Source of the DNA: Haloplanus rubicundus
GTDB lineage: Archaea; Halobacteriota; Halobacteria; Halobacteriales; Haloferacaceae
Direction: 5' to 3'
NCBI RefSeq assembly: GCF_003342675.1
Contig: NZ_CP031148.1
Coordinates: 2,852,001 to 2,916,000 of the forward strand
Length of the DNA: 64,000 bases
Numbering within the stretch: the first letter of the stretch is position 1; each line of letters opens with the position of its first letter. Under the pieces are notes generated by a model. That model was not told where the DNA came from and did not search any database. It worked only from the letters and a program-made list of their open reading frames with translations. Of the stretch, positions 1 to 64,000 are shown piece by piece. Position numbers and translations under genes: made by a program.

Positions 1-19
1 GACGACCGAGATAGTTGCG

Positions 20-27
20 TTTAAATA
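20..27 (+). promoter_or_regulatory. TATA-like box upstream of tRNA-Glu
   Basis: The AT-rich octamer tttaaata stands out in GC-rich surroundings and ends 33 bases before the mature tRNA-Glu 5' end. That fits an archaeal TATA box with transcription starting a few bases upstream of the tRNA. Inferred from position and composition only. Confidence 0.5.
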
Positions 28-60
28 TCGGCACCCCTTCGATTCGGATGCGTCGACGAC

Positions 61-135
61 GCTCCGATAGTGTAGTCCGGCCAATCATATTGCCCTCTCA
101 CGGCAATGACCAGGGTTCGAATCCCTGTCGGAGCA
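61..135 (+). tRNA. tRNA-Glu (anticodon CTC)
   Basis: A full cloverleaf can be folded: acceptor arm gctccga (61-67) pairs with tcggagc (128-134), the anticodon stem is ttgcc/ggcaa with loop ctctcac, giving anticodon CTC for the Glu codon GAG, and the T arm is cagggttcgaatccctg. The discriminator base is A at 135 and CCA is not encoded, as usual in archaea. No intron is seen. A degenerate copy of the T arm and acceptor tail follows within about 100 bases. Confidence 0.95.
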
Positions 136-178
136 TCGAAGCGAGCGAACTTCTGTGAGCGAGTGAGACGCGGCCGAT

Positions 179-236
179 GGGATTCGAATCAGGGAGCGGT
201 GTCGCCGCGACCGTGGTTCGAATCCCTGTCGAAGCA
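179..236 (+). repeat. Degenerate copies of the tRNA-Glu T arm / 3' end
   Basis: Positions 211-236 repeat the last 26 bases of tRNA-Glu (110-135) with few mismatches, including a 17-base identical core ggttcgaatccctgtcg. An inverted T-arm-like motif, gggattcgaatc, lies at 179-190. No full cloverleaf can be folded around either copy, so this is not a second tRNA. The layout resembles an attachment-site remnant left by an element integrating into a tRNA 3' end, but no integrase is visible. Confidence 0.6.
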
Positions 237-249
237 TTTTCCGAACGTC

Positions 250-639
250 TCACTCTGGCTGCCCGAGCCGACTGGTTTCGACGTCGCCAACTCCCAGTTC
301 GGCAATCGCGTCCTCGATAGCCGCAGGCAGGGGCGTGAGCCGATCGCTCCCTCGGGCGTCGATTCGGACCCCATCGACCTCGACGGCCACCAGCGTTCCC
401 CGAGAGCCCTTGGCGGCGACTTCCCACACGAACTGACGCTCGTGTGCGTCGACGGCACGAATCCGGGCTTTCGATAACCCGTTCGCACTCCGCCAGAACG
501 GACGGTCCACGACGGTGAGCGCGCCGGCGGGCGGGACACACACCGAGTCACAGGCGGGACATCGGCCCGGATGGGGCGCCGTCCCGATGTGTCCGTACTC
601 GTTCCCACAGTCGTAACAGCGTAGCATTTCGATGGACAT
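250..639 (-). CDS. Small zinc-ribbon protein, haloarchaeal, unknown function
   Basis: A 129-residue acidic protein. Its N-terminus carries a two-knuckle zinc ribbon: CYDCG near residues 8-12 and CPACDSVC near residues 28-34. The rest (about 90 residues) looks like a small beta-rich domain and matches no family I recognise. It is the last gene of an apparent run on the minus strand after sufB and the 49-residue zinc protein, starting 44 bases beyond the latter. An internal Met at residue 5 is an alternative start. The zinc ribbon is seen; a nucleic-acid or protein-binding role is inference. Confidence 0.75.
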   Translation of the reverse strand: MSIEMLRCYDCGNEYGHIGTAPHPGRCPACDSVCVPPAGALTVVDRPFWRSANGLSKARIRAVDAHERQFVWEVAAKGSRGTLVAVEVDGVRIDARGSDRLTPLPAAIEDAIAELGVGDVETSRLGQPE

Positions 640-683
640 CTTTCGGTGGCACGGAGTCGGGGGAGCCCCCGTGGTCCTCCGGA

Positions 684-833
684 TCAGTCCGACTCCGCGC
701 GAGCGTGCATTTCCTTGACGATACGATCCTTGGCCGTGCAGTTGGGACAGGCCCGGACGTCTCCGCGACCGTCACCGAAGACGGTCACGAACCGCTGTGA
801 GACGTGCGCGCCACAGTACGTACAGGTCGGCAT
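684..833 (-). CDS. 49-aa zinc-knuckle protein (DUF7563-like)
   Basis: A short gene reading MPTCTYCGAHVSQRF... with two CxxC knuckles (CTYC at residues 4-7 and CPNC at 29-32) and a basic/acidic tail ending ...ARAESD. Such very small CPxCG-type zinc proteins are widespread in haloarchaea and mostly of unknown function. Its start codon lies 5 bases beyond the sufB stop, so it is very probably cotranscribed with sufB. It resembles the haloarchaeal DUF7563 family from memory; that assignment is tentative. Confidence 0.8.
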   Translation of the reverse strand: MPTCTYCGAHVSQRFVTVFGDGRGDVRACPNCTAKDRIVKEMHARAESD

Positions 834-838
834 AACAC

Positions 839-2269
839 CTAGCCGAGACTCCCCTCCATCTCGAGTTCGACGAGACGGTTGAGTTCGACCGCGTACTCGA
901 TGGGCAGTTCCTCCGTGATCGGCTCGATGAAGCCCGAGACGATCATCTGCTTGGCGTCGTCGTCGTCGAGGCCACGGCTCTGGAGGTAGAACACGTCCTC
1001 GTCGCCGATCTTCCCCACCGTCGCCTCGTGAGCCACGTCCACCGTCGACTCGTTGATCTCCATGTACGGCATCGTGTCGGAGGTGGATTCGTTGTCGAAC
1101 ATCAGCGCGTCACACTCGACCGACGTCGAGGAGTCCGCCGCGCCGTCCGCGATGTGGACCAGCCCGCGGTAGTTCGTGCGGCCGCCGTCCTTGCTGATGG
1201 ACTTGGACTCGATGGTCGATTTCGTCTCCGGCGCGTTGTGGTACACCTTCGCCCCGGTGTCGATGTTCTGGCCCTCGCCCGCGAAGGCGATGGTGATGTG
1301 GTTGTCCGAGGCGCCGGGGCCTTTGAGCACCGTCGAGGGATACAGCATCGTCGCCTTCGACCCCATCGACCCCGAAATCCACTCCATGCGCCCGTCGGCC
1401 TCGACGAGCGCTCGCTTCGTGTTCAGGTTGTAGGTGTTTTTCGACCAGTTCTGCACGGTCGAATACTGCACGTGAGCGCCCTCGCCGACGAACACTTCGA
1501 CGCCGCCGGAGTGGAGGTTGAACGCCGAATACTTCGGCGCACTGCAGCCCTCGATGTAGTGAACTTCCGAGTTCTCTTCGGCGATGATGAGCGTGTGCTC
1601 GAACTGGCCCATCCCCTCGGAGTTCATGCGGAAGTACGCCTGCACGGGCATCTCGACCGTCGTGTCCTCGGGGACGTAGACGAACGAGCCGCCCGACCAG
1701 ATGGCGCCGTGGAGCGCCGCGAACTTGTTGTCGCTCGGGGGGACGCACTTCGTCATGAAGTGCTCGCGGACGAGGTCCTCGTGCTCCTGCACGGCCTCGT
1801 CCATGTTACAGAAGATGACGCCTTTCTCCTCCCACTGCTCCTGCATGTTCTGGTAGACGACCTCGGACTCGTACTGGGCGCCGACGCCCGAGAGGGCGTT
1901 CTTCTCGGCTTCCGGAATCCCCAGCTTGTCGAAGGTGTCCTTGATGTCGTCGGGCAGGTCCGTCCAGTCGTCGACGCTCTCGCGCGTCTCGACGTCCGGT
2001 CGGATGTACGGGATGATCTCGTTGACGTCGACCTCGGAGAGGTCGGGCTGGCCGGGCCAGTCCGTCGGCATCGGCATCTCCTGGAACTGTTCGAGCGCAC
2101 GGAGGCGCCGCTTCAGCATCCACTCGGGTTCGCCCTTGTCTTCCGAGATGACGCGGATGGTCTCTTCGGTGAGACCCTTCTCGGCCTGGAAGGAGGAGCG
2201 CTCCTCCTTCTTGAACTCGAAGCGGGCCTCGGTGTCCGTCTCTTTGAGGTGATCTTGATCCGAACTCAT
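839..2269 (-). CDS. sufB: Fe-S cluster assembly scaffold SufB
   Basis: This 476-residue protein is the SufB subunit of the SUF iron-sulfur cluster assembly scaffold (SufBC2D). It is recognised by its family-typical length and by characteristic segments such as FCNMDEAVQEHEDLV, KFAALHGAIWSGGSFVYVP, YIEGCSAPKYS, and the beta-helix core ending in VSGFIEPITEELP. The start at 2269 (MSSDQDHLKE) is chosen because an AT-rich promoter with a TATA-like element (ctttatt on the minus strand, about 2293-2299) sits about 25 bases upstream, giving a nearly leaderless transcript. SufC and SufD, normally adjacent in haloarchaea, are absent here; two small zinc proteins follow instead. A perfect 11-bp inverted repeat lies upstream. 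Confidence 0.96.
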   Translation of the reverse strand: MSSDQDHLKETDTEARFEFKKEERSSFQAEKGLTEETIRVISEDKGEPEWMLKRRLRALEQFQEMPMPTDWPGQPDLSEVDVNEIIPYIRPDVETRESVDDWTDLPDDIKDTFDKLGIPEAEKNALSGVGAQYESEVVYQNMQEQWEEKGVIFCNMDEAVQEHEDLVREHFMTKCVPPSDNKFAALHGAIWSGGSFVYVPEDTTVEMPVQAYFRMNSEGMGQFEHTLIIAEENSEVHYIEGCSAPKYSAFNLHSGGVEVFVGEGAHVQYSTVQNWSKNTYNLNTKRALVEADGRMEWISGSMGSKATMLYPSTVLKGPGASDNHITIAFAGEGQNIDTGAKVYHNAPETKSTIESKSISKDGGRTNYRGLVHIADGAADSSTSVECDALMFDNESTSDTMPYMEINESTVDVAHEATVGKIGDEDVFYLQSRGLDDDDAKQMIVSGFIEPITEELPIEYAVELNRLVELEMEGSLG

Positions 2270-2292
2270 CAGTCGTATTTTCGGATATGGAA

Positions 2293-2377
2293 GAATAAAG
2301 CTAGGGTAGCAAAACGGAATTTTGTAACTATAATCAGTTTCCTCTCGTCTATTCTGAAATTGTTCGTAGTTACAAAA
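2293..2377 (-). promoter_or_regulatory. sufB promoter region with 11-bp inverted repeat
   Basis: The 270-base gap between divergent sufB and the FAH gene holds an AT-rich stretch. Reading toward sufB there is a TATA-like ctttatt (2293-2299). Further upstream, ttttgtaacta (2320-2330) and tagttacaaaa (2367-2377) form a perfect inverted repeat with 36 bases between arms. The arms may be two half-sites of a regulator of iron-sulfur or oxidative response; the regulator identity is unknown. The rest of the gap (2378-2539) shows no feature beyond a weak cattat box near 2468. Confidence 0.5.
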
Positions 2378-2539
2378 CACGACGTTCTGATCGGGTCCCG
2401 TCCCGAATCGGTCACGGCGGATCGACGAGTCACGGTGCTCACAGTCGAGGCGATCAGTCCGGGGATTCATTATCGTCGCCGCCGCGGGACCCGGTATGGA
2501 CGGAACGACCGCCACCGAGCGGCGAGACGGGGGCGCATA

Positions 2540-3358
2540 ATGCGCTCGCTCGCCCGCACCGCAGCCGGCGACCCACTCCTGGGCGACGACGACGGCTTCG
2601 TCCCCCTCGACGCGGCGTATCCCGACGTTTCGAGCGTCCGCGACGCGCTCCCGCGAGCGACCGAGGGCCTCCCGAACGTCGAGTCGGCGACGGCCGACCC
2701 TCTCTCCCGCGAGGGGATCACCTTCGGCCCGCCGCTCGCCGACCCCGGCAAACTGTTCGGCATCGGCCTCAACTACGCCGACCACGCGGCGGACCTCTCG
2801 GAGGACCCGCCCGACGAACCGGCGAGTTTCTTCAAACCGGGAACGGCGGCGACGGGGCCGGGGGGGCCGATCCGCCTGCCGCCGCGTGAGCAGTCCGACC
2901 GCGTGACTGCGGAGGCGGAACTCGCCGTCGTGATCGGCCGAACCTGTCGGAACGTCGCCGTCGAGGACGCCGACGACGTGATCGCTGGGTACACGCCCGT
3001 CGTCGACATGACCGCCGAGGACGTCCTCGAACGCAACCCCCGATTCCTCACGCGGGCGAAGAGCTACGACACCTTCCTCGTCCTCGGGCCGCACGTCGCG
3101 GTCCCCGGGCCGGGCGTGACGCTCGACGACATCGAGGTGCGGACAGTCGTGAACGGCGAGGTGCGGGCGCGAAACACCGTCGCGAACATGCACTTCTCGC
3201 CGCGGGAACTCGTCGCCTATCACTCCGAGGTGATGACGCTGGAGCCGGGCGACGTGATATCGACGGGAACGCCCGGCGCCCACCCCATCGAGCCGGGAGA
3301 TCACGTGCGGGCCGAGGTGGACCGGATCGGGTCGGTGGCGGCGGACGTGGTGCGGTAG
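2540..3358 (+). CDS. Fumarylacetoacetate hydrolase (FAH) family enzyme
   Basis: A 272-residue protein of the FAH superfamily, metal-dependent enzymes that hydrolyse, isomerise or decarboxylate C-C bonds in aromatic and sugar-acid breakdown. The core begins at GIGLNYADHA (about residue 75), followed by FFKPGTAATGPGGPI, the metal-binding ExE in AEAELAVVIG, the third metal ligand in VVDMTAEDVLER, and the C-terminal DVISTGTPGA loop. The substrate cannot be read from sequence and no pathway genes are adjacent. The start follows a purine-rich gggggcgcata; it is transcribed divergently from sufB. The family call is firm, the specific reaction unknown. Confidence 0.9.
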   Translation: MRSLARTAAGDPLLGDDDGFVPLDAAYPDVSSVRDALPRATEGLPNVESATADPLSREGITFGPPLADPGKLFGIGLNYADHAADLSEDPPDEPASFFKPGTAATGPGGPIRLPPREQSDRVTAEAELAVVIGRTCRNVAVEDADDVIAGYTPVVDMTAEDVLERNPRFLTRAKSYDTFLVLGPHVAVPGPGVTLDDIEVRTVVNGEVRARNTVANMHFSPRELVAYHSEVMTLEPGDVISTGTPGAHPIEPGDHVRAEVDRIGSVAADVVR

Positions 3359-3421
3359 CCGCGGCGTGGACCGCCGCGAGGAGCGAAGGGTACAGGGCCG
3401 GTCGGGTCCTACCGACGGGTA

Positions 3422-5605
3422 ATGAACGACGGCGGGGTCGAACTCACGGTCCGGAGCGCGGAGAAACGGGACGCGGGCCGTGGCATCGCACGGTTGCCGG
3501 AGGCCGCCCGAAAGCGTCTCGGCGTGTTGAGCGGCGACGCCGTCGCCATCGCGGGCGAGCGCGAGACGGTGGCGAAACTGTGGCCGGCGCGGGCCGGCGT
3601 CCCCGGCGACGCCATCCTGATCGACGCGGGGACGCGGGCCGACGCCGGCGTGGCCGTCGGCGACACCGTCCGGGTGTGCCGGGCGAGCGTCGCCGACGCT
3701 GATTCGATCACGCTCTCGGCGCCGTCGGGAGTCGATGCGGACCGCGAATCGGTGCGCCGCGAACTCCGACGGGCCATCGACGGCCGGCCCCTCCGCGACG
3801 GCGATCAGGTCCGGGTCGACAGCGTCGCCGCCGACCCCTTCGTGGTCGTGGAGACGCGACCCGACGGCGCCGTCCGGTCGATCGACGGGACCGAGGTGCG
3901 ACTGATCGGTGGCGGGGCCGAGGGCGGGGACGGGGACGACCGGCCGTCGACGTCGGCCGACCCAGAGGTGGGGGACGGGACGGCCTCGTCCACCCCCACG
4001 CCGAGCGGCGACGCCCGCCCCGCGACGGGCGTCACCTACGAGGACATCGGCGGCCTCGACGACGAACTCGACCTCGTGCGGGAGATGATCGAACTCCCGC
4101 TTGCGGAGCCGGAGCTGTTCACCCGCCTCGGCGTCGACCCGCCGAAGGGCGTCCTGCTCTACGGCCCGCCGGGGACGGGCAAGACGCTGATCGCCAAGGC
4201 GGTGGCCAACGAGGTGGACGCCACCTTCATCTCCGTCTCCGGCCCGGAAATCGTCTCCAAGTACAAGGGCGACAGCGAGGAGCGCCTGCGCGCGGTGTTC
4301 GAGCGCGCCCGTGAGGAGGCACCGAGCATCGTCTTCTTCGACGAGATCGACTCCGTCGCGCCGAAACGCGAGGACGGCGGCGGGATGGAGGACCGAATCG
4401 TCGGACAGCTCCTCTCGCTGATGGACGGACTGGAGGCGCGGGGCGAGGTGATCGTCATCGGCGCGACCAACCGCGTCGACGACCTCGATCCCGCGCTCCG
4501 CCGCGGCGGGCGCTTCGACCGCGAGATCGAGATCGGCGTCCCCGGCGTCGCCGGCCGCCGCGAGATTCTCGACGTCCACACCCGGCGCGTCCCGATGACC
4601 GACGGCGTGGACCTCGACCGCCTCGCCTCCCGCACCCACGGCTTCGTCGGCGCCGACCTCGAATCGCTGGTGACCGAGGCCGCGATGTCGGCGCTCCGCC
4701 GCGCCAAACGCGAGGGGACGCCGACGGCCGACATCCGGGTGACTCGCGACGACTTCGAGACGGCGATGGCGAGCGTCGACCCCAGCGCCATGCGCGAGTA
4801 CGTCTCCGAGGCACCGACGGAGGGGTTCGAGTCCGTCGGCGGCCTGGCGGAGGCGAAGGCCACCCTCGAACGAGCCGTGACGTGGCCGCTCACCTACGGC
4901 CCGCTGTTCGAGGCGGCGGACGCCGACCCGCCCTCCGGCGTCCTGCTCTACGGCCCGCCGGGGACCGGGAAGACCCTCCTCGCCCGCGCCGTCGCCGCCG
5001 AGAGCGAGGTAAACTTCGTCCGCGTGCAGGGTCCCGAACTGCTGGATCGCTACGTCGGCGAGAGCGAGAAGGCGGTCCGGGAGGTGTTCGACCGCGCCCG
5101 CCAGACCGCGCCGGCCATCGTCTTCTTCGACGAAATCGACGCCGTGGCGACCGACCGTGACCGCGCCGGCAACGAGGTGACCGAGCGCGTCGTCTCCCAA
5201 CTCCTGACGGAGTTCGACGCCGTCGCGGACAACCCCAACCTGATCGTCCTCGCGGCGACGAACCGGAAAGCGACCCTCGACCCGGCGCTCCTCCGTGCGG
5301 GGCGGCTCGAATCGCACGTCGAGGTGCCGGCGCCCGACGAGGGCGCGCGCCGCGCCATCCTCGATGTCCACACCCGCGCCAAACCCCTCGCCGACGGCGT
5401 CGACCTCGACGACCTGGCGGCGCGGACGGCGGGCTACTCCGGTGCCGACCTCGCGGCCGTCTGCCGGGAGGCCGCCATGCTCGCGGTGCGGGCGGTGGCC
5501 GACGCCTACCCCGGTCCGGAGGCGAACGAGCACGCCGACGAGGTGTCGCTCTCGGCCGATCACTTCGAAGCGGCGCTCTCAGTCGTCGACCCGTCGCTTG
5601 GGTAG
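3422..5605 (+). CDS. cdc48: Double-AAA ATPase, Cdc48/VAT/p97 family
   Basis: This 727-residue protein is an archaeal Cdc48 (VAT) unfoldase, a hexamer that extracts and unfolds proteins, often feeding the proteasome. It has an N-terminal double-psi barrel/CDC48-N region (about 1-170), a low-complexity linker, then two AAA modules: Walker A GPPGTGKT at 248-255 and 511-518, Walker B IVFFDEIDS and IVFFDEIDA, and arginine-finger segments near GGRFDREIE and AGRLESHVE. Haloarchaea usually carry several paralogues; the extended poly-Gly/Ser/Thr linker around residues 160-200 differs between them. No partner gene is adjacent. Start is the first ATG after a short 63-base gap from the FAH gene. Confidence 0.95.
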   Translation: MNDGGVELTVRSAEKRDAGRGIARLPEAARKRLGVLSGDAVAIAGERETVAKLWPARAGVPGDAILIDAGTRADAGVAVGDTVRVCRASVADADSITLSAPSGVDADRESVRRELRRAIDGRPLRDGDQVRVDSVAADPFVVVETRPDGAVRSIDGTEVRLIGGGAEGGDGDDRPSTSADPEVGDGTASSTPTPSGDARPATGVTYEDIGGLDDELDLVREMIELPLAEPELFTRLGVDPPKGVLLYGPPGTGKTLIAKAVANEVDATFISVSGPEIVSKYKGDSEERLRAVFERAREEAPSIVFFDEIDSVAPKREDGGGMEDRIVGQLLSLMDGLEARGEVIVIGATNRVDDLDPALRRGGRFDREIEIGVPGVAGRREILDVHTRRVPMTDGVDLDRLASRTHGFVGADLESLVTEAAMSALRRAKREGTPTADIRVTRDDFETAMASVDPSAMREYVSEAPTEGFESVGGLAEAKATLERAVTWPLTYGPLFEAADADPPSGVLLYGPPGTGKTLLARAVAAESEVNFVRVQGPELLDRYVGESEKAVREVFDRARQTAPAIVFFDEIDAVATDRDRAGNEVTERVVSQLLTEFDAVADNPNLIVLAATNRKATLDPALLRAGRLESHVEVPAPDEGARRAILDVHTRAKPLADGVDLDDLAARTAGYSGADLAAVCREAAMLAVRAVADAYPGPEANEHADEVSLSADHFEAALSVVDPSLG

Positions 5606-5719
5606 CGGTCGGACCCGGCGCACTCGTCGCGATGCCCTTCGGAGGGAACCCGCTCCGTCTCGGCGGCACCGCCCTCGTCGTCGGATAGACGTTCCGATGT
5701 CGGGCGGGGCGTACTCGGC

Positions 5720-6211
5720 TCAGTCGGATCGCGACCCGGGCGACCGACGCTCGACACAGGAGTCACACCCGCGCCGAGAGCGAGCGTAGAGCAACCAGCC
5801 GAAGAGGGCGACGCTCACCGCGCCCAGAAGCGGGCGGAGCGGGTCGAAATACGTCAGCAACGCGGAGCTACTGAACAGCGCGAGCAACACGGCGTTACAG
5901 GTCGGACAGCCGAACGCGAGAAAGCAGACGACCGTGCTCGCGGTCGCGGCCCCGTCGTCGGTTCGTCCGTCGGCCGGGCGCTGGAGCGTGTAGAGGCCGA
6001 GAAATCCGGCGGTGAGAACGAGAAACAGGTAATCTGGCATCGTCCGCGGGACTTGCCGGACGTAGAGCGGGTTCGGGAGCAGTCCCGTCACGACGCCGAA
6101 GAGGACGAACGAGCCAGCGCCGACGAGTGCCGAGGTGGCGAGACGCCTCCGTGAAAGGTGCACGCCACCCGGTTCGTCCACGAGCAGGTAAAGCGGACGG
6201 GGAGTTTGCAC
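5720..6211 (-). CDS. Membrane protein with two CxxC motifs
   Basis: A 163-residue integral membrane protein with about four hydrophobic helices. Two CxxC pairs are visible: GCPTC within a helix (about residue 101) and GCDSC in the C-terminal tail. The start is GTG (VQTPRPLYLLVDEP), since no in-frame ATG precedes the first helix. It is divergent from a winged-helix regulator with a shared 100-base promoter gap, suggesting regulated expression. The motifs suggest thiol redox or metal binding, but I do not recognise a named family and assign no function. Confidence 0.75.
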   Translation of the reverse strand: MQTPRPLYLLVDEPGGVHLSRRRLATSALVGAGSFVLFGVVTGLLPNPLYVRQVPRTMPDYLFLVLTAGFLGLYTLQRPADGRTDDGAATASTVVCFLAFGCPTCNAVLLALFSSSALLTYFDPLRPLLGAVSVALFGWLLYARSRRGCDSCVERRSPGSRSD

Positions 6212-6311
6212 TATTGTTTAGAACTTGCATATCCGCATCCACCGTCCCAGCCCGAATTAGAGTGAATAAGCACCTTACTCCGAGATCGTTGTCCCTTTAG
6301 TAGTGGAACTC

Positions 6312-6683
6312 ATGTACACATCCATGGAGGCCGAAGAGACCGACGCGACGACAGCTGTCTTCCGACTCCTCGCGGACGAGTACTCGCGACGGATCCTCCT
6401 CGCCGCGGATCGGGAGCCACGGACGGCGAAGGACCTCGGCGACATCTGCGACGCCTCGCTCGCGACAGTCTACCGGCGTGTCTCGACGCTTCAAGAACAC
6501 GGCCTCCTCCGACAACACTCGACCGTCGGATCGGACGGGGCGCATCGGTGCCAGTTCGAGACGACGCTCGAAGAACTCCACGTCACGGTGTCCGACGGGG
6601 AGCTCGCGCTGTCGGTCGAGACACACGACGAGTTGGCGGACACCGTCACGTCGCCGGCGACGAACGTCCGGGACAGCCGATGA
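6312..6683 (+). CDS. Winged-helix (ArsR-like) transcriptional regulator
   Basis: A 123-residue DNA-binding protein. Residues about 15-75 form a winged helix: VFRLLADEYSRRILLAA, then the recognition segment CDASLATVYRRVSTLQEHG. The C-terminal part is acidic, without Cys metal-sensor motifs, so it is not a classic ArsR metal sensor. Starts at GTG 6303, ATG 6312 and ATG 6324 are all possible; 6312 is preferred because gga lies just upstream. It is divergent from the CxxC membrane protein, which it may regulate (inference). Confidence 0.8.
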   Translation: MYTSMEAEETDATTAVFRLLADEYSRRILLAADREPRTAKDLGDICDASLATVYRRVSTLQEHGLLRQHSTVGSDGAHRCQFETTLEELHVTVSDGELALSVETHDELADTVTSPATNVRDSR

Positions 6684-6783
6684 TCGATTCCCCCGTCCTC
6701 GACGGCACTACCGCGTGCTAGACGCGTACTCCGAGACGAAGCCAATCGACAGACGGAACCCGCTCGCGACCTCACGTTCACGT

Positions 6784-7476
6784 ATGCGCCGTTCGCTCCT
6801 GTCGATGCGCTGGACGGACATCCTCTTCGCCCACTGGTCGGTCGACCCCGGCGTCGTCGCGGCGACGCTCCCCGAGGGTCTCGACGTGGACACCCACGAC
6901 GGCGACGCCTACCTCGGCGTCGTGGGCTTTCGGATGGAGTCGATCCGTCCCCGGGGCCTGCCGCGCTCGCTCGGACTCTCCTTCCCCGAACTGAACCTGC
7001 GGACGTACGTCCGCGGATCGGAGGGCGGCGGCGTCTACTTCTACAACCTCGACGCCGACGACCGGATCGGGGTGTCGCTGGCCCGCGGGCTGTTCCGGCT
7101 CCCCTACTACCGGGCGGCGATGCAGGTCGAAGACCGGGTGGACGGCGTTCGGTTCCGGAGTCGGCGCACCCACCGCAGGGCGTCGCCGGCGCGGTTCGAC
7201 GCGACGTACCGACCGACGGGTGAGACCGACCCGGTCGCTCCGGGGTCGCTCGACGCCTTCCTCACCGAGCGCTACCGCTTCTACACCGAGAGCGACGGCG
7301 GCCGGCTCTACCGGGGTGAGATCGATCACCCGCCGTGGCCGCTGAGCGACGCGGCGCTCACGATCCGTGAGAACACGCTCTTCGCGGCGAACGGCTTCGA
7401 CCGCCCGGGAGGCGAGCCGCACGTGCGGTACAGTCCGGGCATCGACGTGACGGCGGGGCGGATTCGGCGTAGCTAG
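6784..7476 (+). CDS. DUF2071 (YqjF-like) protein, copy 1
   Basis: A 230-residue protein of the DUF2071/YqjF family, a beta-rich fold related to acetoacetate decarboxylase, function unknown. Diagnostic segments are the N-terminal MRWTDILFAHWSVDP, ELNLRTYVR near residue 75, VYFYNLDADD, LFRLPYYRA, and the C-terminal VRYSPGIDV. The start is placed at the ATG before RRSLLSMRW because the upstream frame is not conserved in character. Its stop overlaps the stop of the convergent lhr gene by 3 bases. A second family member lies at 14684-15442. Confidence 0.88.
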   Translation: MRRSLLSMRWTDILFAHWSVDPGVVAATLPEGLDVDTHDGDAYLGVVGFRMESIRPRGLPRSLGLSFPELNLRTYVRGSEGGGVYFYNLDADDRIGVSLARGLFRLPYYRAAMQVEDRVDGVRFRSRRTHRRASPARFDATYRPTGETDPVAPGSLDAFLTERYRFYTESDGGRLYRGEIDHPPWPLSDAALTIRENTLFAANGFDRPGGEPHVRYSPGIDVTAGRIRRS

Positions 7477-10313
7477 TCCCAGAACGACTGCGTCCGCGCG
7501 TACTGGCGCTCCTGTTCGAGGATGTCCCGGTAGAAGTCGGCCTCGTTCTCGCGGAGTTTGGCGATGATCCGGGCGGCGTTGTGCGGGCCGACGCCGCGGG
7601 CGGCCATGGCGACGACGGCCTGCTTGCCGTGGCTCTGGACGAGGTTCGCCGACCGGTAGGCGCGTTCGGTCAGCCGCTCCTGTTCCTCGTCTTTCTCCCC
7701 GGCGCGCACCGCCTTCACCGCCTCCTCGTCCCACGGATTCAGGGCGGCGACTCGCGTCGACTCACACTCCGGACACCGCGGCTGGTCCGGGACGCGTTTC
7801 ACCTTCGTCTTCCGCGTCCACTCCGTGCAGTGGAGGCAGGCGAGGATCACCCGGTCCTCGTGGATCCGCTCTTTCAGCGTCTCGACGACGCTCGCGTCCG
7901 CGTTCTCGGGGACGAGGAGTTCGCGCCCGCTCGACCGCCCACCGGTGCCGATGGGCGTCAGTTCCCGCGCCGTGACGAGGTCGACCTCGCCCGACTGGAT
8001 CCGCTCCAGCACCGCGGCCGCTTCCTCGACGGCGAGGTCGGTGTGGAACACCTCACGGACCGCCTCGTCGTAGACGGGCGTGTCCTCCAGCGCCGCGAGC
8101 AGGCGGTCGGCGCCGAAGCGGCCCTGCCCCTGATACCGCTTGAGCGCACCGAACTTCGCGGCCACCTGCGCGAGCGTGAACTTCAGCGTCCCCGAGTTCT
8201 TGAGCGCGAGTTCGAGCAGGCTCTCGACGTGGCCGGGGTCCGTCGTCTCCAGCACTTCCACCACGTCGCTCGGGCCGGTGCGGCCGGGCACCTCCAGTTC
8301 GATCCGGTAGGGGTCGACCTCCATCCCGACCGACGAGCCGGTCTTCTGTCCGACGAGCGCGGAGCAGAGGCGCCCGAGCGTCTCGTTCACCTCGTGACCG
8401 AAGGCGGCGTCGACGACGACGGTCCGGCCCTGACCCTCGACGACGATTCGGTCGTTCGTCGGCGTCGGCGCGCCCGTCTCGACCTGCCGCTCCACCGGAG
8501 CGAGCGCCTCGGTCAGGGTGCGCTCGTCGCCCGGATACCGGGGCAGGAACTCGCGGGCGACGGCGATCCGGTCGCCACCGGTTTCGAACTGCCCAGCCGC
8601 GACGCCGCGCATCTCGCCGACTTCGCCGGCGACGGCCGCGGGGACGGGAATCTCCGACCCCGTCCACGACGGCACCTCGCCCGCCGGGTCCTCGATGGGC
8701 GTCACCTCCACCCGCGTCTCCTCCTCGTCGACTTCCGTGATGCGCCACATCTCGCCGCGCTGGATGAACGTCTCGCCCGGCGTCGCGAAGTTGAGGACGA
8801 ACTTCTCGTCCAGCGTCCCGACCGTCTCCCGCGAGGAGAGGTCGTACACCTCGTAGGTCTCCTCGTCGGGGATCATCGAGAGGTTGGCGTAGAAGTAGCG
8901 CCACGTCCCCCCCGACTTCTCCAGCCGGTCGGCCTCTTCCTCCAGCCACAGGAGGCGGTTGCCCGAGAGTTCGCGCACCACCTCGCGGAACCCCGCCTCG
9001 GAGAGGTCACGGAAGGGGTACGCCCGCGTCAGCGTCTCGTAGGCGTCGCGGGCGTCGATTTCGCCGTGGTCCATCACGAGGCCGACGGTCTGGTTCGCCA
9101 CGACGTCCAGACTGCCGTGGTGGATCGCGGCGGGTTCCACCTCGCCCGCGACGGCCCGGCGGGCGATGGCCAGCGCCTCGAACGTGTCGTCCGGGTGATC
9201 GACGAGGATGGTCCCCTCGGAGACGGCGTCGCGGCGGTGGCCCGCGCGGCCGACCCGCTGGAGCAGCCGGGCCACCTCCCGGGGGCTCCCGTACTGGACG
9301 ACGTGATCCACCCGCCCCACGTCGATGCCGAGTTCCATCGAGGAGGTACAGACGAGGCCGTCTATCTCGCCGCTCTTGAACGCCTCCTCCACGTCGATGC
9401 GGGCCTCCTTCGAGAGCGAGCCGTGGTGGACGCCGATGGGGGCGTCGAGTCGTTTGAACCGCGATCCCAGCGCCTCCGCCGTCTGCCGGGTGTTGACGAA
9501 CACCAGCGTCGACTCGTTCTCGGCGACGATGTCCCGAATCGCGCGGACGTGGCTGGCGATGTCAACGTCGGTCGCGAGTTCGCCCGCCAGTCGCTCGTCC
9601 TCGTCGGTCGGGTCGGGGTTCCGGACCCGGAAGTCGACGTTCGTACCGGCGTCTACCTCCACGAGCGTACAGCCCCGGTCGCCAGTGAGGAACTTGCCCA
9701 CCTCCGCGGGCGATCCGACCGTCGCCGAGAGGCCGATGCGCTGGAAGGGATCGGCCAGGTTCCGGAGGCGTTCGAGACCCACCGTCAACTGCGCGCCACG
9801 CTTCGAGGAGGCGAGTTCGTGCACCTCGTCGACGACGACGTGTTCCACGTCCGAGAGTGCTTTCCGGAGCTTTTCGCCCGTCAGCATCGCCTGCAGCGTC
9901 TCCGGCGTCGTCACCAGCACGTCCGGCGGGTCGTCGGCCTGCTTGCTCCGCTGGTACTGCGTGGTGTCGCCGTGACGGACGTCCACCTCGACGTCGAGAT
10001 ACTCGCCCCACCAGTCGAGGCGTTCGCGCATGTCGCGGTTGAGCGCCCGGAGGGGCGTGATGTAGAGCGCCGAGACCCCGAAGCGGTCCTCCGCACGGTG
10101 GATCGAATCGAAGACGGGGAGCATCGCCGTCTCCGTCTTGCCCGTCCCCGTCGGCGCGAGGACGAGGGCGTTCTCGCCGGCGGCGAGGGGCGGGATCGCG
10201 CGGCGCTGTGGCTCCGTCGGCGTCGAGAAGCCACGTTCGGAGAGCGCCGCCCGCACCCGGTCGCCGAGGTGGGTGAAGGCGTCCATCCCGGCGACCGGCG
10301 TCCCGTCTGCCAT
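7473..10313 (-). CDS. lhr: Lhr-type DEAD/DEAH helicase
   Basis: A 946-residue superfamily-2 ATP-dependent helicase of the Lhr (large helicase-related) family, which unwinds forked or hybrid nucleic acids in repair. Motifs in order: Q-like TPTEPQRRAIPPL, Walker A APTGTGKTE (about residue 53), Walker B VVVDEVHEL, motif III GLSAT, and motif VI LLQRVGRAGHR. The middle and C-terminal regions carry the Lhr winged-helix and beta-barrel domains, and a zinc ribbon (CLHC...CPEC) lies near residue 850. The start at 10313 (MADGTPVAGMDAF) is preferred to an upstream ATG because 10314-10404 is the divergent promoter gap. Confidence 0.94.
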   Translation of the reverse strand: MADGTPVAGMDAFTHLGDRVRAALSERGFSTPTEPQRRAIPPLAAGENALVLAPTGTGKTETAMLPVFDSIHRAEDRFGVSALYITPLRALNRDMRERLDWWGEYLDVEVDVRHGDTTQYQRSKQADDPPDVLVTTPETLQAMLTGEKLRKALSDVEHVVVDEVHELASSKRGAQLTVGLERLRNLADPFQRIGLSATVGSPAEVGKFLTGDRGCTLVEVDAGTNVDFRVRNPDPTDEDERLAGELATDVDIASHVRAIRDIVAENESTLVFVNTRQTAEALGSRFKRLDAPIGVHHGSLSKEARIDVEEAFKSGEIDGLVCTSSMELGIDVGRVDHVVQYGSPREVARLLQRVGRAGHRRDAVSEGTILVDHPDDTFEALAIARRAVAGEVEPAAIHHGSLDVVANQTVGLVMDHGEIDARDAYETLTRAYPFRDLSEAGFREVVRELSGNRLLWLEEEADRLEKSGGTWRYFYANLSMIPDEETYEVYDLSSRETVGTLDEKFVLNFATPGETFIQRGEMWRITEVDEEETRVEVTPIEDPAGEVPSWTGSEIPVPAAVAGEVGEMRGVAAGQFETGGDRIAVAREFLPRYPGDERTLTEALAPVERQVETGAPTPTNDRIVVEGQGRTVVVDAAFGHEVNETLGRLCSALVGQKTGSSVGMEVDPYRIELEVPGRTGPSDVVEVLETTDPGHVESLLELALKNSGTLKFTLAQVAAKFGALKRYQGQGRFGADRLLAALEDTPVYDEAVREVFHTDLAVEEAAAVLERIQSGEVDLVTARELTPIGTGGRSSGRELLVPENADASVVETLKERIHEDRVILACLHCTEWTRKTKVKRVPDQPRCPECESTRVAALNPWDEEAVKAVRAGEKDEEQERLTERAYRSANLVQSHGKQAVVAMAARGVGPHNAARIIAKLRENEADFYRDILEQERQYARTQSFWD

Positions 10314-10404
10314 CGGCCCCCGTAACGGTCCGAGCGGATTAAGACCACCGTTCGTGGGGCGAGTCGGCCACAAGGATTAGTCCGTCGGCGAACAACACGT
10401 CTGC

Positions 10405-10758
10405 ATGCCCGTTCCATTCGTCGGCGCGCTCGTCACGTTCGTCGTCAGTGCGCTCGTCGGCGGCCTCGCCATCTACGTGGGCGCGCGGGTCGTCGCGGAC
10501 GTCGACGACTACGGCCGTGCGGTCGTCACGGCCCTCCTCGGCGCCCTCGGCTGGGCGGTCGTCTCGTGGCTTCCGCTGATCGGCCCCGTCGTCGCCCTGA
10601 TCGTCTGGATCGGCGTCCTGAAGTGGCGCTACCCCGGCGGCTGGGGGACGGCCGCCGTGATGGGACTCGTCGCCTGGATCGCGGCGCTGGTCATCCTCTT
10701 CGTCGTGAACGCCGCGTTCGGCGTCGGCATCGGCGCGTTCGGCGTGCCGGGCGCGTAG
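10405..10758 (+). CDS. Small integral membrane protein (3-4 helices)
   Basis: A 117-residue, almost wholly hydrophobic protein with three to four predicted transmembrane helices (about residues 5-28, 40-65, 78-105), separated by a short acidic loop RVVADVDDYGR. It has no catalytic motif. It is divergent from lhr and convergent with the RPA-associated phosphoesterase gene. I recognise it only as a haloarchaeal membrane protein of unknown role. Confidence 0.78.
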   Translation: MPVPFVGALVTFVVSALVGGLAIYVGARVVADVDDYGRAVVTALLGALGWAVVSWLPLIGPVVALIVWIGVLKWRYPGGWGTAAVMGLVAWIAALVILFVVNAAFGVGIGAFGVPGA

Positions 10759-10769
10759 GCCGGGCGCCG

Positions 10770-11528
10770 TCACACCCGCCGGTACGCGCCCAGCCGCGTC
10801 CCGTCGAGCAGGTACGCCTCCGCGTCGTCGGCGAGGCCGTCGGGGAGAAACGGCGAGAGAAACGTCTGCCCGTCGACGTTGATCCACGTCCCGCCCGAGC
10901 GGTCGTTGAACGCCGGGAAGACGACGAGTTCGGAGTCCCCCCAGCCCAGCGACTCGGGCGCCACCTCGAAGTGGTCGGCGAAGGGTTCGAGGCGGAGGCG
11001 GCCCCGGAGCCACGCCTTCTCCGTCCGGCCGCCGCCCACCGCGTCCTCCAGCCGAACCTGCGGGTGTTCGTGGCCCATACACACCGTCTCGGCGCCGAGG
11101 ACCGCCCGGTCGGGCCAGGTGTGGCCGTGGACGAACCCCACGTCCCCCAGTCGCAGGCCGCCGGCGTCGGCCACCTCGATCCGGTCGTAGGCGTCCGCGA
11201 CGCCGCCGTCGTGGTTGCCGGGGACGAGCGTCAGCGGAACGGCCAGCGCGTCGAGCAGTCGCTCCACCTCGTCGCGCTCGCCCTCGCCGGGGTCGCCGAT
11301 CCGGTGGACTAGGTCGCCGACGACGACGACGCGGTCCGGCGACACGCGATCACGGAGCGCACACAGGCGTGCGCGGCGACCGTCGGCGTCGCTCCGGAGT
11401 TCGACGCCGCGCTCGTAGCGGAGGCCGGCCTCGATGCCGGCGTGGTAGTCGGCGACGACGAGCGCGCGCTCGGCGCCGCAGTCCGCGACGGCGGCCGGCG
11501 CTCCGGGCACCGGTTCGACGAGCGCCAT
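10770..11528 (-). CDS. rpe: Metallophosphoesterase of the rpa1 operon (Rpe)
   Basis: A 252-residue calcineurin-like phosphoesterase. Metal-binding motifs are in order: VADYHAG (DxH) near 27, GDLVH near 97, GNHD near 127, HGH near 158 and GHEHP near 176. Its start is 4 bases beyond the stop of rpap1, making it the third gene of the operon. In Haloferax volcanii the rpa1 operon is known to contain rpa1, rpap1 and an RPA-associated phosphoesterase (rpe) in this order; naming here rests on that matching order. The substrate is unknown. Confidence 0.9.
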   Translation of the reverse strand: MALVEPVPGAPAAVADCGAERALVVADYHAGIEAGLRYERGVELRSDADGRRARLCALRDRVSPDRVVVVGDLVHRIGDPGEGERDEVERLLDALAVPLTLVPGNHDGGVADAYDRIEVADAGGLRLGDVGFVHGHTWPDRAVLGAETVCMGHEHPQVRLEDAVGGGRTEKAWLRGRLRLEPFADHFEVAPESLGWGDSELVVFPAFNDRSGGTWINVDGQTFLSPFLPDGLADDAEAYLLDGTRLGAYRRV

Positions 11529-11532
11529 CCGC

Positions 11533-13170
11533 TCAGATCGCTTTCAACCGATCTTCGCTCGGCTCGTAACACTTCCCGCTCATCAGCGCGTCCTCGATGG
11601 CGTCGGCGACAGCGCCCGGATCGGCGCCGTACTCCTCGACCACCGCGGCGACCACCTCGTCGTGGGGCGCGCCGTCGCCGTCGTCGAGGTCCGACATGGC
11701 GTCGACGGCTGCGGCTTCGAGGTCCACGTCGGCAGCCGCGTCGGCGTCGGCGGCGTCGGACCCCGTGTCAGCGTCAGCGTCGGCGGCGTCGGACCCCGTG
11801 TCAGCGTCAGCGTCGGCGTCGCCGTCGGCGTCGCCGTCGGCATCCGCGTCGGCCGCGGCCCCCGCCTCGGCCGACGCCTCGTCCAGTTCCTCCGGCCCCG
11901 GAACGTCGATGCCGGCCTCGCCCGGATCGTCGACTTCTGCGCCGCTCTCGAAGCCCACGTCGAACTCCTCCTCGACCTCGCGACGCTCCTCCTCGTCGAG
12001 TTCGTAGAGGTCGTCTTCGGAGTCGCCGGCGTCGAAGTCACCGATGGCATCCTCGGAGTCGCCGGCGTCGAACTCGCCGAGGGTGTCGTCCGCCGCCGAT
12101 GCGTCCGCCGCCGATGCGTCCGCTGCCGATTCGTCCGCCGCCGATGCGTCCGCTGCCGATTCGTCCGTTGCCGATGCGTCCGCTGCCGATTCGTCCGCCG
12201 CCGATGCGTCCGCTGCCGATTCGTCCGCCGCCGATGCGTCCGCCGCCGACGCATCCGACTCGTCCGTCGCCGTGGCGTCGGCCGTCGTCGCGTCCGCGGA
12301 CGCGTCGCTCGGCCTCGAGGTAGCCGGCTCGTCCGTCGCCGTCTCGGCTTCCGTCGTCGTGGTGTCGGCAGTCGACGCCGCCGTCGATTCGACCGCCGCC
12401 GGTTCGGCGGTGGCCGGGGCGTCGTCGGGCGACGCCCGCCGAACGGCCTCCGGAAGCGGGCCGAGTGACGTGGTGCCCGCGTCGTCGGGCGCCACGTCGA
12501 GCGCCCGCACCTCGTCGCGGTCGCCGGCGACGACTTCGAGGGCGTCGAGGGCGACTTCCCGCACGGCGTCGAGGTAGGCGACCGTCGTCCCGTAGTGGTC
12601 GAGGGCGACCGGGATGCCCGCAGCCAGCGACTCGTCGTAGCCGCGGTCCAGCAGGGCCGCCGCCAACTCGTCGCCCCGTTCGTCCATGGCGAGCGCGTCG
12701 GCCATCGCCGCGACGCGGCGGAGCGTCGCCTCGGCGGCCGAGACGGTCCACCGGTCTCGCGTCTCGGCGTCGACGGTCGATACGCTCTCCGGACGAACCG
12801 AGGTGTACACCCGGTCGCTATCCTCGGGCTGGAAGGTTCGGCCCTTGCCCGTGAGCGCGACGAAGGCCGGCGGGTCGGTCCGCTCGAAGAAGGCCGCGGC
12901 GTCGGGCTGGTACTGCCCGGCGTAGGAGACGAAGGCGCCGGTCGGGTCGACGACGCGGGCGCGGAGCACGTCGTCGTTGACCGACTCCACCTCCGTGAGG
13001 ACGCCGACGGCGAACAGCCGGTTCACCCGCGCGCCGGTGGGCGTGACGACGTACTTCGGCGCCCGCTCCTCGTCGCTCTCGGCGTAGGAGAGGGTGGCGT
13101 CGTCGAACTCGGCGGCGAAGAGGCGATAGGCCACCTCGCGGCGGCCGGGACCGTCGTCGGAGGCGCTCAT
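11533..13170 (-). CDS. rpap1: RPA-associated protein Rpap1 with expanded acidic repeat
   Basis: A 545-residue partner of the single-stranded DNA-binding protein RPA1. An OB-fold-like N-terminal half (about 1-190: EVAYRLFAAEFDDATL, FVSYAGQYQPDAAAFF) is followed by a very long Ala/Asp/Ser/Thr linker (about 235-480) and a C-terminal winged-helix-like segment (MSDLDDGDGAPHDEVV to the end). The linker holds eleven 5-residue units alternating ADASA and ADESA (about 306-360). Its ATG overlaps the rpa1 stop by 4 bases, so the two are translationally coupled. Family and context together make the assignment firm. Confidence 0.9.
   Translation of the reverse strand: MSASDDGPGRREVAYRLFAAEFDDATLSYAESDEERAPKYVVTPTGARVNRLFAVGVLTEVESVNDDVLRARVVDPTGAFVSYAGQYQPDAAAFFERTDPPAFVALTGKGRTFQPEDSDRVYTSVRPESVSTVDAETRDRWTVSAAEATLRRVAAMADALAMDERGDELAAALLDRGYDESLAAGIPVALDHYGTTVAYLDAVREVALDALEVVAGDRDEVRALDVAPDDAGTTSLGPLPEAVRRASPDDAPATAEPAAVESTAASTADTTTTEAETATDEPATSRPSDASADATTADATATDESDASAADASAADESAADASAADESAADASATDESAADASAADESAADASAADASAADDTLGEFDAGDSEDAIGDFDAGDSEDDLYELDEEERREVEEEFDVGFESGAEVDDPGEAGIDVPGPEELDEASAEAGAAADADADGDADGDADADADTGSDAADADADTGSDAADADAAADVDLEAAAVDAMSDLDDGDGAPHDEVVAAVVEEYGADPGAVADAIEDALMSGKCYEPSEDRLKAI
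11736..11850 (-). repeat. Acidic Asp/Ala-coding repeats in rpap1
   Basis: A roughly 33-base segment (core gcggcgtcggaccccgtgtc followed by agcgtcagcgtcg) occurs twice in a row, then short gtcggc/gcc units follow. On the coding strand it encodes alternating Asp/Ala runs with a repeated TGSDAA element. It lies in the linker of Rpap1, separate from the 15-base array at 12091-12255, and likely arose by replication slippage. Confidence 0.7.
12091..12255 (-). repeat. 15-bp tandem repeat array inside rpap1
   Basis: Eleven tandem copies of a 15-base unit (consensus cgccgccgatgcgtc, alternating with cgctgccgattcgtc) encode ADASA/ADESA pentads in the linker of Rpap1. The unit length is a multiple of three, so copy number can vary without a frameshift. 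Alternation of the two variants gives a 30-base higher-order period. Confidence 0.9.
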
Positions 13171-14441
13171 CGCGCCACCCCCGCGAGGAGTTCGCTCGCC
13201 CGGTCCGCCGGGTCGTCCGCGCTCTCCGCGAACTCGTCGGCGTCGAGGTTGGCGCCGTACTCGTCGACCGAGAGCGATCCCCGGACCCGGTACTCGCGGC
13301 CGACGATGCGGTCACGGATTTCGTCCGCCACCACTTCCTTGTCCATCGCGTCCCGGGCCGCGCGCTTCGCGTCCTCGACTCCGCCGCCGTACACCGCGGC
13401 GGTCAGGTCGGTGTCGAGGACGGCCGTCACCGTCCCCGTTCCGTCGTCGAGGATGGCCTTCACGCGCAGGTCGTCCTCGCCCTCGACGTCGCCGTGGGCG
13501 CGACACTGCCCGTTCTGGACGACGCGCCCACACTCCGGACACCGCTCGATCAGGCCGGAGCCGTCGCGCACCTCGATGACGTTGCCGACGAGTTCCACGT
13601 CGAACAGGCCGCCCGAGTCGACGGCCTCGCCGACGCCCATGTGGGGCGCCGTCGCGGGCGCGGTAATCTCGCGGTCCAGCCGCCGAACCGTCGAGAACTC
13701 CGTGACGTTCACCTGCGGCACGCCGCGATACTCGCGGACGTACACGTCTTCGAGACGGACCGACGCTCCCTCTTCGACGTCGGCGTGGGGATCCCAGTCG
13801 GTCAGCGGGAGCCGCGCCGTCTCGTCGGCGACGACGCCCGAGAGGATTTCCGTCTCGCCGTCGCGGCCGTCGATGGTCCGGCGGTCGAGTTCCTGTACCG
13901 TCACCTCGACGGCCCGCCCGCGGTCGCCGGGTTCGAGGTCGACCAGGTCGCGGTCGCCACCCACCTCGTACGGCGTCTCGATCGCCTCCGACGCCGCGGC
14001 GACGGTGGTGTTCGTCCCCAGATTCAGTTCGGGCCGGCCCTCCCACTCGCGGACGTTCGCGTTGCCCACGGTGATCGAGTCGCCGGGTTCGAAGTCGAAC
14101 TCCTCCCACGCGGTGTAGGAGATGCGTCCCGTCGCGTCCGCGAACTCGCCCTCGCGGATCACCTGATCCTCGCCCTGGTAGCGGATGGAGCGGGTCCCCT
14201 TCGTGAGCACCCGGACCGTCGCGGTGACGGAGCCGTCGTCCGGCGTCACGTCGGCGACGGACTTGGCCGTCGGTGCCGACGACGAGGAACCGCCGTCGCC
14301 GCCGTGTTTGCGGCGGATGCTCGCCTTGGCTTCCTCGACTGGGACGTTGTACTCCAGCAGGCTCTGCAGGTCCTCTTTGACCTCCGCTTTGTCTACGCCG
14401 AGGTCGGAGGCGAGTTCCTCGGCATGATCGTCGACGTTCAT
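13167..14441 (-). CDS. rpa1: Replication protein A, RPA1-type (OB folds plus zinc finger)
   Basis: A 424-residue single-stranded DNA-binding protein for replication and repair. After an N-terminal helical segment it has OB-fold repeats (VTATVRVLTKGTRSIRY; AVEVTVQELDRRTIDG; VELVGNVIEVRDGSG) and a zinc finger CPECGRVVQNGQCRAHG (Cx2C...Cx2H) about residue 305. The start is set at MNVDDHAEEL (14441); a TATA-like tttttat on the minus strand about 30 bases upstream supports it over the ATG nine codons earlier. It heads the rpa1-rpap1-rpe operon. The three-OB length and zinc finger point to the RPA1 rather than the shorter RPA3 type. Confidence 0.93.
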   Translation of the reverse strand: MNVDDHAEELASDLGVDKAEVKEDLQSLLEYNVPVEEAKASIRRKHGGDGGSSSSAPTAKSVADVTPDDGSVTATVRVLTKGTRSIRYQGEDQVIREGEFADATGRISYTAWEEFDFEPGDSITVGNANVREWEGRPELNLGTNTTVAAASEAIETPYEVGGDRDLVDLEPGDRGRAVEVTVQELDRRTIDGRDGETEILSGVVADETARLPLTDWDPHADVEEGASVRLEDVYVREYRGVPQVNVTEFSTVRRLDREITAPATAPHMGVGEAVDSGGLFDVELVGNVIEVRDGSGLIERCPECGRVVQNGQCRAHGDVEGEDDLRVKAILDDGTGTVTAVLDTDLTAAVYGGGVEDAKRAARDAMDKEVVADEIRDRIVGREYRVRGSLSVDEYGANLDADEFAESADDPADRASELLAGVAR

Positions 14442-14488
14442 CGGGTGGGGCGTTGGTCGTGCCGGCATAAAAAACGACGACTCCCGAC

Positions 14489-14581
14489 CTTTTGCTGCGG
14501 TCGCTCGCTTCGCTCGCTCCCTGGCAAAAGCTCGATCAAAAGCCGTCGTCCCTCCCTCCGCGAGACGGCGAGCCGTCTCGC
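14489..14581. repeat. Intergenic palindromic repeats (REP-like)
   Basis: The gap between rpa1 and the second DUF2071 gene holds two inverted repeats. One pairs cttttgc (14489-14495) with gcaaaag (14524-14530) around a ctcgcttcgctcgctcc core. The other is a perfect 10-bp hairpin, gcgagacggc (14560-14569) / gccgtctcgc (14572-14581). A further gctcgctccctgcggtcactcgc stretch follows. Such GCTCGC-rich palindromes recur between haloarchaeal genes; function unknown. Confidence 0.6.
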
Positions 14582-14683
14582 TTCGGTCGGTTCTCGGCCC
14601 GCTCGCTCCCTGCGGTCACTCGCGGTCGACGAACTAGTCGACAGCCGGCGTCAGACCGAAGTCGCTGCGCGCCAACTCCGACC

Positions 14684-15442
14684 GTGCCACCCGTCCTCAC
14701 CGTCACCGGGCGCGACGTGCTGTTCGCTCACTGGCCTCTCGACTCGGCCGTCGTCGAGTCCCGCGTCCCCGACGCCCTCGACGTGGCGACGTTCGACGGG
14801 TCCGCGTGGGTGAGCGCACTCGCCATCGAGGTGCGCGGCTTCGGTCCCGGACCGGTCCGACTCCCGCGGCGGCTGGAGCGGGGACTCCCCCAACTCGTCT
14901 TCCGGACGTACGTCACGCTGGACGGACAGTTGGGTGTCTACTTCCTCTCGCTCGACACCGGCGCGCGACTCCCGGCGGCGGTCGGGCGGCGGGCGTTCGG
15001 CATCCCCATCCACCGCGCGTCGATGCGGATAACCCGTCGGGACGAGACGGTGACGTTCCGGAGCCGGCGCGACGGAGACCCGCCGGCCGTCTTCCACGCA
15101 CGATATCGGCCGACTGGGGAGCCGTACCGGGCGGAACCGGACTCCTTCGAGGCGTTCGGCATCGAGCATTTCCGGTACTTCCTGCCGGCGGACGAGGACC
15201 GGCGCGTGGGGACCGGGCGACGCTCCGGTGGGGGCGTACGGGTCGGCGAACTCGACCGGGAGCCGTGGGACCTCCGGTCGGTGGACGCGACGATACGGGC
15301 GAACGGCCTCTTCGAGGCGGCCGATCTGCCGGCGCCGACGGCCGATCCGGTCGTCCACTACAGTCCCGGGTTCGAGATGCGGGTCGAACCGCTCCGGGCC
15401 GCGTCGACCACCGAAAGCGGTTTGCGCCCCGACGCGAAGTGA
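14684..15442 (+). CDS. DUF2071 (YqjF-like) protein, copy 2
   Basis: A 252-residue paralogue of the protein at 6784-7476. It shares the opening RDVLFAHWPLDSAVVESRVPD, the segment QLVFRTYV, VYFLSLDTGARLP, and the closing VHYSPGFEM. The start is GTG at 14684 (VPPVLTVTGRDV), the last start before the conserved domain; upstream is palindromic non-coding sequence. A short insertion (GTGRRSGGG, about residue 180) and a C-terminal extension distinguish it from copy 1. Only 5 bases separate it from the riboflavin reductase gene, so the two are probably cotranscribed. Function unknown. Confidence 0.85.
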   Translation: MPPVLTVTGRDVLFAHWPLDSAVVESRVPDALDVATFDGSAWVSALAIEVRGFGPGPVRLPRRLERGLPQLVFRTYVTLDGQLGVYFLSLDTGARLPAAVGRRAFGIPIHRASMRITRRDETVTFRSRRDGDPPAVFHARYRPTGEPYRAEPDSFEAFGIEHFRYFLPADEDRRVGTGRRSGGGVRVGELDREPWDLRSVDATIRANGLFEAADLPAPTADPVVHYSPGFEMRVEPLRAASTTESGLRPDAK

Positions 15443-15447
15443 TCGGC

Positions 15448-16110
15448 ATGGAAGTCGTCGTCAACGCGGCGACGAGCGTGGACGGGAAGCTCTCGACCCA
15501 CGAGCGTCGACAGGTGCGCATCTCCGGCGACGCGGATTTCGACCGCGTCGACCGCCTGCGCGCGTCGGCCGACGCCGTCCTCGTCGGCGTCGGGACGGTC
15601 CTCGCGGACGACCCGCATCTCGGCGTGAAATCGGAGGACAGACGGGTCGAACGCCTGCGCAACGGGCGCCCCGCCAGCCCGGCGCGGGTCGTCGCCGACT
15701 CCCGCGCCCGTACGCCGTCGGACGCGACGCTGTTGAACGACGACGCCGAGACGTATCTGCTCGTCTCGGCGGCGGCGCCCGAGGACCGACTGGCAACCCT
15801 GCGCGACGTCGGCGCGACGGTGATCGAAGCGGGCGAGGAGCGGGTCGACCTGCCCGCCGCGCTGGACGCTCTCGAAGCCGAGGGGGTGGAGCGCCTGCTC
15901 GCCGAGGGCGGAGGCGAACTCATCTACTCGCTGTTCTCGTCCGGTCTCGTCGACGAGTTGAGCGTCTTCGTCGGCTCGCTCGTCGTCGGCGGACGGGACG
16001 CGCCGACGCTCGCCGACGGCGAGGGGTTCGTCGCGGACTTCCCGACGCTCGACCTCCGGAGCGTCGAACGCCTCGACGACGGCGTCGTGCTCACCTACCG
16101 GACGGAGTGA
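15448..16110 (+). CDS. arfC: Diaminoribosylamino-pyrimidinone phosphate reductase
   Basis: A 220-residue RibD C-terminal-type reductase that converts 2,5-diamino-6-ribosylamino-4(3H)-pyrimidinone 5'-phosphate to the ribitylamino form in archaeal riboflavin synthesis, using NAD(P)H. Evidence is the N-terminal VVVNAATSVDGKLST, the LVGVGTVLADDP segment (about 46), SPARVVADSRARTP, and the nucleotide-binding GGGELIYSLFSSGLVDEL near residue 150. It is free-standing, without a deaminase domain, as in archaea. It follows DUF2071 copy 2 by 5 bases. Confidence 0.9.
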   Translation: MEVVVNAATSVDGKLSTHERRQVRISGDADFDRVDRLRASADAVLVGVGTVLADDPHLGVKSEDRRVERLRNGRPASPARVVADSRARTPSDATLLNDDAETYLLVSAAAPEDRLATLRDVGATVIEAGEERVDLPAALDALEAEGVERLLAEGGGELIYSLFSSGLVDELSVFVGSLVVGGRDAPTLADGEGFVADFPTLDLRSVERLDDGVVLTYRTE

Positions 16111-16174
16111 CGGTCGTGCGCCCGGCCGCCCGAACGACTCAACCGTTAAGGGGTTCGCGTGGCTACGGGCTCGT

Positions 16175-16510
16175 ATGAGCAAATCGACCGCGGAGGGGGA
16201 ACCCATCCACGTCGAAGACGCCGACCACCTCGACGAACTCATCGCCGAGAACGCCGTCGTTCTCGTCGACTACTACGCCGACTGGTGTGGCCCCTGCAAG
16301 ATGCTGGAGCCGACGGTCGAGGAGATCGCGGCCGAAACCGAAGCCGTCGTTCTGAAAGTCGACATCGACGAACTGCAGGCGCTCGCTCAGGATCGGGGCA
16401 TCCGGAGCGTCCCGACGCTGGAGTTCTACGCGAACGGCGAGCAGGCCGAGCGACTCATCGGCGTCCAGGACAAGTCGAACCTCGTCGAGATCATCGACGA
16501 CCTCTCCTAA
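16175..16510 (+). CDS. trxA: Thioredoxin
   Basis: A 111-residue thioredoxin, a small cytoplasmic disulfide reductase. The active site WCGPC is at residues 37-41, with the cis-proline in RSVPTLEFY (about 76) and the buried Asp of VDYYADW. A short N-terminal acidic extension (MSKSTAEGEP) precedes the fold. The ATG at 16175 follows cgttaagg by about 25 bases, suggesting a short leader. It ends convergently with a doubtful small ORF. Confidence 0.95.
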   Translation: MSKSTAEGEPIHVEDADHLDELIAENAVVLVDYYADWCGPCKMLEPTVEEIAAETEAVVLKVDIDELQALAQDRGIRSVPTLEFYANGEQAERLIGVQDKSNLVEIIDDLS

Positions 16511-16761
16511 CCGTCCCCGTCGACGAGGACGCTCACGAGCATCCGCTCGCGGTCCAGATCGGGAGTCGGCCGAGGTGTCCGCGCGGCGTAGGTGCTCGAG
16601 TCGAGTTTCGTGAGGAAATCGACCGCCGAGGACCGCGACCCGTCTTCGGACGTGGGGCTCGTCGTCGAGGGAGCGTATAGCGTTACTGTGAGTAACAGAG
16701 TGAACGAGCGATTCGAAACGGGCGACGTACGACGGAAGTTGTAATGGTAGCGGTGAACCAC
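16507..16761 (-). CDS. Doubtful 84-aa ORF
   Basis: This reading frame starts at GTG and ends with a stop overlapping the thioredoxin stop by 3 bases. The C-terminal half (SSAVDFLTKLDSSTYAARTP...) has plausible composition, but the N-terminal half is unlike haloarchaeal proteins. It could be a remnant of a longer gene or a chance frame. I recognise no family. Confidence 0.3.
   Translation of the reverse strand: MVHRYHYNFRRTSPVSNRSFTLLLTVTLYAPSTTSPTSEDGSRSSAVDFLTKLDSSTYAARTPRPTPDLDRERMLVSVLVDGDG
16682..16696. promoter_or_regulatory. Dyad GTTACT-N3-AGTAAC in a largely gene-free gap
   Basis: The 420-base gap between trxA and the TrmB-like gene holds a perfect 6-bp dyad with a 3-base spacer, possibly an operator. 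It also contains a TATA-like gataaaaataag at 16824-16835 that probably serves the TrmB-like gene about 95 bases downstream. Apart from the doubtful ORF at 16507-16761, nothing else is seen in the gap. Confidence 0.35.
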
Positions 16762-16930
16762 AGATCGATCGAGCTGCTGTTTCGGGGCGGTGCTGACCCT
16801 GCTCGTCGACGTACGGTTTCAGCCGATAAAAATAAGTCAACTCGCTGTGATTTTACTCGGTGGGAAAATCGTCTCGATGACTGCGGGGGAGCGTCGATAG
16901 CCGGGCGGCCGGTACTGGGAGTTGGAACCC

Positions 16931-17743
16931 ATGAACGAGGACCCGAACGAACGGATTGCGGCCGAACTGCTACATGAGTTGGGGTTCAAGAAGTACGAGG
17001 CCCGGTGTTTCGTGGCGTTGTCGCGCCGGCCACAGGGGACGGCGAAGGCGATCAGTGACATCTCCGAGGTCCCCCGCACCCGCGTCTACGACGCGATCAA
17101 GGCGCTGGAGACGAAGGGGCTGGTCGAGGTACAGCACTCGAGTCCCAAGCAGTTCCGGGCCGTATCGATCGACGAAGCGATCGGAACGATCCGCGCCGAG
17201 TACGAGGAGCGGACCGAGGCGCTCCGGACCGCGCTCCGGAACCTCGACCGGATCGACGATACCGACGAGGCGGAGGTGACCCACGAGGTCTGGTCGCTGT
17301 CGGGATCGGCGAGCATCGACGGCCGGGTCGGACAGTTGATCGACGAGGCGACCGAGGAGGTGATCATCGTCAGTCGCCACGGATCGGTGTTCTCCGAGGA
17401 ACTGCTCGACCGTCTCCGGACGGCCAGCGACCGCGGGGTGGACGTCGTCGTCGGGACGTGGGACGAGTCGATCCGCGAGCGAATCGAGGCCAACCTCCCG
17501 GACGCAGAGGTGTTCGTCTCGGGCATCGAAGTGCTCACCGAGTCGCCGTTCCCCGACGACGAGACCGACCTCGGACGCCTCCTGCTGGTCGATCAGTCGG
17601 CCATCCTCGTGAGTTCGTTCACCGGTGACGACGACGCTCACGAGCGGGCCGTGTTCGGGCGGGGGTTCGACAACGGGCTGGTAGCGGTGGTACGGCGGCT
17701 GATGGCGACGGGATTTACCGACGGGATCGTCGCCGAGGAGTGA
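16931..17743 (+). CDS. TrmB-family transcriptional regulator
   Basis: A 270-residue regulator. Residues about 5-75 are a TrmB-type winged helix (HELGFKKYEARCFVALSR ... SEVPRTRVYDAIKALETKG), followed by a short coiled coil (YEERTEALRTALRNLDRI) and a C-terminal domain with a phospholipase-D-like/effector fold (EEVIIVSRHGSVF, LLLVDQSAILVSSF). It lacks the long sugar-binding domain of classic TrmB. The ATG at 16931 is preferred over TTG 16922. The regulon cannot be read here; no transporter or sugar gene is adjacent. Confidence 0.85.
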   Translation: MNEDPNERIAAELLHELGFKKYEARCFVALSRRPQGTAKAISDISEVPRTRVYDAIKALETKGLVEVQHSSPKQFRAVSIDEAIGTIRAEYEERTEALRTALRNLDRIDDTDEAEVTHEVWSLSGSASIDGRVGQLIDEATEEVIIVSRHGSVFSEELLDRLRTASDRGVDVVVGTWDESIRERIEANLPDAEVFVSGIEVLTESPFPDDETDLGRLLLVDQSAILVSSFTGDDDAHERAVFGRGFDNGLVAVVRRLMATGFTDGIVAEE

Positions 17744-17788
17744 GCCGGCGGCCGAGACTATATACTCCCGGAGGAACTACCTCGCGGT

Positions 17789-18514
17789 ATGATTTCGCTG
17801 GACGAGGCCGTCACCGCACGCCTCGAATCCCACGGCGAGCGGTTCGAGGTACTGATCGACCCCGATGCGGCGCTCGCGATCAAACGCGGCGAGTTCGACG
17901 GCGACCTCGAGGACGTCATCGCCGCCGAAGACGTCTTCGAGGACGCCTCGCGGGGCGACCGCCCCGCCGAGAACGATCTGGAGGAGGTGTTCGGCACGAC
18001 CGACCCCCTCGAAATCATCCCGGAGGTGGTCAAGCGGGGCGAGATCCAGATCACGGCCGACCAGCGCCGCGAGATGCAAGAACAGAAGCGCAAGCAGTTG
18101 ATCAACCGCATCGCGCGCAACGCGGTCAACCCGCAGATGGACGACGCGCCCCACCCGCCGGAACGCATCGAGCGGGCGCTGGAGGAGGCGGGCTTCCGCG
18201 TCGATCCGATGGAGCGGGTCGAGACGCAGGTCGACGACGCCCTCGACGCCCTCCGCCCCGTCATCCCCATCCGCTTCGCCGAGGTGACCGTCGCGGTACA
18301 GGTGCCCGCCGACAAGGCCGGGAGCGCACAGTCGAAGATCCGCCAGTTCGGCGACCTGGACCGGGAGGAGTGGCAGGCCGACGGCTCGTGGATCGGCGTG
18401 CTCACCTTCCCCGCAGGGATGCAAAACGACTTCTACGACCTGGTGAACGAGGTGACGAGCGGCGAGGCGGAGACGCGCATCGTCAAAGACGAGGACGACC
18501 TGAACGTCAGGTAG
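17789..18514 (+). CDS. sdo1: SBDS-family ribosome maturation protein
   Basis: A 241-residue orthologue of Shwachman-Bodian-Diamond syndrome protein/Sdo1, which works with EF-2-like GTPases in 50S subunit maturation. The three domains are visible: N-terminal FYSH ([24 protein letters not shown], to about 90), helical middle ([22 protein letters not shown]), and C-terminal ferredoxin-like ([15 protein letters not shown]). A TATA-like ctatata about 25 bases upstream supports a leaderless start at 17789; ggagga also lies in the short leader. It is convergent with, and abuts, the FUN14 gene. Confidence 0.95.
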
Positions 18515-18856
18515 TTATCCCCGCCGGAAGCCGAGCAGGAACCCGCCGGTGAAGCCGGCCGACACCGAGAGCGTCGAGAGGATGGTCGACAGCCAGCCGG
18601 GCGGGCCGCTCGACGCCGCGCCCTCACCCGTCTGCAACAGTCCGGCCGACAGCGCCGCCCAGTCGACGGTGAGGATTTCGCGCGACTCCAGGAACTTGAA
18701 CAGCGCGAGTTCGAGACCGACGATGATCGCGATGACCTTCGCCAGTTTCTTCGCCGCGAACCCGATGATGCCCCCGATGACGGCGCCGCCGCCGAACTCC
18801 AACCCCAACTGCTGTGGGTCGATCCCCAGTTGTAACCCGACCAGAAGCCAGTCCAT
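18515..18856 (-). CDS. FUN14-family membrane protein
   Basis: A 113-residue membrane protein of the FUN14 family. It begins LQLGIDPQQLGLEFGGGAVIGGIIGFAAKKLAK, the hallmark Gly-rich helix, followed by a second helix (VIAIIVGLELALFKFLE) and a C-terminal helix ending FLLGFRRG. Function in archaea is unknown. It meets SBDS tail to tail with no gap. Confidence 0.88.
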   Translation of the reverse strand: MDWLLVGLQLGIDPQQLGLEFGGGAVIGGIIGFAAKKLAKVIAIIVGLELALFKFLESREILTVDWAALSAGLLQTGEGAASSGPPGWLSTILSTLSVSAGFTGGFLLGFRRG

Positions 18857-18984
18857 ACCATCAGTGGGCCGGTCGCGGTTAAGTCGTTTGTGGCGCGGGC
18901 GGTCCGATGCCCGGAGGGGACGTGACCGTCGGAGAGCGCCCGGAAGACGGAGCCGGAGCGATGAGAGCGCACACGCCGGAGCCG

Positions 18985-20409
18985 TCAGTCCTCGACGATG
19001 ACGGCCCCCCGCATACCGGTCTCGTTGATGACCTCCTGGAACGGGACGCCGGGAGAGGAGTGGTGGAAATGCGGCCCACCGTGAGGTTCACAGAAGTAGA
19101 GGTAGAGCCCCGGGTCGGTGAACGTGTGGCTGAAGTCGGGCGCCGTCTCCGTGGGCTCCGCGGGCTCCGGCGGGCCGCTACCGAACGACCCGTCCAGCGC
19201 GACGACGTTGTGTGGGATGATATTGAAGAGCAATGGCCCGTCGGGATCTTCGGGATCCGCGGGAGGCGATTCGGTGTCGTCGTAGGTTTTCCACTCCCAC
19301 CTGACGGTCGTCCCGGTCGACACCCGAACCACCCGCGGCGTGAACCCGAACGGCAACGTCTGGGGCGGCGGCCCGAACGGCGGCACGTTCGGGAAGTTCA
19401 CCTGAGTCAGGGCGTTGTTCGCCACCACGACTTCCTCCTCGCCGGTCCGGTCGGCGACGACCCCGTCCCACGGCTGGTCGTTGAGCGGCGCGTCGTCGTT
19501 CACGAAGGCCGAGAGCCGGTCGCCGGTGCCGTCGTTGTGGCGGCACTGCTCGGTGTAGAAGGTCAGCGAGAACCGCACCGAGTCGCTCTGAATCTCGTTG
19601 GCGTGGTCGACCGGCAGCCACCACACGAACCCGACCGAATGCTCCCCGGCGGAGAAACAGCCCTGCTCGCCCGTGCCGCCGCCCTCCTCGGCGGAGATGT
19701 CGCCGTCGAGCGCCGCACCCAGCCCCGAGAGCTCTCCCAGAATCTCCCGGAGCGACCCCCGCGACCCGAACGTCTCGTCGCCGTCGACGTAGTTGTCCCC
19801 GTCGTCGATCCAGTAGGCGGCCCGGACGGCGTCGAGGAGTTCGACGACGCCCTCCTCCTCGTCCGGGTCGTCGGCCTCGGGTTCCGTGTACCCGTTCTCC
19901 GAGGCCGTGGCGTCGGCGACCTGCAGCCAGACGTACCCCGGATTGTCACACAGCGCGAAGTCGAACGTGACCTCGCCGTGGTCGCCGGGCTTGACGTCGT
20001 CCAGTTCGACGACCGGCCGTTGGAGGTCCTCGGCGTCGGTGCCGTCCGGACAGGACGCGTCGCCGTCCGCGTGTACCAGGGTGTTCGCGAGGAACTGCTG
20101 TAAGTCGCTCTCGGTGGCGAACTCGATACCCGGGACCCTCGTCGGTCCCGGCTCGAACCGGGCCTCGCCGTCGGTCATGGTGACGTCGGCGTCGTCGATG
20201 CCGTCCAGTTCGTCCACAGACCAGTCCGAGTAGTGAACCGAGTACGCCGCCTTCATATCGAGCGTTCCGGCCACGAGCGAGTTGTTCGTGAACGACTCCT
20301 GATCGCTGAAGAAGGCACTCGTCCCCACCCCCGCCCCCGCCGACGCGACGCCGACGGTACCGAGGGCGGCGAGTGCTTTCCGTCGTGAGAGCGTGAATTC
20401 CTGTGGCAT
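18985..20409 (-). CDS. SipW-type exported protein fused to a cupredoxin domain
   Basis: A 474-residue exported protein. The N-terminus (SRRKALAALGTVGVASAGAG, then TSAFFSDQESFTNNS) matches the SipW-dependent signal followed by a TasA/camelysin-like domain (about 30-300). The last ~120 residues are a plastocyanin/halocyanin-type cupredoxin: predicted type-1 copper ligands H400 (IIPHNVV), C440 and H443 (FCEPH), and M466. The C-to-M loop is about 22 residues longer than the classic one. The start at 20409 (MPQEFTLSRRK) gives the correct signal; the upstream in-frame ATG does not. No SipW peptidase or TasA partner is seen nearby. Confidence 0.85.
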   Translation of the reverse strand: MPQEFTLSRRKALAALGTVGVASAGAGVGTSAFFSDQESFTNNSLVAGTLDMKAAYSVHYSDWSVDELDGIDDADVTMTDGEARFEPGPTRVPGIEFATESDLQQFLANTLVHADGDASCPDGTDAEDLQRPVVELDDVKPGDHGEVTFDFALCDNPGYVWLQVADATASENGYTEPEADDPDEEEGVVELLDAVRAAYWIDDGDNYVDGDETFGSRGSLREILGELSGLGAALDGDISAEEGGGTGEQGCFSAGEHSVGFVWWLPVDHANEIQSDSVRFSLTFYTEQCRHNDGTGDRLSAFVNDDAPLNDQPWDGVVADRTGEEEVVVANNALTQVNFPNVPPFGPPPQTLPFGFTPRVVRVSTGTTVRWEWKTYDDTESPPADPEDPDGPLLFNIIPHNVVALDGSFGSGPPEPAEPTETAPDFSHTFTDPGLYLYFCEPHGGPHFHHSSPGVPFQEVINETGMRGAVIVED

Positions 20410-20509
20410 CGTGGCTCCCCTCCCGGGGAGGTCCCACCGATGGAGTCGAACCATCGACCGACCTGTTGCCGAACCGGGCGCGAGACGGGACCGGCTACGT
20501 CGGAAAACC

Positions 20510-20531
20510 TGTTAATTAATTGTATATTATT
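20510..20531. promoter_or_regulatory. AT-rich divergent promoter region (SipW-type gene / hflX)
   Basis: The 240-base gap between the divergent SipW-type gene and hflX contains the AT-rich block tgttaattaattgtatatta. It probably serves the minus-strand gene with a leader of about 100 bases. A separate TATA-like gtttaag at 20579-20585 is better placed for hflX. No gene is seen in the gap. Confidence 0.4.
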
Positions 20532-20649
20532 CGGCGGCGACGGTCGGCGAAACGACTCACGAGCCCCGGCCGAGCGGAGTTTAAGTGGTTCGAGCACCTA
20601 CCACGACAGGAAACGTGCAGGGAATCCACACGACTCGGACGGTGGACCG

Positions 20650-21942
20650 ATGAGGGCCGTCGTCGCCAAACGCGTCGAGCGCGGGGACGCCGACCTGAGC
20701 GAGATCGAGGACCTCGCGCGCGCCGCGGGCTACGAGGTGGTGGGCGAACTCACCCAGACCCGTGAGGAGGACGCCGCCTACGCCTTCGGCGAGGGGAAAG
20801 TCGAGGAACTCGCGGTACTCACGGAGCGCGTCGACGCCGACGCCGTGATCGTCGACAACCGCCTCGGTCCCTACCAGACCTACAACATCGGGGGCAAACT
20901 ACCCGAGAGCGTCGAGGTTGTCGACCGCTTCACGCTCATCCTCGACATCTTCGGCCAGCGGGCCCAGACCCGCAAGGCCCAGCTGCAGGTCGAACTCGCG
21001 GAACTCCGGTACGAACTGCCGCGCGCCGAGGCCAAGACCAGCCTCGCCAAGCGCGACGAGCGGCCGGGGTTCATGGGCCTCGGCGAGTACGACGAGAGCC
21101 GCGAGCGCGACATCAAAAACCAGATCGCGGACATCAAGCGGGAACTCGACGCCATCGCGGAGAAAGAGGAGACCCGACGCGACCGGCGCCGCGAGTCCGG
21201 GTTCGACCTCGTCGCCCTCGCGGGCTACACGAACGCCGGGAAGTCGACGCTGATGCGCCGTCTCGCCGCCGAACTCGACGTGGACGAGAACGAGGGTCGC
21301 CACCCGGACCTCGACACCACCGCCGAGAGCGAGGACCGCCTCTTCACCACGCTGGGCACCACCACCCGCCGCGCCGACACCGGCAAGCGGGACGTACTCC
21401 TGACCGACACCGTCGGCTTCGTCTCCGATCTTCCCCACTGGCTGGTCGAGTCCTTCGAGTCCACGCTCGACTCCGTCTATCACGCCGACCTCGTCCTCCT
21501 CGTCGTCGACGCCAGCGAGTCGGTCGAGGCGATGCGCGAGAAACTCGTCACCTGCCACGACACGCTCTACGAACGCAACGAGGCGCCCATCGTCACCGTG
21601 TTGAACAAGATCGACCGGGTCGACGACGACGAACTCGCCGAGAAGCGGGAGGCGCTGTCGGCGCTGGCGCCCAATCCAGTCGCCGTCTCCGGGCTGACCG
21701 GCGAGCGCGTCGCCGAACTCCGCGACCGGATCGAGCGCGAACTGCCCGACTGGCAGTTCGAACGTCTCGTCCTCCCCATGGCCGACGACACCATGAGCCT
21801 CGTCTCGTGGGTCCACGACCACGCCAACGTCGAGAGCGAGGCCTACGAGGGCGAGCAGGTCGTCCTGGAGTTCGAGGCGCGACCCTCCATCGTCGAACGC
21901 GCCCGCGCGAAGGCGAGCGACCTCACGGCCGTCGACGCCTAG
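20650..21942 (+). CDS. hflX: HflX-family GTPase
   Basis: A 430-residue ribosome-associated GTPase, known in bacteria to split stalled 70S ribosomes. The N-terminal nucleotide-binding domain (GELTQTREEDAAYAFGEGK, VDNRLGPYQTYNIGG) is followed by a long charged helical linker (about 95-185), then the G domain: G1 GYTNAGKSTL (about 198), G3 DTVGFVSDLPHWL, G4 NKID. A C-terminal domain (SLVSWVHDHANVE) closes the protein. The start at 20650 follows a 40-base leader. Its stop overlaps convergent moaC by 4 bases. Confidence 0.95.
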   Translation: MRAVVAKRVERGDADLSEIEDLARAAGYEVVGELTQTREEDAAYAFGEGKVEELAVLTERVDADAVIVDNRLGPYQTYNIGGKLPESVEVVDRFTLILDIFGQRAQTRKAQLQVELAELRYELPRAEAKTSLAKRDERPGFMGLGEYDESRERDIKNQIADIKRELDAIAEKEETRRDRRRESGFDLVALAGYTNAGKSTLMRRLAAELDVDENEGRHPDLDTTAESEDRLFTTLGTTTRRADTGKRDVLLTDTVGFVSDLPHWLVESFESTLDSVYHADLVLLVVDASESVEAMREKLVTCHDTLYERNEAPIVTVLNKIDRVDDDELAEKREALSALAPNPVAVSGLTGERVAELRDRIERELPDWQFERLVLPMADDTMSLVSWVHDHANVESEAYEGEQVVLEFEARPSIVERARAKASDLTAVDA

Positions 21943-22424
21943 AGTTCCCGTTTCGTCTTCTCGATCACCCGCACGTCACGGATCGCGGTGTCGGGGTACT
22001 CGCCCTCGTCGTCCTTCTCGGCCGCCTTCACCATGTCCCAGACGACGTTCAGCCCGGTGGTGACGCCCTCCAGCGCCTCCATCTCGCAGCCGGTCTTGCC
22101 CGTCGTCTCGACGGCGACGGTCAGGGTCACTAGCTCGTCGCCCACGTCGAACTCCGTCTCGACGTTCGTGATCGGGATCTGGTGACACATCGGAATCGTC
22201 TCCCAAGTGTGTTTGACCGCCTGCACGGCGCCGACGCGCGCCGTCGCCAGCACGTCGCCTTTCCCGATTTCGTCGTCGCGGATGGCTGCGATGGTGCTGG
22301 GTTGGAGGTGAATCTCGCCGCGCGCGACCGCCCGTCGCGACGTGTCTGGCTTGTCGCCCACGTCGACCATCTGGACGTTCCCGGTCTCGTCGGTGTGGGT
22401 CAGGTCGTCCTGTGGGTCACTCAT
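21939..22424 (-). CDS. moaC: Cyclic pyranopterin monophosphate synthase MoaC
   Basis: A 161-residue enzyme of molybdenum cofactor synthesis, converting the MoaA product to cyclic pyranopterin monophosphate. Conserved elements are VDVGDKPDTSRRAVARGEI, ATARVGAVQAVKHTWETIPMCHQIPI, TGCEMEALEGVTTGLNVVWDMVKA. The start MSDPQDDL (22424) overlaps the upstream nnr stop by 8 bases, so translational coupling is likely; an ATG three codons upstream is possible. Its pairing with the NAD(P)HX repair gene is common in haloarchaea. Confidence 0.95.
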   Translation of the reverse strand: MSDPQDDLTHTDETGNVQMVDVGDKPDTSRRAVARGEIHLQPSTIAAIRDDEIGKGDVLATARVGAVQAVKHTWETIPMCHQIPITNVETEFDVGDELVTLTVAVETTGKTGCEMEALEGVTTGLNVVWDMVKAAEKDDEGEYPDTAIRDVRVIEKTKREL

Positions 22425-23850
22425 CGGCACCACCCCACAGCGCCCGCGGCAGTTCGGGTAAGAGGTCGCTCGCCAGCAGGCCGTACCCCTGCCGGTCGAC
22501 GATCCGGTCGCCGGCGAGGCCGTTGGCGTAGGCGGCGAGCGTCGCCGCGTCGACCGGCTCCTGCGTCGAGAGGAGCGCCCCCGCCATCCCGGCGAGCACG
22601 TCGCCGGTGCCGCCGACGGTCATCCCCGGGTTGCCGGTGCGGTTCGCCCGGGCGTCGGCGCCGTCGGAGATCACGTCGTAGGCGCCCTTCACCAGTAGGG
22701 TGTGCCCGATATCGGCCGCGAAGTCCGCCACGGCGTCGAGTCGCGCCCGCCAGTCGTCGGCGCTCGGGCCGCCCATCCCCCGGAGTTCGCCCTGATGGGG
22801 CGTACACAGCAGGGTGGCCTCTGTCTCCACTTCCGGCACCACCTGCAGGGCGTCGGCGTCGATCACCGCCCGCCCGTCGTAGTCGGCGAGGAAGTCGCCG
22901 ACGGCGGCGAGGGTCGCCTCGTGGTCGCCGAGTCCCGGGCCGAAGACGACGGCGTCGTGGTCGGCCGCGAGCGTCCGGACGTGGTCGAGGCCCTCGGCCG
23001 TGAGTCGGTCGCCGTCGAACGGGCGGAGGATCAGCCCCGCCTCGAACCCCTGGACCTCGCGGGCGACGGCGCGGGGACAGGCCACGCGCACCAGGTCGGC
23101 GCCGGCTCGCATCGCCGCCTGTGCGGCCAGGGCGGGCGCGCCCGTGTACGGCCCGCCGCCGACGACCAGTACCTCGCCGAAGTCGCCCTTGTGGGCGTCG
23201 CCGGGGCGGGTGAGGACGCGCCGGTCGCCCGGCCCCGCGAACAGTTCCGCCGTCTCGGGGATGCCGATGTCGGCGACGGTCACGTCCCAGTCGTCGAGAC
23301 CGGGTTTGGCGTCGTGGAACGTGACGACGTGGTCGGCGTCGACGGCGACGCCAGCCGCCTCGCCCGTGTCGGCGTCGACGCCGGAGGGCACGTCGACGGC
23401 GAGTACGGTCGCCCCCGACTCGTTGATCGCCGCCGCGGCCGATCGCTCGGGTTCGCGGAGCGCGCCCGCCACACCCGTCCCGAGCATCGCGTCGACGACC
23501 ACGTCGGGGGCGCCGAGGTCGAGGTCCCGGGAGTCGCGGACGACGCGGGAGTCGTACTCGGCTCGCTCCAGGGCGGTCCAGTTCTCGCGGGCGATGTCCG
23601 TCGAGATGGTCTCGGGGCGACCCAGCAGATGGACCGTGGCGTCGTAGTCGTCGAGGAAGCGCGCGGCGACGAAGGCGTCGCCGCCGTTGTTGCCGCGGCC
23701 ACAGACCAGCGCGACCGAGTCGTCGGGGTCCGCGACCCGTCGGACCGCGGCGGCGACGGCGTTGCCGCTCGACTCCATCAACTGCTTGCGCGGGACGCCG
23801 AGGGCGGCCGCGTTCTCGTCGACCGCGGCCATGCGTTCGGCTGTGATCAT
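22417..23850 (-). CDS. nnr: Bifunctional NAD(P)H-hydrate epimerase/dehydratase
   Basis: A 477-residue two-domain repair enzyme. The N-terminal epimerase domain (about 1-205: VCGRGNNGGDAFVAARFL, LAVDVPSGVDADTGE) epimerises S- and R-NAD(P)HX; the C-terminal ADP-dependent dehydratase (about 215-477: VVGGGPYTGAPALAA, VFGPGLG, NRTGNPGMTVGGTGDVLAG) converts the S-epimer back to NAD(P)H. It is the first gene of an operon with moaC. The full-length family size and all signature loops are present, so the call is secure. Confidence 0.95.
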   Translation of the reverse strand: MITAERMAAVDENAAALGVPRKQLMESSGNAVAAAVRRVADPDDSVALVCGRGNNGGDAFVAARFLDDYDATVHLLGRPETISTDIARENWTALERAEYDSRVVRDSRDLDLGAPDVVVDAMLGTGVAGALREPERSAAAAINESGATVLAVDVPSGVDADTGEAAGVAVDADHVVTFHDAKPGLDDWDVTVADIGIPETAELFAGPGDRRVLTRPGDAHKGDFGEVLVVGGGPYTGAPALAAQAAMRAGADLVRVACPRAVAREVQGFEAGLILRPFDGDRLTAEGLDHVRTLAADHDAVVFGPGLGDHEATLAAVGDFLADYDGRAVIDADALQVVPEVETEATLLCTPHQGELRGMGGPSADDWRARLDAVADFAADIGHTLLVKGAYDVISDGADARANRTGNPGMTVGGTGDVLAGMAGALLSTQEPVDAATLAAYANGLAGDRIVDRQGYGLLASDLLPELPRALWGGADE

Positions 23851-23936
23851 ACCCGAACGTTGCCCCGACGGCCGTTATACTATTCGCCACGGCGCGAACG
23901 CAACCCTTGTTTCACCGGCCGTCGAAACCCGGTCAC

Positions 23937-25100
23937 GTGACCCGCCGGCTCTTCACCTCCCTCTGTGGCCTCGTCTTCTGTGCCAACTTCGGCCGCGTGG
24001 CCTTCGCGCCCCTGCTGGAAACCTTCCGCACCTCCTTCGAAGTGGGGACGGCCGGGCTGGGACTGGTGACGACGCTCGTCTGGGTCGGGACGGCCGTCCC
24101 CCGCATCCCCGTGGGCTATCTCGTCACGCGCGTCCCGCGGGGTCGGATCGTGATGGGCGCCGGGGCGTTGCTGACCGCGGGCGCGGCGCTGACCGCCGTC
24201 GCCACGTCACTCCCGCTTCTACAGGTGGGCGCCTTCGCCCTCGGCGTCGCCTCGGGCGCGTACTACGCCGCCGCCGTCCCGCTCATCGGCGACCTCTACC
24301 CCGACGCGGTGGGGCGGGCGGTCGGGGTCCACGGCACGGCGGCGCAAGCGGCGGCCGTCGTCGCGCCGGCGCTGACCGTCGCCCTCGTCGCCACCGCGTC
24401 GTGGCGCGCCGTCTTCTGGCTGCTCGCGGGGCTGGGCGCGCTCCTGACGCTCGCGCTCGTCGGCGTCGCCCGGCGACGGGCGGGCGGCGTCCCCCGCGGC
24501 GCGGACCGCGACTTCCGGGCGGCGCTCGGCCACTGGCGGGTCATCCTCGCTGCCGTCGTGATGATCGGTGGCGCCGGCTTCGTCTGGCAGGGCGTGTTCA
24601 ACTTCTACGTCACCTACCTCGTGGCGAGCAAGGGGCTGGCGGCGGAGCGGGCGGGCACGCTCCTGACCGTCGCCTTCGCCGCCGGCCTGCCCGCCTTCTG
24701 GGTGGGCGGCCGCCTCGCCGACCGCCTCCCACACGTCCCGTACATCCTCGGCCTCGGTGCGGGCGTCGCCGCCGGCGTCGCGGCGCTGACCGTCGCGCAG
24801 TCGCTGCCCGCGCTCGTGGCCGTGAGCGTCGCGCTCGGCCTCGCGGCCCACAGCCTCTTTCCCGCGCTCGACGCGTACGTCCTCGGCGCGATACCCGACA
24901 ACCGCGGGAGCGCGTACGCGGTGTACGGCGGCCTCGCGCTCCTCGTCCAGGCCACCGGGAGCGGCGCCGTCGGCGTCCTCGGCGAACGGTTCGCGTTCGA
25001 CGCCGTCTTTCAGGGGTTCGCCGCGGGACTGCTCGCGCTCGTGACCCTCCTCGCCGGCCTGTATCTGATCGGCGGCTTCCCGACGACCGACGCCGCGTGA
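23937..25100 (+). CDS. MFS transporter
   Basis: A 387-residue major facilitator permease with about 12 hydrophobic helices. Loop 2-3 carries the MFS-like GYLVTRVPRGR, and the second half carries GGRLADRLP. The start is GTG at 23937 (VTRRLFTSLCGL), which puts the first helix at the N-terminus. Substrate unknown. It is divergent from nnr, followed by a 71-base gap with the promoter of the next gene. Confidence 0.88.
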   Translation: MTRRLFTSLCGLVFCANFGRVAFAPLLETFRTSFEVGTAGLGLVTTLVWVGTAVPRIPVGYLVTRVPRGRIVMGAGALLTAGAALTAVATSLPLLQVGAFALGVASGAYYAAAVPLIGDLYPDAVGRAVGVHGTAAQAAAVVAPALTVALVATASWRAVFWLLAGLGALLTLALVGVARRRAGGVPRGADRDFRAALGHWRVILAAVVMIGGAGFVWQGVFNFYVTYLVASKGLAAERAGTLLTVAFAAGLPAFWVGGRLADRLPHVPYILGLGAGVAAGVAALTVAQSLPALVAVSVALGLAAHSLFPALDAYVLGAIPDNRGSAYAVYGGLALLVQATGSGAVGVLGERFAFDAVFQGFAAGLLALVTLLAGLYLIGGFPTTDAA

Positions 25101-25140
25101 ACGTATCACCTCGCTTACCGAACGAAATTGTGGCGAAGGA

Positions 25141-25147
25141 TTTTTAA
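25141..25147 (+). promoter_or_regulatory. TATA box for the HTH-membrane gene (leaderless)
   Basis: The tttttaa run at 25141-25147 lies about 25 bases before the ATG at 25172, the spacing of leaderless archaeal promoters, and probably drives the HTH, subtilase and DUF5658-like genes together. Confidence 0.55.
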
Positions 25148-25171
25148 TCTGGATTCGTAACCCACGACCCG

Positions 25172-25777
25172 ATGTCAGGGCTCTTACCCTCCCATCTAGA
25201 GCGGGACGTGACGCCCGAGGGGGACGGCGAGCTCCGCGTCCTGTCCCTGACGGACGACGATGCGGAACGCCTGATCGGGTCGGTCTCCTCCGAGACGGCC
25301 CGGTCCATCCTGACCGCGCTGGAAGAGCGCCCCGCGACCGCGTCGGAACTCGCCGACTCGGTGTCGACCTCCCTCCAGAACGTGCGCCACCACCTCGGCA
25401 ACTTACAGGAGGCGGGCCTCGTCGAAGTCGCCGGCACGCGCTACTCCGTGAAGGGTCGCGAGATGAAGGTGTACGCGCCGAGTCAGGACTCGCTGGTCGT
25501 CGTCGGGTCGGAGGCGGACAAGGAACGATTTCTGGACTCGCTGGATCGACTGGTCGGCGTCCTCGCCGTCCTCGCGGTCGGCGCGTTCGCCGTCCAGCGG
25601 GCGTTCGGCAGCGGCGTCGTCGACCTCGGCGGCCCGGGAACGGCGCCCCGCGTCGGCGACGGCGTCGGGAGCGCGACCGGCCCCCTCCTCGGTCTCGTCC
25701 CCCCCGGCGTCGCCTTCCTCGCCGGCGGCCTCCTCGTCGTCGCCCTCCTCGCGGCCTGGAACCGATACACCGACTGA
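25172..25777 (+). CDS. Membrane-anchored winged-helix protein
   Basis: A 201-residue protein. The N-terminal half is an ArsR-like winged helix (SSETARSILTALEERPATASELADSVSTSLQNVRHHLGNLQEAGLVEV; about 35-95). The C-terminal half has two hydrophobic helices (about 127-148 and 172-197), so the DNA-binding domain is tethered to the membrane. A TATA box 25 bases upstream fixes the start. It is followed 9 bases later by the subtilase-like gene, making it a candidate regulator or processing target of that protease (inference). Confidence 0.85.
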   Translation: MSGLLPSHLERDVTPEGDGELRVLSLTDDDAERLIGSVSSETARSILTALEERPATASELADSVSTSLQNVRHHLGNLQEAGLVEVAGTRYSVKGREMKVYAPSQDSLVVVGSEADKERFLDSLDRLVGVLAVLAVGAFAVQRAFGSGVVDLGGPGTAPRVGDGVGSATGPLLGLVPPGVAFLAGGLLVVALLAAWNRYTD

Positions 25778-25786
25778 AACACGCCT

Positions 25787-27469
25787 ATGCCTCCCCGCTC
25801 CCGCGTCGCACTCCTCACCGTCGTCGTCGTCCTCGCAGCCGTCCAGCCGACGCTGGCGGGGACGGCGCCGACCGACGGGTCCCGGAGCGTCGGCGACGTG
25901 GGGCCGACCGTCGGCGCCGCGATAGAACGCCACCCGTCCGGGGCCGGCGCCACCGCCGACGCGCTCCGGTCGGTTCGGGCCGACACCGTCCACGAACGCG
26001 GCCACACGGGCACGGGCGTCTCGGTCGGCGTCATCGGGCAAGGGTTCGAGACGGAGGACGCGCTCGAACCCCACACCGCCGGCTGGCGACAGGTCGGTGA
26101 CGGCCCGCGCTCGACCGCCCACGACACCGCCGTCGCCGAAGTGGTGTCCGAGACGGCGCCGGACGCGAACCTGTATCTCGCGGGCGTCGGCCGGACGCCC
26201 ACGCCCGCGGAGTACGCCGCCGCCGTCGAGTGGCTGACCGCCCGCGGCGTCGACATCATCGTCGACTCCGGGAGCTACTTCCCGAGCGTCGCGGCCGACG
26301 AGCGACGGATCACCGCCGCCGCCGAACGGGCGAGCGACCGGGGCGTCGTCTTCGTCACCTCCGCCGGCAACTACGCGAACCGCCACTGGGCCGGGCCGGG
26401 CACCGCCGAGGGCTGGGTCGCCTTCGACGACGGCGACGCGGCGAACGCCCTCGCCGACGGCCAGCGGCTTCGGGGACGGGTGACCGTCCGCCTGCGCTGG
26501 CGCTCCGCCGCCGACTACGACCTGTATCTCTACCGCCGCCTGCCGAACGGCGACGACCCGGTCGTCGCGAAGTCCGTCGCCGACGAGGCCAGTCCGGGGC
26601 CCTCCATCGAGGGTATCGACGTGGCGGTGCCCGCGGGCCGGTACTACGTTGCCGTCTACGCCGACGACGGCGTCACCGACCCCGACCGCGTACAGGTGTT
26701 CGCCGCCCGGCACGAACTCGAACACACGACCGCCCGGGGGAGCATGCTCGCCCCCGCGACGAGCGACCGCGTGGTCGCCGTCGGCGCCGCGGCGGACGGC
26801 GAGCGCCTCGACTACAGTTCGCTCTCGGCGACGGGGGCGGTGGATCTGACCGCGCCCGCCGACGCCCGCACGCGCGCCGACCCCGACCTCACCGGCACGT
26901 CCGCCGCCGCCCCGTACGTCGCCGGCACCGCGGCGCTGGTGACGGCCGCCGGCGGCGACCCCTCGCCCGCCCGCGTCGAGTCCATCCTCGAACGCACCGC
27001 CGCGGGCGAGGGCGAGACGGTCGACGCGCTGGCCGCCGTCGAGGCTGCGACGGCGGCGGGTGCAGGGCCGGCGGCCGTCTCCGACGCGTCCGACGGGGGC
27101 TCGGCTGGCCCCACCATCTCGACCGACGGGACGGCGACGCTGGTCGACGTGTCCACCGGCCCCGAGGACGACGAGCGGCGGGTGACCGACGCGACGACGG
27201 ACGCGACGGGGGCGGACTCGGTCGACCGCGCCGCACGCAACGTCACCCGACCGGCTGGCGACGGAGAGCGGGCCGACGAGGAGCGCCGGACCGACGAGGG
27301 TCGCGACGGTACCGCGCGCGACGACGCCCGGGAGAACGGGGCCGACGAGCGAAACGGCGATGCGGGTGCGGACCGAAACACGGAACGTGACGGACGGGAC
27401 CGCGGAACGGAGTCGACCGACGGGGAGCGACGCGACGACACGTCCGACCGGCGGGACGGGGCGCGGTAA
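25787..27469 (+). CDS. Subtilase-like (S8) exported protein, aspartate missing
   Basis: A 560-residue exported S8-fold protein. A signal peptide (about 1-25, ending PTLAGTAP) precedes the subtilase domain. The catalytic Ser motif GTSAAAP (Ser372) and a His in AHDTAVAEVV (H112) are present, and the oxyanion Asn fits SAGNYANRHW (N195). The usual VIDTG Asp motif reads VGVIGQGF (about 80-87), so the Asp of the triad is replaced. Residues about 400-560 are an acidic Arg/Asp/Glu-rich tail without fold. It could be a divergent protease or an inactive homologue. It sits between the membrane-HTH gene (9 bases) and a DUF5658-like gene. Confidence 0.85.
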   Translation: MPPRSRVALLTVVVVLAAVQPTLAGTAPTDGSRSVGDVGPTVGAAIERHPSGAGATADALRSVRADTVHERGHTGTGVSVGVIGQGFETEDALEPHTAGWRQVGDGPRSTAHDTAVAEVVSETAPDANLYLAGVGRTPTPAEYAAAVEWLTARGVDIIVDSGSYFPSVAADERRITAAAERASDRGVVFVTSAGNYANRHWAGPGTAEGWVAFDDGDAANALADGQRLRGRVTVRLRWRSAADYDLYLYRRLPNGDDPVVAKSVADEASPGPSIEGIDVAVPAGRYYVAVYADDGVTDPDRVQVFAARHELEHTTARGSMLAPATSDRVVAVGAAADGERLDYSSLSATGAVDLTAPADARTRADPDLTGTSAAAPYVAGTAALVTAAGGDPSPARVESILERTAAGEGETVDALAAVEAATAAGAGPAAVSDASDGGSAGPTISTDGTATLVDVSTGPEDDERRVTDATTDATGADSVDRAARNVTRPAGDGERADEERRTDEGRDGTARDDARENGADERNGDAGADRNTERDGRDRGTESTDGERRDDTSDRRDGAR

Positions 27470-27472
27470 CCC

Positions 27473-27853
27473 GTGACGACGCGAATCGCGGAGTCGCGGA
27501 TCGAGGAGTACTGGGACTGGATCGCCGTTGCACTCTTTCTCCTCCTCGCGGTCGACCTGCTGACGACGCTCGCGGCCGCGCGCCTCGTCGGGACCGGCGC
27601 CGAGAGCAACCCGCTGATGCGGTGGCTGCTCGGGCGGAGCGTCCTCGTCGTGATCGGCGCCCACCTCGCCGTCGTGGTGCTCGTCACCGGCTGTTTCCGC
27701 CTGCTCGTCGAGCGTCTGCGGCGGACGCCGTCGCCCGCGAACCAGTATTTCGCGCTCGCCATCGAGGCGTGGCTGGGCGTCCTCGTCGCCGTCGGGCTCG
27801 GCGTCTTCGCCAACAACCTCAGCGTGATCGTCCTCGGCGGCAGCCTGCTGTGA
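27473..27853 (+). CDS. DUF5658-like membrane protein
   Basis: A 126-residue protein with about four helices and the recognisable DLLTTLAAARLVGTGAESNP segment (about residue 23) of the haloarchaeal DUF5658-like family. Start is GTG at 27473, three bases after the upstream stop, so it is cotranscribed with the subtilase-like gene. Function unknown. Confidence 0.78.
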   Translation: MTTRIAESRIEEYWDWIAVALFLLLAVDLLTTLAAARLVGTGAESNPLMRWLLGRSVLVVIGAHLAVVVLVTGCFRLLVERLRRTPSPANQYFALAIEAWLGVLVAVGLGVFANNLSVIVLGGSLL

Positions 27854-27859
27854 TACGGT

Positions 27860-27898
27860 GTAGTGTGAGTCATTACAACCGGTAACCAGTTACACTAC
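27860..27898. promoter_or_regulatory. Inverted repeat upstream of the XPD gene
   Basis: The arms gtagtgt (27860-27866) and acactac (27892-27898) flank a core with accggt. The repeat sits 13 bases before the XPD TATA box (ctttttat, 27914-27921), a position that could act as an operator or as a terminator for the upstream gene. Not tested. Confidence 0.35.
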
Positions 27899-27947
27899 TC
27901 CGTACGAGCCGAGCTTTTTATCCGGGGACGCCGCCAGCGTGGGGATA

Positions 27948-30395
27948 ATGGGCGAGACGTGGCGGGCGGTGTTCGGCCACGACGAGCCGTACCCCGAACA
28001 GGCCGACGGCATCGAGACGGCCATCGAGACGGCCGACCGGGGCGGGTTCGCGGTGATCGAAGGCGCCTGCGGCACCGGCAAGACGATGCTCGCGCTGACC
28101 GCGGGCATCGACCGCGTGCGCGACCCCGACTCCGACTTCGAGCGGGTGGTCGTGCTCACGAGCGTCAAACAGCAACTCCGACAGTTCGAGGCGGACGTGC
28201 GCACGATCAACGAGAACCTTCCCGACGACTGGCGGCCCGTCTCGGCGCTGACGCTCGTCGGCAAGGCCGACGTGTGTCCGTACAGCCGGGAGCGAGTGGG
28301 ACGGATCGACGAGTCGACCGTCTACGACCGCTGTGAGGGGCTCCGCGAGCGGACGCGCAACCTGACCGGGAGCGAAGGACCGACGACGGCGGCGACGCTG
28401 GCGTCGGAGGCCCGACAGGCTCAGACCGGCCTCCTCGACTCGGACGGCACCGCGTCGGCGACGCCGGACTACCTCGAAACTGCGGGCGAACCGACGCCCT
28501 ACCTTCCCGACACTGCCGAGTACGGCGACACCGAATACTGCCCCTTCTACGCGCAGTATCTCGACGATTTGCCCGAGGACGGCGACCCCGTCGAGGCCGT
28601 CCCCTTCGACTTCGCGGACGCCGGCCTCCTCGACACCGAGGACCTCGTCGGCCTCGCGGCGGGCCACGGCACCTGCCCGCACTCGATGCTCGGGGCGTTG
28701 CTCCCCCACGTCGAAGTCGTGATCGGCAACTACTACCACGCGTTCGACCCGCGGACGGTCGACTCCTTCACCGGCGCCCTCCTCGACGATTCGACCTTCG
28801 TGGTCTGTGACGAGGCGCACATGCTCGAACCGCGGGTGCGCGACCTGGTGAGCGACGGGGTGGCCGACGCCACCCTGCGGGACGCCGAGTCGGAACTGAC
28901 TCGGGTGATCCAGCCGGTCGAGTTCGACAGCGAGGCGTCGGAGACGCCTCGGGCAGCCGGCGAAACCGGCGACAGCGAGGGATCGAAGATCCCTCGGGCA
29001 GCCGGCGAAACCGGCGACGACGCGGAGCGGCGTTCCACCGGAACGGACTCGCAGGACGCCGCCCTCGTTCGCGGCGAACTGGAGGAGACGGACGTGAGTC
29101 TCGCGGAACTGAAAGAGACGCGGGCGTTCGTCCGCGACTTGCGCGAAGAACTCGACCGCCGGGTGCGCGCCCACCTCGACCGGGAGCATCCGGCGTGGCG
29201 GACGGCGATGGACGACCTGCCGGACGACGAAATCCCCCTCCGCGACCCGGAGACGCCGGAACCCGACCGGCTAACGGAGTGGGCCGAGGGCGCGTACGGC
29301 GACGACGTGTGGGTGCGCGCCGAGACGGTCGGCGCCGTCGTCGCGCGGGCGTTGAACGAACTGGAGGAGGAGGACCGCGAGCGTGCCGCCCCCACCGCAG
29401 GCCGGGTGCTGGGCGCGTGGTACCGCGCGGACCACGGTCGGTACTTCCGGTCGATCGATCTCTCGCGGACGTGGAACGAGGCCGAACCCCCCGATTCGTG
29501 GCGCCGCGCCTACAACGCGCGGCTGTCGCTACACAACTGCGTCCCCGGCGACGCCATCGCGGACCGCCTGGGCGACTTCGGCGGCGGCGTGTTGATGTCG
29601 GCGACGCTCGAACCGCTGTCGGTGTTCCGGACCGTCACGGGACTGGACGACCTGGAGGCCGACGGCCGACCGGTCGTCGAGCGGACGTACGGTCTCTCCT
29701 TCCCCGCCGAGAACCGCGCGAGTTTCGCCGTCGACGCGCCGGCCTTCACCCACGAGAACCGCGGGTCGCCGGGGTCGGAGAGCGACACCAGGCGGATGTA
29801 CGTCGACGCCGTCGCCGAGGTGGCGAGTCGGGAGGGGAACGTCCTGGTCGGGATGCCGAACTACGCCGAGGCGGAGTGGATGGCCGGCGAGTTGGAGGCC
29901 CGTCTCGACACGCCAGTGCTGCTCGACGAGTCGAGCGACGACGGGGCGACGGAGGCGTTGAAGTCGGACTTCTTCGCCGGCGGGTCGAAGACGCTCGTCA
30001 CCAGCCTCCGGGGGACGCTCACGGAGGGCGTCGACTACCGGGGTGACCGCCTGCACGCGGCGGTGGTCTGTGGGGTCCCCCTCGTCGATACGACGCTGCC
30101 GCGAACGCGGGCGGTCGTGACGGCGTACGACCGCGCGTTCGGGAGCGACGGGCGCGGCGGCCGAAGCGGGTTCGAGACCGCGCTGACGGTGCCGGCGGTC
30201 AGGAAGGCCCGGCAGGCGGTCGGGCGGGTGATCCGCGGGCCCGACGAGCGCGGGGTCCGCGTGTTCGTCGACACCCGCTACGCTCGCGACCGGTGGAACG
30301 GCGTGCGGGAGTATTTCCCCGAGTGGGAGCGCGAGGAGTTCCAGCCCGTCAGCCCGGATATGCTGTCGCTGGGGCTGGAGCGGTTCGGCGGATAG
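27948..30395 (+). CDS. XPD/Rad3-type DNA helicase
   Basis: An 815-residue superfamily-2 5'-3' helicase of the XPD/Rad3/DinG group used in DNA repair. Walker A is GACGTGKT (K45), the Fe-S-cluster cysteines are C110, C129, C198 and C243, Walker B is DEAH (D288-H291), and motif VI QAVGRVIRG lies near residue 755. ATG 27948 is preferred over GTG 27939 because a TATA box (ctttttat) ends 27 bases upstream. After the DEAH box a linker of about 50 residues (about 320-370) contains the 45-base hairpin repeat listed separately and a variable TGTDSQ segment. The insertion is unlike the flanking protein. Confidence 0.93.
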   Translation: MGETWRAVFGHDEPYPEQADGIETAIETADRGGFAVIEGACGTGKTMLALTAGIDRVRDPDSDFERVVVLTSVKQQLRQFEADVRTINENLPDDWRPVSALTLVGKADVCPYSRERVGRIDESTVYDRCEGLRERTRNLTGSEGPTTAATLASEARQAQTGLLDSDGTASATPDYLETAGEPTPYLPDTAEYGDTEYCPFYAQYLDDLPEDGDPVEAVPFDFADAGLLDTEDLVGLAAGHGTCPHSMLGALLPHVEVVIGNYYHAFDPRTVDSFTGALLDDSTFVVCDEAHMLEPRVRDLVSDGVADATLRDAESELTRVIQPVEFDSEASETPRAAGETGDSEGSKIPRAAGETGDDAERRSTGTDSQDAALVRGELEETDVSLAELKETRAFVRDLREELDRRVRAHLDREHPAWRTAMDDLPDDEIPLRDPETPEPDRLTEWAEGAYGDDVWVRAETVGAVVARALNELEEEDRERAAPTAGRVLGAWYRADHGRYFRSIDLSRTWNEAEPPDSWRRAYNARLSLHNCVPGDAIADRLGDFGGGVLMSATLEPLSVFRTVTGLDDLEADGRPVVERTYGLSFPAENRASFAVDAPAFTHENRGSPGSESDTRRMYVDAVAEVASREGNVLVGMPNYAEAEWMAGELEARLDTPVLLDESSDDGATEALKSDFFAGGSKTLVTSLRGTLTEGVDYRGDRLHAAVVCGVPLVDTTLPRTRAVVTAYDRAFGSDGRGGRSGFETALTVPAVRKARQAVGRVIRGPDERGVRVFVDTRYARDRWNGVREYFPEWEREEFQPVSPDMLSLGLERFGG
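28925..29018 (+). repeat. Two tandem 45-bp hairpin units inside the XPD helicase gene
   Basis: Unit 1 spans 28925-28969 and unit 2 spans 28970-29014, with a final cgac. Each encodes 15 residues (D327-G341 and D342-G356) ending PRAAGETG. Each holds two hairpins. Stem A is cgaggcgtc/gacgcctcg in unit 1 and cgagggatc/gatccctcg in unit 2: two base pairs change on both arms so pairing is kept. Stem B is gccgg/ccggc in both. A partial match (cagccggcgaaa) recurs near 63092. Confidence 0.85.
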
Positions 30396-30590
30396 TTATC
30401 GGGGCCGCCGCCCGCTCCAGTCCTCGCGACACTCGCCGTCACAGAAGTGAAGATGCTCGACGGCCCCCTCGTCGACCCACGAGACGACCCGATGGTTCGG
30501 TTCCTGCATGATCTTCTTCCCACACGTATGACACGTCGGTGCGGTGCTCTCGTCGACGTCCTCCCCAATATCGGATGTGGGGTCGATCAT
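30396..30590 (-). CDS. Small zinc-binding protein (64 aa, DUF7576-like)
   Basis: A 64-residue protein with CHTCGKKIM (about 18-26) and HFCDGECRED near the end, making a plausible four-Cys zinc site, and an Asp/Glu-rich N-terminus. The start at 30590 is supported by a TATA-like ttaaat about 30 bases upstream; an ATG nine codons earlier is possible. It abuts the XPD stop without gap, convergently. The family name is from memory and tentative. Confidence 0.75.
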   Translation of the reverse strand: MIDPTSDIGEDVDESTAPTCHTCGKKIMQEPNHRVVSWVDEGAVEHLHFCDGECREDWSGRRPR

Positions 30591-30649
30591 CTTTCCAGTC
30601 AGTAACGGGGAGCCCATCTTAAATCCCGCTAACTCGGCCGGCACGGGAG

Positions 30650-31999
30650 TCACCCGCCGGGATGGGGGCAGCGCAGCGTCGTCCGGCTGCCGGGGTCGGT
30701 GATCGTCCGCTCGCGGCCGTCGGGCCAGCGGACCGTGACCTCGTGGGGCGTCGCCGTCCCGAGACCGAAGTGGGCGACGGGCTCCATCTGACAGAGGTAG
30801 CCGCTCCCGGGGTCGACGAGGCGGCTCTGTCGCCCGTCGCCGGTCGTCAGGTCGACCCGGGCACCGCGGGCGGGCGCCCCGTCGGGGGTGAGCGGGCGGA
30901 CTCGGAGCCAGTCGCCGTCGTTGGGGGCGGTAAACAGGGAGAGCGGTTGCGCCTCGGCCTCGCCGTGGACGACGAGGAGTTCGAGCGTCCCGTCGCCGTC
31001 GAGGTCGGCGACGGCGGCGCCGGTGCCCATGCCCTCGGGTTCGAGGGCGTCGCCGACGCCCGTCTGGACCCACTCGCCGTCGTATTCGAGCAGGCGGTTG
31101 GGGGCGCCGAGACAGTTGACGAACAGTTCCTGCCGGCCGTCGTTGTCGAAGTCGGCGGCGACGACGGTGCGGACGCGCGCCGGGCGGGCGAGGGCGGGCG
31201 GGGCGGTGTCCACGAATCCGTCGCCGTCGTGAGCGAAGAGTCGATTCTCGCCGTTCCAGTTGCCACAGACGATGTCGGGGGTCGCCGCGCCGTCGGGGGC
31301 GACGAGCGCCGCCCCGCGGGCGTTCTCCTCGGCGTCGGCGACGCCGCACTCCCGGGCCACGTCGACGAACGTGCCGCCGACGTTCCGGAGCAGGAGGTTC
31401 GGCCCCCGTTCGGCGCCGACGAACACGTCCGTCCGCTCCGAGAGGATGGGACCGGCGGCAATCGACCGCCCGCCGGTCACCACGTCGAGGCCCACCGCGT
31501 CCGCGAGGTCGGTGATGCCGCCGTCGTCGCCCACCTCGTAGAAGCGGGCGGGGGCGCCGTAGCCGGTGACGAACATCCCGTACCGACCGGTTCCGAGGCG
31601 GTCGATGGCGGCGACCGAGCGGCCGACGTGGTAGTTCTCGCGCCCGCGATTCACCGGATCGGCGAAGAGGTCGCGCCACGTCCCCTCGCCGGTCGGATCG
31701 AGGAGGAGGTCCGCCTCCGCGGAGGTGCCGCCGAAGGCGGCGACGTTGTGGACGTACACCTCCTCGCGACCGTCGGCGTCGAGGTCGGCGGCGGCGACGC
31801 CGATGGCGTGGCGCGCCTCGTCCGCGAGGACGCCACAGGCCACGTCGGCGACCGACCCGTCCGCCCAGCCGAGGACGCGGTTGGCGTTGCCGAAGCCCGC
31901 GACGAACACCCGTGGCCCGTCGGGACCGGTCGTGACGGCCGCGCCGTACCCTCGAAACGGGGGGTTGTCGGCGAGGTGTCCCGAGCGGTCCTCGAACAT
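30650..31999 (-). CDS. CRTAC1/ASPIC-like VCBS beta-propeller protein
   Basis: A 449-residue protein with repeated FG-GAP/VCBS-type segments ending in DxDxDG-like Ca loops (AAADLDADGREEVYVHN, VAADFDNDGRQELFVN, VADLDGDGTLELLVV), forming a beta-propeller. The C-terminal ~85 residues (NDGDWLRVRPLTPDG, GSGYLCQMEPVAHFGLG, VTVRWPDG) match the ASPIC/UnbV domain. No signal peptide is seen, so it may be cytoplasmic. The start is ATG 31999; GTG 32005 is an alternative. Role unknown. Confidence 0.88.
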   Translation of the reverse strand: MFEDRSGHLADNPPFRGYGAAVTTGPDGPRVFVAGFGNANRVLGWADGSVADVACGVLADEARHAIGVAAADLDADGREEVYVHNVAAFGGTSAEADLLLDPTGEGTWRDLFADPVNRGRENYHVGRSVAAIDRLGTGRYGMFVTGYGAPARFYEVGDDGGITDLADAVGLDVVTGGRSIAAGPILSERTDVFVGAERGPNLLLRNVGGTFVDVARECGVADAEENARGAALVAPDGAATPDIVCGNWNGENRLFAHDGDGFVDTAPPALARPARVRTVVAADFDNDGRQELFVNCLGAPNRLLEYDGEWVQTGVGDALEPEGMGTGAAVADLDGDGTLELLVVHGEAEAQPLSLFTAPNDGDWLRVRPLTPDGAPARGARVDLTTGDGRQSRLVDPGSGYLCQMEPVAHFGLGTATPHEVTVRWPDGRERTITDPGSRTTLRCPHPGG

Positions 32000-32074
32000 A
32001 CTCACCCCAGACGATGCGGAGTTAAGAGTCGCACGCTCCTCGCCGGGGCGGCGGGCCCTCCCGGGCGAGCCGTC

Positions 32075-33793
32075 TCAGTCCTCGTACGCGTCCGAGAGGG
32101 TGCGCTGGACCGCCTCCTCGCCCACCGCGGCGGCGAGGTGTTCGAACCCCTGTCGCACCCGTCGGTCGCCCGCGTTGGCGACGAGGCGGGAGACGATGAA
32201 CTCCGGCGTCGACTTGCCGACGGTGCCGAAGCGGGGCTGGTAGTCCACCCGGAGCGCCAACTCCGGCGTCAGCCCCTCGGCGAAGATGCCGTCGATCCGT
32301 GCGGCCGGAGGCAGCGGGCTCAGATCGTCCGCGAGGTGGGTGACGTACACCCCGAGGGCGCCGCGGTCGACGGTCAGATCCACCAAGCCGTTCAACAGGT
32401 CCGCGGCGCGGCCGGGTTCGGTGATCGCCTCGAACTCGTCGACCAGCATCAGCGTCCGGCCGTCGTCGGTCAGGGGCGGGACGATTGACTTCAGCGTCGA
32501 CTCCAGCACCCCCGCATTGAAGCTCGCGTGCCGGCGGTGGAAGACGATGGCGTCGAACGCCCCCACGGCGGCGCGGTCGGCGGGGACGGGCAGCCCCATC
32601 GCCGCCAGCAGCGCGACCGAACAGCACGTCTCCAGCAGGGTCGTCTTCCCGCCGCTGTTCGCCCCCGTCAACACGGCCACGCGGTCGCCCGTCGGCGGCG
32701 ACAGGTCGTGGTCGCCGACCGCGTAGTCCACGGGGTCCGGATCGTCGAGAAAGAGGTTTCGCGCGCCCTCGACGGCGAGGCCGTCGCCCCCCAGCGCCGG
32801 CCGCGTGAGGTCGTGGGCCGCCGCGAACCGCGCGAGCGACAGATCGAGGGCCACGTCGTCGACGGCGGCGACCGCCCGGTCCACGTCCTCGCGAGCGTCG
32901 GCGATGGACGCGCGGAGGCCGTCCTCGACCTCGCGCTCCCGGTCCGCGACCCGGCGTTCCAGGTCGTCGACCAGCGCCCGGAGCGCCGTGCTCACGAAGT
33001 CGGCGGCGTCGTGGGCCTCGTCGGGCGCCACCTCCTCGATTGCCGAACGCGAGAGCCGCGTCTCGCGGTCCACGTAGTCGGCGAAGGCCCGGCGGAAATC
33101 TTCCAGATCACGGACGCCCGTCTCCCGGATCCGCTCTAGCACGTCGAACGCGGAGTTCTCCAGGTCGCGCGCGTCGTCGAGGCGGCCGCGCAGGTCGTCG
33201 AGGCGGTCGTCCGCGCCCGCGGCCACGCCGTCGGCGGTGACGTACTGCAGGGCGTCGGCCGCCTCCCGGACCGCGTCGGGGTCGATGTCGCCGAGGGCGT
33301 CGAACGTCGCCCCGTCGAGTCCGGCGTCCCGGAGCGCGAGGACGGCGTCGACGGCGGCGCGTTCGGTGCCGGCCGCCGAGTCGTAGGCGTCGAAGGCGTC
33401 CACGACCGCCGCCCGACCTGCGTCGTCGAGACCGGTCCACGCCTCGCGCGCGGCGTCGACGGCGTCCAGTCGGTCGACCACGGCGTCGGGATTCGAGAGC
33501 GGCGTCAGGACGCGAATCCGGTCGGCGGCGTGGCGAGTGAGCGCGTACTCGCTCGCCAGCGCCAGCAGGTCGTCGTACACCTCGCGGGTGTCGCGGGTGG
33601 CCAGCGCGTCCATCCCCGCCTCGTCGTTGGCGCGGCGGAGGATACGCGTCGCCCGCCCCCGCGTGATCCCCGCATCGGTCAGTGCGCGCACGTCCGCGGA
33701 TTCGATGGCCTCGACGGCAGCCTCCTCGCCCAGCGCCTCTCGGAGGCGCTCGCTCGTCTTCGGCCCCACGCCCCAGTAATCCTCCAGTCGCAT
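32075..33793 (-). CDS. MutS-like ATPase with N-terminal helix-hairpin-helix
   Basis: A 572-residue protein of the archaeal MutS-related group. An HhH segment (about 1-55: YWGVGPKTSERLREALG, GITRGRATRILRRA) is followed by helical lever/clamp regions (about 60-330) and a MutS-type ABC ATPase: Walker A GANSGGKTT (377-385), the segment HASFNAGVLESTLKS, and Walker B TLMLVDEFEAI. It lacks the MutS1 mismatch-recognition domain, so mismatch repair is uncertain; a role in recombination or DNA structure recognition is possible. No MutL is nearby. Confidence 0.88.
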   Translation of the reverse strand: MRLEDYWGVGPKTSERLREALGEEAAVEAIESADVRALTDAGITRGRATRILRRANDEAGMDALATRDTREVYDDLLALASEYALTRHAADRIRVLTPLSNPDAVVDRLDAVDAAREAWTGLDDAGRAAVVDAFDAYDSAAGTERAAVDAVLALRDAGLDGATFDALGDIDPDAVREAADALQYVTADGVAAGADDRLDDLRGRLDDARDLENSAFDVLERIRETGVRDLEDFRRAFADYVDRETRLSRSAIEEVAPDEAHDAADFVSTALRALVDDLERRVADREREVEDGLRASIADAREDVDRAVAAVDDVALDLSLARFAAAHDLTRPALGGDGLAVEGARNLFLDDPDPVDYAVGDHDLSPPTGDRVAVLTGANSGGKTTLLETCCSVALLAAMGLPVPADRAAVGAFDAIVFHRRHASFNAGVLESTLKSIVPPLTDDGRTLMLVDEFEAITEPGRAADLLNGLVDLTVDRGALGVYVTHLADDLSPLPPAARIDGIFAEGLTPELALRVDYQPRFGTVGKSTPEFIVSRLVANAGDRRVRQGFEHLAAAVGEEAVQRTLSDAYED

Positions 33794-33942
33794 ACCGGAG
33801 GCAGTCGGGCGGGGCGTATAGTGGTTGCCTCCGAGGTGGCGCCGGACGGTCGGTCATCGGGCGGGCCGAAGTCGAACGTGCGTCGAGCGCCGTCGGCCCG
33901 TTCGGGCGCCGACGGTAGCCGTGCGGCGCGCGGTCCGACGGG

Positions 33943-34848
33943 CTATCCCGAGACGTCTTCCGGAGGGGATAAATCCCGCCCGAACTCGTCGAACTCGTCG
34001 AACGACTCGGGGAACTCCGTCGGGAGCCGTCGGCGCTCGCGGTTGTCCGGAAGCGGTCCCAGGTCGTTGGCGACCGGCTCCCACCCCGGTTTGACTTTGA
34101 CGCTCTTTGCCGGCGACCCGGCGACGATGTGGTGGGCCGGCGCATCACCCAGCGTCGTCGCCCCCGCTCCGACCATCGCGTTCCGTCCGATCCGACAGCC
34201 GGCGCTGATCATCGAGCCGTACCCGAGTCGAACGTCGTCCTCGAGGATCGTCTCGTAGGTCGTTACGTCCGTCTGATCGACGGTGTCGTGGTCGTGGGTG
34301 TGGACGTGGCTTCGGTCCGCGATGGAGACCCGATCACCGACCGAGAGCCGTCCACGGTCGTCGAGGAGGACGTCGTTGTGGACGACGACGTTGTCGCCCA
34401 TGACGATATTGTGACCGCACTGGATCTTGATTCCGCCGAACAGGCGAAGTCCGTCGCCGGCTTCGGCGAACAGGTGGTTCGCGAGGGTCTGTCGAAAGGG
34501 AATCGCGAACGCGAGGTTGTTCGACAGGGGCGACAGATCGAACCCCTGCCAGAGATACCGGAGGCACTTCGCCTCCTGCAGCGCCGAGAGCTTCTGTTCC
34601 GCCCAGTGTTCGGTTTCGACGAGTGCGTTCCGTGGGTCGTAGCTTCGAACTCGAGCGCCGGTTATCGGTGGGAGCGACTCCCCGTTTCGATACCGTTGGT
34701 ACGCGTCCCAGTCGCCGAACAGGTCGGCGAGTAACTCCGCGACGGTGGGAGCGAGGGGCTCCTCCGTGAGCCGCGTATGGATATGCTCGATGGTTTCATC
34801 GATCGTCGCCTGTGCCTCCGGTGGGATGTCGACGTGGCGTTTCGTCAT
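33943..34848 (-). CDS. Hexapeptide-repeat (LbH) acyltransferase
   Basis: A 301-residue protein with a left-handed beta-helix of hexapeptide repeats (IKIQCGHNIVMGDNVVVHNDVLLDD..., VRLGYGSMISAGCRIGRNAMVGAGA) and the trimer-type cap AHHIVAGSPAKSVK (about 252). A helical N-terminal 140 residues precedes. It likely transfers an acyl group to a sugar or other acceptor; substrate unknown. The C-terminal tail is acidic. Its nearest neighbours are unrelated. Confidence 0.87.
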   Translation of the reverse strand: MTKRHVDIPPEAQATIDETIEHIHTRLTEEPLAPTVAELLADLFGDWDAYQRYRNGESLPPITGARVRSYDPRNALVETEHWAEQKLSALQEAKCLRYLWQGFDLSPLSNNLAFAIPFRQTLANHLFAEAGDGLRLFGGIKIQCGHNIVMGDNVVVHNDVLLDDRGRLSVGDRVSIADRSHVHTHDHDTVDQTDVTTYETILEDDVRLGYGSMISAGCRIGRNAMVGAGATTLGDAPAHHIVAGSPAKSVKVKPGWEPVANDLGPLPDNRERRRLPTEFPESFDEFDEFGRDLSPPEDVSG

Positions 34849-35137
34849 AGTGTGTCCGGACTGATCGGTGGCTTCCGTCGTGAGCCGGGCAGTGGATTAC
34901 GATGAGTGTACGGTAGTCGTACGAATCTGCATCCACATGACTCGTATATGCGGTTAGAAGCTGTTAAGTGTGGATCTTAGAGCACATTTTGCAAAACAGT
35001 TGTAAATCGGTTCTCCCACGCACCGGGCCCGGAGCAGGTGAGCGCTCGCCTCGCCGCCGCCGTACGGTACGGCCGACCGACCGAGTGGGCGTCCCGACAA
35101 CGACACGCCTTTTCAGCCGCACGCGCAACAGCCACAC

Positions 35138-37237
35138 ATGGACGCGAAGCGGGAACTGACGAGCGTCGACCTCGCCGCTCTCGTCACCGAACTCAACCGG
35201 TACGAGGGCGCGAAAGTCGACAAGGCCTACCTCTACGACGACGACCTCCTCCGGTTTCGGATGCGGGACTTCGACCGCGGCCGCGTCGAACTCATGATCG
35301 AGGTGGGCGACGTGAAACGCGCTCACGTCGCCGACCCGGACCACGTCGCGGACGCGCCGGGGCGCCCGCCGAACTTCGCGATGATGCTCCGGAACCGCCT
35401 GAGCGGCGCCGACTTCGCCGGCGTCGAGCAGTACGAGTTCGACCGCATCCTCGTCTTCGAGTTCGAACGCGACGACGCGGACACCCGCATCGTCGCCGAA
35501 CTGTTCGGCCCGGGAAACGTCGCGGTGTTGGACGAAAGTGGGGACGTGGTCCGGAGTCTGGAGACCGTACGGTTGAAATCGCGGACGGTCGCGCCAGGGT
35601 CGCAGTACGGCTTCCCCGAGTCGCGCATCCACCCACTGAAGATGGGGTACGACGCCTTCGTCCGGCGGATGGAGGAGTCGGATACGGACGTGGTTCGGAC
35701 GCTCGCGACCCAACTCAACTTCGGCGGCCTCTACGGCGAGGAACTCTGTTCGCGGGCGGGCGTCGAGAAGACCCTCGACATCGCCGACGCGGACGACGAC
35801 GTCTACCACGCCCTCTACGACGCCATCGACCGTCTGGCCGAGCGGCTCCGCGAGGGCGACGTCGACCCCCGCATCTACCTCGACGACGACCGCGTCGTCG
35901 ACGTGACCCCCTTCCCGCTGGAGGAACGCGAGGGACTCGACGCGGAGGTTTACGACTCCTTCAACGCCGCCGTCGACGACTACTTCCACCGCCTCGAACG
36001 CGAACCCGAGGAGGAGACGTCGACCGGACGGGAACGGCCGGATTTCGAGGCCGAAATCGCGAAACAGGAGCGCATCATCGAACAGCAGGAGGGTGCCATC
36101 GAGGGGTTCGAGGAGGAGGCCGAGGCGGAGCGCGAACGCGCCGAGGCGCTCTACGCCGACTACGACCTCGTCGACGAAATCATCTCGACGGTGCGTTCGG
36201 CCCGCGAGGAGGGGCACGGCTGGGACGACATCGAGGCGACCCTCGCCGAGGGCGCCGAACGCGGTATCCCGGCCGCGGAAGCGGTGGTCGACGTGAACCC
36301 GAAGGAAGGGACGGTGACGGTCGACCTCGACGGGACACGCGTTCCCGTCGACCCCTCGATGGGCGTCGAGAAGAACGCCGACCAGCGTTACCAGGAGGCG
36401 AAACGCGTCGAGGGGAAGAAGGAAGGGGCGCTGGCGGCCATCGAGAACACCCGCGACGAACTCGAAGCCGTCAAGCGCCGCCGCGAGGAGTGGGAGGCCG
36501 ACGACGGGGACGACGAGGAGGACGTAGACGAGGAGCCACGGGACCGGGACTGGCTCTCGATGGCGTCGGTGCCGATCAAGCAGCCGGAACACTGGTACGA
36601 GGAGTTCCGGTGGTTCCACACGAGCGACGGCTTCCTCGTCGTCGGCGGTCGGAACGCCGACGAGAACGAGGCGCTGGTCAAGAAGTACATGGAGGGCAAC
36701 GACCGCTTCTTCCACGCACAGGCCCACGGCGGCCCGGTGACGATTCTGAAGGCGACGGGGCCGAGCGAGAAGGCGAGGGACGTGGACTTCCCCCAGTCGT
36801 CGCTCGACGAAGCGGCGCAGTTTGCCGTCTCGTACTCCTCGGTCTGGAAGGACGGCCGGTTCGCGGGCGACGCGTACATGGTCGACCCGGACCAGGTGTC
36901 GAAGACGCCCGAGAGCGGCGAGTACATCGAGAAAGGCGGGTTCGTCATCCGCGGAGACCGCACCTACTTCCGCGACGTGTCCGCGAGCGTCGCCGTCGGC
37001 ATCCAGTGTGAACCCGAGACGCGGGTGATCGGTGGGCCGCCGTCGGCGGTCGAACCGCAGGCGGCGACGACGCTCCGCCTCGAACCCGGCAAGTACGCCC
37101 AGAACGACGCGGCGAAGCTGTGTTATCGCCGGTTCAAGGAGCGCTTCACCGACGAGTCGTTCGTCCGGAAGATCGCCAGCCCGGACCGGATTCAGGAGTT
37201 CCTGCCACCGGGTGGGAGCGACATCGTGGACGAGTAG
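35138..37237 (+). CDS. rqcH: RqcH/NFACT ribosome quality control factor
   Basis: A 699-residue RqcH/NEMF/Tae2 protein, which binds the 50S subunit with stalled peptidyl-tRNA and directs C-terminal tailing of the nascent chain. The NFACT-N domain (LTSVDLAALVTELNRYEGAKV, GRPPNFAMMLRNRLSG), HhH/coiled-coil region (about 300-450, AKQERIIEQQEGAIEGF), and NFACT-R domain (EHWYEEFRWFHTSDGFLVVGGRNADEN, HAQAHGGPV) are all present. Full family length. The 290-base gap upstream (34849-35137) contains AT-rich sequence and a possible stem around 34985. pelA is three genes downstream. Confidence 0.95.
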   Translation: MDAKRELTSVDLAALVTELNRYEGAKVDKAYLYDDDLLRFRMRDFDRGRVELMIEVGDVKRAHVADPDHVADAPGRPPNFAMMLRNRLSGADFAGVEQYEFDRILVFEFERDDADTRIVAELFGPGNVAVLDESGDVVRSLETVRLKSRTVAPGSQYGFPESRIHPLKMGYDAFVRRMEESDTDVVRTLATQLNFGGLYGEELCSRAGVEKTLDIADADDDVYHALYDAIDRLAERLREGDVDPRIYLDDDRVVDVTPFPLEEREGLDAEVYDSFNAAVDDYFHRLEREPEEETSTGRERPDFEAEIAKQERIIEQQEGAIEGFEEEAEAERERAEALYADYDLVDEIISTVRSAREEGHGWDDIEATLAEGAERGIPAAEAVVDVNPKEGTVTVDLDGTRVPVDPSMGVEKNADQRYQEAKRVEGKKEGALAAIENTRDELEAVKRRREEWEADDGDDEEDVDEEPRDRDWLSMASVPIKQPEHWYEEFRWFHTSDGFLVVGGRNADENEALVKKYMEGNDRFFHAQAHGGPVTILKATGPSEKARDVDFPQSSLDEAAQFAVSYSSVWKDGRFAGDAYMVDPDQVSKTPESGEYIEKGGFVIRGDRTYFRDVSASVAVGIQCEPETRVIGGPPSAVEPQAATTLRLEPGKYAQNDAAKLCYRRFKERFTDESFVRKIASPDRIQEFLPPGGSDIVDE

Positions 37238-37327
37238 GCGAGAGAATGTCAGCCTACGTATCTTTAATAGCCGAGCCGACGTCGTAGTACCGAGCAAACT
37301 GGATCGGCCCGTTGGGCTCGAACTACC

Positions 37328-38032
37328 ATGATCACCGAATCCCTCACCTACCTTCGCGAGAGCGACGGGTGGGTCAAGACGGTCGTAGTCGGCGGACTGT
37401 TGACGCTTCTCGGCTTCCTCGTGGTGCCGACGGTACTCGTCGCGGGCTATCTGGTCCGCGTACTGCGCGGAACGATGCACGGCGACGAGACGGCGCCGCA
37501 GTTCGACGACTGGGGGAACCTGGCGGGCGACGGCCTTCGAGCGTTCGCCATCGCCCTCGTGTACGGGCTGGTGCCCGCCGTTCTGGTCGCCGTGACGGCC
37601 GGTCTCGCGGCCGCCGTCGCGGGTCCCGGGCCCCGGTCCGGACTCGTCGTCGGCGCGGTGAGCCTCGTCGGCGGCCTCCTCGCGCTCGCACTCGGCCTGC
37701 TGGCGGCGTACATCATCCCGGCGGCCGTCGCCAACTACGCCGAACAGGGGTCGATCCGGTCGGGCTTCGCCGTCGATGACCTCCGTCCCGTCCTCACCTC
37801 GGGGACGTACGCGACGGCGTGGGTGACCGGCTTCGCGATCATCCTCGGCGCGGGTCTCGTGGCCGCCGTCCTCAACGTCGTCCCTCTCCTCGGGACGGTC
37901 GTCGGCGCGTTCGTGAGCTTCTACGCCATCACCGCGGCGTACTACGTCGTGGGCCACGCGTGGGGCGACTGCCGCGGCCTCGAACTCCACGACGGCGAGG
38001 GCGAGATGGGTGCGGAGCGGCCGGCGGTCTAA
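37328..38032 (+). CDS. DUF4013 membrane protein, copy 1
   Basis: A 234-residue protein of the DUF4013 family: the N-terminal WVKTVVVGGLLTLLGFLVVPTVLVAGYLVRVLRG is diagnostic, followed by about five more helices. It lies between rqcH and pelA, separated from both by 74-90 bases. Homologous to the protein at 57936-58637. Function unknown; a link to translation is only positional. Confidence 0.87.
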   Translation: MITESLTYLRESDGWVKTVVVGGLLTLLGFLVVPTVLVAGYLVRVLRGTMHGDETAPQFDDWGNLAGDGLRAFAIALVYGLVPAVLVAVTAGLAAAVAGPGPRSGLVVGAVSLVGGLLALALGLLAAYIIPAAVANYAEQGSIRSGFAVDDLRPVLTSGTYATAWVTGFAIILGAGLVAAVLNVVPLLGTVVGAFVSFYAITAAYYVVGHAWGDCRGLELHDGEGEMGAERPAV

Positions 38033-38106
38033 GTCCCGACGGGCCGATCGGATTTTTTCGCGGGTCGAATGACAAGGCATGAGTCCCCGGACCGCGACCC
38101 TCCGAT

Positions 38107-39174
38107 ATGCGAATTCAGAGCCGTGGTCGCGGCGAGGAGGGACGCACCCGGCTGACGGTCGTCCCCGAGAACGTCGACGACCTCTGGCACCTGTCCTACG
38201 TCCTCGAACCCGGTGACGACGTGGAGGGGGATACGAGTCGCCGCATCCAGCGCGACGACGACCAGATGCGCGACACCGGCGGCGAGCGCGAACACATCCA
38301 CGTCACGCTGGAGGTGGAGGACGTGGAGTTCGCCCGCTTCGCCAACCGCCTCCGCGTGAGCGGCGTCATCGTCGGCTGTTCCCGCGAGGACCAGTTGGGC
38401 CACCACCACACGCTGAACGTCGAGGAACACGACGAGCTGACGATAGCAAAACACTTCAAACCGGACCAGATGGAGCGCATCGAGGAGGCCGAGGCCGCGG
38501 CCGAGAATCCGGAGGTGGCCATCGCGACGGTGGAGGAAGGCGAGGCCCACGTCCACACCGTCGCCCAGTACGGCACCGAGGAGTACGCCTCCCTCACCCG
38601 CCCGACGGGGAAGGGTGAGTACGCCCGCCCGCGTTCGGAACTGTTCGCCGAACTCGGCGAGGCACTGTCCCACCTCGACGCGGACGCGGTGATCCTCGCG
38701 GGGCCGGGCTTTACGAAACAGGACGCGCTGGACCATCTGCAGGAGAACTTCCCCGACGTCGCGGCGAAGACGACCACGGTGGACACCTCGGGCGTCGGCG
38801 ACCGGGGAGTCCACGAGGTGCTGAAGCGGGGCGCCCTCGAAGACGTACAGACGGAGACACGCATCGCCCGCGAGGCGGAACTCATCGACGAGTTGACCGA
38901 GGAGATGGCGACGGGCGCGAAGGCGACGTACGGCCCCGAGGCGGTGGCCGAGGCGGCCGAGTTCGGCGCGGTCGAAACCCTGCTCGTCCTCGACGACCGA
39001 CTCCGAGAGGAGCGACAGGGACGTGGCGAGTGGGACGTCGACGCCGACGAGGTCATCACGTCCGTCGAGCGACAGGGCGGCGACGTGGTGGTGTTCTCCG
39101 GCGAGTTCGAACCGGGGCAGCGCCTGAAGAATCTGGGTGGCATCGCGGCGCTGCTGCGCTACCGGCTCGAATGA
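38107..39174 (+). CDS. pelA: Pelota (aPelota) ribosome rescue factor
   Basis: A 355-residue archaeal Pelota, an eRF1 paralogue that, with ABCE1 and an elongation-factor-like GTPase, splits ribosomes stalled on messages lacking a stop. Visible are the N-terminal Sm-like domain ([31 protein letters not shown]), the central domain ([41 protein letters not shown]) and the C-terminal domain ([18 protein letters not shown]). It lacks a GGQ motif as expected. Its stop overlaps the ATG of a small membrane protein by 4 bases. Confidence 0.95.
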
Positions 39175-39350
39175 TGCGCCGCACGCGACTCGTCGGTCAG
39201 GCCTTTCTCGCGCTCGCCTGTCTGCTCTTTCTGGGGAGCGCGGCCGGGATGGTGGGCGGGTTCATCTCTCTCGCCGAGTCGGTGCCGTACGTGGGCGCGG
39301 CGCTGTGCTGTCTGGTCGGCGGCGGCGTCCTCTCGCGGTCTGGGGAGTAG
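39171..39350 (+). CDS. Small membrane protein coupled to pelA
   Basis: A 59-residue protein: [20 protein letters not shown]... with two hydrophobic helices. The ATG overlaps the pelA stop in the ATGA arrangement, so it is translationally coupled. No family recognised. The adjacency gives a possible but unproven role with Pelota. Confidence 0.65.
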
Positions 39351-39354
39351 GCGA

Positions 39355-40356
39355 CTACTCCCGCCCGGTCAGCGCGTCGCTCGCGGGGGCGAAGTCGATG
39401 GACTGGCCCAGTCCCGCCTCGCGCGCCTTCTCGTAGACCAGGGCGGCGCCCGCCGTCGTCTCGATGCCCGTCCCGCCGCTGTCGAAGACGGTTATCTCGT
39501 CGGGGTCCGTGCGGCCGTCGGCGTCGCCGGCGACCACCTCGCCGAGTTCGGCGTGGCAGTGATCGGCCTCGATGGCGTCGGACTCGACGGCGTGCATGTA
39601 GGCGCCGGCGTCTTGCTCCAGTCGGCCACGCAGGTCGACCACGTACGTCGACCGCGCGACCGTGGTGTCGTCGAGTTCGCGTTTCTCGGGGTGGTACTGC
39701 CCCATCGCGGTGACGTGCGCGCCGGGTTCGAGCAGGTCGCCGTCGAAGACCGGTTCCGGGGAGTTCGTGGCGGTGATCACCACGTCGGCGCCCTCGACGG
39801 CCGCGGCGCTGGAGGAGACGGCGGCGACGCTCGCGTCGAGGACGCGGTCCATCTCCCCCGCGAACGACTCGCGGCTCGATTTGGTGGGCGAGTAGACCCA
39901 CACCGTCTCCACGTCGCGGACGGCGTCGACGGCGCGAAGCTGGCCGCGGGCCTGCGCGCCCGACCCGAAGACGGCGACGGCCGAGGCGTCGGGGCGGGCG
40001 AGGGCGTCGACGCCGACGGCGCCCGCGGCGCCCGTCTTGAAGGGGTTCATGCTCGCACCGTCGACGAGCGCGAGGGGTTCTCCGGAGTCAGCGTCGAACA
40101 GCGGCGTGACGAACCACGCGTCGCCCGCGCCGAAGCCCGCCGAGTACATGTACCCGCCCATGACCCCGGTGTCGGGGAGGACGGCGGCGTAGGAGGTAAA
40201 GAGGCCCGGCGGGGCGTCGTTGTAGAGGGCGGTCCGGGGTTCGGCGGGCGCGCCCTCGCCGCGCTGTCGGTAGCCCTCGCGCACGGCGTCGACGTACTCC
40301 GCGGGCGTCGCGAGGCCGGCGACGTCGTCGCTCGAAAGGAACAGGGTGTCGGTCAT
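39355..40356 (-). CDS. Ornithine cyclodeaminase/mu-crystallin family enzyme
   Basis: A 333-residue NAD(P)-binding enzyme of the ornithine cyclodeaminase, alanine dehydrogenase and mu-crystallin family. The Rossmann motif VAVFGSGAQARGQLRA is near residue 126, with the family segments NPFKTGAAGAVGVDAL, VITATNSPEPVF and ITVFDSGGTGIE. Which amino or imino acid it uses cannot be decided; no dedicated pathway genes are adjacent. It is the first gene on the minus strand after the pelA cluster. Confidence 0.9.
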   Translation of the reverse strand: MTDTLFLSSDDVAGLATPAEYVDAVREGYRQRGEGAPAEPRTALYNDAPPGLFTSYAAVLPDTGVMGGYMYSAGFGAGDAWFVTPLFDADSGEPLALVDGASMNPFKTGAAGAVGVDALARPDASAVAVFGSGAQARGQLRAVDAVRDVETVWVYSPTKSSRESFAGEMDRVLDASVAAVSSSAAAVEGADVVITATNSPEPVFDGDLLEPGAHVTAMGQYHPEKRELDDTTVARSTYVVDLRGRLEQDAGAYMHAVESDAIEADHCHAELGEVVAGDADGRTDPDEITVFDSGGTGIETTAGAALVYEKAREAGLGQSIDFAPASDALTGRE

Positions 40357-40408
40357 ACGCTCACTGTGAGCGGCGGATAGTTATAGTGTGGCCCGCCTCG
40401 CGGGTCGG

Positions 40409-40855
40409 TCAGGGCCGGTCGTCGAACTCCGGTCGCTGGGAGTCGCGCTCGAGGGGGGCGGCCCGGCGTCGCCGGTCGGAGCGATAGAGGCGCAGAATCT
40501 CCTCGAGGAGGATGGCGTGTCGGTCGCCGGCGGCGTACTGGTGGTCGATGAAGTCCTCGGCGTCGTTGAACTTGCCACGGAGCGCGAGTTTCCGGACGAA
40601 CGACACCGACTCCAGAAACGGGGGACCGTCCTCCCGTTCCTCGGTGCCCAGCGTTCGCTCGCGCTCCGGCATCACCTCGGCTTTGATCTCGCGGTAGTCG
40701 ATGGTCTCCGGTTCGTAGTCGTCGAGCACCTGATTCAGGACGTAGTCCGTGGAGAACCGGTAGAACTCGGACTTGCTCTCGAAGCGTCCGTCCTCGACCA
40801 GCGCTTCGATTTCGCCGACGACGGACTCGGGAAACCGAACGGTGCTCTTCACCAT
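40409..40855 (-). CDS. Ribbon-helix-helix DNA-binding protein
   Basis: A 148-residue protein. Residues 1-45 are a CopG-type ribbon-helix-helix (KSTVRFPESVVGEIEALVEDGRFESKSEF), and the remaining 100 residues are acidic with a helical segment (FVRKLALRGKFNDAEDFIDHQYAAG). This type is related to haloarchaeal RHH regulators such as the CdrS/CdrL cell-division regulators, though identity with either is not claimed. A TATA-like ggtataatatcc lies about 28 bases upstream on the minus strand. Confidence 0.8.
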   Translation of the reverse strand: MVKSTVRFPESVVGEIEALVEDGRFESKSEFYRFSTDYVLNQVLDDYEPETIDYREIKAEVMPERERTLGTEEREDGPPFLESVSFVRKLALRGKFNDAEDFIDHQYAAGDRHAILLEEILRLYRSDRRRRAAPLERDSQRPEFDDRP

Positions 40856-41014
40856 GCCCTATGACGACTGCCTGAAGGATATTATACCTTTGTCAGACGT
40901 TTCTTTCGGAAGCGTCATCGCGAAATCGGCACGCATACGGATCATTGTACCTGTCTACCGGCGGTTCGCCGACCGTTCTGGCGAACGACCGGTACTGACG
41001 TACAAGAAACCGGA

Positions 41015-41254
41015 TCAGTCTGCGTTGATCGGCTGATGGTCGGTCGACGGGGTGGACGACCGAACCGGCGTCTCGTCGGTCGGACCGGTGACCGGTCCGT
41101 TGACGAAGAGGGCGTGACCGACGGCGAGGCTCGCGGCGGCCGCACCGACGGGGATGGCGACGAGGAGGTCGACGCCGGCCGCGCCCAGAACGGTCGTGAT
41201 GCCGACGAGAGCGACGGGGACGAACGCGAGGACGTAGTCGTAGTAGTCTGGCAT
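41015..41254 (-). CDS. Small two-helix membrane protein
   Basis: A 79-residue protein starting MPDYYDYVLAFVPVAL with two hydrophobic helices and an Asp/Thr-rich C-terminal tail. The start at 41254 gives the best signal-like N-terminus; a longer in-frame start at 41311 is unlikely. AT-rich promoter sequence lies upstream. The gaps on either side (40856-41014 and 41255-41451) hold no other gene. Confidence 0.7.
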   Translation of the reverse strand: MPDYYDYVLAFVPVALVGITTVLGAAGVDLLVAIPVGAAAASLAVGHALFVNGPVTGPTDETPVRSSTPSTDHQPINAD

Positions 41255-41451
41255 GCGTACCACTCGCACGATAATTTTTTCGGAGGCCATATAATTCTTT
41301 CCCGTAGGCACGACAAACGTCTTTCAATGCATCCCAAAAACCATCTTATAAGTTTTGTATCGCCGGCCGTGGGCCAGTCCGCCACGTAAGATAATTATAT
41401 TTCAAGTTCGTAGTAAAAGGAATTAAATTTACTCGCGTCGTGGGATTAGAC

Positions 41452-42756
41452 ATGAACGGTAACGATCGGTCGATCACCGGACTCGTCATGCTCGCCCACG
41501 GGATGGTCCACACCTACGAGCTGTCTATCCCGATTTTCGTGTCCATCTGGCTGGCCGAGTTCGACTCCCTGCAGCTCGCGGGGCTGGAGATCGGCGTCAC
41601 GCAGGCGACGCTCGGGGTCGTCGTCACCGCGGGCTACGCGCTGTTCGGCCTCGGCGCACTCCCCGGCGGCATCGTCGTCGACCGGATCGGCTCGCGTCGG
41701 CTCATCGCCGCCTGTCTGTTCGGGATGGCCGGGTCCTTCCTCCTGCTCGGTGCGGCTCCGAACCTCCTCGTGGTGACGCTCGCGCTCCTCGCGTGGGGCG
41801 CGGCGGCCAGCGTCTACCACCCCGCCGGGCTGACGCTCATCAGCAAGGGCGTCACGGAGCGGGGCACCGGCTTCGCGTACCACGGCATCGCCGGCAATCT
41901 CGGCATCGGTCTCGGCCCGCTGGTCACCGCGACCCTCCTCCTCGTCATGGACTGGACGACGGTGGCGCTGGTACTCGCGGTGCCCGCCGCCGTCGCCGGG
42001 CTGTACGCCCTCCGCGCCGAGTTCGACGAGACGGCCGGAACCGATGACGTCGCCACCGACGGCGGCGACTCCCGTGCGGGAACCGGCGTCGACTCGTTCG
42101 GCGAGTTCCTCACGGCGTCCCGGCAGCTCTTCGTCGGCGCCTTCGCCATCGTCTTCGTCGTCGTCATCGCCAACGGTCTCTTCTACCGCGGGGTGTTGAC
42201 CTTCCTCCCGGACCTGCTGGAGGGCCTCCCCGGCTTCGAACCCATCGCGCTCTCGGCCGTCGCCCCCGGCCTCGACGGCGGCGGCCGGACGATCAATCCC
42301 GAGCGCTACTTCTACGCCGGCCTCCTCCTCGTCGGCGTCGCCGGCCAGTACGTCGGCGGGAAACTCACCGACCGCCTGCCGCCGGAGTACGGCATCGCCG
42401 CCGTCTTCGGCGTCCTCGCCGTCCTCGCGCTCGCCTTCCTCCCCGTCGCCGCGCTCGGCATCGCCCCCCTACTCGTCTTCGGCGCGCTGTTCGGCGTGAC
42501 GCTGTTTACCGCCCAGCCGCTCTACCAGGCGGCCGTCGCCGACCACACGCCCGCCGGGACGCGCGGGCTCTCCTACGGCTACACCTACCTCGGCGGTTTC
42601 GGCGTCGGGGCGCTCGGCGGCGGCCTCGCGGGCGCCATCCTCACCTACGGCGACGCGGGCGCCCTCTTCGCGACGCTCGCGGGCATCGCGCTGGTCGCGT
42701 CGGCGTTCGCGCTCCTGTTGATCCGCCGGGAACGACGGAGCGCTACCGGAGCTTGA
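41452..42756 (+). CDS. MFS transporter with long central loop
   Basis: A 434-residue major facilitator permease with 12 hydrophobic helices. Loop 2-3 has GGIVVDRIGSRRLI, and loop 8-9 contains GGKLTDRLPPEYG. The central acidic loop (about 195-225) and an insertion after helix 7 (LPGFEPIALSAVAPGLDGG) are noteworthy. The ATG at 41452 is preferred because the TATA-like ttaaattta lies 22-30 bases before it. The substrate is unknown. It overlaps the convergent DUF3054 gene. Confidence 0.87.
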   Translation: MNGNDRSITGLVMLAHGMVHTYELSIPIFVSIWLAEFDSLQLAGLEIGVTQATLGVVVTAGYALFGLGALPGGIVVDRIGSRRLIAACLFGMAGSFLLLGAAPNLLVVTLALLAWGAAASVYHPAGLTLISKGVTERGTGFAYHGIAGNLGIGLGPLVTATLLLVMDWTTVALVLAVPAAVAGLYALRAEFDETAGTDDVATDGGDSRAGTGVDSFGEFLTASRQLFVGAFAIVFVVVIANGLFYRGVLTFLPDLLEGLPGFEPIALSAVAPGLDGGGRTINPERYFYAGLLLVGVAGQYVGGKLTDRLPPEYGIAAVFGVLAVLALAFLPVAALGIAPLLVFGALFGVTLFTAQPLYQAAVADHTPAGTRGLSYGYTYLGGFGVGALGGGLAGAILTYGDAGALFATLAGIALVASAFALLLIRRERRSATGA

Positions 42757-43162
42757 AAAAGAGCGTCCGCCAGAGCGCGAGGCCCACGAATCCGACGCCG
42801 AGCGAGATGAGGACGAACGACAGCTGGACGCCGCCGCGAACGAACGGAGTCGCCCGGAGTCCCAGCGCGATGGCGTCGGCGAGGAGCCACGACCGGAGCG
42901 CGAGCGGGACGGCCGCCTTCGCCGACTCCGCAGCGCCGGGAGAGTAGGCGCCGAGCAACGGGGCTGCGATCACCCACCCGATCACGAACGGGGCGATGGT
43001 GCCCGCGAGGTAGCCGGGGTTCGACGCGACGAACGCGAGGCCGTTGTGGTGGATCGTCCCCCAACTGAACAGCAGGGCGACGACGAACAGATCACCGATC
43101 GCCAGTGGCGCCGCTCGGCCGTCGAGACGACGGTCGAAGAAGTTCGCGACTGCGTTTGCCAT
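42743..43162 (-). CDS. DUF3054 membrane protein
   Basis: A 139-residue DUF3054-family membrane protein with four helices; it has GDLFVVALLFSWGTIHHNG near the N-terminus and ALGLRATPFVRGG near residue 100. Its stop overlaps the MFS gene tail by 14 bases. Function unknown. Confidence 0.82.
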   Translation of the reverse strand: MANAVANFFDRRLDGRAAPLAIGDLFVVALLFSWGTIHHNGLAFVASNPGYLAGTIAPFVIGWVIAAPLLGAYSPGAAESAKAAVPLALRSWLLADAIALGLRATPFVRGGVQLSFVLISLGVGFVGLALWRTLFFKLR

Positions 43163-43183
43163 ATCCGCGCTTGCTCCCGGGGC

Positions 43184-43786
43184 CTATTGGCTCTCCCGCT
43201 TTTTGCCGACGACCGTGAACGCGAAGCCGCGGTCGAGGACCCTGGGGACCAACCCGGCGTCGTCGAGCGCCGTCGCCCACGCGTCCGGCCCGCGAAACGT
43301 CGAATCGAAGCCGACGGCGCCTTCGGCCGCGACGAGCGCCCGCCCCCGAAGCGTCCGGGGATCGAACTCCCGAACCACGAAGACGCCACCCGGCCGCAGG
43401 ACCCGCGCCGCCTCCGCGAGCGCCGCCCCCTGCTCGGGCAGGTGGTGGAGCGCGTCGAGGACGACGACGGCGTCCGCGCTCGCGTCGCGGAACGGGAGCC
43501 GACCGGCGTCGCCCTGCACCGCCGGTGTCCCCCGGTCGGCGGCGCGGGCGAGCATCGCCCGCGACGCGTCGACGACGACCGTCTCGGGGGCACGGGCGAT
43601 TCCGACGGGGGCCGCAATCGCCCGCGCGGCCCGTCCCGTCCCACCCGCGAGGTCGAGCACCCGCTCGACGGGCCGGTCGGCCCGCGCCAGCCCCGCCCAG
43701 AGGGGTTCGGGATCGGTTGCCGGCGCGAGGCGGTCGTAGAGACGCGCGACGCGGTCGAAGAAGTCGACGTCGCCGGGTCCGTGCAT
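43184..43786 (-). CDS. Class I SAM-dependent methyltransferase
   Basis: A 200-residue methyltransferase of the UbiE/Methyltransf_11 type. The SAM-binding motif is VLDLAGGTGRAARAIA (about 43-58), with VVVDASRAM and LDALHHLPEQGAAL further on, and the late strand segment VLRPGGVFVVREFD. Substrate not predictable. It starts 54 bases before a GNAT gene, in divergent orientation. Confidence 0.88.
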   Translation of the reverse strand: MHGPGDVDFFDRVARLYDRLAPATDPEPLWAGLARADRPVERVLDLAGGTGRAARAIAAPVGIARAPETVVVDASRAMLARAADRGTPAVQGDAGRLPFRDASADAVVVLDALHHLPEQGAALAEAARVLRPGGVFVVREFDPRTLRGRALVAAEGAVGFDSTFRGPDAWATALDDAGLVPRVLDRGFAFTVVGKKRESQ

Positions 43787-43842
43787 GGCGGGAGTGGAAC
43801 CCCGAGCGCCAACGGTTTTGGGGTCGACGGCGTAGCCCGACC

Positions 43843-44424
43843 ATGGACTTCGCCCTCCTCGGGTGGCCGCCGGACGCCCCGACGCTCCGGCTGGACTACC
43901 GCCGCTTCGCCTACGCCGGCAAGTTCGTCCGCGGGTCGACCGGGAAAGCGGTCGTGCGCGAGGGGGAGCGAGGGGTGGGCGAGTACGACGACCATCTCCT
44001 CGCCGCCGCGTCGTTCGACCCCGACCGCACTGACGCCGGCCGCCTCGTCGTCCGCTACGTGACCGTCCGCGACGACCGGCGGGGCGAGGGCCTCGGCGCC
44101 CGCTTGCTGGCGTTCGTCGCCGCCCGCGCCGCCGACCGGGGCTACGACCGGGTTCGGATCGCCGTCAACAATCCCGCCGCCTACGTCGCCGCCCACCGCG
44201 CCGGCTTCGCGTTCACGGGCACGGAGACGGGGCTGGCCGAACTCGTCTGCGAGCGGTCGGCCGTCCGGCCCGCCGTCGTCGACGCCGACGCCTACCGGTC
44301 GGGGCTCGACCGCTACCGGGAGCGCGACCTCGACGCCGAGGCGCTGGCCCGCCTCGACGAGAAGCGGGCGGCGGGGCCGCCGTCGGTCGTCGATCCGCCT
44401 TGCGACGACGAACCCGGAGGTTGA
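43843..44424 (+). CDS. GNAT-family N-acetyltransferase
   Basis: A 193-residue protein with a GNAT acetyl-CoA site (VRYVTVRDDRRGEGLGARLLAFVAARAADRG near 65-95) followed by RIAVNNPAAYVAAHRAGFAFTG. The C-terminal ~55 residues are an acidic extension (YRERDLDAEALARLDEKR). The acceptor is unknown. It precedes fen1 by 27 bases. Confidence 0.86.
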   Translation: MDFALLGWPPDAPTLRLDYRRFAYAGKFVRGSTGKAVVREGERGVGEYDDHLLAAASFDPDRTDAGRLVVRYVTVRDDRRGEGLGARLLAFVAARAADRGYDRVRIAVNNPAAYVAAHRAGFAFTGTETGLAELVCERSAVRPAVVDADAYRSGLDRYRERDLDAEALARLDEKRAAGPPSVVDPPCDDEPGG

Positions 44425-44451
44425 AAGTCGGTCGCGCCCTACCGGACGCCG

Positions 44452-45432
44452 ATGGGCAACGCAGACCTCCGGCAACTCGCCGCGCTCCGGGACGTGACGT
44501 GGGACGAGGTGGCGGGCAGCGTCGTCGCCGTCGACGCGCACAACTGGCTGTACAGATATCTGACGACGACGGTCAAGTGGACGAACGACGCGGCCTACAC
44601 GACGAGCGGGGGCGAGGAGGTGGCGAACCTCGTCGGCGTCGTGCAGGGACTCCCCAAGTTCTTCGACCACGACCTGACGCCCGTCTTCGTCTTCGACGGG
44701 GGCGTCACCGACCTGAAGGAGGCGGAGGTGTCCGAACGCCGCGAGAAGCGCGAACGCGCCGAGGAACGGCTTGCCGAGGCGGAGGAACGCGGCGACGCCA
44801 TCGAGGCCGCTCGCCTCGAAGCCCGCACCCAGCGTCTGACCGACACGATTCTGGAGACGACCCGGGAACTCCTCGCCTTGCTGGACGTGCCGACCGTCGA
44901 CGCGCCCGCGGAAGGAGAGGCGCAGGCGGCGTACATGGCCCGCCGGGGCGACGCCGACTACGCTGGCAGCGAGGACTACGACACCCTGCTCTTCGGCGCA
45001 CCGCGTACGCTCCGCCAACTGACGAGCAAGGGGCAGCCCGAACTGATGGACCTCGACGCGACGCTGGAGCGCCACGACATCACGCTGGAACAACTGATCG
45101 ACGTGGCCATCCTCTGTGGGACGGACTTCAACCCCGGCGTCGACGGCGTGGGACCGAAGACGGCGCTCGGAGCGATCACGGAGCACGGCGACCTGTGGGC
45201 CGCCGTCGAGGCCGAGGGCTGGCAGGTGCCGAACGCCGACCGGGTGCGTGACCTCTTTCGCAACCCCCCGGTGACCGACGACTACGCGGTCGACGCCGAC
45301 ATCGACCCCGACGTGGCCGCCGCGCGCGAGTACGTGACCGAGACGTGGGAGATCGACACCGACGAGGTCGAACGCGGCTTCGAGCGCATCGAGGCGTCGC
45401 TGGTCCAGACCGGCCTCGATCGCTGGACGTAG
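44452..45432 (+). CDS. fen: Flap endonuclease FEN1
   Basis: A 326-residue structure-specific nuclease that cuts 5' flaps in Okazaki-fragment maturation and base excision repair. Catalytic acids lie in [30 protein letters not shown] and EDYDTLLFG; the H3TH region is [18 protein letters not shown]. The extreme C-terminus QTGLDRWT is a PCNA-interacting PIP-like box. It follows GNAT closely, so the two may be cotranscribed. Confidence 0.95.
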
Positions 45433-45473
45433 GCGCGGCAGCTTTTTTCCCCCGGCCCGCGTGGGTCGTCACC

Positions 45474-46649
45474 ATGCCCGCCGTCGAACTCTCTCGGTAC
45501 CGCCTCGGCTGGTGGAGTCTCGGTATCGCGCTCGGGGCGGCGCTGCTCTACGTCGTCTACCGGTTCGTCGGCACCTTCGTCTTCGGGGTGTTCATCTACT
45601 ACGCCACCCGGCCGATCTACCGTCGGTTGCGCCGGGTGATCCGGCCGGCGAGCCTCGCCGCCGCCGTCTCGCTGTTCGCGCTCGCGCTCCCCGCACTCGT
45701 CCTCGTCACCTACGCCTTGAGCATCGCGCTCGGGGAACTCCTGCGGTACGTCAACGGCGGGGCGCTCGACCCGACGCGGTGGCCGCTCGTGGACCAGGAG
45801 TTGCTCGACAGCATCGCCGATCCGGCCACACTCCTCCAACTCGACCTCGAGCAGTATCTCACCGCCGAGGGCGTCCGGTCGCTCCTCTCCTCGCTCGGAT
45901 CGGCGGTGGATACGGTGGCGTTCGTCGGTATCGGCGCCGTCCACCTGTTCGTGATGCTCGCGCTCTCCTTCTACCTGCTCCGCGACGGGGACCGACTGTC
46001 GCGGTGGGTCGTCCGGAAGTTCGGCGACGAGCGCGGCGTGTTGGAGACCTACGGCCGCGCCGTCGACCGAGACTTCAAGGCCATCTTCTTCGGCAACATC
46101 CTCAACGCGGTGTTGACGGGGAGCATCGGCGTCCTCGCGTACTCGATTCTGAACGTCTACGCGCCGGCGGGACTCGCGATTCCGGCGGCCCCCCTCGTCG
46201 GCCTGCTCGCCGGGGTGGCGAGTCTCATCCCCATCGTCGGCATGAAACTCGTCTACGTGCCGGTCGCGCTCTATCTCGCCGTCGTGGGTGCGCTCACCGA
46301 TCCGACGGGACTGTGGTTCGTCGTTCTCTTCGCCGCCATCTCCTTCGTCATCGTCGACACCATCCCCGACCTGGTGCTCCGGCCGTACGTCTCCGGCCGC
46401 AGCCTCCACGTCGGGAGCCTGATGATCGCCTACACCTTCGGCCCGCTCCTCTTTGGCTGGTACGGCATCTTCCTCACGCCGATGCTTCTCGTGTTGGTCG
46501 TCCACTTCGCACGGCTGGTGCTCCCCGAACTGCTGGACGGGGAACCGATCAAGCCGTACGCGGTCGATCCCGGGACCGTCGGCACGGGCGAGCCGTACAC
46601 CGGTCTGGACGCCGACACCGACGGCACGGGCGACGATACGGGCGCGTAG
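45474..46649 (+). CDS. AI-2E family (TqsA/PerM) transporter
   Basis: A 391-residue permease of the AI-2E family (DUF20), which includes quorum-signal exporters in bacteria and Na+/H+-type permeases; the haloarchaeal substrate is unknown. It has about seven helices, with FGVFIYYATRPIYRRL near residue 35, LVGLLAGVASLIPIVGMKLVYVPVAL near 245, and FLTPMLLVLVVHF at the end, then an acidic tail. It starts 41 bases after the fen stop. Confidence 0.88.
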   Translation: MPAVELSRYRLGWWSLGIALGAALLYVVYRFVGTFVFGVFIYYATRPIYRRLRRVIRPASLAAAVSLFALALPALVLVTYALSIALGELLRYVNGGALDPTRWPLVDQELLDSIADPATLLQLDLEQYLTAEGVRSLLSSLGSAVDTVAFVGIGAVHLFVMLALSFYLLRDGDRLSRWVVRKFGDERGVLETYGRAVDRDFKAIFFGNILNAVLTGSIGVLAYSILNVYAPAGLAIPAAPLVGLLAGVASLIPIVGMKLVYVPVALYLAVVGALTDPTGLWFVVLFAAISFVIVDTIPDLVLRPYVSGRSLHVGSLMIAYTFGPLLFGWYGIFLTPMLLVLVVHFARLVLPELLDGEPIKPYAVDPGTVGTGEPYTGLDADTDGTGDDTGA

Positions 46650-46659
46650 CCGTCGCTGT

Positions 46660-46800
46660 CGGATGTCGTGTCACGGGCCGGCGGCGTCGCCGCTGGCGAA
46701 TTTGGTGCAAAAGGAAGCAAGCCACGCGAAAATCGCGTGGATGCTTGCCGCCCTGAATTGGTCCCCGCTGACGCTTCGGCCCTCCAAGCGAAGCGTCACC
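46660..46800 (+). repeat. Three-hairpin intergenic element
   Basis: Three hairpins follow the permease gene: ccggcggcg/ccgctgg (about 46678-46697); aagca-N2-ccacgcga/tcgcgtgg-N-tgctt (46715-46746), an 8-bp core stem extended by a 5-bp outer stem; and gacgcttcg/cgaagcgtc (46770-46797), a 9-bp stem. The block has no coding potential. It may be a transcription terminator, a remnant of an IS200/IS605-type palindrome-bearing element, or a structured RNA; these cannot be separated here. Confidence 0.6.
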
Positions 46801-46842
46801 AGATACTGAGTGATCCCTACTCATAAAGATACCGCCTCGCCG

Positions 46843-46989
46843 CTACATATACTCCTCCTCGAGCACCCACCCCAGCGCGCGTTTGTAGTGCGTGAACAGT
46901 TCTCGGACACCCTCGTGGCGCATCTCCTCGTCGTCGAGCTGTTCCTGAAGAAACTCGTACTGCTCGCGAACCTCGGCTTCGTCGCGCAT
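46843..46989 (-). CDS. 48-aa acidic helical protein
   Basis: A 48-residue protein MRDEAEVREQYEFLQEQL... ending WVLEEEYM, strongly charged and probably a single helix pair. Similar tiny charged proteins recur across haloarchaea, but no named family is known to me. It is divergent from the next gene. Confidence 0.7.
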   Translation of the reverse strand: MRDEAEVREQYEFLQEQLDDEEMRHEGVRELFTHYKRALGWVLEEEYM

Positions 46990-47065
46990 ACGTGAGGGTT
47001 GAGGCTCCGGCCCCGTAGCTTCCCCGGAGCGTCGGCCTTTTGTCGCCGCCCGGCCAACGGCGGCT

Positions 47066-47767
47066 ATGAAGGTTCGCGGCCAGCGGGAGTGTCAGTCGTG
47101 TGGCCACCGGTGGTCGTACTACGAGACGGGGAGCGTGGCGTGTCCGGCCTGCGAGAGCCTCCGGAGCGTCGGCGTCGACGATCGACACCTCCACACCGAC
47201 GCCCCCGCGACGCTGGATCTGTCCCCCTACCGCGCGGCGTGGGCCGACGACGAACTCGCCGACCGCGTCGACGACTGCAAGGCCGCCCTGCGCGAGTACG
47301 TCCGCAAGCGCGGCTTCGTCGACGGCGGCGCCCTCCAACCCCTCGACGACGCGGTCCTCGCCGCCCACGAACTACTGCAGGTGATAGACCTGTACGGGCG
47401 GGCGCGGGACCCGACCGACGACGACGAACGCTATCTGCTCGCCCTGCTTCGCGGTGCCGACGAGGGCGAGCGACCGCCGCCGGAGGACGTATCGCCCGCG
47501 TGGACCGAGGCCCGCGGCCTCGCGTACGCGAACGCCGTCGACGACTACCGCCGGGACGTCGTCGAGTGGCTCGACGAACATCCGGACCCCGAGGCGCGGC
47601 GGACCCTCGGGACGATCCACGAACGCGTCAAGCGGGTGAAGGCACTCCAGGGCGACGTGTCGCCGACGGAGGCGGAGTCGCTGGTGCGGGCGGCCCGCGA
47701 GGTGGGGGAATATCTGATGCGAGGGGACGAATCGGCACTGGCGTCCGCCCGGGAGCGACTGGCGTGA
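47066..47767 (+). CDS. TFIIB-type zinc-ribbon protein (haloarchaeal)
   Basis: A 233-residue protein. A four-Cys zinc ribbon sits at the N-terminus (CQSCGHRWSYYETGSVACPAC, 9-29 with CxxC pairs), followed by an acidic helical region to the end (ALASARERLA). It is a haloarchaeal protein of unknown function. Its last nine codons and stop are part of a 58-base unit repeated downstream. Confidence 0.78.
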   Translation: MKVRGQRECQSCGHRWSYYETGSVACPACESLRSVGVDDRHLHTDAPATLDLSPYRAAWADDELADRVDDCKAALREYVRKRGFVDGGALQPLDDAVLAAHELLQVIDLYGRARDPTDDDERYLLALLRGADEGERPPPEDVSPAWTEARGLAYANAVDDYRRDVVEWLDEHPDPEARRTLGTIHERVKRVKALQGDVSPTEAESLVRAAREVGEYLMRGDESALASARERLA

Positions 47768-47931
47768 GCGTCACGCGGACGCCAGTGTCGAAGGCGGGGC
47801 GTCCGCCCGGGAGCGACTGGCGTGAGCGTCACGCGGACGCCAGTGTCGAAGGCGGGGCGTCCGCCCGGGAGCGACTGGCGTGAGCGTCACGCGGACGCCA
47901 GTGTCGAAGGCGGGGCGTCCGCCCGGGAGCG
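47741..47931 (+). repeat. 58-bp tandem repeat, three units plus partial, copying a gene tail
   Basis: Units start at 47741, 47799 and 47857, each 58 bases; a 17-base partial unit (47915-47931) follows. Each unit holds the coding tail ...ASARERLA plus stop of the zinc-ribbon gene and about 30 following bases. Within each unit, gcgtccgc pairs with gcggacgc, and actggcgt pairs with acgccagt. In the first unit a 13-bp stem cactggcgtccgc/gcggacgccagtg forms with the coding tail. The array ends just before convergent folD. Confidence 0.93.
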
Positions 47932-47937
47932 GCTTCG

Positions 47938-48825
47938 TTACTCCAAATCGACCGGCACGTCTGCCTGCCGGCTCGCTGCCTTCACGGTGTTGTAGAGGAG
48001 CATCGCGCGCGTCATCGGGCCGACGCCACCGGGGACGGGCGTGATGGCGCTCGCTTTCGCCTTCGCGCTCTCGAAGTCCACGTCGCCGACGAGGGTGGAT
48101 TCGCCGTCGCGTTCGACCCGGTTGACACCCACGTCGATGACGACGGTGCCGTCGGCGATCATCGAGCCGTCGACGAGTTCCGGGACGCCGACGGCGGCGA
48201 TCACCACGTCGGCCCGGCGGGTCTTCTCGGCGAGGTCGTCGGTGCGGGAGTGACAGACCGTCACCGTCGCGTTGCCGTAGTCGGCCTTCTGGATCAGGAG
48301 GTTCGCGAGGGGTTTGCCGACGATGTTCGAGCGGCCGACGACGGTCACGTCGGCGCCCTCCGTCTCCACGTCGGCCGCGTCGAGGAGTTTGAGGACGCCG
48401 TGGGGGGTGCAGGGCTTGTAGACGGGGTCGCCCGCGACGAGGCGGCCGACGTTCTCGGGGTGGAAGCCGTCCACGTCCTTCGCGGGGTCGATGGCGCGGA
48501 TCACGTCGCGGTCCTCGATGTGGTCGGGAACGGGCATCTGGACGAGGATACCGTTCACGTCGGGGTCGGCGTTCAGGTCGGCGACGGTGTCGAACAGCTC
48601 CTCGGCGGGCGCGTCGGGATCGATCTCCACGTCGAGGGCCTCGATGCCGACCTCCTCGCAGTCCTGCTGTTTCATCGAGACGTACGTCTGGCTCGCGGGG
48701 TCGTCGCTCATGAGGACGGTGGCGAGCGTGGGCGTGACGTCCGCGTCGTCGAGCGTGTCGATGGCCGCTCCCAGACCGTCGCGTACCTCGGCGGCGACGG
48801 CGTTGCCGTCGATGATGTCGGTCAT
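47938..48825 (-). CDS. folD: FolD bifunctional methylene-THF dehydrogenase/cyclohydrolase
   Basis: A 295-residue FolD, interconverting methylene-, methenyl- and formyl-tetrahydrofolate with NADP. Visible are the catalytic YVSMKQQ (Y-x3-K), VNGILVQMPVPDHI, KDVDGFHPENVG, the Rossmann segment VTVVGRSNIVGKPLANLL and the C-terminal TPVPGGVGPMTRAML. ATG 48825 is preferred over a long upstream frame, which is non-coding sequence. Pairs functionally with glyA downstream. Confidence 0.95.
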   Translation of the reverse strand: MTDIIDGNAVAAEVRDGLGAAIDTLDDADVTPTLATVLMSDDPASQTYVSMKQQDCEEVGIEALDVEIDPDAPAEELFDTVADLNADPDVNGILVQMPVPDHIEDRDVIRAIDPAKDVDGFHPENVGRLVAGDPVYKPCTPHGVLKLLDAADVETEGADVTVVGRSNIVGKPLANLLIQKADYGNATVTVCHSRTDDLAEKTRRADVVIAAVGVPELVDGSMIADGTVVIDVGVNRVERDGESTLVGDVDFESAKAKASAITPVPGGVGPMTRAMLLYNTVKAASRQADVPVDLE

Positions 48826-48988
48826 GTCCCGACAGGCGAGGGGGACGGCCTTCAACGCACTGGTTGCTACGGATTGTTGTGACGGCTGGTGCCGATCACG
48901 ACGCGGCGCCGCCCGGACTGTCCGATGCAGTACCGGCAGCCGAGAATCGGGGGCGTCATTTTTCCCCTGGGGCGGCGAACGCGCAGCC

Positions 48989-49435
48989 ATGTACGAGAAC
49001 ATCCTGCTCGCCACGGACGGCAGCGTCGCGTCGAAGAACGCGACGAGTCACGCCATCGGCCTGGCCGACCTCCACGACGCCATGCTCCACGTCCTGTTCG
49101 TCGTCGACAGCGACGTCTACTCGGCGTACAGCGGCGACGAGTACGTCGACGAACGTGAGGGCCCGGAACACGGGCTGGAGGAAGTCGGCGAGGAGGCGCT
49201 CGCGGCGGTGCGAAAGCGCGCCGCCGACCGGGGCGTCGAGGTGCTCGAAGAGCTCAGACACGGGCGCCCCCACGAGGAAATCGTCGAGTACGCCGACGAG
49301 GAGGGCGTCGATCTGATCGTCCTCGGCACCCGACGCCATCCCGAGGAGTACCGGAGCCTCCTCGGGAGCGTCACGGACCGCGTGGTCCGGCTGGCCGACG
49401 AGCCGGTGACGGTCGTGAAGACGGAAGTCGAGTAA
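48989..49435 (+). CDS. Universal stress protein (UspA family)
   Basis: A 148-residue Usp-domain protein: MYENILLATDGSVASKNATSHAI (N-terminal strand with ATP-binding Asp), then VDLIVLGTRRHPEEYRSLLGSVTDRVVRLADEPVTVV, the GX2GX9GS-like phosphate loop in a partly varied form. Small cytoplasmic nucleotide-binding protein induced by stress in many microbes. It lies in the 163-base gap region divergent from folD. Confidence 0.92.
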   Translation: MYENILLATDGSVASKNATSHAIGLADLHDAMLHVLFVVDSDVYSAYSGDEYVDEREGPEHGLEEVGEEALAAVRKRAADRGVEVLEELRHGRPHEEIVEYADEEGVDLIVLGTRRHPEEYRSLLGSVTDRVVRLADEPVTVVKTEVE

Positions 49436-49491
49436 CTCGACCGGCAGCCAAGCGAAAACTGTTAACGCCCCGTGTCGAGTACCGTCGATCG

Positions 49492-50235
49492 ATGTCGACG
49501 GACTCCCAACTCGTCACCGCGATCAAAGCCGATCTCATCTGGCTGCTGACTGCGTGGCGAAAGCTGTTGTTCTCGGTGGAGTCGCACAGTCATCCGGCCC
49601 GGAATCGCTGGCAGCCCGAGACGATTCGGGACCGCCTGGCGTTCTGGGCCTGGAGTGGACTGGGGGCCGTACTGATCGCCGCCGCCTACCCGTTCGCAGT
49701 CGCCGGGTTCTGGGCCAGGTACGTGACCCGACGGCTCAACCGCATCGCCACCGGCCTGGGGCTGGTCGCCATCGTCGCCGTCGTGGCCGTCGTCTGGGGC
49801 ACGTTGACGGTGATCGCCTGGGGGCAGCTTCCGGCCTCGGGGTTCGCCGCCGTCCTCACGGCCAGCGTGGTCGCGACGATATCCACCGCGCTCGCGTGGG
49901 GCACCACTCGGGCCGGCGGTCGGCGACTGACCCTCGTCGCCGCGTACCCGTTCGCCGTCGCGGCGATTTTTCTCCCACCGGTGACGGCCGCGCTCTTCTC
50001 GCCCACCCTGGGCGAGGTCATCCTTCCGCGGAGCACGTCACTCGCCGCGTGGCTCCTCGACAACGTTCTCGCCGTCGGGAATCTCAACACGGTCATCCGA
50101 CAGCAGTTCAACCTATCCGGCGCCGCGTTCGTGGGGATGTGGGCCGGTCTCGCCGTCCCTATCGGCTGGATGCTCGGCCTGCTCGTGACGTTCGCGAACG
50201 CGGTTCGCCCGCGTGCCGACGGTGACCGGCGGTAG
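49492..50235 (+). CDS. Integral membrane protein, unknown
   Basis: A 247-residue membrane protein with about five helices after an N-terminal amphipathic segment (AIKADLIWLLTAWRKLLF). The segment PAFWAWSGLGAVL and the long Ala/Val-rich helices dominate; no motif is recognised. It ends convergently with the first cetZ, 5 bases away. Proximity to cetZ genes does not prove a shared role. Confidence 0.75.
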   Translation: MSTDSQLVTAIKADLIWLLTAWRKLLFSVESHSHPARNRWQPETIRDRLAFWAWSGLGAVLIAAAYPFAVAGFWARYVTRRLNRIATGLGLVAIVAVVAVVWGTLTVIAWGQLPASGFAAVLTASVVATISTALAWGTTRAGGRRLTLVAAYPFAVAAIFLPPVTAALFSPTLGEVILPRSTSLAAWLLDNVLAVGNLNTVIRQQFNLSGAAFVGMWAGLAVPIGWMLGLLVTFANAVRPRADGDRR

Positions 50236-50240
50236 GGGAG

Positions 50241-51419
50241 TCAGTCCGACTCGTCGGTCGCCTGTACGGGATCGGCGGTTCCGTTTCGGTCCTCGTTTTC
50301 GCCTGCACCTTCGTGCTCGACGGCCCGCCGTTGCAGCGAGTCGATCCGGGGAACCTCGGTGACGTTCGAGAGCAACACGACCGCCGAGACGGTCGACGCT
50401 CCCGCCCGCGGGTCGTCGCCGGCGAGCACCTCGACCGTCTCCGTCTCCTCTTCGAGCCACTGGCGGGCGCTTTCGAAGCCGCGTCGGGAGAGTTCCTCCG
50501 GGGGCCCGGAGAGCACGACGAGCGCCCGCTCGGCGCTCGACACCTCACACGGCAGCGTCAGCCGTGAGTTGAGTGCCTGTCGAACCAGACTCTGGATCTT
50601 CACTGCGTCGGTCGGTTCGTCCGAGTCGTCGTCGCCACCGCCGGGGAGCAGCGAGCGGAGCCACGACAGGAAGCCGCCGCCGTCGTCGAGGTCGGTCTCG
50701 GCGTAGCCGATGGAGGCGACGCCGCCCGGCGAGAGCGTTCGGATGAGGTCGCTCGAATCCATCGTGTTCGCCCCGATGGATTCGGGGTCGGTGTTCTCTC
50801 TGGCGAACAGCGTCACGATTCGGGACGCCAGTTCGCGGTTCGCCCGTGCGTACCCGTCGTTGTCGTCCGCGTCGGTGTCGGCGTCGCTCCCGCTGACCCA
50901 CCGGTCGTTGTCGAACAACAGGACGCTGTCGGCCGCCGGGACGAGCGACCGGAGCGACCGCGCGGCGTTCAACGCCGGGCGGCCACCCTCGTGTTCGCCG
51001 GGGAGGACGCCGAGGACGTACACCGGCTTGTCGTACATGTCCTGCAGCCGTTCGACGAGGACGGCTCCGGCGCCGCTGCCGGTGCCGCCACCCAGCCCCG
51101 CGACGACCAACACGCCGTCGAGTTTGCGCATGGGTATCGAATCGAGCGTGCGGTGTATCTCGGGGAAGTCGGTGCGGCTGATCTCGACGGCGAGGTCCTG
51201 GTCACCGTCGACGCCCGAATCGACCTCGCGGTGCGTGTCGCCGATGGTCACGTGTTTCTCCGGCGGGACGTGATCGAACTCGTCGTCGACCGTCCGGGAG
51301 ATGTCGACCGTCAGCAGATGCCCGTAGCAGAGCTTCCGATCACCCGCCGTCTCGACGCCGCGAATCGTGTCGACGAGACGGCTACCGGCACCGCCGATAC
51401 CGACGAGCGCGAGTTTCAT
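50241..51419 (-). CDS. CetZ-like tubulin homologue, divergent copy
   Basis: A 392-residue CetZ-family GTPase. N-terminal MKLALVGIGGAGSRLVD and the tubulin signature GGGTGSG (110-116) are present, as are SSDLIRTL and the C-terminal domain. Against copy 2, the usual loop GHGVGGD is replaced by SGVDGDQD (about 68-75), and an Asp-rich insertion occurs near residue 188. It may have specialised activity. It is 44 bases downstream of copy 2 on the same strand, so they are probably cotranscribed. Confidence 0.9.
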   Translation of the reverse strand: MKLALVGIGGAGSRLVDTIRGVETAGDRKLCYGHLLTVDISRTVDDEFDHVPPEKHVTIGDTHREVDSGVDGDQDLAVEISRTDFPEIHRTLDSIPMRKLDGVLVVAGLGGGTGSGAGAVLVERLQDMYDKPVYVLGVLPGEHEGGRPALNAARSLRSLVPAADSVLLFDNDRWVSGSDADTDADDNDGYARANRELASRIVTLFARENTDPESIGANTMDSSDLIRTLSPGGVASIGYAETDLDDGGGFLSWLRSLLPGGGDDDSDEPTDAVKIQSLVRQALNSRLTLPCEVSSAERALVVLSGPPEELSRRGFESARQWLEEETETVEVLAGDDPRAGASTVSAVVLLSNVTEVPRIDSLQRRAVEHEGAGENEDRNGTADPVQATDESD

Positions 51420-51463
51420 CGTCGCCCTCGTCCGACCGGAGTGCGTTCGGTTCGGGGCACGGT

Positions 51464-52645
51464 TCAGACGACGGGGTCGAGGTCGTCGTTTTCGTCCGTG
51501 ATCAGGTCGTTGATCTTGTCCTCGCGCTCGGCCCGCTGCTGAGCGATCTGTTCCTGGGCGTCGACGGCCTGATTCTGGATCGCATCGATCCGCGGGGCGT
51601 CCGAGACGTTCGAGAGGAGCACCGCCGCGGCGAGTTGCGACGAGCGCTCGCGCGGATCGTCACCGACGAGCACCTCGACCGTCTGGGCTTCCTGTTCGAG
51701 CCACTGGCGGGCACTCTCGATGCCCTTCCGGGAGAACTCGCCCGGCGGTCCCGAGAGGACGACGAGCACCCGCTCGGCGCTCGATACCTCACAGGGCAGC
51801 GTCAGCCGGGAGTTGGTCGCCCGGCGGACGAGCGCCTTGATCTTCGTCGCCTGGCTGGCGTCGTCGAGGGGGTCCTCGTCCTTGCCGCTGCCGCCCCACC
51901 GGTCGAGGAGGCCCTCGGGCCCCGCGTCGACCGCGGTGGCGGCGTAGCCGATCGAGGAGACCCCGTCGGTGTTGAGCGTGCGGATGATGTCACTGGAGTC
52001 CATCGCGTTCTCCGCGACCTCCGAGTCGTCGGTTTCGCCGGCCGCCAGCAGCGTCACGATCCGGGCGGCCAGTTCGCGGTTCATCTCCTCGTAGCCTTCC
52101 TCGATCGTCTGATCACGAGCGCGCCAAGCGTCGTTGTCGAAGCCGATGAAGTTGTCCGTCTTGTTGACGAACGACTGGAGGGACCGGGCGGCGTTCAGCG
52201 CCGGGCGGCCACCCTCGTACTCGCCGGGGAGGACGCCGAGGGCGTACACCGGTTCGTCGTACATCTCTTGGAGGGCGTCGATAACCACGGGGCCACCGCC
52301 GCTTCCGGTACCGCCACCGAGGCCGGCCGCGACGAGAATCGCGTCGACGTTGTGAATCTCGATGTCGTCGAAGGCCCGACGGAGCTCGTCGATATCGCCG
52401 GACATGACCTCGGCACCGATTTCGACGTCGCCGCCGACGCCGTGCCCTTTCGACTTCTGGTTCGTGTCGCCGACCAGCACCCGCTGCTCTTCGGGGATAT
52501 ACTCGGGCTTGGCGAGGTCCGTTCGCGCGGTGTTGATCGCGTGGACGTGTCGACAGAGGTTCCGATTGGTCTCGGATTCGAACTCGACCATTCGGTCTAC
52601 GAGCTTGCTTCCAGCGTTGCCGACACCGATTGTAGCGAGTTTCAT
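51464..52645 (-). CDS. cetZ1: CetZ1-like tubulin homologue
   Basis: A 393-residue CetZ, the haloarchaeal tubulin/FtsZ-superfamily GTPase controlling cell shape and motility. MKLATIGVGNAGSKLVDRM, the T3 loop KGHGVGGD (67-73), GGGTGSG (110-116), and MDSSDIIRTLN are seen, with the full length of Haloferax CetZ1 (about 395). It is the promoter-proximal gene of a cetZ pair. The cetZ1 name rests on the intact loop and length. Confidence 0.93.
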   Translation of the reverse strand: MKLATIGVGNAGSKLVDRMVEFESETNRNLCRHVHAINTARTDLAKPEYIPEEQRVLVGDTNQKSKGHGVGGDVEIGAEVMSGDIDELRRAFDDIEIHNVDAILVAAGLGGGTGSGGGPVVIDALQEMYDEPVYALGVLPGEYEGGRPALNAARSLQSFVNKTDNFIGFDNDAWRARDQTIEEGYEEMNRELAARIVTLLAAGETDDSEVAENAMDSSDIIRTLNTDGVSSIGYAATAVDAGPEGLLDRWGGSGKDEDPLDDASQATKIKALVRRATNSRLTLPCEVSSAERVLVVLSGPPGEFSRKGIESARQWLEQEAQTVEVLVGDDPRERSSQLAAAVLLSNVSDAPRIDAIQNQAVDAQEQIAQQRAEREDKINDLITDENDDLDPVV

Positions 52646-52758
52646 AACCGTCGGTTGGCTTGACTGGGCCGAGGGGTATAGTTAATTTGGTTCAGTGCTG
52701 ATAGCTCCCGGTCGAGGTGGACGGGACGGGACCGACACGGTTGGCGTCGGGTAGCCGG

Positions 52759-54006
52759 TTACTCGTACAGCGGGTGGGCCGCACACAGTTCGTCTACCCG
52801 GTCGCTCACGTCGTCGAGGACGGCGTCGTCCGCGGGCGCGTCGAGGACGCGCGCGATCAGATCGCCCACCTCGCGGATGGCCTCCTCCTCGAAGCCGCGG
52901 GTGGTGAGCGCCGCCGTTCCGGCGCGGATGCCGCTGGGGTCGAACGGCGAGCGCGTCTCCCCCGGCACCGTGTTGCCGTTGAGGACGATACCCGTCTCGT
53001 CGAGGGCGTCCTCCGCGTCGCCGCCCGAGAGGTTCGGATGCGACTCGCGCAGGTCGACGAGGACGAGGTGAGTGTCGGTGCCCCCGGAGACCAGAGAGAG
53101 GCCGTGGTCGGCGAGTCGCTCGCCCAGCGCGTGGGCGTTGTCGACCACCTGCTCGGCGTATGCGGTGAAGGAGTCGTCGAGCGCCTCGCCGAATCCAACC
53201 GCCTTGCCGGCGACGTTGTGCATGAGGGGCCCGCCCTGTACCCCGGGGAAGACGGCGTTGTCGACGGCGTCGGCGTGTTCCGCCCCGCACATGATGATCC
53301 CGCCGCGGCCGGCGCGGATGGTCTTGTGCGTGCTCCCGGTGACGAAGTCCGCGACACCGACGGGCGAGGGGTGGACGCCCGCGGCGACGAGGCCGGTGAT
53401 GTGGGCGATGTCGGCGACGTGGATGGCGTCGACGGCGTCGGCGACGGCGTCGATGCGCTCCCAGTCGACCTGCCGCGGATAGGCGGAGAAGCCGGAGACG
53501 ATAGCGTCGGGGTCGAAGGAGTCCGCGGTGTCGGCCAGCGCCTCGTAGTCGAGATACCCCGTCTCCGGGTCGACGCGGTAGTGTTCCACGTCGAACAGCT
53601 GCCCGGCGAAGTTGGCGGGGTGGCCGTGGCTCAGGTGACCGCCGTGTTCGAGTTCGAGCGAGAGGATGCGGTCGCCGGGATCGAGGGTCGCGAGGTACAC
53701 CGCCATGTTCGCCTGCGAGCCGCTGTGGGGCTGGACGTTGACGTGCTCGGCGCCCCAGAGTTCCTTGGCGCGTTCGATTGCCAGCTCCTCGACGGCGTCG
53801 GCGTACCGACAGCCGGCGTAGTAGCGCTCGCCGGGGTAACCCTCGGCGTACTTGTTGGTGAGGCTACTTCCCTGGGCCTCGATCACGGCCTCGCTCGCGT
53901 GGTTCTCCGAGGCGATCATCGATAGCGTGGTTCGCTGGCGCTCGGTCTCGGCGGAGATCGCGTCCGCGACCGCCGGATCGGTCGCTCGGACGTGACTGTA
54001 GTCCAT
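52759..54006 (-). CDS. glyA: Serine hydroxymethyltransferase
   Basis: A 415-residue PLP enzyme that interconverts serine and glycine with transfer of a one-carbon unit to tetrahydrofolate. The PLP lysine is K228 in TGSTHKTIRAGRGG; SENHASEAVIEAQGS and LSHGHPANFAG are family segments. A TATA-like ctttatg lies about 26 bases upstream on the minus strand, consistent with a leaderless start at 54006. folD is in the same window, five genes away. Confidence 0.95.
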   Translation of the reverse strand: MDYSHVRATDPAVADAISAETERQRTTLSMIASENHASEAVIEAQGSSLTNKYAEGYPGERYYAGCRYADAVEELAIERAKELWGAEHVNVQPHSGSQANMAVYLATLDPGDRILSLELEHGGHLSHGHPANFAGQLFDVEHYRVDPETGYLDYEALADTADSFDPDAIVSGFSAYPRQVDWERIDAVADAVDAIHVADIAHITGLVAAGVHPSPVGVADFVTGSTHKTIRAGRGGIIMCGAEHADAVDNAVFPGVQGGPLMHNVAGKAVGFGEALDDSFTAYAEQVVDNAHALGERLADHGLSLVSGGTDTHLVLVDLRESHPNLSGGDAEDALDETGIVLNGNTVPGETRSPFDPSGIRAGTAALTTRGFEEEAIREVGDLIARVLDAPADDAVLDDVSDRVDELCAAHPLYE

Positions 54007-54138
54007 GTGTACCCGCGTGGCAACCGAGGCATAAAGCTGTCTCTCACTCGAACCGGCGGCCGGCGCGGACGGTCGTCGTCAAGAAAATTAACGGTTGGTA
54101 CAACTCTAAAATTACTCTGTTACGCGATAGAGGGGTCG

Positions 54139-54150
54139 TTAAAATTAATA
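54139..54150 (+). promoter_or_regulatory. TATA box for tbsP
   Basis: ttaaaattaata lies 22-33 bases before the ATG of tbsP, consistent with a leaderless transcript. The 166-base gap between divergent glyA and tbsP has AT-rich sequence on both sides but no further motif I can name. Confidence 0.5.
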
Positions 54151-54172
54151 CAGGTGCGAAGATATTGAAGCC

Positions 54173-54985
54173 ATGGTCGACGGGGTGAACCTGCACGGAG
54201 AGAGCTTCGAGGAGGTACTGGAGACGGTGTTCGAGTCGACCGACGCGCTGTTGCTGGTCGATCCGACCGGGGGAATGGTCGAGGCGCTCACGACGGTCAC
54301 GTCGACGGTGGCGAACCCGCCGTCGGTCCGGATTCTGACCGAGGCGGCGGTGTTGAAAGACGTGATGGACGACTTCGTCGTGGCGAGCAACGCCGCCGAC
54401 CACATCGAGTCGGGAACGCTCTCCGTGCGAACGGGAACGGCCGCCGCCAACGCGCTCGTACTCACCGACGAGGCTGTGTGGGCGCTGGTCGGGGCCGACG
54501 ACCACGTCGCCGCGCTCGGAACCGACGCGGACGACTTCGTCGCCGCCGCCGGCGACACCTACGAGACCCAGTGGGAGCGAGCGGAGTCGTTCAACCTCCG
54601 GACGCCACCCCTGTCGCTGGTCCGCGAGACGCTCGGCGAGGACATCGGGCAGGACACCCGGGCCGACTTCGACGCCACGCTCGAAGCGCTCCAGTCCGCC
54701 CGCGATGCCACCGGCGAGTTCGACGAGGTGACGCTCACGCTCCTCGTCGCCGCCCGCAACGACGTGCTCCTGTACGACATCAGCAAGTGGGGCGAGGACG
54801 TGGGCATCGCGAGCAAGGCCACGTTCTCGCGGACCAAGACCACCCTCGAGGAGGAGGGACTCATCCGGACGGAGAAGGTTCCCATCGACGTGGGTCGACC
54901 CCGCCTGCGGCTGAAACTCAACGAGGACCGATTCGAGGAGGCGACGCCCGCCGAACTCGCCGCGGTGACGCTCAACCACGCCTGA
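54173..54985 (+). CDS. tbsP: TbsP-type transcriptional regulator
   Basis: A 270-residue protein (DUF5821/TbsP). The N-terminal two-thirds is an effector-like region (VFESTDALLLVDPTGGMVEALTTV). The C-terminal segment (DEVTLTLLVAARNDVLLYDISKWGEDVGIASKATFSRTKTTLEEEGLIRTEKVPIDVGRPRLRL) is a winged helix. TbsP is known from Haloferax to act with TrmB on a gluconeogenic gene. The regulon here is unknown, and this window contains a TrmB-like gene 37 kb away. It precedes ycaO by 46 bases. Confidence 0.85.
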   Translation: MVDGVNLHGESFEEVLETVFESTDALLLVDPTGGMVEALTTVTSTVANPPSVRILTEAAVLKDVMDDFVVASNAADHIESGTLSVRTGTAAANALVLTDEAVWALVGADDHVAALGTDADDFVAAAGDTYETQWERAESFNLRTPPLSLVRETLGEDIGQDTRADFDATLEALQSARDATGEFDEVTLTLLVAARNDVLLYDISKWGEDVGIASKATFSRTKTTLEEEGLIRTEKVPIDVGRPRLRLKLNEDRFEEATPAELAAVTLNHA

Positions 54986-55031
54986 CCGCGACTCCCGACC
55001 ACTTTTCTCCCCGGACAGCGTCGGCCGAGCC

Positions 55032-56726
55032 ATGCAGATCGGTATCGCGGGGAGCGGACCGGCGGCCGAGTCGGTCCGGGCCGCGCTCGACGACGTGGAC
55101 GCGACGGCGGCGGCGGTGCCGCCGGACGGACTCGACTCGTACTCCCTCGGCGTCGTGATCGCCCCGGCCGGCGCACCGGCCTTCGAGGCGGCGGACGCGG
55201 CCGCCACGCGCTGGCTCGCCGTCGAAATCGGCGGTCTCGGCGGCGTCGCCATCCCCGACCTCGACGCGACGGTGACGGTCTTCGCCGACGGCGTCGGCTA
55301 CCGCGACCTCCGGGAGCGCGTCGCTGCCGCGGAGGTCGAGGGGAGCGGCGACCCGACGGGGAGTCGAAGCGCCGTCCGCCTCGCCGGCGCCGTCGCGGGC
55401 CACCGCCTCGTCTCGCTGCTCTCCGGCGCGGACCTCGCCGGAACCGTCGTGGAGGTGCCCGGCGGCGAGCGGCGGGTGTTCGCGGTCCCACGTGCCGAAA
55501 ATCGGGACCGTGGCCTCCGGCGGACCCACCGCGACGCCACCCTCGACGACGCCCTCGCTCGCGCCGAACGGGCCGTCGACGACCGGGTCGGCCTCCTGAC
55601 GCAGGTGGGAGAACGCGAGTCGTTCCCGGCGCCGTACTACTTGGCGTCCACGTCCGACACGAGCGTCTTCAGCGACGCCCGGGCCGCCGCCCTCACGGCG
55701 GGCGTCGACGACGACTGGGACCGCGCGTTCGTGAAGGCGCTCGGCGAGGGGCTGGAACGCTACTGCGCCGGCGTCTACCGCGAGGCCGAGTTCGCGGACG
55801 CCCCGCCCGCGGCCACGACGGTCGAGGGACGGGAGGCAATCTCCCCGACGACGTTCGTCCGCCCCGACGACCGGGACGCGGGAGCCGATCCGATCCCGTG
55901 GGTGCCCGGCGAGGATCTGGCGACCGGCGACGCCGTGGCCCTCCCCGCGGAGTTCGTCCACTACCCGCCGCCCGCGGAGCGATACCGGCCACCGATCACG
56001 ACGGGGCTGGGGCTGGGCAGTTCGGGCGTCGAAGCCATCCTCTCGGGCCTGTACGAGGTGATCGAACGCGACGCGACGATGCTCGCCTGGTACTCGACGT
56101 ACGAACCGCTCGGGCTGGCGGTGGACGACGAGGGGTTCTCGGCGCTGGTCGACCGCGCCCGCGCCGAACGGCTGTCGGTGACGCCGCTACTCGTCACCGC
56201 GGACGTGGACGTCCCGGTCGTCGCCGTCGCCGTCCACCGCGAGGGGGAGTGGCCCCGGTTCGCCGTCGGATCGGGGGCGGACCTCGACGCCGCGGCCGCG
56301 GCCCGGTCGGCGCTCGCGGAGGCGCTCCAGAACTGGATGGAACTGCGGGCGATGGGGCCGGAGGAGGCGAACGGCGAGGAAGGCGCCATCGGCCACTACG
56401 CCGACCTCCCGGCCGCGGCCGAGGCGTTCCTCGGCGTCGACGGCGAGGTGCCGGCGTCGACCGTCGGCCCCGATCCGGTCCCGGCGGGCGCGGCCGAACT
56501 CGACGCGGTCGTCTCGCGGGCGACCGACGCCGGCCTCGACGCCTACGCCGCCCGCCTCACGACGCCGGACGTGGCCGAGTTGGGGTTCGAGGCGGTTCGC
56601 GTGCTCTCCCCGACCGCACAGCCGCTGTTCGTCGGCGATCCCTTCTTCGGCGACCGCGCCGAGAACGTCCCCCCGGAGATGGGCTACGAACCCCGTCTCG
56701 ACCGGGGGTTCCACCCCTATCCGTAG
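55032..56726 (+). CDS. ycaO: YcaO-domain protein, stand-alone
   Basis: A 564-residue YcaO cyclodehydratase-fold protein. An N-terminal docking-like domain (1-190) precedes the YcaO ATP-binding core: LGEGLERYCAG (E239/E242), ILSGLYEVIERDATM (E342, E345), and AEALQNWMELRAM. The tail ends FHPYP, resembling the Pro-rich C-terminus of SagD-type YcaO. There is no recognisable precursor peptide, E1-like or dehydrogenase partner adjacent. Its likely role is thioamide or azoline formation on a protein or peptide, but the substrate is unknown. Confidence 0.87.
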   Translation: MQIGIAGSGPAAESVRAALDDVDATAAAVPPDGLDSYSLGVVIAPAGAPAFEAADAAATRWLAVEIGGLGGVAIPDLDATVTVFADGVGYRDLRERVAAAEVEGSGDPTGSRSAVRLAGAVAGHRLVSLLSGADLAGTVVEVPGGERRVFAVPRAENRDRGLRRTHRDATLDDALARAERAVDDRVGLLTQVGERESFPAPYYLASTSDTSVFSDARAAALTAGVDDDWDRAFVKALGEGLERYCAGVYREAEFADAPPAATTVEGREAISPTTFVRPDDRDAGADPIPWVPGEDLATGDAVALPAEFVHYPPPAERYRPPITTGLGLGSSGVEAILSGLYEVIERDATMLAWYSTYEPLGLAVDDEGFSALVDRARAERLSVTPLLVTADVDVPVVAVAVHREGEWPRFAVGSGADLDAAAAARSALAEALQNWMELRAMGPEEANGEEGAIGHYADLPAAAEAFLGVDGEVPASTVGPDPVPAGAAELDAVVSRATDAGLDAYAARLTTPDVAELGFEAVRVLSPTAQPLFVGDPFFGDRAENVPPEMGYEPRLDRGFHPYP

Positions 56727-56735
56727 CCCCCGCCG

Positions 56736-57869
56736 CTACACGCCGAAGGTCGCCCGCAACATGTCGCGGGTGCCCGGCCCCAGCCCCACGGCGAGGATGG
56801 CGATCATGAGCAAGATGGCGTACCGCGGGTTCTCGTCGAAGATCTGTGCGTCGAACAGCCAGACGACGACGGTGGCGGCGACGAGTTTCACGACGAGGAA
56901 CGGCCAGGTGTCGCCGGTGACGGCGAGGACGGACGCGGGTAGCGTCGATCCCGTAATCTCGACGATGGCCCGATTGACGGGGTGTTTGGGGACGAGGTTC
57001 GGCCCGGCGCCGAGCGCGACCATCCAGTCGAGACCGACGATGTTGGCGACGCCGTCGACGGCGTGGCCCCAGATGACGACGAAGCCCATGCGACCGGTGC
57101 CGGCGTTGACCGCCGGGGCGAAGCGCTCGATCAGCCACCACGTCCCGGCGGCCGAGATCGTCGACCCCGCGAGGATGACGACGATCACCTGCGGGTAGAA
57201 GGTGCCCGGACCGTCGGGGGCGACGGCGCTCCAGAGCAGGAAGAGGAGGGTCGCCACGAGGACGACGACGCCGGACGCGAGGAGCGGTCGGGTGTAGTCA
57301 CCGACGACGTTCCGGCGGGCCAGTGCGACGCTCGCGACGACGGCGGCGAGGGTCACGCCGAAGACGGTGAAGTAGATGACCGGGCTGATGAGCAGCGTGT
57401 TGAGCGGGTAGTCGATCAGCGGATCGGCGGCGGCGTCGGTCACGTCCTCGACGACGCGGAGCGCGCCGCCGAAGAAGACGAACGGCAGGAGGGAGAAGAA
57501 GAGTTCGCGGTCGGTGCCGAGATCGAGGGCGCGGAGGAGGAAGACGAGACCGGAGAGGGCGACGAGCAGGATGACGACGTACCCCACCTCGGAGACGAGC
57601 GTGTAGCCGGGGTAGGCGACCGGCTCCGGCGCGGCCGAACACGCCGCGGACTCGTAGAGATAGCGGGTGGCGCCGCCCTCACGGATCGCACAGAAGGCGC
57701 TGTTGGCGTCGGCCTGCACCGGTCCCCAGAAGAAGTGCCAGACGAACCCGTCGTAGACGGTACGCGGGAACAGGAGCGACCCGCCGATCAGGGCGACGAG
57801 AAGCGCGAGGACCGACCCGGTCCAGAGCTGCAGCGGTTCGACGTCGAGGCGTTCCGCGACCGTGGCCAT
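56736..57869 (-). CDS. DUF63 membrane protein
   Basis: A 377-residue integral membrane protein with about nine helices, matching the archaeal DUF63 family: early [16 protein letters not shown], central [14 protein letters not shown], and late [15 protein letters not shown] small cysteine segment (FCAIREGG...AACSAA) is in a loop. Function unknown. Convergent with ycaO. Confidence 0.86.
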
Positions 57870-57935
57870 ATCCCAACGCCGGCACCGGTGCGTTTCAGGG
57901 TTGTGGTTGTGGGCGACGGGAGCGCACGCGGGCGA

Positions 57936-58637
57936 TCAGGCGACCGCCGGATCGACGTCGGCGTCGTCGCCGCCCCCGATGGCGTCGCCGAAGCCCGTGC
58001 CCCAGACCCACGCCGCCGCGACCTGGCCGTAGAAGGTGACGAACACGCCGGCGATGGCGCCGACGAAGGGGACGATGCCGAGGACGCTCGCGACGACGGC
58101 GGCGGCGAGCAACACCCCGACCCCGTAGAGCCACGGGATGGCGTACGTCCGGTCCGTCGCGACCGAGCCGATCACGTCGAGGTCGAACGCCGCGCCGAGC
58201 GTGCCGACGTGGGCGTAGTTGGTGAGGCCGATCAGGGTGACGTATCCGAACGCCAGCGCGAGCAGCGTCGAGAGCGCCAGCCCGCCGAGCAGGCCGGCGA
58301 TGCCGACGCCCGCGCCCACCTCCGACCCCGACGCGATAGCCGCGAGCGAGCCGCCGACGGTCAAGAGAAAGACGAGCAAGGGGATCAACTGGTAGACGAA
58401 GACGATGACGAACGCGACCACGCCCTCCTTCAGGAGCGTCCCCCAGTCGTCGAAGACGGGAGGATTCTCCTGCCCCTCGATCCCGTCACGCAGGACGCGA
58501 AGGACGTAGCCGTACACCAGAAACGCCGGGACGATGAGGAACGAAAACAGGGTCAACGCCCCGCCGATGAGGACCGTCTTGAGCCAGTCGTCGGAGTTGG
58601 TCGGGTAGGTTACGACCCGCTCTAGATCTATCGCCAT
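57936..58637 (-). CDS. DUF4013 membrane protein, copy 2
   Basis: A 233-residue DUF4013 protein, paralogue of the one at 37328-38032. The N-terminal WLKTVLIGGALTLFSFLIVPAFLVYGYVLRVLRDG is shared in pattern, with several further helices. It shares length and topology with copy 1. Function unknown. It is next to DUF63 and a CBS protein on the same strand. Confidence 0.86.
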   Translation of the reverse strand: MAIDLERVVTYPTNSDDWLKTVLIGGALTLFSFLIVPAFLVYGYVLRVLRDGIEGQENPPVFDDWGTLLKEGVVAFVIVFVYQLIPLLVFLLTVGGSLAAIASGSEVGAGVGIAGLLGGLALSTLLALAFGYVTLIGLTNYAHVGTLGAAFDLDVIGSVATDRTYAIPWLYGVGVLLAAAVVASVLGIVPFVGAIAGVFVTFYGQVAAAWVWGTGFGDAIGGGDDADVDPAVA

Positions 58638-58682
58638 ACCGACGTATTTCCGGGACGAATGGTAAGTCTTTGCCAGCGGCCA

Positions 58683-59087
58683 CTACCCCTGGATGGGGGC
58701 GTCGGCCGCCGACAGCGCCTCGGCCAGATCCGTCGTCGTCAGGATGCCCACCCCGTTGCCGTCGGCGTCGGTCACGGGGGCGTGGCTGATGTCGGCGTCG
58801 ACCATCTGCCGGGCGGCGACGGTGAGGGGGTCGTCCGGTCGCACCGTCTCCACGTCGGTCGTCATGTACGCGCCGACGGTCGCCTCGTCGGCCGGGGTGG
58901 CGTCCGCCGCCACGCGGACGGCGTCCGTCGACGTGAAGATGCCCTCGGGACGACAGGCCTCGCCGACGACGACGACGGATTTGATTCCGGCCTCCAGCAT
59001 CCCCCGTGCGGCCTCGTCGACCGGCGTGTCCGCATCGAGCGTGAGCATCGGCGTGGTCATGGCGTCGCTGACCAGCGTGTCTGTCAT
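58683..59087 (-). CDS. CBS-domain protein
   Basis: A 134-residue protein of two CBS domains (VSDAMTTPMLTLDADTPVDEAARGML; GAYMTTDVETVRPDDPLTVAARQMVDADISHAPVTD). Such proteins bind adenine nucleotides and regulate partners. The ATG at 59087 is supported by a TATA-like cttatgtg about 25 bases upstream; a GTG five codons earlier is less likely. Partner not identified. Confidence 0.9.
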   Translation of the reverse strand: MTDTLVSDAMTTPMLTLDADTPVDEAARGMLEAGIKSVVVVGEACRPEGIFTSTDAVRVAADATPADEATVGAYMTTDVETVRPDDPLTVAARQMVDADISHAPVTDADGNGVGILTTTDLAEALSAADAPIQG

Positions 59088-59197
59088 GCGTTGACACTGC
59101 ACGATACAGGCACATAAGCCCGTCGCGACGGGGGCGAGTGGCTCCGCGTCACCGGTGCCTTCGTGTGCCCGGGCGTGCCATCGGGAGACGCCCGCCG

Positions 59198-59554
59198 ATG
59201 CTCCCCGACGCCCTCCTCCACGACCTGAGTCTCGCCGCGACGATCAACGGCCTGCTCGCGTGTTGTCTCCTGACGGCTGCGACGCTCCGCCGGAACGACC
59301 GTCTCCTGCGGATCGGCGCCGGCGCGGCCCTCGCGACGGCGCTCGTCGGGGTCGTCGCCGTCTGGCCGCCCGCCCGGTGGACCGACTTCGGCGTCGTCGG
59401 CGGCGTCGTGACCGGCCTCCCCGCCCTCGGCGCCGGCCTCTGTCTGTTCGGCTACGGCCGGCATCGGGCGCTGGCGGGGGTCGGAATCCTCGCCCTCCTC
59501 CTCGGACTCGTCCTGTCGATTCCCGTCTTCGGCGAGCGGTTCGTCGCGCCGTGA
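59198..59554 (+). CDS. Small membrane protein, 4 helices
   Basis: A 118-residue hydrophobic protein starting MLPDALLHDLSLAATINGLLACCLLTAATLRR, with about four helices. No family motif. The start at 59198 is preferred over an upstream frame start that adds a non-membrane Arg-rich tail. It lies next to the PQQ lipoprotein gene. Confidence 0.7.
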   Translation: MLPDALLHDLSLAATINGLLACCLLTAATLRRNDRLLRIGAGAALATALVGVVAVWPPARWTDFGVVGGVVTGLPALGAGLCLFGYGRHRALAGVGILALLLGLVLSIPVFGERFVAP

Positions 59555-59602
59555 GGCCGGAACCGGGACTCATTTCAAGGTAGTGTCACAACACGACGCT
59601 CG

Positions 59603-60832
59603 ATGCCCTCCATCACTCGCAGGACGCTCCTCCGAACGCTCGCGGTCGGCGCGGCCGCCGGCGTCGCCGGGTGTTCGTCGTCGTGCCCCGACAGCGACCC
59701 GCCGGAGCCGTCGGTCGTCGTCGACGGGACCGCCGGATCGGGATTCGAGACGCTCCCCGGTGGCTCGTGGCCCCAACCCCGCTTCGATGCCGGTAACACG
59801 GGCCACGCCCCCGTCCGACCGCCGACCGACTCGCCGACCCTCCGCTGGCGAACGACGCTCTCCGCCCCGCCCGTCGACGGCGCCGGCGCCGCCGCGAGTT
59901 CGCCGACGGTCGCCGACGGACGGGTGTACGTGACGACCGCGGAGGGAGCCTTCGCGCTCTCCCTCCGGGACGGGTCGGAGCGCTGGCACCACGAAACGAC
60001 GCCGGCGACGACCGATCCGACGGTCGGCTACGACGACGAACTCGCCCCACCCGTCGTCGCGGACGGCCGGGTGTATCTGGCGACGGCCGACGGCGTCGTC
60101 GCCCTGCACGCCGACGACGGTACCGTCGCGTGGCGGGCCACGGACGCGGCCGCGACGGGCGTGCCGGCTGTCCACGGGGACGGACTCCTCGCTCCGACGA
60201 CGGACGGCCTCGCCGAACTCGACGCCCGCGACGGGAGTCGACGCTGGGTCGCCGACGTCGAGGCCACCCTGCCCGCCGTGGCCGACGGGACCGTCGTCGC
60301 GGGCGGCGAGGAGACGGTGGCGCTGGACGCCGCGTCCGGCGACCGGGAGTGGTCGGCGTCGGCGCGCGCCGAGTTCCACCCCGTCGTCGCCGACGACACC
60401 GTCTTCCTCGGGACGTACAGCCAACTCGTCGGGCTCGCCCTCGACGACGGCCGGGAGCGGTGGGCGGTCGACCGCGGCGGCGGGCGGACCTTCTCCGCGC
60501 CGGTGGTCACGCCCGAGACGGTCTACACGGTCGAACGCCCGTCCGAGGCGGCCGACGCGACGTTCGCCTTCGACCGCGACGGCGACGGGTCGCCGGAGCC
60601 GCGGTGGTGTTCGTACGTCGCAGAGGGGTCGGTCACGGCCGCGGCCGGCGGCCACGCGTTCGCGCTCCAGTCCGGCGCCGCCGACCCGCAACTGGTCGCG
60701 TTCACCGAACGCTTCGGCGAGGCGACGTGGGGCTACGCGGCCGCGGATCGGACGGTGCCGCCGGCGGTCCTCGACGACGGCGTCGTCACCGTCACCCGCC
60801 GCGGTACCGTCGCCGCCGTCGGAGGTGCCTGA
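59603..60832 (+). CDS. PQQ-like beta-propeller Tat lipoprotein
   Basis: A 409-residue exported protein. It has a Tat signal (TRRTLLRTLAVGAAAG, then lipobox VAGC with C24), so it is probably anchored outside the membrane. The remainder is a PQQ-like propeller with repeats such as VYVTTAEGAFALSLRDGSERW, VYLATADGVVALHADDGTVAW, and TVVAGGEETVALDAASGDREW. No PQQ-binding Trp docking is claimed. Role could be an assembly or binding platform. It is followed 2 bases later by a membrane protein, likely cotranscribed. Confidence 0.87.
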   Translation: MPSITRRTLLRTLAVGAAAGVAGCSSSCPDSDPPEPSVVVDGTAGSGFETLPGGSWPQPRFDAGNTGHAPVRPPTDSPTLRWRTTLSAPPVDGAGAAASSPTVADGRVYVTTAEGAFALSLRDGSERWHHETTPATTDPTVGYDDELAPPVVADGRVYLATADGVVALHADDGTVAWRATDAAATGVPAVHGDGLLAPTTDGLAELDARDGSRRWVADVEATLPAVADGTVVAGGEETVALDAASGDREWSASARAEFHPVVADDTVFLGTYSQLVGLALDDGRERWAVDRGGGRTFSAPVVTPETVYTVERPSEAADATFAFDRDGDGSPEPRWCSYVAEGSVTAAAGGHAFALQSGAADPQLVAFTERFGEATWGYAAADRTVPPAVLDDGVVTVTRRGTVAAVGGA

Positions 60833-60834
60833 CG

Positions 60835-61470
60835 ATGTGGACGCCGTCGAACCGCGTCTTCGGGGGCCTGACCGCCCTCGGCGGTCTCTGTACCCTCGTC
60901 GCCACCCTGCCCGCACGCTGGCTCGGGCCGCGACCCACGGACTCCTACGTCTTCGATCCCCCCCGGTTCGGCGCGCTATGGTTCGAACGAACCGTCGCTC
61001 CCGCCGTCGCCGTCGCGGCGGCGCTGCTGATACTGGTCGGGCTGCTCGCCCTGTTTCGCCGCGACCGGGAGCGGATGGCTCGCTGGCAGCGCTGGTTCGC
61101 CGTCGTCGCCGTCGTCGGCGTCGCCGTCGGGACGCTGGCGACGATGCTCGTCGTCTCGGCGGGACCGGGCGGGACCGCCGACCCGACCGTCGCCCTGAAC
61201 GTCCTGCTCGGCGTCGGCCTCGGGCTGCTGGGGCTTCTCCTCGCCCTCCCCGGTCTCGTGGCGTGGGGCGTCGGCCACCTGCGCTCCGGCCGCCGACGGC
61301 TCGGCGCGGCGCTCGCCGGCGGCCCCGTCGTGACCCTTACAGTTCTCGTCGCCAACGTCGGTGCCGGCGTCTCGTTCGACGGGGTCGGTGGCCTCCCGAT
61401 CACTCTCCCGGTCGCGCTGGCAGTCGGTGTCGTCGGCTACGACCTGTGGGATCGGGCGGGGGCGACCTGA
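60835..61470 (+). CDS. Integral membrane protein, next to PQQ lipoprotein
   Basis: A 211-residue protein with about five helices. It starts 2 bases after the propeller lipoprotein stop, so they form an operon. A Gly/Leu-rich central helix (LLGVGLGLLGLLLALPGLV) dominates. No recognised family. Confidence 0.75.
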   Translation: MWTPSNRVFGGLTALGGLCTLVATLPARWLGPRPTDSYVFDPPRFGALWFERTVAPAVAVAAALLILVGLLALFRRDRERMARWQRWFAVVAVVGVAVGTLATMLVVSAGPGGTADPTVALNVLLGVGLGLLGLLLALPGLVAWGVGHLRSGRRRLGAALAGGPVVTLTVLVANVGAGVSFDGVGGLPITLPVALAVGVVGYDLWDRAGAT

Positions 61471-61527
61471 CTTCGCCAGTGCGACGGCGGGAACGGACTC
61501 AAGCCGCCGGAATCCTACCCGCCGAAT

Positions 61528-61851
61528 ATGTCGGACGAACAAGGTACCTGCGGTCGCTGCGAGGAGACGATTCCCACCGACGTGGATCGGTGCCCGCTCT
61601 GTGGCTACCGTCCCGGCCCCCGGAATCGGCGTGCGACACGCCTCGCCGAGTACGCCCTCGTCGGCGTCGTCGTCGCTTCCGTGGTCGTCTTCGTCGGCGG
61701 CGTCGCCGCCTCGGCGTTCGATCTGCCGGTCGGCGACCTCACCCGCATCGCCATCGTGACCCCGTACACCGCCGGCATCTCGGGGTTTTTCGCGTACTAC
61801 CTCCACCGAAAGCGTCGGGCGACGCCGACCGACGACGACACGTTCGGGTGA
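61528..61851 (+). CDS. Zinc-ribbon membrane protein, copy 1
   Basis: A 107-residue protein. A four-Cys ribbon CGRCEETIPTDVDRCPLCG is near the N-terminus (residues 8-26), followed by two hydrophobic helices (about 42-64 and 76-92) and a charged tail ending TPTDDDTFG. It is a close paralogue of the protein at 62550-62909. Function unknown. Confidence 0.8.
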   Translation: MSDEQGTCGRCEETIPTDVDRCPLCGYRPGPRNRRATRLAEYALVGVVVASVVVFVGGVAASAFDLPVGDLTRIAIVTPYTAGISGFFAYYLHRKRRATPTDDDTFG

Positions 61852-61917
61852 GCGACGACCCGCGGCGCGCCGAAACCGTCAACGCTACGTCTCTCGGCGG
61901 TCGGGGGTTTCACAATC

Positions 61918-62043
61918 ATGACCGATCTGTACCGACACGAATCGCCAATGGAAACCGCCCTCCGGGCCACCGGCGAGGCCGACGACGGGGCGACGTTCAC
62001 CGACGCCGGACGCGCCGTCGAGCGCCCGGCACGCGGCGCATGA
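61918..62043 (+). CDS. 41-aa putative small protein
   Basis: A short frame MTDLYRHESPMETALRATG... to a stop at 62043. It has haloarchaeal composition but no recognised family. Could be chance; it lies in the 246-base gap between the zinc-ribbon copy 1 and the SRPBCC gene. Confidence 0.35.
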   Translation: MTDLYRHESPMETALRATGEADDGATFTDAGRAVERPARGA

Positions 62044-62097
62044 CTCGATTCCACGGGCCGGAACGAACTTCTCCGACGAGCCCGAAGCGTCGTCCCC

Positions 62098-62529
62098 ATG
62101 GTCCGCATCGAGGACGAAATCCACGTCGCCGTCGATCCGGAGACGGCGTTCGACTACATGGACGTGCCCGAACACCAAGCCGAAATCTCGCCCAGCCTCT
62201 CGGCCGTCGAAACCGTCGCGGAACTGCCGAACGGCGGCAAGCGCGCCACCTACACCTACCGGATGGCCGGCGTTCCGCTCGACGGCGAGGTGGAAGCGAC
62301 CGTCTACGACCCGCCCCGACGAATCGTCTTCGAGATGACCGGCGGTATCGAGGGTACCATCGAGTGGACCTTCTCTCCGGAGGACGACGGCGTCAGGGTG
62401 GGCTACGCGGCCGAGTACGACCTCCCCATCCCCGTCCTCGACCGGCTGGCGGCGCCGTTCGTCCGCAAGTACAACGAGCGCGAACTGCGGACGACGCTCC
62501 AGAACCTGAAGACGCGGCTCGAAACCTGA
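62098..62529 (+). CDS. SRPBCC (START-like) protein
   Basis: A 143-residue protein of the SRPBCC fold: VRIEDEIHVAVDPETAFDYMDVPEH, then TYTYRMAGVPLDGEVEATVYDPPRRIVFEMTG, and the C-terminal helix VRKYNERELRTTLQNLKTRLE. These proteins bind hydrophobic ligands. Ligand unknown. It is flanked by the twin zinc-ribbon membrane proteins. Confidence 0.87.
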   Translation: MVRIEDEIHVAVDPETAFDYMDVPEHQAEISPSLSAVETVAELPNGGKRATYTYRMAGVPLDGEVEATVYDPPRRIVFEMTGGIEGTIEWTFSPEDDGVRVGYAAEYDLPIPVLDRLAAPFVRKYNERELRTTLQNLKTRLET

Positions 62530-62549
62530 CCGCCGACGCCGACCAATCC

Positions 62550-62909
62550 GTGTCTGGCCGCGCTCCCGCCGCCACGGCCGACGACGCCTCCACGAGGACC
62601 GACCGCTGTGGCTGCTGCGAGGAACCCGTCCCGACGGGCGTGAAGCGGTGTCCGATCTGTGGCTACCGTCCCGCGGGCCACAGTCCGCGGCTGACCCTCC
62701 TGTGGGAAGTCGGCGCGGCGACGCTCCTGCTCGCCGCCGTGGTGACCTTCGCCGTCGGCGTCGGCGGCGCCGTCTTCGACGTGCCCGTCGGCGCGTTCGA
62801 CCAACTCGCCATCGTCACGCCGTATATGGCGGGATTCTCGGGGTTCTTTACGTACTATCTCCACGAAAAGCGGCGGCTGACGCCGACGGACGACCAAGTG
62901 TTCGAATGA
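62550..62909 (+). CDS. Zinc-ribbon membrane protein, copy 2
   Basis: A 119-residue paralogue of 61528-61851, starting at GTG 62550. The N-terminal 22 residues are Ala/Thr/Arg-rich; then CGCCEEPVPTGVKRCPICG, two hydrophobic helices and a tail TPTDDQVFE. The shared plan shows tandem duplication around the SRPBCC gene. Function unknown. Confidence 0.8.
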   Translation: MSGRAPAATADDASTRTDRCGCCEEPVPTGVKRCPICGYRPAGHSPRLTLLWEVGAATLLLAAVVTFAVGVGGAVFDVPVGAFDQLAIVTPYMAGFSGFFTYYLHEKRRLTPTDDQVFE

Positions 62910-62934
62910 TCGGACGACGGCGGTAAGAAACGAG

Positions 62935-63010
62935 TGGGTTGGGGCGGATTCGAACCGCCGGCCTGCTCCGTGTGAAGGAGCCGTCATAACCGGGCTAGAC
63001 CACCAACCCT
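62935..63010 (-). tRNA. tRNA-Val (anticodon CAC)
   Basis: The minus strand folds as a tRNA: acceptor gggttgg pairs with ccaaccc, anticodon stem gctcc/ggagc with loop ttcacac giving anticodon CAC (Val, GUG), and T arm ggcggttcgaatccgcc. The discriminator base is A and CCA is not encoded. A perfect 7-bp hairpin (ccagtac-gga-gtactgg, 63013-63029) sits just upstream, and TATA-like boxes lie at about 63036-63056. Confidence 0.95.
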
Positions 63011-63130
63011 GCCAGTACGGAGTACTGGTGATGTCGACTTAAGGGTTGTCTTATAGGGACTGTCGGAAGCCGTCACGGCTCGTCGCCGAGACAGCCGGCG
63101 AAAATCTATCGACGGCGTCGACAGCGTCGA

Positions 63131-63397
63131 TTACTCCGCCGCGTCGCCGCTGCGGTAGCGCCGGATTCGTTCCCGAGCGTCCGCGATGGCCGTCTTCGTC
63201 TCGCCCTCGGCGCGAGCCTCCAGTTCCTTGAGTTCGTCCTGCAACTTCTCCAGGCGGGACGGCTCCGGCTCCTCTTCTTTCCCGGTGAGTTCGCGGAAGC
63301 GCTCCTCCAGCGGACCGAGTTCCTCCACGACACCTTCCTTCGCGTGCTCGCCCGCTCGCCCGATGTAGTACAGTGCATCCTCGAAGTGCTTGTTCAT
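63131..63397 (-). CDS. Small coiled-coil protein (DUF7553-like)
   Basis: An 88-residue, highly charged, probably coiled-coil protein starting MNKHFEDALYYIGRAGEHAKEGV, with LEKLQDELKELEARAEGETKTAIADARERIRR toward the end. A TATA-like ctatattt lies about 20 bases upstream on the minus strand. DUF7553 is named from memory. Confidence 0.78.
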   Translation of the reverse strand: MNKHFEDALYYIGRAGEHAKEGVVEELGPLEERFRELTGKEEEPEPSRLEKLQDELKELEARAEGETKTAIADARERIRRYRSGDAAE

Positions 63398-63444
63398 ATA
63401 TGACCAAACGTAGACGACAAATATAGCTCTTGTGGCGAGGGGAG

Positions 63445-64000
63445 TCAGGATCGGCCGACGCCGCGGGCTCCGAGGACCCCGACGGCGGCGAGAGCGGTGA
63501 CGACGCCGAGTCCGGGGCCGGCTCCGGTCGTGGGGGGAGGCGTCACGGTCGCGGTCGACGACGGGGTAATCGAAATCGGCGTCGGACTCGCCGTCGGCGT
63601 CGGACTCGCCGTCGGCGTCGGTCCGACCGGCGGCAACGGTACCGGTACGGTGACCGGCATCCCGTTCCGCCGGTACGTATCACCGACGGTCTCGGCCGTC
63701 CCGCGGACGGCGACGGCTCGGAGGTCGCTCCCGGCGTCGACGCCCTCGACGGGAACGACGACGAGGGCGTGTCTCCCGGGGGCAAGGTGAGCCGACCGCC
63801 CGGCGAGGGCGTCGCCGTCACGGACCTCGACGTAGCCGCCGTCGGGGAGGGAGACGTTCTCGACGGCGACGGTGCGCACGGCGTCGCTCAGCGAGGCAGC
63901 CCCCAGGGTCGCCGACCGGCGCTCGACCACCTCGAAGGGCTGTACGTCCGAGTCGCCGTCGACGCGGACTTCGAGGAGGTACGTGCCCGGCGTCGCGTTC
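63445..64000 (-). CDS. Partial surface protein with PGF-CTERM-like tail
   Basis: The gene continues off the right end; about 185 C-terminal residues are visible. They have a beta-rich domain (DAVRTVAVENVSLPDGGYVEVRDGD, HALVVVPVEGVDAG, LRAVAVRG), a Pro/Thr/Ser-rich linker (TPTASPTPTASPTPIS) and a C-terminal GPGLGVVTALAAVGVLGARG helix like PGF-CTERM, the signal for archaeosortase A. It is probably exported and anchored at the cell surface. Its N-terminus is outside the window, so the full domain set is unknown. Confidence 0.75.
   Translation of the reverse strand, partial: NATPGTYLLEVRVDGDSDVQPFEVVERRSATLGAASLSDAVRTVAVENVSLPDGGYVEVRDGDALAGRSAHLAPGRHALVVVPVEGVDAGSDLRAVAVRGTAETVGDTYRRNGMPVTVPVPLPPVGPTPTASPTPTASPTPISITPSSTATVTPPPTTGAGPGLGVVTALAAVGVLGARGVGRS

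Follow-up and report, generated by a model that had tools for sequence, protein, structure and literature searches.

The XPD-like (ERCC2-family) DNA helicase gene of Haloplanus rubicundus contains two tandem, hairpin-forming units in a linker, and the question that they raise is whether they belong to the helicase, to the structure of its mRNA, or to an element that came from elsewhere. The gene (27939..30395, plus strand) lies in a window of 64,000 nt, the whole stretch of DNA that was analysed (C2:2852001-2916000 of the 3.77-Mb genome), and encodes a DEAD_2/Helicase_C_2 protein of 818 aa with matches to PF06733 and PF13307 above cut-off. A preliminary description of this DNA had claimed two 45-base tandem hairpin units in the gene, the 9-bp pairing of stem A being kept despite two differing base pairs and stem B being identical, and these observations were confirmed at 28925-29014, where the direct repeats 28925-28969 and 28970-29014, 45 nt each, are 89% identical. 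Taken with both terminal GAC, unit 1 (DSEASETPRAAGETGD; 28926..28973, plus strand) has the GCGTC version of stem A and unit 2 (DSEGSKIPRAAGETGD; 28971..29018, plus strand; 73 bits) the GGATC version. Hairpin A of unit 1, CGAGGCGTC-GGA-GACGCCTCG (28931..28951, plus strand), pairs 28931-28939 with 28943-28951, and that of unit 2, CGAGGGATC-GAA-GATCCCTCG (28976..28996, plus strand), pairs 28976-28984 with 28988-28996, so that two base pairs and one base of the three-base loop differ between them. Hairpin B, GCCGG-CGAAA-CCGGC, has the same 5-bp stem in both (28956..28970 and 29001..29015, plus strand). The three-base GNA loops found in type-1 units recall a kind of DNA mini-hairpin that is known to be very stable.

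As single-stranded DNA the XPD stretch folded into exactly the four expected hairpins, with an energy of -33.8 kcal/mol compared with -20.9 +/- 2.3 for shuffled sequences (z -5.7; none of 200 shuffles as good). An Rfam search of 28700-29300 returned only mir-1307, far below the gathering score (E 0.79), and the AlphaFold model of the helicase, in which the insert is a coil between two helices, was poor (mean pLDDT 50.5) and was given no weight. The insertion begins some 35 residues downstream of the DEAH box, in keeping with the position first described, but its extent was underestimated, since the linker exceeds that of the Haloplanus genome G001 by 38 codons (114 nt) and thus by more than two units. 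The remaining 24 nt or so may represent a decayed third unit, of type 2, near 29019..29048 (plus strand), where the peptide DAERRSTGTD resembles DGAERRSASSRPAADD-type copies and no model match was obtained; a similar stretch also follows the unit in G009.

The unit is not confined to this gene. Three-mismatch and stem-pattern searches of the same genome found it in other genes, in frame, with the consensus stem GAG...CTC, linker, second stem and GAC, and a covariance model, R1, was built from 14 of these copies with seeds chosen by eye. R1 gave 80 matches in the H. rubicundus genome at E<=1, of which 42 scored at least 31 bits. A search of haloarchaeal genomes with stem pairing modelled, as the preliminary description had proposed, matched the unit at E<=0.01 in 106 of the family's 119 genomes and in 26 of its 28 genera, counts that include weaker matches and for which at most 50 candidates were scored per genome. 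A control model with sequences reversed and structure mirrored gave, at the same limit, a single match of 30.7 bits in one of the 119 genomes. In a sample of the phylum searched at E<=1e-8, 50 of 392 genomes matched, and all 50 were the H. rubicundus genome itself or from the same genus, family or order, the order being, as we infer, the haloarchaea. R1 E-values are too small on GC-rich DNA, and chance-like matches elsewhere in the window reached 21.4 bits; the count of reading frames was therefore restricted to matches of at least 31 bits. One step of the locus work took in a subset of 77 loci, and the off-centre rows L187, L191, L195, L242 and L247 were left out of one assessment. The exact type-1 pattern had no match in viral contigs, and partial matches were found in the plasmids of four haloarchaeal records, among them a plasmid of Halosolutus gelatinilyticus (L332, NZ_CP095492.1), our named example from the Natrialbaceae, with GGETSETSQADGEAVD in frame in a FadB-like gene.

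The copies found elsewhere in the genome bear on the origin of the XPD pair. Stem A and the loop of unit 2 are identical to a copy at C2:1705603-1705621. The preliminary description had taken the paired differences between the units as a sign of selection on structure; they do not support compensatory mutation in place, and conversion best explains the changed XPD stem. Both XPD units share the base A in the loop of stem B (CGAAA), and the 22-nt sequence that contains it occurs exactly in this genome only in these two units, while four other matches within three mismatches lack it. Duplication followed by conversion or stem-tip replacement would thus be the simplest history of the pair. Gene conversion, which had been named at the outset as an explanation that would undo the structural interpretation of the paired changes, is the best account of those in XPD, but it does not account for those of the family.

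The lengths of the copies are closely tied to their coding. Among the 42 copies of at least 31 bits, length was divisible by three in 34 and not in eight, and a coding signal in plus phase 0 on both flanks was seen in 25 of the 34 and in none of the eight (Fisher p 2e-4); of these 25 copies, 21 were 48 nt long and two were 51 nt long, and the other two measured 39 and 57 nt. In an alignment of 81 copies, A4, the coding signal was present in 36 of 55 copies with lengths divisible by three and in one of 26 others (Fisher p 5e-8), the exception being L185 (50 nt). The frame calls are composition-based and imperfect, with a cut-off of 0.2 chosen by the analyst, and among the 55 copies they left 14 without a call and gave five other calls. 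Of these five, L165 and L174 were assigned to plus phase 0 by NCBIfam matches over cut-off and L169 by weak ones, which leaves L176 and L186; none of the 81 copies was shown to code in another frame. When two sample units, of the two types tested, were translated in all six frames, net charge was lowest in the frame in use (-3 and +1). A stop was met in one of these twelve translations (type 1, frame +2), and stops alone thus do not explain the frame bias. With regard to a target-site duplication, GAC stands on both sides of most coding-length copies and also at the 3' end of copies of other lengths, and the GAC repeats make the unit boundaries ambiguous. Across the 81 copies the conserved ends read AGCGAG... 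and ...GAC, which do not form an inverted pair. The unit lacks the terminal inverted repeats of a parent transposon that characterise a MITE, such a parent having been sought among Y1 elements. As for an unpaired CGTC end of the REP kind, most copies start with GTC when read on the opposite strand, and a C stands before it in 37 of the 55 and in 16 of the 26. We also observed a tandem of two 46-nt units with a period of 43 (L312, C2:921351-921439), which has no coding signal and does not keep the frame.

The host genes are unrelated to one another. By Pfam and NCBIfam matches, those of H. rubicundus include TrpE, a Trm5-family methyltransferase, PolX, an archaeal helicase with domain 4, LysA, a metal P-type ATPase, an SDR enzyme, a hydroxymethylpyrimidine kinase, two histidine kinases and a protein with a glucose/sorbosone dehydrogenase-like match, together with a calcineurin-type phosphoesterase that is probably Mre11-like. 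In one set of ten host proteins, L148 and L159 had no family match and L161 and L169 had matches below cut-off only. The flanks of six of the genes were used to locate orthologues in Haloplanus, and 59 regions were aligned. The Trm5-family gene of H. rubicundus has 45 extra nt that are missing from all 11 other genomes, with no other indel shown, and in TrpE the site is filled in H. rubicundus only, one of 12 genomes. The archaeal helicase is filled in two of 12, with a shortened unit in H. rubicundus and a full 45 nt in G004; G003 has another insert, and the row for G010 may be a paralogue (72% identity). PolX is likewise filled in two of 12 (H. rubicundus and G009), and G003 and G006 carry other inserts. 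The Mre11-like gene has two units in H. rubicundus, a decayed one in G007, another insert in G005 and, by our reading, remnants in G001 and G008, and the glucose dehydrogenase-like gene has the unit in H. rubicundus as compared with the four orthologues found. Where the comparison is clean, a GAC is already present in the target, and a filled site is bounded by GAC on either side. As the host linkers also vary by other insertions, they appear to be tolerant places. Units were also noted in or beside the N box of ORFs that resemble histidine kinases (L217, L218 and L219 in G001; L167 and L318 in H. rubicundus), where the adjoining VEHGST motifs are themselves hairpin-encoded; kinase identity was confirmed for L167 alone among the five.

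The units are thus dispersed, occupy sites that are empty in close relatives, add 45 nt in the clean cases, have GAC at each end of most coding-length copies, lie predominantly in one orientation and frame and have covarying stems. The XPD repeat is a member of this dispersed family of 45-nt double-hairpin units, and we consider it likely that these are non-autonomous mobile elements copied by an enzyme acting in trans; the family itself is, to judge from its sequences, probably mobile. The suggestion in the preliminary description of an in-frame palindromic unit, probably mobile and duplicated in a linker, accordingly gains support from the dispersal in unrelated genes and from the empty sites. 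A hairpin-forming single-stranded DNA copy of the unit would be the intermediate, which a putative enzyme supplied in trans would copy into GAC sites, and a filter of selection would keep the extra peptide only where it is tolerated. The length of 45 nt preserves the reading frame, and the frame of lowest charge would suit salt-in proteins. Settled units may then undergo tandem duplication and swap their stem tips, which would give the XPD pair. More tentatively, and with the balance tilted against it, the unit could be a frame-locked, protein-coding mobile element that has dispersed across haloarchaeal proteomes with no transposase of its own; both arms of a stem tip would change at once through hairpin-templated copying of DNA, and each hop would give core enzymes a new, often acidic, 15-residue surface loop.

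The main rival to a trans-acting enzyme is template switching at replication with no dedicated enzyme, whereby hairpins would cause stalling, GAC microhomology would let short patches pass from one genomic copy to another and snap-back synthesis would perfect the palindromes. Such a process would account for the GAC on both sides of most coding-length copies, the patches of 45 nt, the Watson-Crick stems with few G-T intermediates, the replacement of a stem tip in XPD and the missing association with a transposase that is described below. However, unrelated sites show a recurrent gain of 45 nt whose ends are constant, which is more regular than would be expected of microhomology, and we regard template switching as unlikely.

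A second proposal is that the units derive from IS200/IS605 elements (PATE-like) or are REPs, and are moved by a hairpin-recognising Y1 HUH transposase (TnpA/RAYT). It has in its favour the hairpin DNA itself, the nine Y1 (PF01797) matches in the H. rubicundus genome, of which six were tested and all proved to be of the IS200 TnpA type, falling short of the RAYT cut-off, and the PATEs of Haloquadratum, which in the accessible text of their description have near-terminal palindromes (PMC3119063). Y1 matches were present in 79 of the 119 genomes, yet their counts were not correlated with those of the element (Spearman -0.04, p 0.68; E<=0.01, at most 50 candidates scored per genome), and seven genomes with 15-34 element matches had no Y1 match (G007, G017, G024, G043, G066, G079 and G095). 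The RAYT model NF047646 gave weak matches in 70 of the 119 genomes and none over cut-off, and a search of the nine Y1 loci of H. rubicundus gave one match above noise, which at 27.9 bits and with its stem tip missing was not convincing. The comparison took in the Y1 and RAYT transposases. Movement by a Y1 transposase is thus improbable on these counts, and a Y1-type mover may now be lost or very diverged. The one match among the Y1 loci (L231:611-649) lies some 0.9 kb away from a Y1 gene that is interrupted by a TGA.

We then consider whether selection on the structure of the mRNA, as in regulatory or stability hairpins, maintains the stems, which pair in 97.5% of cells in A4, with the peptide being incidental. 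The count of covariation that had been proposed gave 136 double-changed cells against a shuffle mean of 33.9, with none of 500 shuffles as high and slid controls at no more than 23, and the stems are also kept in copies without a coding signal. As A4 was made to fit the structure and paired copies have an advantage under the search model, the paired percentage leans upward and the covariation is to be read in that light, while the ratio of G-T to A-C is expected to lean less. Selection on RNA should favour G-U over A-C. In the 1028 stem cells of the 81 copies there were 997 Watson-Crick pairs, six G-T and eight A-C, so that G-T is no commoner than A-C, which suggests pairing as DNA and not selection on RNA. 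The units are, moreover, found in unrelated ORFs, and many orthologues lack them, making the mRNA explanation very improbable. The earlier inference of selection on DNA or RNA structure is therefore retained in part: RNA is disfavoured, and hairpin-templated copying of DNA, or a constraint on DNA, fits better. Two further patterns were noted among the copies. In genus g14, copies that lack a coding signal (L214-L216, L220, L221 and L223-L225) lie inside a longer stretch of several hairpins, and the outer arms of this stretch, GGCGCGTGC and GCACGCGC, look complementary, with variants. In G004, four copies (L206, L207, L209 and L210) are identical across the 186 nt compared and include the inverted repeat gcccctttcagtcccgcccg...gcgggtgggactgaaaggggc.

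At the XPD locus itself, alignment of orthologues, a check that had been proposed, showed that the insertion is variable. A unit is present in three of 12 Haloplanus genomes and in two types: G009 carries a single unit, of the type found in H. rubicundus, G004 has a unit of the second type (DGVEGRSPSGNRTRSGD), and the linkers of the other nine (G001-G003, G005-G008, G010 and G011) have none. The covariance model matched the same three loci only, with unit 1 of H. rubicundus, which overlaps unit 2 by GAC, missing from the 12-locus listing and present in that of its genome. In the protein alignment one unit is present in H. salinus (P0001) and none in the 14 homologues that rank next (P0002-P0015; 83-90% identical), P0007 carrying a short ERRST stretch at the position. 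R1 found nothing above 22 bits in 80 XPD loci of other haloarchaea, and XPD is thus not a general home of the unit. That the unit is a conserved functional insertion and a fixed feature of the XPD domain, a reading suggested by its presence in two related species, is refuted by the nine Haloplanus genomes without it and by the different unit that G004 has instead.

The closest parallel lies in bacteria. Rickettsia is the best-known source of palindromes that code in frame, and the double-hairpin elements of fungal mitochondria also have two adjacent hairpins and apparent mobility. No report of in-frame palindromic elements in haloarchaea was found among the matches listed (titles and abstract openings), subscription literature being mostly outside the scope of the search. 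We conclude that the coding hairpin family of haloarchaea is real, widespread and probably mobile. Free-living archaea thus carry coding palindromes in enzymes of repair, tRNA modification and amino-acid synthesis, with clean empty sites in close relatives, and, if the units are mobile, the movement of tiny elements with no obvious transposase and the supply of new acidic loops to halophilic proteins would become testable in cultivable haloarchaea. Like the PATEs and the small mobile repeats of Haloquadratum, the unit is haloarchaeal and transposase-free. The accessible text describes the PATEs as IS605-related and without transposase, with near-terminal palindromes, and SMR-A as about 110 bp with inverted termini and as targeting other elements, and it describes for neither the in-frame coding seen in the 45-nt unit (PMC3119063). 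Derivation from IS200/IS605 as a PATE was not supported, the ends of the H. rubicundus Y1 loci giving no convincing match and the 119 genomes showing no dependence on TnpA. The GTAG/CGTC-tagged REPs, including RPE-4 and RPE-6, share with the unit short hairpins, intragenic copies, dimers and stem variants, and the CGTC type is described, in the accessible text, as having no dedicated transposase (PMC3733652); in contrast to the GTAG REPs, the unit has no GTAG at its conserved ends in 81 copies, and none of the 119 genomes has a RAYT match over cut-off. The closest kind, as far as the accessible accounts go, are the Rickettsia palindromic elements, which are palindromic, about 150 bp as first reported, and inserted in frame in many unrelated genes with a conserved peptide (PMC10969869, PMC3733652). 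The haloarchaeal unit resembles these by description: it too lies in frame in unrelated functional ORFs, but it is 45 nt long, GC-rich and archaeal, has two hairpins and is read in one predominant frame.
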